In this document: positions 1-38,003 of the stretch, in pieces
Numbering within the stretch: position 1 is the stretch's first letter
How the letters are laid out: each line of letters starts with the position of its first letter
Origin: Dactylosporangium sp.
GTDB taxonomy: Bacteria > Actinomycetota > Actinomycetes > Mycobacteriales > Micromonosporaceae
Assembly (NCBI GenBank): GCA_025965915.1
Contig: JAOPWA010000527.1
Span: 1-38,003 of the forward strand
Direction of reading: 5' to 3'
DNA length: 38,003 nucleotides
Program-made: the position numbers and the translations under genes
Notes under the pieces: generated by a model
What the model saw: the letters and a program-made list of their open reading frames with translations, nothing else
Told to the model about the DNA's origin: nothing
The model's database searches: none

Positions 1-1
1 C

Positions 2-211
2 GGGACGCCGGCCGGCGGCGGCGTCCACCCCGTCGGGGCCCGCCGGGGGCAGATCCGGGAGCCAGAGGCCATCGGCCGGGCGGGGGAGACCGAAGGAGGG
101 GACGAGTCCGCCTCCGCGACGGCAAGCGGCGCGTCGAGCCGGATCGGCAGGGTTGAACGGAGGAGTTCGACCCGTACCCCGCACAAAGCACGCGGTAGCG
201 CCGCGCCGTGA
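2..211 (+). CDS. Possible C-terminal tail of a gene entering from the left edge
   Basis: Frame 2 is open from the left edge to a TGA at 209-211, and many of its codons end in G or C, as in the real genes nearby. The translated tail is rich in Ala, Gly, Ser, Arg and Glu and looks like a disordered C-terminus; I recognise no domain. The other two forward frames are also open for most of this stretch, so the frame choice is weak. If real, it ends 67 nt before the GtrA-like gene and would be the upstream member of the same unit. It could equally be non-coding GC-rich sequence. Confidence 0.25.
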   Translation, partial: GTPAGGGVHPVGARRGQIREPEAIGRAGETEGGDESASATASGASSRIGRVERRSSTRTPHKARGSAAP

Positions 212-278
212 TGGCGAGCAAGCCTGCAACGGCGTGGGAGCGTCCGTGCTCACCACTACGCATCGTGAAGGGCCTGCC

Positions 279-998
279 ATGTCGCCGGTCAGCGATCACC
301 CCTGGCATCCGCCGGGCTGGCGCGCCGTGTCGCCAGCCCAAGCCCCGGTTCCGCGTAGGCGAAGGGAGGGGCGCTTGCACTCGAGAGCACTCCGGACGTG
401 GCCGCGGTTGAGCCGGTTCTCGATCGTCGGGACGAGTGGCGCCCTGGTCAACAGCCTCGCTCTGTTGCTACTTCACGGGCTGCTGGGGCTGGCACTGCTG
501 CCCGCCACCGTGGCAGCGGTCGAGGTGGCGATTCTGCACAACTACCTACTCCACGAGGTGTGGACCTTCCGGCGCGGCCGCCCCTCGGTACGCCGGTTCA
601 TCAACTTCAGCCTCGTGGCGGCGGTCGCGCTTCTGGTCAACGTGGGCATCGTCCAGATTCTCGCCGGCCTCGGCCTGTTCTACCTGTTCGCGAACCTGGT
701 CGGCATCGGCGCCGCCTTCGTTATCAACTTCGCGGTCAGCTCGACGTGGATATGGAGTGAGCGTACCGATGGAGCAGATCCTGCTGGCCGCGATAGCCCT
801 CGTCTCGCTGGTGTTGACGGCTCAGGCCGCGCACGTTCTCTACTTGATGATCTACACGTGGGATCAGCCGGAGGCGGACGCACAGGCCCGGGTGCCCGAC
901 GCGCGCGCCGCCCCGCATCTGTCCTTCACCGCCATCGTGCCGGCGCGGCACGAGGAGGAGGTCATCCAGCAGACCATCGACCGCGTCGCTCGCACTGA
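279..998 (+). CDS. GtrA-like polytopic membrane protein
   Basis: A short GtrA-family protein, a group of four-helix membrane proteins thought to help move lipid-linked sugars across the membrane or to assist glycosyltransferases. The GtrA domain covers about residues 45-165 and shows the family pattern: a start near LSRFSIVGTSGALVN, an internal HNYLLHEVWTFRR and a closing FVINFAVSSTWIW. The ATG at 279 is chosen because GAAGGG lies 6 nt upstream; an ATG at 153 in the same frame lacks support. The domain ends at about position 757, yet the frame stays open to 998. The last 76 or so residues are an Arg/Gly-rich tail read out of frame inside the next gene, which starts at 769. That 230-nt overlap is odd and the tail is probably not functional. 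The neighbours are two glycosyltransferases, consistent with a glycan-export role. Confidence 0.75.
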   Translation: MSPVSDHPWHPPGWRAVSPAQAPVPRRRREGRLHSRALRTWPRLSRFSIVGTSGALVNSLALLLLHGLLGLALLPATVAAVEVAILHNYLLHEVWTFRRGRPSVRRFINFSLVAAVALLVNVGIVQILAGLGLFYLFANLVGIGAAFVINFAVSSTWIWSERTDGADPAGRDSPRLAGVDGSGRARSLLDDLHVGSAGGGRTGPGARRARRPASVLHRHRAGAARGGGHPADHRPRRSH

Positions 999-2064
999 CT
1001 ACCCGGCCCGTCTGGTCCAGATCATCGTGGTGTGCTCAGCCGACGACACGGGCACGATCGAACGCGCCGCCGCCACCATCCGCCGGCTGAACGCGGCGGG
1101 CCGCGACAACGTCCAGCTCGTGGTCTTCGACGATCTGCCGATCAACAAGCCGCACGGGCTCAACGCGGCGCTGGTGCACTCCGAGGCAGACGTCATCACG
1201 ATCTTCGATGCCGAGGACGAGATCCACCCGGAGATCTTCAGCATCATCAACACGATCATGGTCACGGAGCGGGTACACGTGGTGCAGGCGGGCGTGCAGC
1301 TGATGAACTACGAGTCCAACTGGTACTCGACGTTCAACGTGCTGGAGTACTTCTTCTGGTTTCGTAGCCGGCTGCACTACCAGGCCAAGGCCGGGGCCAT
1401 CCCGCTCGGGGGCAATACGATCTTCTTCGCCCGGCACCTGTTGGAGGAGATCGGCGGGTGGGACGAGACGTGCCTGACCGAGGACGCCGAGATCGGCCTT
1501 CGGATATGCGTCATGGGCGAGCGGGTGCGGGTGGTCTACGACCACCGGTACGTCACCAAGGAGGAGACCCCGCCCACGCTTCAGCACTTCATCAAGCAGC
1601 GCACCCGCTGGAGTCAGGGGTTCATGCAGACCCTGCGCAAGGGCACCTGGAAGGAGTTGCCCACCCGCAAGCAGCGCTGGCTGGCCTGGTACACGCTGAT
1701 GTTCCCATACGCGCAGGCGCTGCTCGGCCTGTACCTGCCGGTCGCGGTGCTCACCGCGTTCGTGCTGCGGGTGCCGGTGCCGATCGCGCTGCTGTCGTGG
1801 CTGCCGGTGCTGCTGTTGGCGGCGCACTTCATCACGCAGGTGATCGGCCTGTACGAGTTCACCGAGGCGCACGAGATGCGGGCCACTCCCCGCACAGTCG
1901 TGACGATGGCCGTGGGGTGGTTGCCCTACCAGATGCTGCTGGCGTACTCGGCGATGCGGGCACTGAAGCGCCAACTGGGCGGCGTCGGCGACTGGGAGAA
2001 GACGGCGCACGTGGGTGCGCACCGGAACGCGGAGGCGGAGGAGGTGGCGAGCCGTGCCGCGTGA
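769..2064 (+). CDS. Processive family 2 glycosyltransferase (BcsA/CslA-like superfamily)
   Basis: A 431-residue membrane glycosyltransferase. An N-terminal helix (about 3-29) precedes a GT-A domain opening with TAIVPARHEEEV (54-65). The four motifs of processive GT2 enzymes are visible: an early acidic pair at D92-D93, DAED at 147-150, TED at 237-239, and QRTRW at 277-281. At least three hydrophobic segments follow (about 308-336, 340-362, 376-396). Such enzymes polymerise a nucleotide sugar and extrude the chain; the sugar cannot be read from the motifs. No PilZ domain is present. ATG 769 has GGAG 11 nt upstream; an in-frame GTG at 757 is an alternative. The gene overlaps the GtrA frame upstream and the next gene by 11 nt, so the three are likely co-translated. 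A GH5 glucanase 5 kb downstream suggests a beta-glucan product, but that is inference. Confidence 0.85.
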   Translation: MEQILLAAIALVSLVLTAQAAHVLYLMIYTWDQPEADAQARVPDARAAPHLSFTAIVPARHEEEVIQQTIDRVARTDYPARLVQIIVVCSADDTGTIERAAATIRRLNAAGRDNVQLVVFDDLPINKPHGLNAALVHSEADVITIFDAEDEIHPEIFSIINTIMVTERVHVVQAGVQLMNYESNWYSTFNVLEYFFWFRSRLHYQAKAGAIPLGGNTIFFARHLLEEIGGWDETCLTEDAEIGLRICVMGERVRVVYDHRYVTKEETPPTLQHFIKQRTRWSQGFMQTLRKGTWKELPTRKQRWLAWYTLMFPYAQALLGLYLPVAVLTAFVLRVPVPIALLSWLPVLLLAAHFITQVIGLYEFTEAHEMRATPRTVVTMAVGWLPYQMLLAYSAMRALKRQLGGVGDWEKTAHVGAHRNAEAEEVASRAA

Positions 2065-3628
2065 GCAGGAAGCCGAGCCGCTTGGCCGCAGCGGGGTCGC
2101 GCTGCTGACGTTCTCCATGGTCCTCGGCCTGGTGACGCATGGCTGGAACCTTTTCAGGTACCCGCTGTACCTGTCCGACGAGGGCATCTACATGCAGCAG
2201 GCGTGGTCGGTCCTGCGGGAGGGGAAGCTGTCGCCGTACACGTACTTCTACGACCACGCGCCGATGGGGTGGCTCACGATCGCGGCCTGGGTGGGGATGA
2301 TCCCCGGCCAGTTCAACGCCTTCGGCTTTCCGGTGAACAACGGCCGGGTGCTCATGGTGCTGGTACACCTCGGCTCCACCTTCCTGCTCTTCGAGGTGGT
2401 CCGGCGGTACTCCGGTAGTAAGCCCGCCGCGTTCCTGGCGACCTTCCTGTTCAACGTCTCCCCGCTGGCCGTGTACTTCCAGCGCATGGTGCTGCTTGAC
2501 AACCTGATGGTCTTCTGGGTCCTGGTCGGGCTGTACATCCTCGCCCGCAAGGACGGGCGGGTCGTCACCGCGATGGGCGCGGGGCTCGCCTTCGGGTTCG
2601 CGGTGATCACCAAGGAGAACGCGATCTTCCTGCTGCCCGGCTTCGGTTACCTCCTGCACCGCAGCATCGTCGAGCAGGGCAACCGGCGCTTCAGCGCCAG
2701 CTTCTGGTGGTTCGCCGCGGGATCACCGGTCGCCCTCTACATGCTGTACGCCGAGATCAAGAATGAGTTGCTGCCGGCGCGCATGGACTTCAACCTGTCG
2801 TCACCGCCGGCCGACCACGTGTCGCTGCTGTACACCATCTGGTGGCAACTGCACCGCACCGCGTCCGGCGGCCAGGGAACCATGTTCGCCACGCTGCTCA
2901 ACGAGAGCTGGCTGTTCAAGGACAAGTACCTGTTGCTCATCGGTACGGCGGCCACAATCGGTGCGCTGGCGTTGTCGCTGAACGCGCGGCAGCGCGAGGT
3001 GCCGTTGCTGGGCGCCGCGCTGCTGGCCATCGGGTACGGCTTCTACCTCACCCGCAGCGTGCTGCTGGACTTCTACGTGGCCCCGCTGGTGCCGCTGCTG
3101 GCGCTGAACATCGGCCTGCTCTACGGCCGGATCACCCGCTACGGCAAGCCGGCGGCGGTGGCGGTGCTGACCGCCATCCTGTGTCTGCTGCCGCTGCCCT
3201 ACCCGAAGGGCTACCTGGTGTCCTGGAACTCGGACGGCACCAAGCTGTTGCTGGCAGACCAGTACCGGCTGCCGCAGACCAACATGCAGAACCTGCAGGT
3301 GAGCTGGATCCGGCAGAACATCCCGCCGCAGAGCCGGCTGATCATCGACGACGACATCTGGGTGGCGCTGCGTGAGGGCACCCCGTCGTTCCCCAACGCC
3401 CAGTCCCACTTCAAGGCGGCAGCCGACCCGGACGTCCGGGACAAGATCTTCCATCAGGACTGGCACAACGTCGACTACGTCGTGATGTCCAACAAGATGC
3501 GCGATGCGCTACAGCGCAACAACGAGGGCTGGATCATCGAGGCCATCGACCAGCACGGCGAACGGGTCTGGCAGATCGACCGTGGCGACGTGCATCTGGA
3601 GATAATCAAGATCAACAATACCGGCTGA
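2054..3628 (+). CDS. Membrane glycosyltransferase, GT39/PMT-ArnT-like
   Basis: A 524-residue polytopic protein of the GT-C fold. The first external loop carries LSDEGIYMQQAW, where D42-E43 match the acidic pair that binds polyprenyl-phosphate sugar in PMT/ArnT enzymes, followed by YDHAPMGW (66-73). About ten hydrophobic segments follow, ending in a soluble extracytoplasmic C-terminal domain (from about residue 410). It should transfer a sugar from a lipid-phosphate donor to an acceptor outside the membrane; the acceptor is unknown. The start is GTG 2054, with GGAGGAGG at 2037-2044, and the gene overlaps the GT2 gene by 11 nt. Translational coupling and the flanking surface protein suggest that it decorates the polymer or the protein made by its neighbours. 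Confidence 0.85.
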   Translation: MPREQEAEPLGRSGVALLTFSMVLGLVTHGWNLFRYPLYLSDEGIYMQQAWSVLREGKLSPYTYFYDHAPMGWLTIAAWVGMIPGQFNAFGFPVNNGRVLMVLVHLGSTFLLFEVVRRYSGSKPAAFLATFLFNVSPLAVYFQRMVLLDNLMVFWVLVGLYILARKDGRVVTAMGAGLAFGFAVITKENAIFLLPGFGYLLHRSIVEQGNRRFSASFWWFAAGSPVALYMLYAEIKNELLPARMDFNLSSPPADHVSLLYTIWWQLHRTASGGQGTMFATLLNESWLFKDKYLLLIGTAATIGALALSLNARQREVPLLGAALLAIGYGFYLTRSVLLDFYVAPLVPLLALNIGLLYGRITRYGKPAAVAVLTAILCLLPLPYPKGYLVSWNSDGTKLLLADQYRLPQTNMQNLQVSWIRQNIPPQSRLIIDDDIWVALREGTPSFPNAQSHFKAAADPDVRDKIFHQDWHNVDYVVMSNKMRDALQRNNEGWIIEAIDQHGERVWQIDRGDVHLEIIKINNTG

Positions 3629-3662
3629 GCGCCGGCCTCTTGCACAGCAGAGGAGGGCAGAG

Positions 3663-5102
3663 ATGGCAAACGCGGTGCGCACACGGTCGGCACAGTCCGC
3701 AGCAGAAGGGGTTCGCGTACGGGCCCGGCAGAACTGGAAGCGGTTGGTGATCCTGGCTATTGCCCTGTTCGTCGTGGTGAACCTGGCCCGCTCGGTGTTG
3801 CCGACGATGGGTATCCGCACGCCGATAGGCGGCGGGCCCAGTTCGGGTGCCACGACCGAGGCCAAGACCACGCCGCCGGCCACCGCCGAGGTCAACGGCG
3901 TGAAGGTCCTCGGCAGCGGGGCGCCCATCGTCACGCTCGACCCCGGCATCGTCCGGCCCGACAGCCCGGTGACGATCGTCGGTACGGGCTTCGACCCCGG
4001 GGCGAAGATCGATCTGGTGATGTCGACCGGCAGTGGCAAGAAGGCCAAGACCATGGCGTTGGGCACGGCGACCGGGGACAAGTACGGGTCGTTCTACACC
4101 GCGATCAAGTTCCCGTCCCAAGGGCCGACCGCCGACACGTCGACCCGTGACATCACCGCTCAGCAGCGTGGCGGCAAGAAGGTCGCCAAGGCGCAGGCCC
4201 AGTTGGCGGCGGGCGCGGCCGGCGTGGCCAAGCTGTCGGCCGTCGTCGGCAAGCCCGGCGACACCGTGACGCTGTCCGTGTCCGGTTTCTCGCCGGGCGA
4301 GGACCTCGCCGTGTACTGGGGACGCATCAACGGAACCCCGAACGAGGTTCTGAAGACCGACTCCTCGGGTGCGGTCAGCAAGGTGCCGATCAAGGTCGGC
4401 ATCTCCGCGGTCGGCACCACCAGCCTGGTCATCGTGGGGCAGAAGAGCGGCGCCGCGGCGAGCCTGCCGTTCCAGGTGCTCAAGCTGTACCCGTCGATCG
4501 CGCTCAAACCGTACGCGGTCAAGGCCATGAACCCGGTCGGCTTCACCGGCAAGGGCTTCGTTCCGGGCGAGCGGGTGCTCGTGCGGCTCAACTCGGCCGG
4601 CGGCGCGCCGGTGCTGGCCCTGCAGACCGACCAGGCCGGGTCGTTCCGCAGCGGCGGCTTCATCATCCCCTACCAGTTGAAGGGAGCGCAGCGGCTGGTC
4701 TTCACCGGAGAGCTGAGCGGGGCAACCACCACCTCCAGCTTCACCGTCCTGCCGTACATGCCCATGGTCCGCACCAGTACGTACGGTGGGTCGCCGGGGA
4801 CGAGCATCAGCTTCTACGGCAGCGGGTTCGGCGCCAGCGAGGCCGTGCACATCTACGCGGCCAAGGGCAAGGGTGCCAAGGGGCAGCTGGTCGGCGCGTT
4901 CCGCACCGACGCCACCGGAACGGCCAGGGCGGCCGGCCGGTACACCATCCCGGGCGATGCGGGGGACAGCGTGCTGTTTACGCTGGTGGGACAGCGCAGC
5001 GGCGGTACCGCGACCATCACCTTCAAGGTCGACAACTCGGCCGGCCCGGTCGACGTCGCGCCGCAGCCGCCCTACACGCTGCCCCCGGATCTGCAGAATT
5101 AG
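3663..5102 (+). CDS. Membrane-anchored protein with four IPT/TIG-like Ig repeats
   Basis: A 479-residue protein with a basic N-terminus, one hydrophobic helix (about 28-45) without a clear cleavage site, a Thr/Pro/Ala-rich linker (50-80) and then four Ig-like units. Each unit carries the same strand-turn signature: VTIVGTGFDPGAKI (103-116), VTLSVSGFSPGEDL (202-215), VGFTGKGFVPGERV (292-305) and ISFYGSGFGASEAV (382-395), a spacing of roughly 90-100 residues. The signature is typical of IPT/TIG or related bacterial Ig folds. With an N-in topology the repeats would form a rod outside the cell. A GAGGAGG site precedes the ATG. It lies 34 nt after the GT39 gene and 17 nt before a sensor kinase gene. 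Likely roles are glycan-binding stalk, scaffold or acceptor for the two glycosyltransferases. The function is inferred only from position; I do not recognise the full-length protein. Confidence 0.8.
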   Translation: MANAVRTRSAQSAAEGVRVRARQNWKRLVILAIALFVVVNLARSVLPTMGIRTPIGGGPSSGATTEAKTTPPATAEVNGVKVLGSGAPIVTLDPGIVRPDSPVTIVGTGFDPGAKIDLVMSTGSGKKAKTMALGTATGDKYGSFYTAIKFPSQGPTADTSTRDITAQQRGGKKVAKAQAQLAAGAAGVAKLSAVVGKPGDTVTLSVSGFSPGEDLAVYWGRINGTPNEVLKTDSSGAVSKVPIKVGISAVGTTSLVIVGQKSGAAASLPFQVLKLYPSIALKPYAVKAMNPVGFTGKGFVPGERVLVRLNSAGGAPVLALQTDQAGSFRSGGFIIPYQLKGAQRLVFTGELSGATTTSSFTVLPYMPMVRTSTYGGSPGTSISFYGSGFGASEAVHIYAAKGKGAKGQLVGAFRTDATGTARAAGRYTIPGDAGDSVLFTLVGQRSGGTATITFKVDNSAGPVDVAPQPPYTLPPDLQN

Positions 5103-5119
5103 TCGCCCGGGAGGCGCCG

Positions 5120-6289
5120 ATGACCGAGCAGGTCGGGTACGAGGCGGCGTTCCGGACGGCGCCCCAGGCACTGCTCCTGACCGACGGTGCCGGCGTGGTT
5201 CGGCTGGTCAACGCGGAGGCGGAGCGGCTGTTCCGCCGGGACGCCGCCGAGGTGGTCGGGCAGCGGCTGGACCGGTTGCTCGTCGGTGACCCGACGCGGT
5301 CGCTGCGTACCGGCTCCGCGCCCGCCGGCTCGGCGGCGCCTACCGGCTCCGTGCCCGACGGTCAGCCCGCCGGGCCGGTGCTGGCCACCTCCGCGCTGCG
5401 GCTGTCCGACGGCCGGCAGGTGCCGGTCGACCTGCGGATGAGTACCGCCGGACCGACCGATGGGCAGGCCTCCGGCGGGGTGGTGCTCGCGATCGACGTC
5501 CACGGTGAGCCGGGCCGGTCCCGGGCCGCGCTGGAGGCCCGCCTGCGCCGGCTCGCCGAGGCCGAGCAGGAGCAGGAGCGGCTGCTCGGCGACCTGATCC
5601 GCAGCCAGGAGCGCGAACGTGCGCGGATCGCCGCCGGGGTGCACGACGACAGCCTGCAGGTCATTACCGCGGCGATGTTGCGCCTGCAGCAACTGCGCCG
5701 CCGTTTGCGTGACCCGGACGCCCTGGAGGTCCTCGCCCGATTGGAGGAGTCGATCGCACTGGCCGCCGACCGGCTGCGGCGGCTGATCTTCGACTTCCGG
5801 CCGCCCGCGTTGGAGCGCCTCGGGCTGCCGGCCGCGGTACGGGACGCGCTCTCACGGATGCACGACGACACCGGTATCGAGGTGGTCCTGGACAACCGGT
5901 TGACCGCCGAGCCGCCGCTACCGGCCCGCGTCCTGCTGTACCGCATCATCCAGGAGGCGCTGGTGAACGTGGGCAGGCACGCGGGCGCCGACCGGGTGGA
6001 GGTCAGCCTGGAGCATCAGGACGGCGGGTACTTCGCGCGGGTGCGTGACGACGGGGTGGGGCTACCGGCCGGTGACTGCCACCCGCCGTCGCCGGAGCCC
6101 GGTCACCTCGGGCTCGTCCTGATGCGCGAGCGGGCCACGTTCGCCGGGGGCTGGTTCCGGTTGGAAGGCGGTCCCGGCGCGGGCACCACGGTGTCGGTCT
6201 GGATACCGCGCGGCGCCGACCTCGAGACGACCCCCCGGCCGCCGGCCCTGCGGGGAAGCCGTCCCCGCGACGCGGCGAGTACCCCATGA
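5120..6289 (+). CDS. PAS-HisKA_3 sensor histidine kinase (NarL-type)
   Basis: A 389-residue soluble kinase without membrane helices. A PAS domain (about 8-60, continuing through an Ala/Gly/Pro-rich insert to about 128) leads into a coiled coil (about 135-168). The HisKA_3 dimerisation helix follows, with the phosphoacceptor in the GVHDDSLQ stretch (H175). The HATPase domain shows the N box IIQEALVNVGRHA (276-288, N283), DDGVGL (310-315) and a GLVLMRERA lid (331-339). It autophosphorylates and should pass phosphate to the regulator encoded next, which it overlaps by ATGA. The absence of membrane segments means it senses a cytosolic signal through PAS. The good GGGAGG site and 17-nt spacing after the TIG-repeat gene place this pair in the glycan operon, an obvious candidate for its control. 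Confidence 0.9.
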   Translation: MTEQVGYEAAFRTAPQALLLTDGAGVVRLVNAEAERLFRRDAAEVVGQRLDRLLVGDPTRSLRTGSAPAGSAAPTGSVPDGQPAGPVLATSALRLSDGRQVPVDLRMSTAGPTDGQASGGVVLAIDVHGEPGRSRAALEARLRRLAEAEQEQERLLGDLIRSQERERARIAAGVHDDSLQVITAAMLRLQQLRRRLRDPDALEVLARLEESIALAADRLRRLIFDFRPPALERLGLPAAVRDALSRMHDDTGIEVVLDNRLTAEPPLPARVLLYRIIQEALVNVGRHAGADRVEVSLEHQDGGYFARVRDDGVGLPAGDCHPPSPEPGHLGLVLMRERATFAGGWFRLEGGPGAGTTVSVWIPRGADLETTPRPPALRGSRPRDAASTP

Positions 6290-6957
6290 CCGGGCCGGCC
6301 CCGTACCGCGTTCTGATCATCGAGGACCACCAGGTGGTCGCCGAGGGCCTGGCGGCACTGCTGAGTGAGCACCCCGACCTGGAGGTGCTCGGTGTGGCCG
6401 GGAGCGTCGCCGATGTGCAGCGATGGGCGGCCAGTGAGCCGGTCGACGTCGCGGTGGCCGACTACTGGCTGCCCGACGGCACCGGCGTGGACGCGACGGC
6501 GGCGCTGCGCGAGTACTCGCCCGAGGCCGCGGTCGTGTTCCTGAGCGCGGACGATAGCGACGAGTCGATGCTCGCCGCACTGGAGGCGGGCGCGTCGGGC
6601 TATCTGGTCAAGAGCGCTGGTGGGGCGGACGTGGCGGCGGCGGTGCGCCGGGCGGCCGAGGGGGAGATCCTGGTGCCCGCCCGCCAGTTGGCCGCCCTGC
6701 TGGCGCGGCGGCGCGAGCAGGCACAGCGCCAGGCCGAGCGTTCCCGCCTGTTGGAGAGCCTCACTCCGCGGGAGCGGCAGATCCTGGGGCTGATGGCCGA
6801 GGGCATGGACAACCGTGACATCGCGCGGCAGCTCGGCGTGAGCTACACGACAGTCCGTAGCCACGTCCGCCATCTGTTGAGCAAGCTGAGCGCGCACTCC
6901 AAATTGGAGGCGGTCGTCAAGGCCGCCGAGTGGGGCCTGCCCGAGTGGCAGTACTGA
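6286..6957 (+). CDS. NarL/LuxR-family response regulator
   Basis: A 223-residue regulator. The receiver domain (about 7-125) has the acidic pair ED at 13-14, the phosphoacceptor D59 in VAVADYWLPDG, a Ser/Thr switch around FLSADDSD and K109 in YLVKSAGGAD. A helical linker rich in Arg/Gln (about 135-152) leads to a GerE/LuxR helix-turn-helix starting at LTPRERQILGLMAEG and containing NRDIARQLGVSYTTVRSH. The start overlaps the kinase stop by 4 nt (ATGA), so the two are translationally coupled and form a cognate pair. The targets are unknown; the 360-nt region immediately downstream, in front of the GH5 gene, is a natural candidate. Confidence 0.92.
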   Translation: MTGPAPYRVLIIEDHQVVAEGLAALLSEHPDLEVLGVAGSVADVQRWAASEPVDVAVADYWLPDGTGVDATAALREYSPEAAVVFLSADDSDESMLAALEAGASGYLVKSAGGADVAAAVRRAAEGEILVPARQLAALLARRREQAQRQAERSRLLESLTPRERQILGLMAEGMDNRDIARQLGVSYTTVRSHVRHLLSKLSAHSKLEAVVKAAEWGLPEWQY

Positions 6958-7317
6958 ATGTGTGGCGGCCTCGTCCCGTTGGAGTAGGCCATTTGAGGTA
7001 GGCGCGGTCGAGCGAATCGCGCGGGCAAAGTCAGATCATCGGTACGGTTGCCCGCCGCAAGCTCGTCCGTAGCGTTTGCCCTGCCCGAGAGGTTGAGCGG
7101 CGCGTCCCTAAGCGGGTCGTGCCGCGGCTGCCCGGCAGGTGGATGCACGCCGGCCGGTGGTGGCCGCAAGCCTGTCGGCTCGTCGGCGTGTTCGCGGACG
7201 GGCCGATTGCTTCCTCAGCCGCCAGATTGCTCCGACGACCGCGCTGCTCGCGGCATCGCCGACCACCGGCGTGCCCGCAGTACGTGGTGTCGCCCGACCG
7301 TTAGGACAGAGCCACGT
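6958..7317 (+). promoter_or_regulatory. 360-nt gene-free leader before the GH5 glucanase gene
   Basis: No convincing coding frame lies here. Two mutually exclusive pairings can be drawn: GCGGGCAA (7021-7028) with TTGCCCGC (7048-7055), or GGGCAAA (7023-7029) with TTTGCCC (7075-7081). Further on, GATTGCT occurs twice, at 7205-7211 and 7225-7231, 20 nt apart. The CebR/CelR-type palindrome TGGGAGCGCTCCCA, common upstream of actinobacterial cellulase genes, is absent. The region should hold the terminator of the two-component operon and the promoter and 5' leader of the GH5 gene. It does not match any riboswitch consensus I can recall. Confidence 0.4.
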
Positions 7318-8583
7318 ATGGGACCTTCCTGGCTCCCCAAGACGATCGACAGGTTCACCTCCCGTCTCCGCGTCGGCAAGCCGGTGCTCTACACCAGCGT
7401 GCTGGCGACGCTGCTCGCCATTGCGGCCGCGTTCTCGATACCCTCGCTCAGCATGGACAAACCTGCCGGTGAGAGGCCGTCCACGGATAGTGCCGCTGCC
7501 ATTCAGGCTCCGCTGCACGCCAAGGGCGGGAAGATCGTCGACGCGCGCGGCAAAGAGGTAGTGCTCACCGGTGTGAACTGGTTCGGTCTGGAGACCGGCA
7601 CCTTCGCCCCGCACGGCCTCTGGTCGCAGAACTGGCAGAAGATGCTCGACCAGATGGTCGGCCAGGGTTTCAACACCCTGCGGCTTCCCTACAGCAACGA
7701 GTTGTTCCTGCCGGCCAGCAAGCCGACCGGCGTCGACTACAAGCAGAACCCTGATCTCGAGAACCTGACCGGTCCGCAGATCATGGACAAGATCGTCAAC
7801 GGCGCGACGAACCGCGGCATGATGGTCATGCTCGACCGCCACCGCCCGGACCAGTACGGTCAGAGCCCGCTGTGGTACACCGACAAGGTCAGCGAGCAGA
7901 CCTGGATCAAGGACTGGACCGACCTGGCGGTCAAGTACAAGAACAACCCGCTGGTCATCGGTGCCGACCTGCACAACGAGCCGCACGCCCAGGCCACCTG
8001 GGGCGACGGCAAGCAGGAGACCGACTGGCGGCTGGCCGCCGAGCGCGCCGGTAACGCCATCCTCAAGGCCAACCCCAACTGGCTGATCGTCGTCGAGGGC
8101 ACCGAGAACTACCAGGGCCCGGGCGGTAAGGGCTACTGGTGGGGCGGCAACCTGCAGGGTGCCAAGGACAACCCGGTGCGGCTGTCCGACCCGTCGAAGC
8201 TGGTCTACTCGGCTCACGACTACAGCCCGAAGGTCTTCGGCCAGAACTGGTTCAGCGACCCGAACTTCCCGAAGAACATGCCGGCGCTGTGGGACTCGCA
8301 GTGGGGCCACCTCGTGAAGAGCGGCACCGCTCCGGTCATCCTCGGTGAGTTCGGTGGCCGGTCGGTCAGCGAGAAGGACTCCGAGGGTGTCTGGCAGCGC
8401 GCGCTGATCGACTACCTGAAGCAGAACAAGATCAGCTACACCTACTGGGCGTGGAACCCGAACTCGGGTGACACCGGCGGCATCGTCGGCGAGGACTGGA
8501 CCACGGTCAACAAGGACAAGATGGACCTGTTGAAGAGCTACCAGGGGCCGCTGGCTCCGAAGGCCGCCAACAACCCGGCTTGA
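7318..8583 (+). CDS. Secreted GH5 family endoglucanase (cellulase-like)
   Basis: A 421-residue glycoside hydrolase of family 5. The N-terminus has a basic stretch and a hydrophobic helix (about 22-44) that serves as signal peptide or membrane anchor, followed by a Ser/Thr/Ala linker to about 65. The catalytic domain shows VVLTGVNWFG (81-90), RLPYS (122-126), the acid/base E221 in HNEPHA and the nucleophile E344 in ILGEFGG, with the aromatic YTYWAWNP (374-381) near the end. No carbohydrate-binding module is present. The family hydrolyses beta-1,4-glucans or related beta-glycans. The ATG at 7318 is supported by AGGA 11 nt upstream and by where the leader peptide begins. Because it follows the GT2/GT39 cluster it may trim or release the polymer as BcsZ does in cellulose operons, although it may also serve ordinary cellulose degradation. 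Confidence 0.9.
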   Translation: MGPSWLPKTIDRFTSRLRVGKPVLYTSVLATLLAIAAAFSIPSLSMDKPAGERPSTDSAAAIQAPLHAKGGKIVDARGKEVVLTGVNWFGLETGTFAPHGLWSQNWQKMLDQMVGQGFNTLRLPYSNELFLPASKPTGVDYKQNPDLENLTGPQIMDKIVNGATNRGMMVMLDRHRPDQYGQSPLWYTDKVSEQTWIKDWTDLAVKYKNNPLVIGADLHNEPHAQATWGDGKQETDWRLAAERAGNAILKANPNWLIVVEGTENYQGPGGKGYWWGGNLQGAKDNPVRLSDPSKLVYSAHDYSPKVFGQNWFSDPNFPKNMPALWDSQWGHLVKSGTAPVILGEFGGRSVSEKDSEGVWQRALIDYLKQNKISYTYWAWNPNSGDTGGIVGEDWTTVNKDKMDLLKSYQGPLAPKAANNPA

Positions 8584-8595
8584 TTCCTCCCCCCG

Positions 8596-8632
8596 GACCC
8601 CTGGGGACCGCCACCGGCGGTCCCCAGGGGTC
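8596..8632 (+). terminator. Perfect 17-bp hairpin after the GH5 gene
   Basis: Arms 8596-8612 (GACCCCTGGGGACCGCC) and 8616-8632 are exact reverse complements separated by the 3-nt loop ACC. It starts 12 nt after the GH5 stop codon and lacks a U tract, as is usual for intrinsic terminators in high-GC actinomycetes. Confidence 0.8.
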
Positions 8633-8649
8633 ACCCTCTGAACAAGGAC

Positions 8650-8685
8650 GAGGCCTCCGGCGGCGAAATCGCTACCGGGGGCCTC
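8650..8685 (+). terminator. Second hairpin, 11-bp stem, between GH5 and DUF6131 genes
   Basis: GAGGCCTCCGG (8650-8660) pairs with CCGGGGGCCTC (8675-8685), with one G-U pair. It lies only 17 nt after the first hairpin. It could be a backup terminator, or part of the leader of the small gene that follows. Confidence 0.45.
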
Positions 8686-8776
8686 ATGCTGTCCGGACGG
8701 CCAGCGATTGAAGATCGGTGAGCTTGGGTATGAGGAGGCCACTGGCGCACCCCAACTCGAGACCCGGGAGTACACG

Positions 8777-8932
8777 ATGTTGATCTTAGGCATCATCCTT
8801 CTTCTGCTGGGCATATTTTTGAAGATCTCCATCTTGACGACCATCGGCGTGATCCTGCTCGTCATCGGCGCGGTTCTATTCGTCCTGGGATCGGTCGGGC
8901 GGCCGATCGGTGGCAGGCGCCATTATTGGTAG
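8777..8932 (+). CDS. DUF6131 family small membrane protein
   Basis: A 51-residue protein that is almost entirely two hydrophobic helices (about 1-17 and 21-42) with the short polar turn KISILTT between them and the tail GRPIGGRRHYW. The length, the two-helix layout and the terminal GGRRHYW are what I recall for DUF6131, a family confined mainly to actinobacteria with no known function. The ATG at 8777 has GGGAG 6 nt upstream; an in-frame ATG at 8708 would add a polar extension not seen in the family. It stands alone between hairpins and is probably its own transcription unit. Confidence 0.8.
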   Translation: MLILGIILLLLGIFLKISILTTIGVILLVIGAVLFVLGSVGRPIGGRRHYW

Positions 8933-8963
8933 CAGCAACGCCGGTCGTCGACCGGACGGTCGA

Positions 8964-8993
8964 ATCGCGCTCCGAGGGTTCTCGGGGCGCGAT
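8964..8993. terminator. 13-bp hairpin between convergent genes
   Basis: Positions 8964-8976 pair with 8981-8993 around the loop GGTT, with a single G-U pair. It separates the DUF6131 gene (+) from the membrane-protein gene at 9052-9579 (-), so it can act as a bidirectional terminator. Confidence 0.65.
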
Positions 8994-9051
8994 CCGACGT
9001 TTCATGACGGCATCGGTACCTGCTGCCCGTCGGCGATGTAACGGGACCCGG

Positions 9052-9579
9052 CTACCGGATACCTCGGCGCCCGTACCTGCGGTAAGCCAGATAGGCCAGG
9101 TAGGCGGCGAGTGGTAGCTCGACGATGAGGGCGGACACCAGACTCGCGACGGTGTCGGTGCCTCCGGAGGCGGTCATCACGTCGAACCAGGCGTCGCAGA
9201 CCAGAAGCGCCGCGGTGGCGAGAGCCGTGGCGGAGAACGCCTCGAGCCCCCGCCACGCCGACCATCCGACCGCGGCGAGGCTGAACAGCAGCAGGAAGTC
9301 GAACCCGATCCACGCCGCGTCCCAGTGGCCGGCGATGTAACGGGCGGGGAGCGTCTGCGCCTGGGCGAACATCCACCCGGCCAAGGCGGTGCACGCCGAG
9401 ACGACGCCGAGCGTGAACAATCTGCGCTGGTTGGGAGTGGGTCCGACGCCGGGCAGGCGCGCGAGCCGGCGCGCGAGCGCGCGACGCTCCTCCGCGCTCA
9501 ACAGGAGAAGTTGCTCGTCCGTGATGACTGGCCTGCCGGGCGTGGAAACACTGTCCGGTTTCGTCGCTACTGATGTCAC
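9052..9579 (-). CDS. Uncharacterised four-helix membrane protein
   Basis: A 175-residue protein that I do not recognise by name. Residues 1-50 are polar and include ITDEQLLLLSAEERRALARRL, a likely amphipathic helix. Four hydrophobic segments follow: about 53-72, 86-107, 113-133 and 142-163. The C-terminus is basic (RRYGRRGIR). The start is GTG at 9579-9577, with GAGGAGGA just upstream. It is transcribed away from the two-component pair at 9687-12019 but on the same strand and 107 nt downstream of it, so it could be a distal member of that operon. Layouts of this kind (cytosolic helical head plus four helices) are common among actinobacterial hypothetical membrane proteins. Confidence 0.75.
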   Translation of the reverse strand: MTSVATKPDSVSTPGRPVITDEQLLLLSAEERRALARRLARLPGVGPTPNQRRLFTLGVVSACTALAGWMFAQAQTLPARYIAGHWDAAWIGFDFLLLFSLAAVGWSAWRGLEAFSATALATAALLVCDAWFDVMTASGGTDTVASLVSALIVELPLAAYLAYLAYRRYGRRGIR

Positions 9580-9686
9580 TGTTCCTCCTCGGTCACCCCG
9601 GCAGGGTGGTGGCCGGCCAGCAGTTTTTCACTGCTAACAATCGGCCGGGAGGCTTCGAGTTGACCCAGAACGAGCTGTGAGTTCGA

Positions 9687-10385
9687 TCAGCGAATCACGC
9701 CGGTCGGCGCGGCGTTGGTGCGGAACCGGTAGCGGTGCTCGGGGCGCCCGGTGGTCCCGTACCGCAGGAGGACCTCGATGCTGCCCTGCTGGGCAAGCTG
9801 GGCCAGATAGCGCTGGGCGGTCGGCCGGCTGATGCCGAGCACGTTGGCGAGCTCGGTCGCGGAAATGTCCGGTTGGGCGGTGCGTACGGCGTCGCGGACG
9901 AGTCGCATGGTCGACGGGGAGAATCCCTTGCCGCTGGCCGGCGCGGTCCGCAGCAGCCCGTACAGGGTGTCCACGTCGTCCTGGTCGGCTTCGTCGTCGA
10001 GGGCTCCGAGTTGCTTGCGCATGTCCCGGTACGCGATGAGCCGCTCCGCGAGCCGGTTGAAGCCGAACGGTTTGACCAGGTAATGCACGGCGCCGAGCTG
10101 CATCGCGGTGCGGACGCTGCGGATGTCGCGCGCGGCGGTGATCACGATGATGTCCGGGTGTGGTCCGTCGATGTTGAGGATGCGCCGCATCAGCGCCAGC
10201 CCGTGCTCGTCGGGTAGGTACAGGTCGAGCAGGACGAGGTCGGGCGGGCTGGCGTGCAGGGTCTGCCAGGCGCCGGCCGCGGTGTGCGCGGTGCCGAGCG
10301 CCCGGAATCCGGTGACCCGCTCGACGTAGCCGGCGTGGATGGCGGCGACCCGGTAGTCGTCGTCGACGACGAGAGTGGAGATCAT
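9687..10385 (-). CDS. CitB/DcuR-type response regulator
   Basis: A 232-residue regulator. The receiver domain (1-120) has the acidic triplet DDD (8-10), the phosphoacceptor D54 in LVLLDLYLPDEHG, T83 in VITAARD and K105 in YLVKPFGFNRL. A linker with an acidic patch (DDEADQDDVD, about 130-139) leads to a C-terminal winged helix with ATELANVLGISRPTAQRYL (about 176-194) and a closing YRFR wing. This layout belongs to the CitB/DcuR subfamily, which usually controls uptake of small carboxylates. Its start overlaps the kinase stop by ATGA. The divergent ABC importer at 12227-15065 is the likely target. Confidence 0.9.
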   Translation of the reverse strand: MISTLVVDDDYRVAAIHAGYVERVTGFRALGTAHTAAGAWQTLHASPPDLVLLDLYLPDEHGLALMRRILNIDGPHPDIIVITAARDIRSVRTAMQLGAVHYLVKPFGFNRLAERLIAYRDMRKQLGALDDEADQDDVDTLYGLLRTAPASGKGFSPSTMRLVRDAVRTAQPDISATELANVLGISRPTAQRYLAQLAQQGSIEVLLRYGTTGRPEHRYRFRTNAAPTGVIR

Positions 10386-12019
10386 CCCAGGGCTCCTACG
10401 GGCTGGGTTCCGACTGGCCGCGGCCGGTCCGCCGCCGGTAGCACGACGGTGAACACCGCCCCCGGCCCTTCGGTGACGCTGATCTCACCGCCGAGGCGCT
10501 GCACGAGCCGGCGCACGAGCGCGAGGCCGAGCCCGCGGCGTAGCTCGCCGTGGGGTGTCTTGGTGGTGAAGCCGTCCTGGAAGATCTCATCGGCGGCCCC
10601 GGGTGGGATTCCCGCACCGGTGTCGGTGACGCATAGTCGGATACCCCGAGAGTCCTGCCGGATCTCGAGAACCACCCGCGCGGGCGGCGGTCCGGACGCG
10701 GCGGCGTCGATCGCGTTGTCGAGCAGGTTTCCGATCATGGTCAGCAGTGCCTGCCCCCTTCCCTGCGTGTCATCGAGCCAGGAGTCATCGGTGAGGACCA
10801 GTTCGACCCCCCGCTCGGCGGCGACGGTGGCCTTGGCGAGGAAGAGGCCAGCCACCAGGGGACTCGCGATACGCTCGCGCACCGACTCCAACAACATGCC
10901 CTGCGTACCTTCGGTGTCGGCGATGTAGTGCAGCGCCTCGTCGAGGTCGCCGAGCTCGAGCAGGCCGGTGAGCGTGTGCATGCGGTTGGAGAACTCGTGG
11001 CCCTGCGCGCGCAGCGCGTCGGTCAGTCCACGGACGTTGTCGAGCTCGCGCAGCAGGCCCTCCAGTTCGGTGCGGTCCCGGAGCGTGACAACCGCCCCGA
11101 GAACCTGGCCGCCCAGGTTCACCGGCATCCGGTTGACCTCCAGGCAGTGCTCGTCGGTGAGGACGATCTGACCGGCGCCGGCGACCTCGCCGGAGAGTAC
11201 GTCACGCAGCCTTCCCTCCGGTACGAGTTCGTCGATGCGACGACTCACCACGCCGGCGGGCAGTCGTAGCAGCCGGCGGGCCTCGTCGTTGACCAGGCTG
11301 ACCCGCCCGGTTCCGTCGAAGGTCACCACGCCCTCCCGGACGCCGTGCAGCATCGCCTCCCGTTCGGACAACAGCGAGGTGATCTCGTGCAGTTCCAGCC
11401 CGTAGGTGCTGCGTTTGAGGCGGCGCGCCAGCAGGTACGACGCGGCCACACCGACGGCGAGGGCGAGGGCGGCGAAGAGGGCGTACATGGGTAGCTGCCG
11501 CCCGAGTTGGCCGGTGACGTTCTTCTCGAGGAAGCCCACCGACACCTCGCCGACGACGGCGCCGGTCGGCCCGCGCAGCGGAGCCTTGCCGTTGGCCGAC
11601 GGTCCCAGGCTGCCCAAGTTGGTGCCGGTGTGGAAATTGCCGTCGAGGGCCACGACGGGCTCCTCGATCCGCTGCCCGACCAGCGCCTTGTTGCGGTGGG
11701 AGTGCCGGATGCCGTCACGGTCGATCACAACGACGTAGTCGGCGCCGGAGTCCTTGCGTACCTGTTCGGCGATGTTCTGGATGACATCCCCACCGCCGCC
11801 GTACTCCATCGCCTGCCGGATCGTCGGGATGCCCGCCACGGTCTTCGCGATGGCCAGGGCCTGCGCCCGGTACTCCAGGTCGAGCTGCTGTCGCTGCTCG
11901 TAGGTGAACAGAGCGAACCCGAGCAGCACGGTGACGATCAGGATCGTCAGATGGCTGGCCAGGATCTGGGTGGCCAGCTTTCTGCGTCGTACCTTCTCGC
12001 GCACTCGCGGAACTCCCAT
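10382..12019 (-). CDS. CitA/DcuS-type sensor histidine kinase
   Basis: A 545-residue kinase of the citrate/C4-dicarboxylate sensor family. TM1 spans about 18-38 and TM2 about 177-198. Between them is an extracytoplasmic PAS-like sensor domain containing VVVIDRDGIRHSHRN (97-111), the region that contacts carboxylates in CitA. A cytoplasmic PAS (about 220-320) precedes the H box QGHEFSNRMH (H341), then an HATPase with NLLDNAIDAA, DTGAGI and RRGLGLALVRR. ATG 12019 is chosen because an AGGTG lies 10 nt upstream; GTG 12031 is four codons earlier and also possible. Family knowledge says small organic acids; here the adjacent transporter is of the NMT1/THI5 type instead of a carboxylate carrier, so the ligand may differ. 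Confidence 0.9.
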   Translation of the reverse strand: MGVPRVREKVRRRKLATQILASHLTILIVTVLLGFALFTYEQRQQLDLEYRAQALAIAKTVAGIPTIRQAMEYGGGGDVIQNIAEQVRKDSGADYVVVIDRDGIRHSHRNKALVGQRIEEPVVALDGNFHTGTNLGSLGPSANGKAPLRGPTGAVVGEVSVGFLEKNVTGQLGRQLPMYALFAALALAVGVAASYLLARRLKRSTYGLELHEITSLLSEREAMLHGVREGVVTFDGTGRVSLVNDEARRLLRLPAGVVSRRIDELVPEGRLRDVLSGEVAGAGQIVLTDEHCLEVNRMPVNLGGQVLGAVVTLRDRTELEGLLRELDNVRGLTDALRAQGHEFSNRMHTLTGLLELGDLDEALHYIADTEGTQGMLLESVRERIASPLVAGLFLAKATVAAERGVELVLTDDSWLDDTQGRGQALLTMIGNLLDNAIDAAASGPPPARVVLEIRQDSRGIRLCVTDTGAGIPPGAADEIFQDGFTTKTPHGELRRGLGLALVRRLVQRLGGEISVTEGPGAVFTVVLPAADRPRPVGTQPVGALG

Positions 12020-12026
12020 CGACCGT

Positions 12027-12040
12027 TTCACCTACGTGAA
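12027..12040. promoter_or_regulatory. Palindrome TTCAC-N4-GTGAA at the start of the kinase gene
   Basis: TTCAC (12027-12031) and GTGAA (12036-12040) form an inverted repeat with a 4-nt centre, overlapping the translation start region of the kinase gene inside the 207-nt divergent control region. It could be an operator for autoregulation or simply chance; it would need more copies or footprint data. Confidence 0.3.
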
Positions 12041-12183
12041 CATCGCGTATCGGTAGTGTGCCCAACCCCCGTCGATCCGCGAAGTGTCGGACCGGTTAGC
12101 AGAACGCACAAAACAAAGAGAAACGAACGTTAGAAGTCCTTACCGACACAAGGCTTCATGGAAGTGACCGGCCTCATACGTTG

Positions 12184-12211
12184 TGCCGAATATCGAAACA
12201 ATGCCGAAACA
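12184..12211 (+). promoter_or_regulatory. Direct repeats in the leader of the ABC operon
   Basis: CGAAACA occurs at 12194-12200 and 12205-12211, exactly 11 nt apart, and TGCCGAA at 12184-12190 and 12202-12208. They end 5 nt before the GGGAG ribosome-binding site of the ATPase gene. Spacing of one helical turn suits a dimeric response regulator, but the sites lie late in the leader for an activator. Confidence 0.3.
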
Positions 12212-12226
12212 CGTCGGGAGCTGGCG

Positions 12227-13075
12227 ATGACCGAAGCGGTGCAACACATTCCGGGTCGAGAAACCCTGACCCCTTCCGCCACCGCCGGGATCGATCTGCG
12301 GCGGGCGACCAAGCGGTTCCGTACGCCGAACGGCGGCGTGTACACCGCGCTGCGCGACCTGGACCTCAGGGTCGCGCCGGGGGAGTTCTGTGCGGTCGTC
12401 GGGCCGACGGGCTGCGGTAAGTCCACCACCCTGTCGTTGATCTCCGGTCTTGAACGCGTCAGCGCCGGCGAGGTGCTCGTCGCTGGCCAGCCGGTCGACG
12501 GCATCACCGCGGGCACCGCGTTCATGTTCCAGACCGACGCCGTCTTCCCGTGGAAGTCGGTGCTGGCGAACGTCGCGGCGGGCCCGCTGTTTCGGGGCGT
12601 ACCGAAGAAGGAGGCGATCGCCAACGCCCGTGACTGGCTGCGCAGGGTAGGGCTGTCCGGGTTCGAGGACCGCCACCCGCACCAGCTCTCCGGTGGCATG
12701 CGCAAGCGGGTGGCGCTGGCCCAGAGTCTGATCAACGAACCGCGGATCCTGCTCATGGACGAACCATTCTCCGCCCTCGACGTGCAGACCCGGTCGATCA
12801 TGTCCGACGAGCTGCTCGCTCTCTGGGACCTCAGCCGCCCGACGGTCGTGTTCATCACCCACGACCTGGAAGAGGCGATCGCGCTCGCCGACAAGGTCGT
12901 CGTCATGACCGCCGGCCCCGGCACGATCAAGGCCACCTTCGACGTCGACCTGCCCAGGCCGCGCAAGGTGCAGGAGATCCGGTTCGAACCCCGGTTCGTC
13001 GAGCTCTACCACCAGATCTGGGAAACGCTGCGCGACGAGGTCCAGGTCGCCTATGCCCGCAGCACCGCCTCCTGA
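12227..13075 (+). CDS. ABC importer ATPase (nitrate/sulfonate/taurine class)
   Basis: A 282-residue ABC ATPase. It shows Walker A GPTGCGKST (59-67), the Q loop near MFQTDAVFPWKS (100-111), the signature LSGGMRKR (154-161), Walker B ILLMDEPFSALD (174-185) and the switch histidine in FITHDLEEA. The FPWKSV sequence after the Q loop is characteristic of the TauB/SsuB/NrtD group. ATG 12227 has GGGAG 6 nt upstream; an in-frame ATG at 12158 is not supported. It is first in a three-gene operon with a permease and a lipoprotein and diverges from the CitA/CitB-type pair. Confidence 0.92.
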   Translation: MTEAVQHIPGRETLTPSATAGIDLRRATKRFRTPNGGVYTALRDLDLRVAPGEFCAVVGPTGCGKSTTLSLISGLERVSAGEVLVAGQPVDGITAGTAFMFQTDAVFPWKSVLANVAAGPLFRGVPKKEAIANARDWLRRVGLSGFEDRHPHQLSGGMRKRVALAQSLINEPRILLMDEPFSALDVQTRSIMSDELLALWDLSRPTVVFITHDLEEAIALADKVVVMTAGPGTIKATFDVDLPRPRKVQEIRFEPRFVELYHQIWETLRDEVQVAYARSTAS

Positions 13076-13109
13076 CGCTCGAGTACCGCCCAAAGGAAGA
13101 AGCAGAGCC

Positions 13110-13988
13110 ATGTCTCAAACCACTACACCGGCGGCCACCGGGCAGGAGCGCGAGAGTGCCGTCCTCGTCGCCGATCCGGCGGTCCAGCGCCGCGCCAAGC
13201 GCGAGCGCATCGTCGTCAATGTTCTCCGGGTCGCCGTGTTCGTCGTGTTCGTCGGCGGCTGGGAGGTGCTGACCGACCTGAAGGTGCTCGACCCGTTCTT
13301 CTTCGGCCAGCCCAGCAGGGTCATCGTGCAGTTGCGGGACTGGATGGTCAACGGCACCGAGGCCGGGCCGCTCTGGACGCAGGTCGGCGTCACCCTCGAA
13401 GAGGCTCTGATCGGCTTCGCCATCGGCGTCGTCGGGGGCATCGTCTGCGGCATCGCCCTCGGGCGCATACCGATGCTGTCGAAGGTCTTCGGTCCGTACA
13501 TCAAGGTCATGAACTCGATCCCGCGCATCGTGCTCGGCTCGATCTTCATCGTCTGGCTCGGCCTGGGCCTGTCCTCCAAGGTCGCGCTCGCCGTGGTCCT
13601 GGTCTTCTTCGCGGTCTTCTTCAACGCCTTCCAGGGCGTGCGTGAGGTCGACCGCAACCTGATCGCCAACGCCCGGATTCTCGGCGCATCCGGCCGCCAG
13701 GTCACCACCCAGGTCGTGCTGCCGTCGGCGCTGACCTGGATCATCGCGAGCCTGCACGTCAGCTTCGGCTTCGCGCTCATCGGCGCGATCGTCGGGGAGT
13801 TCCTCGGCGCCCAGCAAGGCCTGGGACTGCTCATCTCGCAGGCCCAGGGCACGTTCAACCCCAACGCGGTCTTCGCCGCAATGGTCATCATCGCCGTCGT
13901 CGCGCTCGCCGCCGAGGGGCTCATCGCCCTGTTGGAGAGGGCCCTGCTGTCCTGGCGGCCACCGCAGCTGTCCGGTGCGGAGCTGTAA
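13110..13988 (+). CDS. ABC importer permease (nitrate/sulfonate/taurine class)
   Basis: A 292-residue permease with a polar N-terminal tail (1-35) and about six membrane helices. The binding-protein-dependent transport motif that docks the ATPase is visible as ANARILGASGRQVTTQVVLP. Internal hallmarks are NSIPRIVLGSIFIVWLGLG and IGAIVGEFLGAQQGLG, both usual in SsuC/TauC-like permeases. The start at ATG 13110 is preceded by AAAGGAAGA. It lies 34 nt after the ATPase gene and 30 nt before the lipoprotein gene, so one transcript is expected. Confidence 0.92.
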   Translation: MSQTTTPAATGQERESAVLVADPAVQRRAKRERIVVNVLRVAVFVVFVGGWEVLTDLKVLDPFFFGQPSRVIVQLRDWMVNGTEAGPLWTQVGVTLEEALIGFAIGVVGGIVCGIALGRIPMLSKVFGPYIKVMNSIPRIVLGSIFIVWLGLGLSSKVALAVVLVFFAVFFNAFQGVREVDRNLIANARILGASGRQVTTQVVLPSALTWIIASLHVSFGFALIGAIVGEFLGAQQGLGLLISQAQGTFNPNAVFAAMVIIAVVALAAEGLIALLERALLSWRPPQLSGAEL

Positions 13989-14018
13989 GAGTCCTTCACC
14001 CCCACATTGGAGAAGATC

Positions 14019-15065
14019 GTGACCCGAAAACTGGTAGTCGTAGGCGCGGCCGCGGCCGCGCTGGCCATCACTCTCAGCGCCTGCGGAGGTGCGGCCAAGA
14101 AGTCCACCGCGAGCGGGAACAATTCCGCCGCCGGTACCACCGTCAAGCTGATGGTCGGCGGCGTCAACAAGCAGATCTACCTGTCGGCCAAGCTCACCGA
14201 GCAGCTCGGCTACTTCACCGAGCAGGGACTCAAGGTCGAGCTGTCCGACGAGCCGGCCGGTGTGAACGCCGAGACCGCGATGCTGGCGGGTGAGGTGGAC
14301 GGCGTCGTCGGTTTCTACGACCACACCATCGACCTGCAGGGCAAGGGCAAGCAGGCCGAGTCGGTCGTGCAGTTGCAGCAGGCACCCGGTGAGGTGGAGC
14401 TGTGCCGCAGCGACGTCGCCGACGCCATCAAGTCGCCGGCCGATTGGAAGGGCCGCAAGCTCGGGGTAACCGGCCTCGGCTCGTCGACCAACTTCCTCAC
14501 GAAGTTCCTTGCCGTGCACAACGGGCTACAGCCAACCGACATCACCTCGGTGGCAGTCGAGGCCGGTCAGACGTTCATCGCCGCGATGCAGCACAAGCAG
14601 ATCGACTGCGGTATGACCACCGAGCCGACGATCTCGGCGCTGCTCAACACCGGACAGGCCAAGGTACTGGTGGACATGCGTACCCCGGAAGGCGCGAAGG
14701 CCGCGCTCGGCGGCACGTACCCCGCCGCGAGCCTGTACATGCAGACGGCGTGGGTGAACAGCCACAAGCCGACGGTGCAGAAGCTGGCCAACGCGTTCGT
14801 CAAGACCCAGAAGTGGATCGCAGCCCACAGCGCCGCGGAGATCACCGACAAGATGCCGGCCGAGTACTACGCCGGAGTCGGAAAGGACCAGTACATCAAG
14901 GCCCTCGATGCGGAGAAGGCGATGTACACCCCCGACGGCATGATGCCGGCGGACGGCCCGCAGACAGTGCTCAACGTCTTGAGCGCCTTCGACCCCAGCG
15001 TCAAGGGCCACACCATCGACCTGAGCAAGACGTACACCACGGAGTTCGCCAAGAACGCCTCCTGA
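14019..15065 (+). CDS. Substrate-binding lipoprotein, NMT1/THI5-like
   Basis: A 348-residue lipoprotein. The signal peptide ends in a TLSAC lipobox with the lipidated C22, followed by a Ser/Ala/Asn linker. The mature part has the periplasmic-binding-protein type 2 layout of the NMT1/THI5/SsuA group: TVKLMVGGVNKQIYLSAKLTEQLGYF near the start, LAGEVDGVVGFYDH, and the central WKGRKLGVTGLGSSTNF. Substrates in this group include sulfonates, nitrate, pyrimidine precursors of thiamine and aromatic acids; nothing here fixes which. GTG 14019 is the likely start because GGAG sits 6 nt upstream and the signal peptide begins there; TTG 14007 is the alternative. A strong hairpin follows at 15116. Confidence 0.9.
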   Translation: MTRKLVVVGAAAAALAITLSACGGAAKKSTASGNNSAAGTTVKLMVGGVNKQIYLSAKLTEQLGYFTEQGLKVELSDEPAGVNAETAMLAGEVDGVVGFYDHTIDLQGKGKQAESVVQLQQAPGEVELCRSDVADAIKSPADWKGRKLGVTGLGSSTNFLTKFLAVHNGLQPTDITSVAVEAGQTFIAAMQHKQIDCGMTTEPTISALLNTGQAKVLVDMRTPEGAKAALGGTYPAASLYMQTAWVNSHKPTVQKLANAFVKTQKWIAAHSAAEITDKMPAEYYAGVGKDQYIKALDAEKAMYTPDGMMPADGPQTVLNVLSAFDPSVKGHTIDLSKTYTTEFAKNAS

Positions 15066-15115
15066 GACCGCGATATGCGCGCAACCGATATGCCCCCGAT
15101 CGGATACGCGCGCAA

Positions 15116-15151
15116 TGGCGCCGGGTCGGTTTCGTTGCCGATCCGGCGCCA
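15116..15151 (+). terminator. Hairpin terminator after the ABC operon
   Basis: A 14-bp stem with one G-U pair (15116-15129 with 15138-15151) and the 8-nt loop TTTCGTTG begins 50 nt after the lipoprotein stop. It separates the importer operon from the GGDEF-EAL gene. Confidence 0.7.
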
Positions 15152-15256
15152 CTGCGATTCGTCCGACCGATGAATGTCAATTCACGCGGGCAGCCGGTAC
15201 GGTAATGGCCTCGTGGGGATCGGGCTTACCGCACGGATGGCGGAAACGAATTGCTG

Positions 15257-17593
15257 ATGGCGGCCGGTGACGAGATCAGGCGCATCGGCGCCGCCGCATT
15301 CCTGCCCGCCTCCGTCGTGTTCGCCGTCGCCGCCACGGCCTGGTTCGCGCTCAACCAGCAAGGACCGTACGGCCCGCCCGCTCTGGGGTGGGTCGGCCCG
15401 CCGGCGACCCTGGCGCTGGCAGCGATGGCGCTGCGCCGTAGCGCGGTGTCACCCCGGCTGCCGGCCGCCGCCCGGCGATTCTGGAACCAGCTCACGGTGG
15501 CGGCCACAGTGGCGGCCGTGGGTACGGTCGTCCAGGCCGCCTATGCCGTTACCGGTCCCGTCTCGGACGCGACCAGGGTGTCGCCACTGGCCAGGTTCTG
15601 TTTCGTCGGCGCGGTGCTGTACGCCCTGTGGGCCGTGCTGCGGGTGCCGGCCGCGGCGCGGGCCCGCGGCGAATGGGTACGAATGTCGCTGGACTGCTCG
15701 ACCGTGGTGCTCGGTGCGGCCATCTTCATGTGGTACGTGGGCGTCGGGCCGCTGTTGGCCGGCTCCGGTCGGAATGTCGCCTGGGTATCCCTGGCCGTCG
15801 GCGTCATCTGCCTCGTCGGCGTGGCGGCGGTCTGCAAGGTCGTACTGGTCGGGGGTGGGCCGGTGGACGTGGGCGCGCTGCGCCTGCTCGGCGTCGGCCT
15901 GTTCGTCGGCGGCGTCAGCGCCGGCACCGCGACCCTGATCGCGAGTCAACCGCACCTCGTGCCCGGCCAGATCTCGGTGCCCTACATCTCGGTGCTCATC
16001 GTCCTCGCCGCGGAGCGCCAGCAGCGGGCGTTGACCGCCGACCGGCCGGCGAACCGCCCCCGGTTCTCGCCCAGGGTCAGCCCCCTGCCGTACGCGGCCG
16101 TCGCCGCCACCGACGTGCTACTGGTCCTGGCGATGACGGGCCGCGTCGACGACCGTCGGTACGTGGTCGTCGGCGGCGTCATCACCATCACAGCCCTCGT
16201 CGTCGTCCGCCAACTGGTCGCGTTCTCCGACAACGCCCGGCTGGTGGACCGGCTGCGGCAGCAGGAGGATCGGCTGCGTCACCAGGCCTCCCACGACGCG
16301 CTCACCCGGCTGGCCAACCGGGCGTACTTCGCCGAGCGCGTCGAGGCCGCGCTCAGCGCTGGGACCGGGTCGGGTGGTGACCTGACCGTGCTGCTCATTG
16401 ACCTCGACGACTTCAAGACCGTCAACGACACGCTGGGGCACAGCGTCGGTGACCGGCTGCTGGCGGTCGTCGCCGAGCGGGTCCGCGGGTGCGTCCGTCC
16501 CGACGACACCGTGGCGCGTCTCGGCGGTGACGAGTTCGCGGTGCTGCTGTGGCAGGCGTGGCCGGCGACTGTCGACGCCGTCGCCGAGGGCATCCTCGCG
16601 AGCCTGCGTCAGCCGGTCGTCGTCGACAGCTACGAGCTGCTCGTACAGGCCAGCATCGGAGTTACCGGAGCGTGTCCGGGCGACGACCCCGAGGCGTTAC
16701 TGCGTAAGGCCGACATCGCGATGTATGCCGCCAAGGAGGGCGGTAAGGACAACTTCGCGCGTTACGTGCCTGGAATGGGCGCCAGCATCCTCGAGCACGC
16801 CCAACTCGGTGCGCAGCTACGCCAGGCGCTAGACGGCGGCCAACTGCGCCTGCTCTACCAACCGGTGGTCCGGCTCTCCGACGCCCGGATCATCGGCATG
16901 GAGGCGCTGGTGCGGTGGCGGCACCCCAGCCGCGGTGAGGTCTCACCCGCCGACTTCATCCCCACCGCGGAGCGGACCGGCCTCATCGTGCCCCTCGGCC
17001 GCTGGGTGCTGCGTGAGGCGTGCCGGCAGAAGGCAGCGTGGCGAGAGGCCTACGGCGACGACTCGCCGGCCACCGTCGGCGTCAACGTGTCCGGCCGGCA
17101 GTTGCAGGATCCGGGCTTCGCCGACGAGGTCGCCGACGCCGTCCACGAGGCCGGCCTGGAACCGCACAACCTCGTACTGGAGGTGACCGAGAACGCCGTC
17201 CTCACCGGCGGCCAGGCTTTCGACACGATGCACGCGCTGCGCGCCTTCGGGGTGCGCCTCGCGCTCGACGACTTCGGCACCGGCCAGTCGTCGCTCGGCC
17301 TCATCCGTACCTGCCCGGTGCACATTCTCAAGCTCGACAGGTCGTTCGTCATGGACTGCGGCACCGACCCTCGGGCGCAGCGGGCCGAGCAGCAGGTGGC
17401 GGTCGCGTCAGCGGTCCTCCACATGGCCGACGACCTCGGCCTCGACGCCGTGGCCGAGGGCATCGAAAACCAGGAGCAGGCCGACCGGATGTGCGCGCTG
17501 GGCTACCGGCTGGGCCAGGGCTACCACCTGGTCCGCCCGCTGCCCGCCGACGAGGTCGCCGGCTTGCTGGCCCTGGCGGTGGTCGCTCCGTGA
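15257..17593 (+). CDS. Membrane GGDEF-EAL protein (c-di-GMP synthase/phosphodiesterase)
   Basis: A 778-residue protein. The N-terminal 330 residues form about eight to ten hydrophobic helices, probably a membrane sensor. The GGDEF domain starts near HDALTRLANRAYF and has an intact GGDEF at 423-427, with an RxxD inhibitory site (RPDD) five residues before it. The EAL domain has E549 in GMEALVRWRHP, NVSGRQLQ, EVTENAVL and DDFGTG at 671-676, so its metal and catalytic residues look complete. Both activities are therefore possible; in hybrid proteins one often dominates and the other responds to GTP or c-di-GMP. The ATG at 15257 is chosen over TTG 15251. It is a single gene between a terminator and a convergent DUF4032 gene. 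A link to the glycan locus 6.7 kb away is only a thought. Confidence 0.92.
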   Translation: MAAGDEIRRIGAAAFLPASVVFAVAATAWFALNQQGPYGPPALGWVGPPATLALAAMALRRSAVSPRLPAAARRFWNQLTVAATVAAVGTVVQAAYAVTGPVSDATRVSPLARFCFVGAVLYALWAVLRVPAAARARGEWVRMSLDCSTVVLGAAIFMWYVGVGPLLAGSGRNVAWVSLAVGVICLVGVAAVCKVVLVGGGPVDVGALRLLGVGLFVGGVSAGTATLIASQPHLVPGQISVPYISVLIVLAAERQQRALTADRPANRPRFSPRVSPLPYAAVAATDVLLVLAMTGRVDDRRYVVVGGVITITALVVVRQLVAFSDNARLVDRLRQQEDRLRHQASHDALTRLANRAYFAERVEAALSAGTGSGGDLTVLLIDLDDFKTVNDTLGHSVGDRLLAVVAERVRGCVRPDDTVARLGGDEFAVLLWQAWPATVDAVAEGILASLRQPVVVDSYELLVQASIGVTGACPGDDPEALLRKADIAMYAAKEGGKDNFARYVPGMGASILEHAQLGAQLRQALDGGQLRLLYQPVVRLSDARIIGMEALVRWRHPSRGEVSPADFIPTAERTGLIVPLGRWVLREACRQKAAWREAYGDDSPATVGVNVSGRQLQDPGFADEVADAVHEAGLEPHNLVLEVTENAVLTGGQAFDTMHALRAFGVRLALDDFGTGQSSLGLIRTCPVHILKLDRSFVMDCGTDPRAQRAEQQVAVASAVLHMADDLGLDAVAEGIENQEQADRMCALGYRLGQGYHLVRPLPADEVAGLLALAVVAP

Positions 17594-17602
17594 TCGCTGG
17601 CG

Positions 17603-18802
17603 TCAGTCTTCGTCGACCACGGTGCCGAGCACGGAACTCTCGTCCGGCCGGTGCGGAAGTACCGTGCTCAGGTACGACGCCAGCGCGGTCTCCGTGCCCA
17701 CGTCACGCCCGGCAGTCTCCGACAGGTACCAGCGGTGATCGAGGAGCTGGTGGTACAGCTCGGGGGGTTCGAGCTTGCCGCGCAGCTCGGCTGGGATCGC
17801 GGTCACGACCGGCTCGAACGCCTCGGTCACCCAGCGGTGCGCGGCGATCTGTTCGTCGTGGGTGTCGAGGCGGTGTGCGGCGCGGAATGTGTCGAGGTCG
17901 TTGAGCAGCCGGCGGGCCTGGTTCTCCTCGGCGTCCAGGCCGGTCAGGCGCAACAGACGGCGGGTGTGGTGCCCGGCGTCGACAACCTTGGGCCGCACCA
18001 CGTACCGTTCGCCACCGTCCACGAGCGACACCGACAGCTCGGCCACGTCGAAGCCGAGCTCGTTGAGCCGACGCATCCGGTGCTCCAGCTCGTGCCGCGA
18101 GCCGCGCTCGACCACCTGCTCGTGGGTCAGCTCGTGCCACAGGCGCCCGTACCGGGTGACCACCTCCTCGCACACCACGTACGGGTCGATCGACGGGTGA
18201 AGGTGGCCGCCCGCCTCCAGGTCGAGCGTCTCCCCGAAGATGTTCACGCGGGCCAGTTCCAGGTCTTCGCCGCGCTGCCCGGGTGACAGCCGGGGATGCA
18301 GCACACCGGTCTCCGCGTCGACCAGATAGGCGGCGAAGGCACCCGCGTCCCGCCGGAAGAGGGTGTTGGACAGCGAGCAGTCACCCCAGAAGAAGCCGTG
18401 CAGGTGCAGGCGTACCAGCAGGACGGCCAGCGCGTCGAGCAACCGGTTGAGGGTGTCGGGCCGCAGCGTGCCGGAGAACAGCGCGCGGTACGGCAGTGAG
18501 AACCGCAGGTGCCTGGTGAGAAGCGCCGCGTCGAGGGGCTCCCCGTCTCCCGCCCTGCGATCGGCGACGACGCCGACCGCCTCCACCGACGGTGCGTCCA
18601 GCCGCTCCAGGGTGCGCAGCAGGTCGTACTCGCGTTCGGCCACCCGCTGGGGGATCTCCTTGACCGCGTACACCAGGTCATTGATGCGAACGAATCGCAC
18701 CACGTGGCGCGAGATGCCCTGCGGCAGCGTGACCAGCCGGTCCACCGGCCACTGTTCCAGCGGGACCTCCCACGGCAGGTCGAGCAGGGACGGGTCGGCC
18801 AT
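17603..18802 (-). CDS. DUF4032 kinase-like protein
   Basis: A 399-residue protein. The N-terminal two thirds resembles a lipopolysaccharide-kinase/protein-kinase fold: AVKEI with K49 in the position of the ATP-binding lysine, E57, the catalytic-loop equivalent WGDCSLSN (139-146, D141 and N146) and the metal-binding VDAETG (D162). The C-terminal part (about 190-399) is the DUF4032 region with WHELTHEQ and the conserved WYLSETAGRDVG near the end. The family is common in actinobacteria and uncharacterised; the conserved residues suggest phosphotransfer. ATG 18802 is used; GTG 18820 in frame is possible and neither has a strong ribosome-binding site. The stop lies 9 nt from the convergent GGDEF-EAL stop. 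Confidence 0.85.
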   Translation of the reverse strand: MADPSLLDLPWEVPLEQWPVDRLVTLPQGISRHVVRFVRINDLVYAVKEIPQRVAEREYDLLRTLERLDAPSVEAVGVVADRRAGDGEPLDAALLTRHLRFSLPYRALFSGTLRPDTLNRLLDALAVLLVRLHLHGFFWGDCSLSNTLFRRDAGAFAAYLVDAETGVLHPRLSPGQRGEDLELARVNIFGETLDLEAGGHLHPSIDPYVVCEEVVTRYGRLWHELTHEQVVERGSRHELEHRMRRLNELGFDVAELSVSLVDGGERYVVRPKVVDAGHHTRRLLRLTGLDAEENQARRLLNDLDTFRAAHRLDTHDEQIAAHRWVTEAFEPVVTAIPAELRGKLEPPELYHQLLDHRWYLSETAGRDVGTETALASYLSTVLPHRPDESSVLGTVVDED

Positions 18803-18959
18803 CACGGCGGTTACGCGCACGATTGAAGAGCATGCCGGGATGGGCCAGACTTTGGCGAGTCCGGTCGTGTCTTTCCTTCGTTGTGCGCCGGTTTAGAGCG
18901 TAGGGATGCCGGGAAGCTCCACGCCTCGCCGGACATCCCACCCGAGAAGCAGGTGAGCC

Positions 18960-19448
18960 ATGAAGCGGACCACTATGGGCGTCGTCGGGGCGGTGGCGGC
19001 CGGAGTTGTCGCCAACCGGATCCTGTCGGCGCGCCGACGCAACCTCTGGCCGATGGCCACCGTCGCCCAGGACCGCAGAAGACCGCGTTGGCACGTCGTC
19101 ACGATCAACCGCCCGCCGGAGGAGGTCGCACCCGGCGGCAGGCTTCCGGAACCGATCGCGAAGCTCGGCGACGAGGTGGAGGTCCAGGTCAACCGCGCGG
19201 TCGGAAACCGGGGCACCGCATTGGCGGCCCGGCTGCGCCGTGAGCCGACCGGTGTCATCGGCGCCGTCGAACGGGTCGCCGGCACCGACCCGCGTCAGAG
19301 GGTTCGGATCGCGCTGCGCGAGTCGAAGCAACTCCTCGAGACCGGAGAGATCCTTCAGCCCGAGAAGCCGGGCACGGTGAAACGTACGCTCACCGGCCTG
19401 CCGGTGGACTTCGCTGTCAGCCGGGCGCGTGGGGAGGGGCGGTTGTGA
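18960..19448 (+). CDS. Conserved small protein upstream of Zn-alcohol dehydrogenase
   Basis: A 162-residue protein with a hydrophobic N-terminal helix (about 6-20), then a soluble domain beginning at RWHVVTINRPPEEV. Strands such as DEVEVQVNRAVGNRGTALAARL and a final RVRIALRESKQLLETGEIL are reminiscent of the tail of SRPBCC/cyclase-like proteins; I would not assign a reaction. From memory, proteins of this length and pattern occur next to zinc alcohol dehydrogenases in actinobacteria. The start follows CAGGTGAG. The stop overlaps the next GTG start by 4 nt (GTGA), so the two are translated together and may act in the same pathway. Confidence 0.75.
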   Translation: MKRTTMGVVGAVAAGVVANRILSARRRNLWPMATVAQDRRRPRWHVVTINRPPEEVAPGGRLPEPIAKLGDEVEVQVNRAVGNRGTALAARLRREPTGVIGAVERVAGTDPRQRVRIALRESKQLLETGEILQPEKPGTVKRTLTGLPVDFAVSRARGEGRL

Positions 19449-20647
19449 AGGCACTCTGCTGGGAAGGCGTCAACGAGGTGGCGGTCGAGGAGGTTCCCGA
19501 TCCGCAGCTCCTCAACAAGCAGGACATGATCATCAAGGTGCGGCTGAGTTCGGTCTGCGGTTCGGACCTGCACCAGCTCAACGGGTACATCCCCACGATG
19601 CGCGCGGGCGACGTGATCGGCCACGAGTTCCTCGGCGAGGTCGTGGAGACCGGATCGGAGGTCCGCCGGCACAACGTCGGTGACCGGGTGGTCGTGTGCT
19701 CGATCATCGCGTGCGGCCGCTGCTGGTTCTGCGAGCAGGGGCTCTTCTCCAACTGCGACAACAGCAACACCAACCCCGGCATCCCGGAGATGATGTGGGG
19801 CCAGAGCCCCGCCGGCATCTTCGGGTACTCGCATGCCATGGGCGGCTTCCGGGGCAGCCACGCCGAGTACACCCGGGTGCCGTTCGCCGACTACACGGCC
19901 ATCACCGTGCCGGACGGGGTCGACGACATGACGGCCCTGTTCGCCTCCGACTCCGCGCCGACCGGCTGGATGGGCGCCGACATGGGCGAGGTCAAGCAGG
20001 GCGACGTGGTGGCCGTCTGGGGCGCGGGCGCGGTCGGCCAGATGGCCGCCCAGTCCGCGATGCTGAAGGGCGCCGAGCGGGTCATCGTCATCGACCGGTT
20101 CGACTACCGGCTGGACATGGCAGCCCACCACCTCGGCGTCGAGACCCTCAACTACGAGGAGACCGACATCGACGCCGAGCTACGCGAACGCAGCGACGGG
20201 CGCGGCCCGGACGTGTGCATCGAGGCGGTCGGGCTGGAGTCGCACACCCCTAACCCGGCGGTGTACCGCTGGGAACAGCTCAAGCAGCAGACCCGCATCC
20301 TGGAGACGGACCGGCCGCACTCACTGCGGCAGGCGGTGCTGTCCTGCCGCAAGGGAGGAATGGTCTACGTGCTGGGCGTCTTCGTCGGGCTGATCGACAA
20401 CTTCCCGATGGGCGCCCTGTTGAACAAGGGCCTGACGATGCGCGGGGCGCAGCAGCACGGCGAGCGCTACATCCCGATGCTGCTGGAGCGGATGGCGCGC
20501 GGCGAGTTCAAGACGGCCCACCTGGCGACGCACCCGATGCCGCTCAGCGAGGGTGCGCGCGGCTACGACCTGTTCAAGAACAAGAAGGACGGCTGCGTAC
20601 GGGCGGTGTTCCAGCCGAACGGCGACGGTCGGGTCACCACAAGGTGA
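19445..20647 (+). CDS. Zinc-dependent alcohol dehydrogenase (MDR superfamily)
   Basis: A 400-residue medium-chain dehydrogenase. The catalytic zinc site is visible at C38 (SSVCGSDLH), H60-E61 in GHEF, and the structural zinc site at C90, C93, C96 and C104 (CGRCWFCEQGLFSNC). The Rossmann segment VWGAGAVGQMAAQSA (about 190-204) binds NAD(P), with ViDRFDYR after it. At about 400 residues it is longer than classical ADH and fits the formaldehyde-dehydrogenase-like/threonine-dehydrogenase-like group that carries an extra loop between the domains. The substrate is not known. The GTG start overlaps the preceding small gene by 4 nt. The end overlaps the convergent iron-dehydrogenase gene by 14 nt, which leaves no space for a terminator. 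Confidence 0.9.
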   Translation: MKALCWEGVNEVAVEEVPDPQLLNKQDMIIKVRLSSVCGSDLHQLNGYIPTMRAGDVIGHEFLGEVVETGSEVRRHNVGDRVVVCSIIACGRCWFCEQGLFSNCDNSNTNPGIPEMMWGQSPAGIFGYSHAMGGFRGSHAEYTRVPFADYTAITVPDGVDDMTALFASDSAPTGWMGADMGEVKQGDVVAVWGAGAVGQMAAQSAMLKGAERVIVIDRFDYRLDMAAHHLGVETLNYEETDIDAELRERSDGRGPDVCIEAVGLESHTPNPAVYRWEQLKQQTRILETDRPHSLRQAVLSCRKGGMVYVLGVFVGLIDNFPMGALLNKGLTMRGAQQHGERYIPMLLERMARGEFKTAHLATHPMPLSEGARGYDLFKNKKDGCVRAVFQPNGDGRVTTR

Positions 20648-21914
20648 GCGAGCGCACGAAGATCGCGGCGATATCGTCCTCCGTCGCCGGCCGGGGCGCG
20701 GTCGCCAGCAGCCGCTGCTGCTTCATGGTGCCGGCGACCAGGCCGTCCACGTCGGACTCACGGTAGCCGACCGCGCCGATACCGTTCGGGATCCCGATGT
20801 CGCGCATCAGCGCGGTCAGCGCGGCCGGCAGCAGTTCAGCGGATTCGTCGGCCCGCTTGTCGGCCCGCACCCCGGGCGCGAGCAGTTCGGCGGCTTTCAC
20901 ATGGCGATCGGGGCACGCGGAGAACGTGAAGCGGAACGCCTCTGGCGCGGTGAGCGCGACGGCCATCCCGTGCGGCACCAGCGGCTCCCCGTCCGGGTAG
21001 CCCTCGGGGTGGTAGTCGCGTACGCCGCCGGCGATGGGGTACGCGTTGGCGTGTGGAATGTGCACGCCGGCGTTGCCGAAGCCCATGCCGGCGAACGTCG
21101 CGGCGAGCGCCATGTCGGTACGCGCCCGCACGTCGTCACCGTCGGCCACGGCGGCCCGCAACGATCGGGCGAGCAACTCGAGCGCCTTCTCCGACCACAT
21201 GTCGGCGACCGGATTCGCGCCGCAGTACGGCACCCGCTGCTCCGGCGTCTTGCGCTCGAAGGCCGTATAGGGCATCGCCGTGTAGCTCTCCAGCGCATGG
21301 CAGAGGATGTCCATGCCGCACGCGGCCGTGACGTTCGCCGGCTGGGTCATCGTGAGCAGCGGATCGACGACCGCGAGCGTGGGCCGCAGGCGGGCGTGGC
21401 TGATGCCGGTCTTCACCTTGAGGTCGAGAACGTCGAGGACGCAGATGGTGGTGCTCTCCGACCCGGTGCCGGTCGTGGTCGGAACGGCGACAAGCGGCTT
21501 GAGCGGCTGCGACGGAGCCCGTCCGCCGCCCACGGGTGCGTTGACGTAGTCCATCAACTCGCCCGGGTTCGTCGTGAGCAGGTTGACCGCCTTGGCCGTG
21601 TCGATGCTGGACCCGCCGCCGACGGCGACGAACGCGTCCCAGGGTCCCGTCGAGCGCGCCGATTCGATGGCGTACTCGAGCGAGGCGTCGGTCGGCTCCA
21701 CGTGGGCTTCGCTGAAGACGTGCGCCTCGATGCCGTACCCGCGGATGGCGTCGGCGACCCGCTGCGGTGAGCCGGTCGCCGCGACGCCGGCGTCGGTGAT
21801 GACGAGGACCCGGCCTACCCCGTACCGGCTGAGGTCGAAGCCGATCTCGTCGGCGGCGCCGGCGCCGAACTTGAGGTCCGGGGCGCCGTACGTGAACACG
21901 GTCTCCGCGGTCAT
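20634..21914 (-). CDS. Iron-containing alcohol dehydrogenase, hydroxyacid-oxoacid transhydrogenase-like
   Basis: A 426-residue group III alcohol dehydrogenase. It has GGGSSID (99-105) for the nucleotide, PTTTGTGSE (145-153) and metal ligands D202, H206 (MDILCHALES), H288 (GVHIPHAN) and H315 (VPHGMAVAL). The segment GMGFGNAGVHIPHANAYPIAG is close to what I recall for ADHFE1-type hydroxyacid-oxoacid transhydrogenases, which oxidise 4-hydroxybutyrate while reducing 2-oxoglutarate. ATG 21914 has GGAAGGAGAG just upstream and overlaps the thioesterase stop by ATGA. A longer upstream extension in this frame is only the shadow of the thioesterase gene. The cofactor and direction are inferred from the family. 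Confidence 0.88.
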   Translation of the reverse strand: MTAETVFTYGAPDLKFGAGAADEIGFDLSRYGVGRVLVITDAGVAATGSPQRVADAIRGYGIEAHVFSEAHVEPTDASLEYAIESARSTGPWDAFVAVGGGSSIDTAKAVNLLTTNPGELMDYVNAPVGGGRAPSQPLKPLVAVPTTTGTGSESTTICVLDVLDLKVKTGISHARLRPTLAVVDPLLTMTQPANVTAACGMDILCHALESYTAMPYTAFERKTPEQRVPYCGANPVADMWSEKALELLARSLRAAVADGDDVRARTDMALAATFAGMGFGNAGVHIPHANAYPIAGGVRDYHPEGYPDGEPLVPHGMAVALTAPEAFRFTFSACPDRHVKAAELLAPGVRADKRADESAELLPAALTALMRDIGIPNGIGAVGYRESDVDGLVAGTMKQQRLLATAPRPATEDDIAAIFVRSLTLW

Positions 21915-22363
21915 GACTCTCCTTCCAGTGCTCGTAGGGCCTTGCGGATCTCGTCCGGTACGGCGACCGGCCGGCGGGACTCCGCGTCGACGTACACGTG
22001 CACGAAGCGCCCGACGGCGGCTGGCTGCTCCGAGCGTTGTCCGAACAGTGCCAGCCGGTAGACGACGCTCGACGTGCCCAGCCGCTCCAACCCGATCCCC
22101 GCGGTCACCACCTCGGGGAAGCGCATTTCGGAGAAGTACCGGCAGGAGGTCTCGACCACGACCCCGATCGCCGGCAGTCGCCGGATGTCGGTGCCGGCAG
22201 CCTCGATGAGCCAGCCGTTGACCGCCGTGTCGAACATCAGATAGTGGACCACGTTGTTGACGTGACCGTAGACGTCGTCGTCCGACCACCGGGTGGGGAG
22301 GTCGCGTAAGACGGGGAAGTCCGCGCGGCGCAGTCGGCGCGGATCGCCGTCACCCTGATCCAT
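21911..22363 (-). CDS. Hotdog-fold acyl-CoA thioesterase (4HBT family)
   Basis: A 150-residue single-domain thioesterase of the YbgC/4-hydroxybenzoyl-CoA class. The active-site segment is TRWSDDDVYGHVNNVVHY (about 24-41), where the Asp and the GHVNN turn are the family hallmarks. Later it has YFSEMRFPEVVTAGI and a VYVDAESRRPVAVPDEI ending typical of this family. It should hydrolyse an acyl-CoA in the cytosol. It lies directly upstream of, and overlaps by 4 nt, the transhydrogenase-like gene, which suggests a shared route such as releasing a hydroxyacid from CoA and then oxidising it. Confidence 0.88.
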   Translation of the reverse strand: MDQGDGDPRRLRRADFPVLRDLPTRWSDDDVYGHVNNVVHYLMFDTAVNGWLIEAAGTDIRRLPAIGVVVETSCRYFSEMRFPEVVTAGIGLERLGTSSVVYRLALFGQRSEQPAAVGRFVHVYVDAESRRPVAVPDEIRKALRALEGES

Positions 22364-22380
22364 TCCCGCAGCTTAGATCG

Positions 22381-22438
22381 TTCATGATCAGGGAGAGTTT
22401 GCGGTGTCATGGCACCGCAAACTCTCCCTGATCATGAA
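22381..22438. terminator. Perfect 26-bp-stem hairpin upstream of the thioesterase gene
   Basis: Positions 22381-22406 are the exact reverse complement of 22413-22438, with the 6-nt loop TCATGG. The arms start with TTCATGATCAGGGAG and are less GC-rich than the surroundings. The hairpin sits 11 nt after the stop of the dNTPase gene (-) and 18 nt before the thioesterase start (-). Terminator function is plausible, but the stem is much longer than the others here and may be a dispersed palindromic element. Confidence 0.6.
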
Positions 22439-22449
22439 AAGGGGAGTGG

Positions 22450-24003
22450 TCAGAGTACGAACGAGTCCGTCCACAGTTGACGGGACCGTCCCGACAGCGC
22501 GTCGAGCAGGGCCACCGCCTGACCGTCGGTCAGCGACGCGACGAAGTCGATGATCGCCCGTCCGCGGGCCATCGCGGTCAGCTCCGCCCGCCTGGGAGCC
22601 GCGATCAGGCCGAGGGTCGTCGGGTTGTCCACCAGGCCTGCCATCTCCGCCTCGGCCAGCTCCACGAGGTCGTGCACCCGCACCGGCAGCCGCGCCATCT
22701 CGTCCGGGTCGACGAGCCAGTCGTGGAGCGCCTCCACCAGCGTCGTGATCAGCCTGGCCTGGCCGCGCTGGTGCAGGGCCAGGTCGGGCCGTGCCAGCAC
22801 GAACCGGTGATGGACGAACTTGAGGACCTGTACCTCGTGCCACTGGGCCCGCCGCAGCAGTACGTGGCCCGAACGCACGGGGGGATCGGGCCGCACCTCG
22901 ATCGCGTCGATGAGCCGGCGGGTCCAGCGCGCCGAGAAGCGCGTCACGCTCTGCTCCGCCTCGATCGATCCGTCGAACGGCGCGGCCAGCAGCCCGTCGA
23001 CGAGTTCGTGGCGTACGTGCTCGACCGCCGCGCCGAACGCGTCGTCGTCTGAGATCCAGCTGTCCTTGCGGTGTAGGTCCCGGCGTAGCCGCTCGACCGA
23101 GCGCCCCGGCCGGCGGGCGGTCGCGGCGAGGGTCTCGGGCGACAGCGCCCGCAGTTGGTCGGCGTCGCGTTGCCAGGCCATCAGCTCGGTGGCGACCGAT
23201 CCCTGCTGGAGCACGCCCACCCGGTGGAAGTCCTCCACGTCGTGGATGGCGTACGCGATGTCGTCGGCGGTGTCCATGACCGACGCCTCGACCGTCTGCT
23301 GCCAGTCGGCCAGCCGGCCGGCGAACGGCTCGCGAGCCTGCCGCAGGTCGCCCAGCTCTGTCACGTACGCCCCGAACTTGGCCGACCCTCTGGTCGGGTC
23401 GCCCGGTGGCGCCGCAGCTCCGCGCGGCGGGGGATCGAGGTGGCGGACGTGCGGCTGCGGGTACGTGTGGCGCGTCCACGGGTACTTGAGCATCGCCGCG
23501 CGGACGGCGGCGGTGAGATCCAGCCCGATCGTCTCGCCGCGGATCTCGGTGCTGGTGACGATCCGGTACGACTGTGCATTGCCCTCGAACCCGTCGGGCA
23601 GAGCGAACCGCTGCCGGGCGATGGCGTCGAGAACCCGCTCGCCGAGGTGGCCGAACGGCGGGTGCCCGAGGTCGTGGGCCAGCGCCGCGGCTTCGACGAC
23701 GTCCGCGTCGCAGCCGCCGAGCTTGTCCAGAAGATCACGGTACTGGGGGTCGCCGTTCAGCCGCTCCGCGATCGACCGGGCCACCTGCGCCACCTTCAGG
23801 CTGTGCGTGAGCCGGTTGTGGACCAGCAGGCCCGACCCGCCCGGACTGATCACCTGGGTGACGCCGCCGAGCCGCGCGAAGTACGGCGAACTGACGATGC
23901 GGTCCCGGTCGACGCGGTAGGGACTCGCGGCGAGGTCTCCCGGCGCCATCGCGCCCCCGCCGAACAGGCGCCAGGCGCGCTGCTCAGCCTGCGCATCCAT
24001 CAT
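22450..24003 (-). CDS. dgt: HD-domain deoxynucleoside triphosphate triphosphohydrolase (Dgt-like)
   Basis: A 517-residue dNTPase of the Dgt/SAMHD1 superfamily, which splits dNTPs into deoxynucleosides and tripolyphosphate. The N-terminus has SPYFARLGGVTQV, then the HD site: H67 in NRLTHSLKV, H110-D111 in AHDLGHPPFGH, and the distal Asp in DTADDIAYAIHDVED (244-258). The Pro/Ala-rich stretch at about 186-206 is an insertion loop. The length fits the long Dgt form. The start is one of two adjacent ATG codons (24003 or 24000) with AAGG upstream. The GNAT gene and others downstream run in the same direction with an 86-nt gap. Confidence 0.88.
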   Translation of the reverse strand: MMDAQAEQRAWRLFGGGAMAPGDLAASPYRVDRDRIVSSPYFARLGGVTQVISPGGSGLLVHNRLTHSLKVAQVARSIAERLNGDPQYRDLLDKLGGCDADVVEAAALAHDLGHPPFGHLGERVLDAIARQRFALPDGFEGNAQSYRIVTSTEIRGETIGLDLTAAVRAAMLKYPWTRHTYPQPHVRHLDPPPRGAAAPPGDPTRGSAKFGAYVTELGDLRQAREPFAGRLADWQQTVEASVMDTADDIAYAIHDVEDFHRVGVLQQGSVATELMAWQRDADQLRALSPETLAATARRPGRSVERLRRDLHRKDSWISDDDAFGAAVEHVRHELVDGLLAAPFDGSIEAEQSVTRFSARWTRRLIDAIEVRPDPPVRSGHVLLRRAQWHEVQVLKFVHHRFVLARPDLALHQRGQARLITTLVEALHDWLVDPDEMARLPVRVHDLVELAEAEMAGLVDNPTTLGLIAAPRRAELTAMARGRAIIDFVASLTDGQAVALLDALSGRSRQLWTDSFVL

Positions 24004-24071
24004 CCGACCTTAGTCGATCGCGGACCACGCGGTCCGACGGCGCGGCGTGAGCCGGGCCACCTCGCGGCGGT

Positions 24072-24106
24072 TCTACCAGGCATCCCGCTCTACCAGGGCA
24101 GCCCGC
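24072..24106. repeat. Tandem duplication at the 3' end of the GNAT gene
   Basis: TCTACCAGGCATCCCGC (24072-24088) is followed directly by TCTACCAGGGCAGCCCGC (24089-24106). On the minus strand these read as ...GLPW-stop and again ...GMPW-stop, so the last four codons and the stop codon are repeated with small changes. Confidence 0.6.
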
Positions 24107-24638
24107 GCAGATCCACCACCCCGTCGGGCCACTCGGTCACGGGGCGCCGCCCGGGCATGACCATCGTGGGGGAGTTGGTCTCCCGTACGGTCCGTTCGTC
24201 TTTCATGTCCAGGTACCGCACGGCGTTGGAGGCGCGGGTGAAGCCGGCGCGGCGGTAGAAGCCGACGACGCGCTCACCGCACTGCAGGAACCCGAAGTCG
24301 GCGGCGAACTCGGTGCTCAACCGGGCGCGCAGTTCGTTGATCAGCCGGGCTCCGAGGCCGCGGCCCTGTAGGTCAGGGGCGACGGCCACCTCGCCCACGC
24401 CCGCGATGAGAGACTCGGAGCCGCCGACCCCGACCACACGGCGCTCGACGGCCAGGTGCGCCACCGGCCTGCCGGACCCGTCGGCCAGCCACAGCCGGGC
24501 TTCCTTGCGGGCGAGGGCCCAGGACCGCAGGCCGGAGAACTCGTCCGGAAACCCCACGAACGCGGCTCTGAGCAGCTCCGCGAGCGCGGAATGGTCCTGC
24601 TCGGTCAGTGCCGTCTCCCAGCGGCTGATCACATTCAC
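24090..24638 (-). CDS. GNAT acyltransferase resembling NodA / AAC(2')
   Basis: A 182-residue GNAT protein. The acyl-CoA binding turn is GRGLGARLI, after EVAVAPDLQ. The pattern around it is more specific than for a generic GNAT: WETALTEQDHSALAELLR at the start, LRSWALARKEARLWL, then AHLAVERRVVGVGG, and the end MVMPGRRPVTEWPDGVVDL. I recall the same order (DH..LA, RSWA.AR.E.R, AH..LRRF..VG, a closing EWP.G..ID) in the rhizobial acyltransferase NodA, and a looser version in aminoglycoside 2'-N-acetyltransferases. No NodB, NodC or other Nod genes are here, so the substrate is open. The start is GTG 24638 with TAGGG upstream. A duplicated 3' end follows. Confidence 0.8.
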   Translation of the reverse strand: MNVISRWETALTEQDHSALAELLRAAFVGFPDEFSGLRSWALARKEARLWLADGSGRPVAHLAVERRVVGVGGSESLIAGVGEVAVAPDLQGRGLGARLINELRARLSTEFAADFGFLQCGERVVGFYRRAGFTRASNAVRYLDMKDERTVRETNSPTMVMPGRRPVTEWPDGVVDLRGLPW

Positions 24639-24656
24639 ACCGCGAACCCTACGTGG

Positions 24657-25460
24657 TCACCCACCGATCGTGAGATCGATTTCGGCGACGACCGGGTAGT
24701 GGTCGGAGGCAGTCTCGGACTCGCCGCCGGAGATGACGCGGTAGGTCTTCACCAGACGCGCTACGGGCTGGGTGCCGAGGATGTAGTCCAGCCGCATCCG
24801 CGAGAACTCGTGGCCGCCGCCGTGCTTGGTAGGCGCGGTGTAGTCCAAGGCGGCGGGCTCGCTCCCGGCCTGGCGGTACAGGTCGACGAAGCCGGCGTCG
24901 GCGAGAGCCTGTACCGCGCGGGTGTCCACGCCACCTGCCCGCAGCAGGTGACGGGACCGGTAGCGCGGTGGCAGCGCGTGCAGCCGGTCGGCGTGATCGA
25001 TCCACGGGTCGAGGGAGTTCAGGTCGCCCATGAGTAGCACCATGCGCTGCGGGTCGGCCCGGGTCGCCAGCCACCGCGCCTCCCACAGCCGGCGACCTCC
25101 GGAGAACGGGTACAGGTGGGTGCCGATCACCGTGAGCGGCCCCCTGTCGGTGTCCACGGTCACCTCGGCGGCGGCGTGGTGGAACGGGCGCCGGACCCGT
25201 CCGGCCGACGTCACCGCCGACCCGTTTCTGACCAGGATGGCGACCGGTTGGCCACCGCACCAGGACCGGGTGAGGAAGGCACGCATGCCGGTCGCTTCGG
25301 CCATCCGGCGCATCACGCGTTCTCCGTCGCGCTGGAAGTCCTGAAGCTCCTGCAGGGCCAGCACGTCGGGTCGAAGCTCCGTGATGATCCGGGTGATGGC
25401 GTCCAGCCGGCCGCCATGGCCGCCGTTCTTGATGTTGTAGGTCATGGCCGTGAGCGTCAT
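24657..25460 (-). CDS. Endonuclease/exonuclease/phosphatase family protein
   Basis: A 267-residue enzyme of the DNase I/EEP superfamily. It shows TYNIKNGG (N9), LALQELQDF (E38), IGTHLYPFSGG (H115), LMGDLNSLD (D146 and N148) and the catalytic SDHYPVV (D253-H254), the full active-site set. There is no signal peptide, so it is cytosolic. The family covers nucleases and phosphodiesterases; the substrate is not predictable. ATG 25460 is chosen as it begins just before the domain; an upstream in-frame ATG at 25532 would add a stretch that overlaps the hairpin at 25488-25534. Confidence 0.85.
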   Translation of the reverse strand: MTLTAMTYNIKNGGHGGRLDAITRIITELRPDVLALQELQDFQRDGERVMRRMAEATGMRAFLTRSWCGGQPVAILVRNGSAVTSAGRVRRPFHHAAAEVTVDTDRGPLTVIGTHLYPFSGGRRLWEARWLATRADPQRMVLLMGDLNSLDPWIDHADRLHALPPRYRSRHLLRAGGVDTRAVQALADAGFVDLYRQAGSEPAALDYTAPTKHGGGHEFSRMRLDYILGTQPVARLVKTYRVISGGESETASDHYPVVAEIDLTIGG

Positions 25461-25487
25461 AGGGGCAGTCTCGGCCGTTCCGGGGCT

Positions 25488-25534
25488 GCGTGAACCTCCG
25501 GCCCCCTCGGACAGGCAGGGCCGGAGGTTCACGC
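25488..25534 (-). terminator. Perfect 17-bp hairpin next to a G-rich run
   Basis: GCGTGAACCTCCGGCCC (25488-25504) is the exact reverse complement of 25518-25534, with a 13-nt loop. A run of G residues (25535-25547 region) lies between it and the stop codon at 25548, giving a C run on the minus strand. It fits as the terminator for the minus-strand genes ending at 25548. Confidence 0.7.
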
Positions 25535-25547
25535 GGGGGTGGGGGGG

Positions 25548-25735
25548 TCAGTTCTTGATCGTGTACGGGTCGCCGTAAACCTTCCACGACAACGGTGGGT
25601 TGACGTCGAGGTTTCCGTTCTTGAGGAAGACCCGCTGCTCGGTGTCGACCCGGCTGGTGTCGGCGTGGGCCGCCTCGTGCTTCATGGCGACCGTGCGGGC
25701 ATCGAGGAACGCGTTGAGTCCCGCCGGCAGCGTGC
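25548..25735 (-). pseudogene. C-terminal remnant of an unrecognised protein
   Basis: On the minus strand, the sequence from just after the metallo-hydrolase stop (25738) to TGA at 25550-25548 reads in one frame with nearly every codon ending in G or C, as in real genes. It encodes about 61 residues with no low-complexity bias: LNAFLDARTVAMKHEAAHAD followed by VFLKNGNLDVNPPLSWKVYG and a short tail. No ribosome-binding site or good start is seen; the only ATG, at 25685, would give 45 residues. I do not recognise the family. It looks like the C-terminus of a larger protein whose front was lost when the metallo-hydrolase gene came to lie beside it. A functional small protein is less likely. Confidence 0.5.
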
Positions 25736-25737
25736 CA

Positions 25738-26910
25738 CTAGGCGATCGCCTGCCACCAGCCGTCCACCGGCGGCGGTTCGTCGACGTTGACGCGCTCGCC
25801 CGGCCGGGGGACGGCCAGCCTGATGCCACGCGCCTTCGCCTCGCGCCACAACCGGTCGACCGGTTCGCTCCAGTCGTGGAACGCGAGGTTGAAGGTGCCC
25901 CAGTGCAACGGGATGAGCAGCTCTCCGCGCAGGTCGAGGTGGGCGGTGGCGCCGTCTTCGGGGGTCATGTGGATGTCCGGCCAGGCGCTGCCGTATGCCC
26001 CGATCTGGATGAGCGTGACGTCAAAGGGGCCGTGCGCGGCGCCGATGGCGGCGTAGCCGTCGAAGTAGCCGGAGTCTCCGCTGTAGAAGACCCGCCGGGT
26101 CGGGCCGGCGAGCGCCCATGACGCCCAGAGAGTGTTGTCGCGGGAGAACGCCCGCCCGGAGAAGTGGCGGGCGGCGGTCGCGGTGAGGCGGAGGCCCGCG
26201 ATGGAGGCGGTCTGATCCCAGTCCAGCTCGATGAGTCGGGCCGGCGGAACACCCCAGCGGTCGAGGTGCGCGCCGACGCCGAGGGGGACCACGAACGGCG
26301 CGGACTGGGTGCGCATCAGCGCGCGGACCGTGGCCATGTCGAGGTGGTCGTAGTGGTCGTGGGAAATGACGATCGCGTCCACCTGCGGAAGCCGGTCCAG
26401 CGGCACCGGTGGTGGGTGCAGCCGGCGGGGCCCCACCCGCGACGAGGGCGAGCAGCGCACACTCCACACCGGATCGAACAGGACGCGCCGGCCTTCGATC
26501 TCGACAAGGGCGGAGGAGTGGCCGTACCAGATCACGTGCAGCCCATCGGCGGGCGCCGTTTCCGCGTCGTCCGGGGTGACCAGGGGCACCTCGCCGGACG
26601 GCTTCCGCTTGTGCCGGTCGGTCAGCAGTTCTCGCAGCGTCTGCCATTTCGATCCGGGTGGCATCACGTGGGCCGGCACCGGGTTGCGGAAGGCGCCGTC
26701 GCGAAACTGCGGCGATTGCCGTACACGGGCGCCCCGCACGCCGGCCGGCGGCGCTCCGAGCGAGTCCCGGACGTCGCGCAGTGCCCAGGCGGCGGCGGTG
26801 ACGGCGATCGCGGCGGTCGCCAGGCGGCCCGTCCAGCGCCAACGCGTCAGCGCCGTCGCGGGCGTCGTGCCCGCGCCGGCGGCCCGGCTGTCACGCCCTG
26901 TCTCGCCCAT
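25738..26910 (-). CDS. NAPE-PLD-like metallo-beta-lactamase-fold hydrolase
   Basis: A 390-residue metallo-hydrolase. An N-terminal hydrophobic helix (about 28-44) suggests a membrane anchor. The Zn site is HDHYDHLD (H184, H186, D188, H189), preceded by YGHSSALVEIEGRRVLFDPVWS (about 129-150); GDSGY and PLHWGTFNL supply later ligands. The long DPVWS version of the strand and the PLHWGTF motif are those of the lactamase_B_2 subgroup related to N-acylphosphatidylethanolamine phospholipase D. Phospholipid or other phosphodiester cleavage at the membrane is the family expectation. ATG 26910 is preceded by GGAAGGTGG. The gene is followed on the same strand by the remnant at 25548. Confidence 0.85.
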   Translation of the reverse strand: MGETGRDSRAAGAGTTPATALTRWRWTGRLATAAIAVTAAAWALRDVRDSLGAPPAGVRGARVRQSPQFRDGAFRNPVPAHVMPPGSKWQTLRELLTDRHKRKPSGEVPLVTPDDAETAPADGLHVIWYGHSSALVEIEGRRVLFDPVWSVRCSPSSRVGPRRLHPPPVPLDRLPQVDAIVISHDHYDHLDMATVRALMRTQSAPFVVPLGVGAHLDRWGVPPARLIELDWDQTASIAGLRLTATAARHFSGRAFSRDNTLWASWALAGPTRRVFYSGDSGYFDGYAAIGAAHGPFDVTLIQIGAYGSAWPDIHMTPEDGATAHLDLRGELLIPLHWGTFNLAFHDWSEPVDRLWREAKARGIRLAVPRPGERVNVDEPPPVDGWWQAIA

Positions 26911-27042
26911 GTCGCGTCCACCTTCCGTCGGTACGACAGGAACGAGTCAGTGTGGCGGTTAGGGTCGCCGGGGCGCCAGCGGCATGCAATGGAAGTGACG
27001 GCCGCCGCTACCGCGTTGGCCGGTCACGGCGCTTCAGTCGGA

Positions 27043-28296
27043 TCAGGACGCCGACGGGCTGGGAGTGTCGCTCGGCGCTGGAGCGGGCGTCGCCCCGGCT
27101 GACTGGCCGGCGCCGGGCAGTGCGCTGCCCTTGACGAATTCGTCCCACGGCAGATCCCACGCCGTCCAGCCGTTGCCCTGGCCGAGGTGCAGCTCGGTCC
27201 CCCTGACGATCACCGGATCGCCCACCTTGACCCAGTTGTAGATCCACTGGCCGTTGTCGAGGGCGACGTTGACGCAGCCGTGTGACACGTTGGTATGGCC
27301 CTGATCGGCGACGGACCACGGAGCGGCGTGGATGAACTGCCCGTCCCAGCTCAGCCTTTCGGCAAACTGCACGTCGGTGCGGTAGCCATCTTTCGAGTTG
27401 ACCGGCGTGCCGTAGGTCGACGAGTCGAACGTGGTCTTGTCCAGCTTCTCCATGATCGTCATGGTGCCGGAGAAGGAGGGGTGTTCCGGCCTACCGAGAC
27501 TGACCGGCATCGTCTTGGCCACCTGGCCATCCTGCTTGGCGGTCAACTGCTTGCTCGCGTTGTCGACCTCGATGACCCGCTTCACCGTATCGATTGCCGC
27601 GTCGATCGTGATGTCCTGCTGGCCGTACCGGCCGCCACCGACCGGAAGCCCGCCGAGCGCGAGCCGCCCGTGGATCTTGGTGCCGGGTTGCCAGAAGTCC
27701 TTCGGCCGGTACTCGACCTGGGTGTTGCTGTCCCAGTGCCAGACGCCCGGTTGTGCCGGCTCGCTGCTGATGAACAGTCGGCGCTCGACGCCGGCGCGGT
27801 CGGCCGGCGCCACGCCGCCCTGCTTGAACTCGATCACGATCGGCATGGCCTGCCCGTAGGTCGCGTGGTCGGCCATGTACAGGTGGGAGTCCATGCGGTT
27901 GCCCGGGCGCCCCATCGTCGTGAACTTCGTCGTCCGGGTGACGCTTTTGCCCGCTGCCGAGCGGGCGGTGACCGTCGCCGTGTACGAGGTCGCGTAGTCC
28001 AGCGGGTCGTCGGGCACCCAGGAGCTCGCGTCGTCGCGCAGCTTGCCGGTGACCCGCTTGCCCTTGTCGTCGGCGAGGTCGACGGCGACCAGCGTGTCGC
28101 CGCCGCCCTGGAGTCCCACCTCCACCGAGGCGGGGACGGCGGTGGCGTTGTCCGCGGGGTTGACGTTCAGGGTCGGACCCGACGCGGCACCCGACCTGCT
28201 CGGGTTGACGAACCTGGTGCCGGCCCCGCCGCAACCGGCCAGGCCGAGCACGGCGACGAGCCCCGCAACCACTACAGCGCGCCGTTGTCGTCTCAT
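27043..28296 (-). CDS. L,D-transpeptidase lipoprotein (YkuD family)
   Basis: A 417-residue envelope enzyme making 3-3 cross-links in peptidoglycan. The signal peptide ends in LAGC with lipidated C22. Two Ig-like domains follow (about 40-125 and 130-245), as in mycobacterial LdtMt2. The YkuD catalytic domain (about 245-375) carries H323 in FIHAAPWS and the active-site SHGCVNVA with H339 and C341. The C-terminus is a Ser/Pro/Ala-rich tail. The start ATG 28296 has GAGGAGAT upstream. It probably is a single gene; the MBL gene downstream is 132 nt away on the same strand. I am confident in the assignment because both catalytic motifs and the Ig-type front match. Confidence 0.93.
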   Translation of the reverse strand: MRRQRRAVVVAGLVAVLGLAGCGGAGTRFVNPSRSGAASGPTLNVNPADNATAVPASVEVGLQGGGDTLVAVDLADDKGKRVTGKLRDDASSWVPDDPLDYATSYTATVTARSAAGKSVTRTTKFTTMGRPGNRMDSHLYMADHATYGQAMPIVIEFKQGGVAPADRAGVERRLFISSEPAQPGVWHWDSNTQVEYRPKDFWQPGTKIHGRLALGGLPVGGGRYGQQDITIDAAIDTVKRVIEVDNASKQLTAKQDGQVAKTMPVSLGRPEHPSFSGTMTIMEKLDKTTFDSSTYGTPVNSKDGYRTDVQFAERLSWDGQFIHAAPWSVADQGHTNVSHGCVNVALDNGQWIYNWVKVGDPVIVRGTELHLGQGNGWTAWDLPWDEFVKGSALPGAGQSAGATPAPAPSDTPSPSAS

Positions 28297-28429
28297 GATC
28301 TCCTCGTCCGCATCGCAAGCCCCATCTTGTTTAGCAGGTAAAACCCAAGATCTGGGGGTCAGCTGCGCTTCCGGCGGAAGGAGCGGCCGGGAAATGGCTG
28401 AAAGTACCGGTAGGAAGCCGAAAGTACCG

Positions 28430-29197
28430 CTAGAAGATGGTGTATCCGCCGTCGATGACGAGGACCGATCCGGTCATGAAGGCGGACGCGTCGCTGGCGA
28501 GGTAGACCACGCTCGGCGCGATCTCCTCCGGTGTCGCGTACCGCTTCATGGGGACGTCCTCGATCCAGTGCTGGCGGAACTCGGGACGGTCGACCGGGGC
28601 CATCTCGGTCTTGACGTAACCGGGCGCGAGCGCGTTGACGCGGATACCCAGCGGGGCCCACTCCGCCGCGAGGGATTTCGTGAGCTGATGCACGGCGGCC
28701 TTGGACGCGTTGTACCCCGGCTGCCACTGGGGTCGGTTGACGATCTGCCCGGAGATCGAACCGATGTTGATGATGTTCCCGCCGCCGTTGGCGGCCATGT
28801 ACGTGCCGAATGCCTGGCAGCAGTTCCAGACGCCGGTGACGTTGACGTCGATGACCTCCTGCCACTCGGTGTCGGTGACCTCCAGAGCCGGCCGGTGTAC
28901 GCAGGTGCCGGCGTTGTTGACGAGGACGTCGACGCCGCCCATCTCCGCGACGATCTCCTCGACCACCCGGTCGACGTCCGGCCGGCGGGCGACATCGGCG
29001 CGGAAGCCCCGGGCCCGGACGCCTCGAGCCTTGAGTTCGTCGAGAACCTCGTCCGTCTTGACCGTGTCCCGGGCGAGGATCGCGACGCTCGCACCGGCCT
29101 GGCCCAGCGCGAGCGCGAAGGAGCGCCCGAGCCCCCGGTTTCCACCGGTCACGACGGCCACGCGATCAGACAGGCTGAATGCGTCCAACACCGACAT
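28430..29197 (-). CDS. SDR-family oxidoreductase
   Basis: A 255-residue classical short-chain dehydrogenase. It has the nucleotide motif TGGNRGLG (17-24), NNAG (about 93-96), the catalytic Ser in NIGSISGQIV, and YNASK with the catalytic Tyr and Lys, then APGYVKTEM. The sequence resembles bacterial sugar-alcohol or gluconate dehydrogenases of the mannitol/sorbitol type, but the substrate is not certain. ATG 29197 has a perfect GGAGGAGA upstream. The gene is monocistronic between two hairpins. Directly beyond its stop is a 20-nt-spaced direct repeat of GAAAGTACCG (28400-28409 and 28420-28429). Confidence 0.9.
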   Translation of the reverse strand: MSVLDAFSLSDRVAVVTGGNRGLGRSFALALGQAGASVAILARDTVKTDEVLDELKARGVRARGFRADVARRPDVDRVVEEIVAEMGGVDVLVNNAGTCVHRPALEVTDTEWQEVIDVNVTGVWNCCQAFGTYMAANGGGNIINIGSISGQIVNRPQWQPGYNASKAAVHQLTKSLAAEWAPLGIRVNALAPGYVKTEMAPVDRPEFRQHWIEDVPMKRYATPEEIAPSVVYLASDASAFMTGSVLVIDGGYTIF

Positions 29198-29278
29198 CTT
29201 GTCTCCTCCGGTTACGACGGGAGTCCGGTGCTCCCGGATGGAAGTCAGTGTGCGGCCTGATCTGGATCGTGAGGGACC

Positions 29279-29309
29279 GGTGCTCATGCCGATCGTCGGC
29301 GTGAGCACC
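29279..29309 (-). terminator. Hairpin between small membrane protein and SDR genes
   Basis: GGTGCTCATGCCGA (29279-29292) pairs with 29296-29309 with one G-U pair and a TCG loop. It lies 56 nt downstream of the small membrane-protein stop on the minus strand and 82 nt upstream of the SDR start, so it should end the first transcript. Confidence 0.55.
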
Positions 29310-29365
29310 GTCGAGCCGTTGGGGTGGGCGCCGTCGAGCAGTTGGGGGCAGCCCCGGCTACGGGG

Positions 29366-29572
29366 TCACTGGGAGGGCTGCGGCACCTGGCAGTTGATCT
29401 TCGGGTTGACGCCGAGGTAGTTCAACGGTCCGGCAATGATCGTGACCGCGGTGGTGCCCGCTTTGGCGCAGTTGTCGTTGGAGCTGCTGAAGTATCCGCG
29501 CTGACCGGCCGCTACGACTCCAATGATCAGCCAGATGAGGACGATTACTCCGCCTATACCTCCGGTGCGCAC
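29366..29572 (-). CDS. Conserved small membrane protein
   Basis: A 68-residue protein with one membrane helix (about 6-23, IGGVIVLIWLIIGVVAAGQ), then GYFSSSNDNCAKAGTTAVTIIAGPLNY and a Cys near the end (INCQVPQPS). The two cysteines could pair outside the membrane. The start is GTG at 29572-29570 with GGGAGG about 6 nt upstream. I recall similar small proteins in many actinobacteria with the same GQRGYF...AGPLNYxGVNP pattern, but no function. It diverges from the FUSC-type transporter gene. Confidence 0.7.
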   Translation of the reverse strand: MRTGGIGGVIVLIWLIIGVVAAGQRGYFSSSNDNCAKAGTTAVTIIAGPLNYLGVNPKINCQVPQPSQ

Positions 29573-29780
29573 CGCTGCCTCCCAGGTCGCGAGATCCAGA
29601 TGTGGAGCCGCCGGCGGTCATGGGTACCCGCCAGCAAGCGGCACGTTGATACCCATTGGTCGTCGATGTCTAAACGATTGTCGCAGCGCTGGATGTGAGT
29701 ACAGCTCACGTATGCGGATGTCATTGATTGTGACTACCGTCGGTGATGGGTGCCCGGTACCGAGGTCAGCCAGGAGCGCG

Positions 29781-31175
29781 ATGGGTCGGACACGTCGGCT
29801 GCGGCCTCGTCTGGGCCGTCCCCCGTCTGCGGAGCTGGTGCGCAGCGGCCGCGAGTTCGGGCTGCGCACGGCGAAGACCACCCTGGCCGCGGTCCTGTCG
29901 TACGTGGTGGCCGAGCGCCTCGGGACCAGTCCGCAGCCGGTACTCGCGCCGTTGACCGCGCTGCTGGTGGTTCAACTGACCATGTACGAGACCGTCGAGC
30001 ACGGCCTCGAGCGGGTCCTGAGCGTCGTCTCCGGGGTGCTGGTCGCTCTCGGGGTGGCGACCTTCGTCGGGCTGACCTGGTGGAGCCTGGGCGCGATCAT
30101 CGCCGTGTCGCTCGTGGTCGGCGAGCTGGTGCGGCTGGGGCCGCATCTGCTCGAGGTTCCGATCACCGCGATGCTGGTGCTCGCCGTCGGCGGCGCCGAG
30201 ACGGCGGCGCTCGGGCGGGTGTCCGAGACGCTCATCGGCGCCGCCGCCGGCATCCTGGTCAACGCCGTGATAGCACCACCGCTGTATGTTCGCCCGGCCA
30301 GCGAGGCGATCGGCGAGCTCGCCGACCGGATGGCGTGTTTCCTGCGGGGGCTTGCGGCGCAGCTTCGCTCCGGGTGGTCACGGGCCGCGGCCGAGCACTG
30401 GCTCAACGAGGCGCGTGCGCTGGGCGCGGAGGTGCAGCGCGCCGACCAGTTGGTGGCGCGCGCCGAGCAGAGCGCCCGGCTCAACCCACGCGGCGCCATC
30501 GCACGGGAGGCCCAGCCCCGGTTGCGTACCGCACTCACCGGCCTTGAACACTCCTACGTGTCGCTGCGCCACCTGACGCGGGCACTGTACGACCACACCT
30601 CCGTGGCCGGGGGCGACGACGACACGGACGCGTACGGACCGGAGGCGCGGGCCGTCCTCGCCGACATACTCGAGTGCGCCGCCGAGGCGCTGGGCAGTGT
30701 CATCACGATCGCGTGCGGTACCGGCTCCGCCGAGGCCGCGCGGCAGCGGGTCGAGGCGCACCTGTCGCAGCTGCACCGGCTTCGCCACCGGCTCAGCGAG
30801 CTGCTGCTGGTCGATCCGCACACCGACCAGGGGGCGTGGCAGCAGCACGGCGCGCTGCTCGCGGCGATCGACCGGGTACGCGTGGAAGTGGAGGCCGCCG
30901 TCCGGCCGCCGCGGGCGCCCTGGCGGTCTCCCCTTGGTGTCGCGCGCCAGCGGCAGGCGGTGCGGCGGGTCATGGACGCCGCGTCGCAGGCGGCGGTCGA
31001 CCTGCGGCCGATGCTGCCGACCGCGCGAATCGGCTACAGCGCCTACTGGCGCAGGCCGCTCCGGGGATGGGTGCTCAGGCAGCGCGACGATGCCGGCAGC
31101 GCCGGCAACGGCCGCCGCCGGCACCACCGCGTCCGCCGGGCGGTCGAACGACTTCCCGGCCGGCGTCGCCGTTGA
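29781..31175 (+). CDS. FUSC-family membrane protein (aromatic-acid exporter-like)
   Basis: A 464-residue protein. Residues about 25-170 are hydrophobic and form around six helices in the FUSC/ArAE style, opening with RTAKTTLAAVLSYVVAE and containing APLTALLVVQLTMYET. The rest (170-464) is cytosolic, alpha-helical and charged, with NEARALGAEVQRADQ and a basic tail rich in Arg. Family members export aromatic acids or related compounds, or affect envelope stress; the substrate is not known here. ATG 29781 is used because it directly precedes the conserved region and has AGGAG close by. It is upstream of a LacI-family regulator gene on the same strand with a 47-nt gap. Confidence 0.85.
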   Translation: MGRTRRLRPRLGRPPSAELVRSGREFGLRTAKTTLAAVLSYVVAERLGTSPQPVLAPLTALLVVQLTMYETVEHGLERVLSVVSGVLVALGVATFVGLTWWSLGAIIAVSLVVGELVRLGPHLLEVPITAMLVLAVGGAETAALGRVSETLIGAAAGILVNAVIAPPLYVRPASEAIGELADRMACFLRGLAAQLRSGWSRAAAEHWLNEARALGAEVQRADQLVARAEQSARLNPRGAIAREAQPRLRTALTGLEHSYVSLRHLTRALYDHTSVAGGDDDTDAYGPEARAVLADILECAAEALGSVITIACGTGSAEAARQRVEAHLSQLHRLRHRLSELLLVDPHTDQGAWQQHGALLAAIDRVRVEVEAAVRPPRAPWRSPLGVARQRQAVRRVMDAASQAAVDLRPMLPTARIGYSAYWRRPLRGWVLRQRDDAGSAGNGRRRHHRVRRAVERLPGRRRR

Positions 31176-31184
31176 TCGTCATCA

Positions 31185-31198
31185 TGCAAATACTTGCA
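31185..31198. promoter_or_regulatory. Inverted repeat TGCAA-N4-TTGCA before the LacI-type gene
   Basis: TGCAAATACTTGCA lies 24 nt upstream of the regulator ATG, between the FUSC-type gene and the regulator gene. LacI-family regulators usually bind palindromes near their own gene, and many sites in actinobacteria have a TTGCA/TGCAA core. A second palindrome with the same core is at 32311. Confidence 0.45.
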
Positions 31199-31222
31199 CG
31201 GCCGTAGATTACTCTTGCCGTC

Positions 31223-32242
31223 ATGACACGACGACTCGCTGAGGTCGCTACGTACGCCGGGGTGAGCGAGGCGACGGTGAGCCGGGTCCTCAACGGCAAG
31301 CCTGGAATCTCGGAGGCGACGCGTAACGCCGTGCTCACCGCGCTGGACGTGCTCGGCTACGAGCGACCGAGCAAGCTGCGCGGTCAACGCGCCAGGCTGG
31401 TCGGGCTGGTCCTGCCTGAGTTGCAGAACCCGATCTTCCCGGCCTTCGCCGAGGTCGTCGCCGGTGCCCTCGCCAAGCGCGGGTTCACCCCGGTGCTGTG
31501 TACGCGCACCGCGGACGGTGTCGCGGAGGGCGACTACGTCGACATGCTGCTCGACCAGCATGTCTCCGGAATCATCTTCTCCGGCGGCAACTACGCGCAG
31601 GGCGCTGCCGAGCACGGGCACTACCACCAGCTGCGCGAGCGCGGCCTGCCGGTGGTGCTGGTCAACGCGGCCGTGGAGGACCTCGGGTTCGCGAGGGTCT
31701 GTGTGGATGACGGCCATGCCGTGGACCAGGCGTACCAGCATCTGAGCTCGCTGGGGCACGTGCGGATCGGTCTGGTCCTCGGGCCTGCCGACCATGCGCC
31801 GTCCAACCGCAAACTCGCCGCATTCAAGGAGGTCAGCCAGCAGTCGGGGGAGGATCTCGTCGAGCGCGGCATCTTCTCGATGGAGGGCGGTCGGGCCGCC
31901 GCGTCTCGCCTGCTCGCCAACGGCGCCACCGGGCTGATCTGCGCCAGCGATGTGCTCGCGCTCGGGAGCATCCGTGCCGCCCGGCGGCTGGGCCTCGCGG
32001 TTCCCGGCGACGTGTCGGTCGTCGGCTTCGACGACTCGCCGTTCATGACGTGTACAGATCCGCCGCTGACCACGGTGCGCCAGCCGATAGAGGCGATGGG
32101 CCGGGCGGCGGTGGCGCTGCTGGTCAGCCAGATCGCCGGGCATGAGGTGCCAACCGACGAGATGTTCTTCGAGCCCGAGTTGGTGGTGCGCGGCTCGACC
32201 GGCGCGGTGCAGGCCGACCGCGCCGCGCAGCCGGTCGCATAG
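31223..32242 (+). CDS. LacI-family transcriptional regulator
   Basis: A 339-residue repressor-type protein. The N-terminal helix-turn-helix is RLAEVATYAGVSEATVSRVL with the hinge helix NGKPGISEATRNAV, then a periplasmic-binding-protein-like effector domain (about 60-330) with VGLVLPELQNPIFPAF, GHVRIGLVLGP, and GFDDSPFMTCTDPPLTTV near the C-terminus. These are the standard LacI/GalR signatures, so it should bind a sugar-like ligand. No Shine-Dalgarno sequence is obvious. Inverted repeats lie just before it and just after it, suggesting autoregulation and control of the oxidoreductase gene at 32416. Confidence 0.92.
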   Translation: MTRRLAEVATYAGVSEATVSRVLNGKPGISEATRNAVLTALDVLGYERPSKLRGQRARLVGLVLPELQNPIFPAFAEVVAGALAKRGFTPVLCTRTADGVAEGDYVDMLLDQHVSGIIFSGGNYAQGAAEHGHYHQLRERGLPVVLVNAAVEDLGFARVCVDDGHAVDQAYQHLSSLGHVRIGLVLGPADHAPSNRKLAAFKEVSQQSGEDLVERGIFSMEGGRAAASRLLANGATGLICASDVLALGSIRAARRLGLAVPGDVSVVGFDDSPFMTCTDPPLTTVRQPIEAMGRAAVALLVSQIAGHEVPTDEMFFEPELVVRGSTGAVQADRAAQPVA

Positions 32243-32310
32243 CGGCGACCGGGTCGCGTGGCGCCGTATTTGCCATCAATGCCCGCCAACCTCGGATCAT
32301 GCTGGTCAAC

Positions 32311-32322
32311 TTCTTGCAAGAA
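32311..32322. promoter_or_regulatory. Perfect 12-bp palindrome TTCTTGCAAGAA
   Basis: The palindrome sits between the LacI-type gene and the NADP-dependent oxidoreductase gene, 93 nt before its ATG. It has the same TTGCA core as 31185-31198, so it is a candidate operator for the same regulator. An 8-bp palindrome TTACGTAA follows at 32336-32343. Confidence 0.5.
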
Positions 32323-32415
32323 TCGGTAGACTTCTTTACGTAAGGGTGAACGGCAGCGCCCGGTACGTCCGGCTGACGTTCACCGTCGACACCGGTTGGC
32401 CCTAACGTTTGAAGC

Positions 32416-33426
32416 ATGACCACCCCGACCAGCCGCGAGATCCACCTGGCAGCCCGCCCCACCGGCTGGCCCACGTCCGACAATTTTCGGCTCGTGGAGG
32501 TGCCGGTGCCCCAACCCGGCCCCGGCCAGGCGGTCGTGCGGAACCTGGTCATGTCCGTCGACCCGTACATGCGGGGGCGCATGAACGACGTGAAATCCTA
32601 CGTCCCGCCGTTCCGCCTCGGGGAGGCACTCGACGGCGGGGCGGTCGGCGAGGTGGTGGCCTCGGCGAGCCCTGATCTCGCCGTCGGTGACATGGTCGTC
32701 CACGGGCTCGGCTGGCGGGAGTACGCGCTGCTCGACGCGGCGAAGGCGCGCAAGGTCGACACCGCCGTCGCACCGCCCTCGGCCTACCTCGGGGCGCTCG
32801 GTACGGTCGGGCTCACCGCGTATGTCGGACTGCTCGACATCGCCGCGATGAAGCCGAGCGACACCGTCTTCGTCTCCGGCGCCGCCGGCGCGGTGGGCAG
32901 CATCGTGGGACAGATCGCGAAACTGCGCGGATCCCCCCGGGTCATCGGCAGCGCCGGGTCGGCCGCCAAGGTCGAGTACCTCACCGGCACCCTCGGCTTC
33001 GACGCGGCGTTCAACTATCGGGACGGGTCCGTGTACGAGCAGCTCAAGGCGGCCGCGCCGGACGGTGTCGACGTGTACTTCGACAACGTCGGCGGCGACC
33101 ACCTCGAGGCGGCGATCTCGTCGCTGAACCCGTTCGGGCGGGCCGCGCTGTGCGGGGCGATCTCGCAGTACAACCTCGAGGAGGCGTCCCCGGGGCCGCG
33201 CAACCTCTGGCTGGCCATCGGTAATCGGCTGACGCTGCGCGGGTTCATCGTCAGCGACCACGCCAACCGGATGCCGGACTTCCTGGCCGAAGCCGGAGCC
33301 TGGCTACGGGAGGGCCGGCTGCGCGTCGACGAGACGCTCGTCGAGGGCATCGAGAACGCCCCGGAAGCGTTCCTCGGCATGCTCCGCGGGGCGAACCTCG
33401 GCAAGATGCTCGTCCGGCTCTCCTGA
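32416..33426 (+). CDS. NADP-dependent oxidoreductase (MDR, PTGR/LTB4DH-like)
   Basis: A 336-residue medium-chain reductase lacking zinc ligands. Family marks are SVDPYMRGRM (47-56) near the start and the nucleotide-binding GAAGAVGS (155-162), then YFDNVGGDHLEAAI and RGFIVSDH near the C-terminus. This group reduces alkenal/one double bonds (leukotriene B4 12-hydroxydehydrogenase, CurA-like), using NADPH. No strong ribosome-binding site precedes ATG 32416. The palindromic site 93 nt upstream suggests that the LacI-family regulator controls it. Confidence 0.9.
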   Translation: MTTPTSREIHLAARPTGWPTSDNFRLVEVPVPQPGPGQAVVRNLVMSVDPYMRGRMNDVKSYVPPFRLGEALDGGAVGEVVASASPDLAVGDMVVHGLGWREYALLDAAKARKVDTAVAPPSAYLGALGTVGLTAYVGLLDIAAMKPSDTVFVSGAAGAVGSIVGQIAKLRGSPRVIGSAGSAAKVEYLTGTLGFDAAFNYRDGSVYEQLKAAAPDGVDVYFDNVGGDHLEAAISSLNPFGRAALCGAISQYNLEEASPGPRNLWLAIGNRLTLRGFIVSDHANRMPDFLAEAGAWLREGRLRVDETLVEGIENAPEAFLGMLRGANLGKMLVRLS

Positions 33427-33522
33427 GCGAGCCGTTGACGTGCCGCCGGTCGTGCCGCCAGCGTGCAGCGCCGCGATCACCTCCGGCGCAAGATCCGCGT
33501 CATCGTGGCGGGATCTCAACGA

Positions 33523-33544
33523 ACAGTGGCGTTCATGCCACTGT
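33523..33544. terminator. Small hairpin upstream of the rhodanese gene
   Basis: ACAGTGGC (33523-33530) pairs exactly with GCCACTGT (33537-33544) around the loop GTTCAT. It lies about 100 nt after the oxidoreductase stop and 22 nt before the rhodanese ATG. TCACGTGA (33552-33559) is a further 8-bp palindrome. These may be a terminator and an operator; I cannot decide. Confidence 0.35.
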
Positions 33545-33565
33545 CTTCTGATCACGTGAGCCGCG

Positions 33566-34054
33566 ATGCTCGTTGTCATGTCCGTTGTAGCCATGTCCGC
33601 TGTGCTTTCCGTGCCGCCGGCCGATCCGGCCCGCGCCGCCGCCCACTTCGCCGGCCGGCTGTCCTTCGAAGCTGACGTCTCCGATGTCCATGCCGACCTG
33701 GAAGCCGGCGTCGCCGGTCTGGTCGTCGTCGACTCCCGCAGCGATCTCGCGTGGAGGCAGGGTCATCTGCCCGGCGCTGTTCACCTGCCTACCGCCGAGA
33801 TCGCCGCGCGGGCTTCGGCGCTTGTTCCGGCCGGCGCCGTCGTGGTCACGTACTGCTGGGGGCCCGGCTGTAACGGCGCGACCCGCGCCGCGCTGGAGTT
33901 CGCCAGGCTCGGCTTCCCGGTCAAGGAGATGATCGGCGGGTACGAATACTGGGCCCGCGAGGGTTTCCCGGTACAGACGGCCGACGGCCTGCGGGTGCGA
34001 CCAGTCGACGACCTGACCGCGCTGGAACGGGCCGGCGCGGCGTGTGGGTGCTGA
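33566..34054 (+). CDS. Rhodanese-domain sulfurtransferase
   Basis: A 162-residue single-domain rhodanese. The domain (about 33-140) has VVVDSRSDLAWRQGHLPGAVHLP and the active-site loop YCWGPGCNGATRAA, where C97 is the predicted catalytic cysteine and C102 is a second cysteine in the same loop. This loop type occurs in many small actinobacterial rhodaneses. The protein closes with GGYEYWAREGF and a C-terminal CGC. It should move sulfane sulfur in the cytosol. ATG 33566 is the first of several nearby starts (33578 and 33593 also fit), so the N-terminus is not certain. Confidence 0.85.
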   Translation: MLVVMSVVAMSAVLSVPPADPARAAAHFAGRLSFEADVSDVHADLEAGVAGLVVVDSRSDLAWRQGHLPGAVHLPTAEIAARASALVPAGAVVVTYCWGPGCNGATRAALEFARLGFPVKEMIGGYEYWAREGFPVQTADGLRVRPVDDLTALERAGAACGC

Positions 34055-34110
34055 CACCGGCCCGGGCCGACCGGCCCGGGCCGCTCCCACGACAGCACCC
34101 ATGGCTCGGG

Positions 34111-35736
34111 TCAGTAGCGGAACCTGCCCACAACCTGCTGCATGTGCGTCGACATCTCGGCCAGGTGCTGCGCGGCCGCGTTGGCTTCGCTGACGCCGGC
34201 TGCGGCGACCTGCACCGCGGCCGCCAGGCCGGACGCGCCCTCGGCGACCTGGTCGCCGGCGCTGGCGGCCTCGTGGACGCTGCGGCTCATTTCAGCCGTG
34301 GTCGCCGTCTGCTCCTCCACCGCCGAGGCGATCATCGTCTGGAAGTCGTTGACCTTACCGATGATCTCGGCGATCTCGGCGATCGCCGTAACCGCGCTCG
34401 TGGTGTCGCCCTGGATCGTCTCGATCCGCCGGCTGATGTCCTCGGTGGCACGGGCGGTCTCCTGCGCCAGATCCTTGACCTCGCTCGCGACGACGGCGAA
34501 CCCCTTGCCGGCGTCACCGGCCCGCGCCGCCTCGATGGTGGCGTTGAGCGCGAGCAGGTTCGTCTGCTCCGCGATGGCGGTGATCACCTTGATCACGTTA
34601 CCGATCTCGGTGGAGGACTCGCCCAGCCGCTCGACCACGGCGTTGGTCGAGTTTGCGACCGTCACCGCCCTGCCGGCCACGTCGACCGCCTGGTTGACGT
34701 TCTGGCTGATCTCGCGGATCGACTGGCCCATCTCCTCGGCGCCGGCCGCGACGGTGGTCACGCTGCGAGAGGTCTCATCGCTGGAACGTGAGACGACGGC
34801 GGCGCGTTCGGCGGCGTCGCCGATGCCGTCGTTGATGCGAGCGCTGGTGACCGAGAGTTCTTCGGAGGAGGCGGCGACCGACCCGGCCGCATCGTTCATC
34901 GCCTGCACCGTCTCGCGCAGGCTCCCGGTGGCCGTGCCCAGGGCGTCGGCCATCTGGCCGACCTCGTCGCGCTGGAGCACCACGGCACTCTGGGTGAGGT
35001 CGCCGTCGGCGACCGCGCGTAGAACATGGGCGACCCGCCGCATCGGCACGACCACCAGACGCCCGACGTAAATCGCCAGTACCAGGGCGATCACCAGGCC
35101 GACGCCGATCAGAACCAGCACGTCGCGCTGTGCGTTGCGGACCGTGGCATCGAACCCCTTGGCGGCGATGAGCGCCTTGCTGGCCCGGTCGATCTCGGCC
35201 TGCACCAGCGTCTCGTACACCTTGCGCAGGTCGCGGTTGGGCCCGTACGCGGCCTTGACTGCCTCGGCTCTCTTGCCGCTCTCGAAGAGGGCGAACTCGG
35301 CTTTCACCGCGTCGAACCAGCCGTCGATCTTGGGTTGGATCTCGTTCACCTTGGCGACCTCGGCCGGCGTGCTGCCGGCCTTGCGGGCCTGCTCCAGGGC
35401 GGCGTCGGCGACGGGCTGGCGGCTCAGGAACTCGGCCTTGAACTTGGCGTCACCGGCCATCAGGTAGCCGCGTTCGTCGGTCGAGGCGGCCTTCGCCGCC
35501 AAGGCCGCGTTCTCGAGGCCCATGATATACGGAACCTCGTGACCGACCTCCTGCCGGCGGTAGTCGCGCAGGTCACCGATGCGTACCAGCGCGAGGCCGC
35601 CGACCAGGATCGAGAGGACGATGCCGACGGCCGTGGCCGTCAGGATCTTCGTCCTGATCCGCCGGTCGGCGAACCAGTTCAGCGGCCCGCGCCGCTCCCG
35701 CCGTGGTACGTCCCCGGTGCTCACGTGTGACGCCAT
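34111..35736 (-). CDS. Methyl-accepting chemotaxis protein
   Basis: A 541-residue receptor. TM1 covers about 30-52, then a helical extracytoplasmic sensor region (about 53-200, with [15 protein letters not shown] as in CHASE3/4HB receptors). TM2 is about 206-226, followed by HAMP (about 226-280) and a long signalling coiled coil with the conserved tip [18 protein letters not shown] and [10 protein letters not shown] (390-420). The C-terminus ends in VGRFRY. ATG 35736 is preceded by AAGGAG and GAGGAC; in-frame upstream sequence looks like leader. No cheA, cheW or flagellar genes are in the window, so partners lie elsewhere. Signal unknown. Confidence 0.92.
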
Positions 35737-36008
35737 GTCCTCAGGTCTCCTTCGCGTGAGGTGGCGCCACAGCCTGGCCCACCCGGCACTAGCGCCGGGC
35801 ATGTCGGCCGGGCGCCCCGGTTCTTGATGAGAATTTCGGCCGAATGTCGGGCTTCGATGGCGGATTGTGATGTTCGGAACGTTTGTCATTTTTGGGCGTC
35901 GGGTACGCAGCGGCAACGGCGAAAGCCGTCACTGACGTTGCTCGACTGGTAAGCGCTCGTCCCTGGCACCGGCGCGCACCTACAACCGACGCCGACAGGG
36001 GGTGGTCA
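35737..36008. promoter_or_regulatory. 272-nt region between the receptor and the Opu-type chimera
   Basis: Contains no good coding frame. It holds an AT-richer patch around 35860-35895 suitable for divergent promoters, and a short hairpin ACGGC-GAAA-GCCGT (35916-35929) with a GNRA-type tetraloop. I see nothing else. Confidence 0.3.
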
Positions 36009-36641
36009 ATGACGTTCTCCCAGTACCTGGCAAGCCGGCGCGCTCTCCTGCTGGCTCAGACCTTGGAACACGCAAATATCGTGCTGATGTCAGTCGCGTT
36101 GGCGACCGTCATCGGAGTCCTGATCGGCATTGCCACATATCGTCATCGGCGGGCGCGGGCTATCGCGGTCGCGATCGCCGCGGCGATTCTGACCATCCCG
36201 TCGTTCGCGCTGCTCGGCCTGATGATCGCCCCGTTGGGGCTGGGCTATGTGCCCGCCCTGGTGGCGCTGAGCCTGTACGCGTTGCTGCCGATCATCCGTA
36301 ACACGGTCGTCGGCTTGACCGGGATTGATCCGGCGCTCGCCGAAGCCGCCCGGGGTATCGGCATGAGCCGGCTACGGTCCCTGGCTACCGTGGAGTTGCC
36401 GCTCGCCTGGCCGGTCATCCTGATCGACGACAAGCCGTTCTTCCCCATCTACAACCCGGCGCTCACGGTCAACGGCGCGACCGCGGCCAGGTACCCCGGC
36501 CTCGTGAAGCTACTCGACCCGATCACCGCCAAGCTCGACGACGCCACCCTGCGCAGACTCAACGAGCAGGTCGACGTCAAGGGCGAACTGGCGTCCACGG
36601 TCGCCGCCGACTGGATGAGGCAACAGGGCTTCATCGGCTGA
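36009..36641 (+). pseudogene. Chimera: OpuCB-type permease N-terminus fused to OpuC-type binding-protein C-terminus
   Basis: A 210-residue open frame made of two unrelated protein parts. Residues 1-140 are the front of an osmoprotectant (glycine betaine/choline) ABC permease: LLLAQTLEHANIVLMSVALA, LTIPSFALLGLMIAPLGLG, ALLPIIRNTVVGL and the docking motif AARGIGMSRLRSLATVELPL. At about codon 137-142 (nucleotides 36415-36434) this switches to IDDKPFFPIYNPALTV and LDDATLRRLNEQVDV, the C-terminus of an OpuAC/OpuCC-type binding protein. The end of the permease, any other operon genes and most of the binding protein are missing. The frame is intact, with GGGGG just before ATG 36009. The simplest reading is one internal deletion in an operon. 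The product cannot be a normal permease, but it may still be made. Confidence 0.85.
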
Positions 36642-36687
36642 GACCCGAGGACAACTGGTCGACGGCGGCACCGCCGATCCGTTGTCA

Positions 36688-38003
36688 TCACGCCCCAGGT
36701 CGACGTCCCGGCCGCCGGGCCGGCCGTCCCGCGCCGGCCGGAGTGAGCCGGGACCGTTTGGCGTCGATGAACTCCCGCAGCCGGTCCAACGGCCAGGTGT
36801 TGATGACGTCGTCGGGGGTCAGCCAGCCCCGCTGCGCGGTTCCCACCCCGTATCGCAGGAACTCCAGATGTCCGACGGCGTGCGCGTCGGTGTTGATCGC
36901 GAACTTCACGCCGTGGCGCTTGGCGCGCAGGATCAGGTCGTCGGGGAGGTCCAGCCGGTCCGGGAAGCTGTTGACCTCCAAAGCTGTGCCCGTACCCGCG
37001 GCGGCCTCGAACACGGCGTCGAAGTCGGCGTTGACGGGCGGGCGCTGGTTGATCCGTCGGGTCGTCGGGTGGCCGATGATGTTCACGTACGGGTTCTCGC
37101 AGGCGCGTACCAGCCGGCGGGTCATCGCCTTCCGTGGCTGGCCGAAGCGCGAGTGAATCGAGGCGACGCGGATGTCGAACCCGGCGAGGAACTCCTCGTC
37201 CCAGTCGACGTCGCCGTCCGGGTCGATGTTGAGCTCCGTACCGTGCAGCAGCTCCAGGTCCACCGTGTCGGCGAGCATGCGCAGCCGCTCGCGCTGAGCG
37301 AGCATCTTGTCGTCGGTCATGCGCTGCATCGGCAGGTTCTTGGCGTGGTCGGTGACGGCGTAGTAGTGGTAGCCCCGCCGGGCCGCGGCGGTCAGCATGT
37401 CCACCAGCGACGATGTGCCGTCGGTGAGGTCGGTGTGGGTGTGCAGGTCGCCCTGGATGTCGGCGATCGTGACCAGGTCCGGCAGCCGGCCGGTGCGGGC
37501 CGCCTCGACTTCGCCCCGGTCCTCGCGCAGCGTCGGCGCGATCCACGCCAGGCCCAGCTTCGCGTACACCGCTTCTTCGGTCTCGGACACCACGAGGGAA
37601 TCGTCGGCGACGCGGAAGAGCCCGTACTCCGACAGCTTCAGCCCCTTGCGCACCGCGATCTCGCGTACCCGGATGTTGTGGTCCTTGGATCCGGTGAAGT
37701 ACTGCAGCGCCGCGCCCCAGGACTGCGGCGGCACGACGCGCAGGTCAACCTGCAGGCCGGTCGTGGTGCGTACCGACGTCTTGGTCGGGCCGTGCGCGAT
37801 GACCTCCCTGACGAGGGGGAGGTGGGTGAACGCGTCCATCAACGGGCCGGACTCGGTCGACGCGGCGAGCACGTCCACGTCGCCGACCGTCTCGCACATC
37901 CGGCGCAGCGACCCCGCGTAGACGCAGGTCAGGCAGCTCGGCTCGGCGGACAGCGCGTGGATGATCTCCTCTGCGACGTCCATCGCCTCGCTGAGGAGTA
38001 CCC
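36688..38003 (-). CDS. polX: PolX-type DNA polymerase/PHP domain protein, 5' end outside window
   Basis: Partial gene; the frame stays open to the right edge with the reading VLLSEAMDVAEEI, so the ATG at 37983 is internal. Visible first is the polymerase-beta palm pattern GSLRRMCETVGDVDVL (the GS.RR.....GD.D.L motif). After it comes a PHP phosphoesterase domain with GDLHTHTDLTDG, TDHAKNL, HGTELNID, SIHSRF, NIIGHPTTR, EVNSFPDRLDL and INTDAHAVG, a complete set of metal ligands. Bacterial PolX proteins of this kind do short-gap repair synthesis, and the PHP domain gives 3'-5' exonuclease activity. The C-terminus is a basic Arg/Pro/Gly tail. Convergent with the Opu chimera. Confidence 0.9.
   Translation of the reverse strand, partial: VLLSEAMDVAEEIIHALSAEPSCLTCVYAGSLRRMCETVGDVDVLAASTESGPLMDAFTHLPLVREVIAHGPTKTSVRTTTGLQVDLRVVPPQSWGAALQYFTGSKDHNIRVREIAVRKGLKLSEYGLFRVADDSLVVSETEEAVYAKLGLAWIAPTLREDRGEVEAARTGRLPDLVTIADIQGDLHTHTDLTDGTSSLVDMLTAAARRGYHYYAVTDHAKNLPMQRMTDDKMLAQRERLRMLADTVDLELLHGTELNIDPDGDVDWDEEFLAGFDIRVASIHSRFGQPRKAMTRRLVRACENPYVNIIGHPTTRRINQRPPVNADFDAVFEAAAGTGTALEVNSFPDRLDLPDDLILRAKRHGVKFAINTDAHAVGHLEFLRYGVGTAQRGWLTPDDVINTWPLDRLREFIDAKRSRLTPAGAGRPARRPGRRPGA

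Follow-up and report, generated by a model that had tools for sequence, protein, structure and literature searches.

An in-frame fusion of an OpuC-type permease and the end of its binding protein, probably left by a recent operon deletion

A single open reading frame in the window (the whole 38,003-nucleotide stretch of DNA analysed) joins the front of an ABC permease gene to the end of a substrate-binding protein gene. Comparison with intact operons in relatives indicates that a recent deletion of ~3.1 kb probably joined the first permease gene to the end of the binding-protein gene of a four-gene operon, leaving a non-working remnant. Most probably the frame is a newly formed pseudogene, paralogous operons being retained elsewhere in the genome. 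The draft assembly, in which the window is contig C192, totals 6.13 Mb in 685 contigs, with 86.4% completeness and 5.2% contamination. Three relatives, with one genome per species, were used for comparison: Planosporangium flavigriseum TBRC 198 (G003, a congener), another congener (G002), and a member of another genus of the family (G011).

The fusion frame and its predicted product

The fusion occupies 36009-36641 on the forward strand and encodes 210 amino acids in an unbroken frame, with an ATG at 36009 and a stop codon at 36639-36641. The locus contains the following features:

34111..35916, minus strand: upstream neighbour, a methyl-accepting chemotaxis protein (Pfam CHASE3, HAMP and MCPsignal; same place in G002, 76% protein identity)
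35930..36008, plus strand: leader region, common to the fusion and the intact G003 operon (blastn of 35930-36426 against L032 4956-5451, 82.7%)
36009..36422, plus strand: front of a permease gene, first 138 codons, ending just past the EAA-type loop (Pfam BPD_transp_1; 88%, 87% and 81% identity to the first permease of G003, G002 and G011)
36423..36425, plus strand: junction codon 139, permease to the left and binding protein to the right (both breakpoints compared in the three relatives)
36426..36641, plus strand: end of an OpuAC-type substrate-binding protein, last 71 codons and stop (Pfam OpuAC, partial NCBIfam OsmF; 83%, 80% and 74% identity in G003, G002 and G011)
36688..38001, minus strand: downstream neighbour, PolX-like, with a DNA-polymerase-beta thumb and a PHP domain (Pfam; same place in G002, 86%)

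Residues 33-138 matched BPD_transp_1 (E 6.3e-14, profile positions 2-111 of 184) and residues 136-205 matched OpuAC (E 1.5e-11, profile positions 189-257 of 257), each half clearing the curated cut-off of its own Pfam family. In NCBIfam, the front gave partial matches to choline, ProW and other ABC permeases and the tail a partial match to OsmF, all far under the whole-protein cut-offs, as expected of fragments. The resemblance of the halves to permease and binding-protein families lies far beyond chance. Neither domain is complete: the corresponding matches in G003 span positions 3-178 of BPD_transp_1 and 1-257 of 257 of OpuAC, and the fusion retains about three fifths of the permease domain and about a quarter of the binding domain.

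The first-pass annotation had described an OpuCB/ProW-like N-terminal half joined in frame, near 36415-36434, to some 70 residues from the end of an OpuC-type binding protein. Both assignments held, with residues 1-138 forming an OpuC/ProW-type permease front and residues 140-210 the binding-protein end, and the join was located inside that range, at codon 139. The separate family comparison that it had proposed for the two halves returned for each only its own Pfam family. Its description of the frame as well initiated also agrees with the alignments, in which the ATG coincides with the permease start used for the relatives, and the preceding 79 bp align with G003.

The interval 34111-38001 is filled by the chemotaxis, fusion and PolX-like frames, and neither an ATPase nor a partner permease nor a complete binding domain was seen there. 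The PolX-like gene extends off the end of the contig, which stops at 38003. A scan of 35700-36800 for sigma-70-type promoters and terminators found nothing.

Hydrophobic peaks in the permease part were located at residues 24-42, 51-69 and 78-96, with further, overlapping peaks at 63-81 and 83-101 but no peak beyond residue 103; this part is thus predicted to form three, perhaps four, membrane helices. The join falls directly after the EAA-type loop. This loop is cytoplasmic in this class of ABC transporter, so that the binding-protein tail is expected to face the cell interior, the wrong side for a binding protein to work. Judged from the sequence, import cannot be expected from a product without an ATPase, a partner permease or a ligand cleft.

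The intact operon in relatives and the search for a second fusion

The two halves matched the first and last genes of one operon, on the same contig, in G003, G002 and G011, with protein identities of 74-88% and match starts ~3.5 kb apart in each genome. By Pfam, the four genes of the G003 operon encode a permease, an ATPase with a CBS domain, a second permease and an OpuAC protein, and the same four frames are present and intact in G002 and G011. The DNA between the two matches comprises the rest of the first permease, the ATPase, the second permease and most of the binding protein. The spacing between equivalent codons is 3101 bp in G003, 3085 bp in G002 and 3153 bp in G011; relative to these operons, ~3.1 kb is absent at the fusion locus. 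Among PDB sequences, those nearest to the G003 binding protein are glycine-betaine/OsmF/ProX-type binding proteins (27 sequences, E up to 0.001).

In G002, the intact operon lies between the same chemotaxis and PolX-like genes that flank the fusion, and the pieces of the fusion match its two ends, as expected of a deletion remnant. The syntenic comparison suggested in the first-pass annotation thus makes the missing piece visible, and its view that the frame marks a deletion within a transport operon is borne out by the intact permease-ATPase-permease-binding protein operons, which reveal the lost middle. The window is otherwise colinear with the compared part of G002 (window position 16617 onward), and with G003 except for the moved operon, the comparison also showing other gaps. 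G003 keeps the PolX-like gene, and its operon lies several kb off, before an oxidoreductase gene; its chemotaxis protein differs, with 37% identity to that of the window. The G011 operon is at another or only partly shared place, and the only operon matched in a third congener (G001) is more distant (51% identity to the front, 45% to the tail).

In P. flavigriseum, the placement of the transporter operon, which differs from that in G002 and the window, represents a local rearrangement, and at L032 10391-11527 a frame that by eye resembles TnpB separates the oxidoreductase and chemotaxis genes. Separately, ~6 kb of the window (8940-15145) is unmatched at the equivalent place in G003, where 15237 and 15417 are adjacent.

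In our search for a second fusion, 95 of 101 genomes, own genome included, returned a match to the fusion, and among the matches listed, both halves occurred in one match only in the own genome; none of the matches listed for the 100 other relatives was a second fusion (at most 30 candidates scored per genome). A further search of the family used the 138 residues around the join as the query against 354 genomes, own genome included (E 1e-12). Matches were found in 47 of these, with full-length cover of both sides only in the genome of the window, and no second fusion was found in the 353 others (at most 11 candidates scored per genome). The matches in G307 and G043 extended far beyond the join; both loci are intact operons whose permease gene runs on without interruption. 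A conserved fusion family was therefore rejected, there being no second fusion among the matches listed for the 100 relatives or in the 353 family genomes. Close relatives sharing the fusion as a conserved protein, which the first-pass annotation had named as evidence against a deletion, were accordingly not encountered in the genomes searched.

Among plasmids, the whole fusion matched 586 records, 18 at 60-80% identity and 568 lower. In 138 records one place covers at least 80% of the query, and such places may be joined from separate pieces; the one of these that was opened, H17 (Sinorhizobium), has a separate binding-protein gene before a separate permease gene. With the 81 residues around the join as the query, 18 plasmid records matched, and among the 10 matches listed, one crosses the join (H21, Tsukamurella, 48%). 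It is annotated as an intact operon of permease, ATPase, permease and binding protein. Three loci, including one in P. flavigriseum, came up when contigs were scanned for the fusion by a motif-based method. Judged by titles and the opening of abstracts, none of the literature retrieved on microhomology-made in-frame bacterial gene fusions was on the subject, and none of that on Planosporangium genomes was on this locus.

The missing middle, the breakpoints and constraint

Used as a query against the own genome, 3.2 kb of the G003 operon recovered the two edge pieces of the window at 90% identity, and 44 further matches at 67-88% (40 of 629 first-look candidates scored). All matches longer than 190 bp were at 67-78%, on C379, C441, C208 and other contigs, and fell mostly in the ATPase part. 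The long DNA matches to the missing middle on C379, C441 and C208 were at 70-78% and represent diverged paralogues. A binding-protein search of the same genome (all 23 candidates scored) gave 54% identity on C379, 33% on C208, and 83% for the window tail. Only paralogue-level matches to the missing operon middle were thus found elsewhere in the 86%-complete assembly, with 40 of the 629 DNA candidates scored. Since the assembly is a draft of 685 contigs, this absence is not proof.

No large repeat was seen within 300 bp of the two breakpoints in G003, G002 or G011. The longest word common to both 300-bp breakpoint regions is 11 bases in G003, 9 in G002 and 9 in G011. At the join itself, the window would leave room for short homology of a few bases between the permease and binding-protein genes.

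Pairwise dN/dS between the window and the two congeners was 0.12-0.15 for the permease half and 0.29-0.31 for the tail, and between the congeners themselves 0.17 and 0.34, respectively. With G011 as the outgroup, 3 of 209 residues were changed solely in the window, all mildly, compared with 6 solely in G003 and 5 solely in G002. The window-branch omega for both halves together was 0.137 (90% bootstrap 0.084-0.214), a rough Nei-Gojobori branch estimate from three taxa; the 90% bootstrap interval for the tail alone (71 codons) was 0.07-0.81. Equally rough estimates for six neighbour genes were 0.159, 0.216, 0.163, 0.34, 0.36 and 0.176, of which the chemotaxis control (0.216) is unsound: the G003 protein, 37% identical, is not an orthologue, and its branch omega is 1.03. 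Assuming an omega of 0.05-0.20 under constraint, the unconstrained share of the window branch is at most ~18% (upper bootstrap bound).

Both halves evolve like intact genes. Neither contains a stop or frameshift, and omega is not above that of intact genes. A long-dead pseudogene was rejected on these observations. The lack of visible decay implies that the join is recent, that it does not exist in the cell (an assembly or amplification chimera), or that the fusion is itself under constraint.

Origin and meaning of the join

We propose that the ancestral locus was a four-gene quaternary-amine/osmoprotectant-type ABC importer operon, and that in this Planosporangium lineage a recent deletion of ~3.1 kb joined permease codon 138 to the last 71 binding-protein codons. 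The deletion would be real in the cell, and would have occurred through recombination between unlike or barely alike sites, with the reading frame preserved by luck, at a chance of one in three. The product would have three or four membrane helices, a binding-protein tail on the cytoplasmic side and no activity, and loss of the operon may have been tolerated because other operons of the same kind remain.

The main rival to a real recent deletion is an artefactual join, produced by a chimeric read, by a chimera formed during amplification or by mis-joining of mixed strains in the draft, with an intact operon in the cell. The number of contigs, the contamination and the undecayed state of both halves are in keeping with this explanation, and the 114-bp overlap between the ends of C441 and C379, with one mismatch, hints at strain mixture or an error-prone contig end. 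However, the breakpoint regions of the relatives offer no long repeat to mislead an assembler, with common words of only 9-11 bases, the missing middle was not found on another contig, and the window is otherwise colinear with the compared part of G002 and, the moved operon aside, with G003. We therefore regard an artefact as unlikely, though deserving of serious consideration.

The first-pass annotation had offered two outcomes, a pseudogene in the making and a new membrane protein; the former is favoured, and the latter found no positive evidence, the fusion occurring in no other genome searched. A new functional small membrane protein, with three or four helices and a cytoplasmic binding-protein tail, would account for the open frame, for the start and leader common to the relatives, and for the low window-branch omega. 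The low omega, however, is explained by the part of the branch spent as intact genes, and the fusion was seen in a single genome among those searched, has no ATPase or partner permease beside it, and carries a tail limited to OpuAC positions 189-257; such a protein seems very improbable. Even less credence is given to the idea that the fusion is kept as an expressed small membrane protein which, for example, offers its EAA-type loop to the ATPases of paralogous transporters, interfering with them or tuning them. Least probable of all, to the point of being negligible, is membership of the known permease/binding-protein fusions OpuABC and EgtUBC: the domain order is alike, with the permease first and the OpuAC-type domain last, but both domains are truncated here and no ATPase gene was seen alongside.

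In-frame gene remnants derived by deletion arise when two genes of an operon become joined through loss of the DNA that separated them. From these the fusion differs in nothing essential, and it has been seen in one genome. Its pieces match the first permease and the binding protein of an OpuC/OsmF-type quaternary-amine importer operon, but compared with such an operon the ATPase and the second permease are absent, the first permease lacks its end and little of the binding protein is left. OpuABC of Lactococcus and pneumococcal EgtUBC have transmembrane and substrate-binding domains that work with a separate ATPase subunit (PMC11065425, PMC9732360). OpuABC has transmembrane, scaffold and extracellular binding domains (PMC11065425), and in EgtUBC an entire extracellular binding domain comes after six predicted helices (PMC9732360). 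On these descriptions, the fusion resembles them in carrying a permease part and then a binding-protein part in one chain, and differs in that its two parts are truncated and its tail is predicted to be cytoplasmic.

The fusion shows how annotation pipelines can receive a plausible 'two-domain' protein that is probably a deletion scar. It is most likely otherwise biologically ordinary, and would represent the probable loss of one among several quaternary-amine-type uptake operons in one lineage.

A separate observation concerns C441 (L035 4123-7651) and C379 (L036 607-5956), which overlap at their ends (114 bp, 99.1% identity) and together look like a second OpuC-type operon split over two contigs. 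The flanks of this operon contain a PucR-type regulator, a DAO-family FAD oxidase, a Rieske oxygenase and a reductase, and the region resembles a betaine-type uptake and breakdown cluster.
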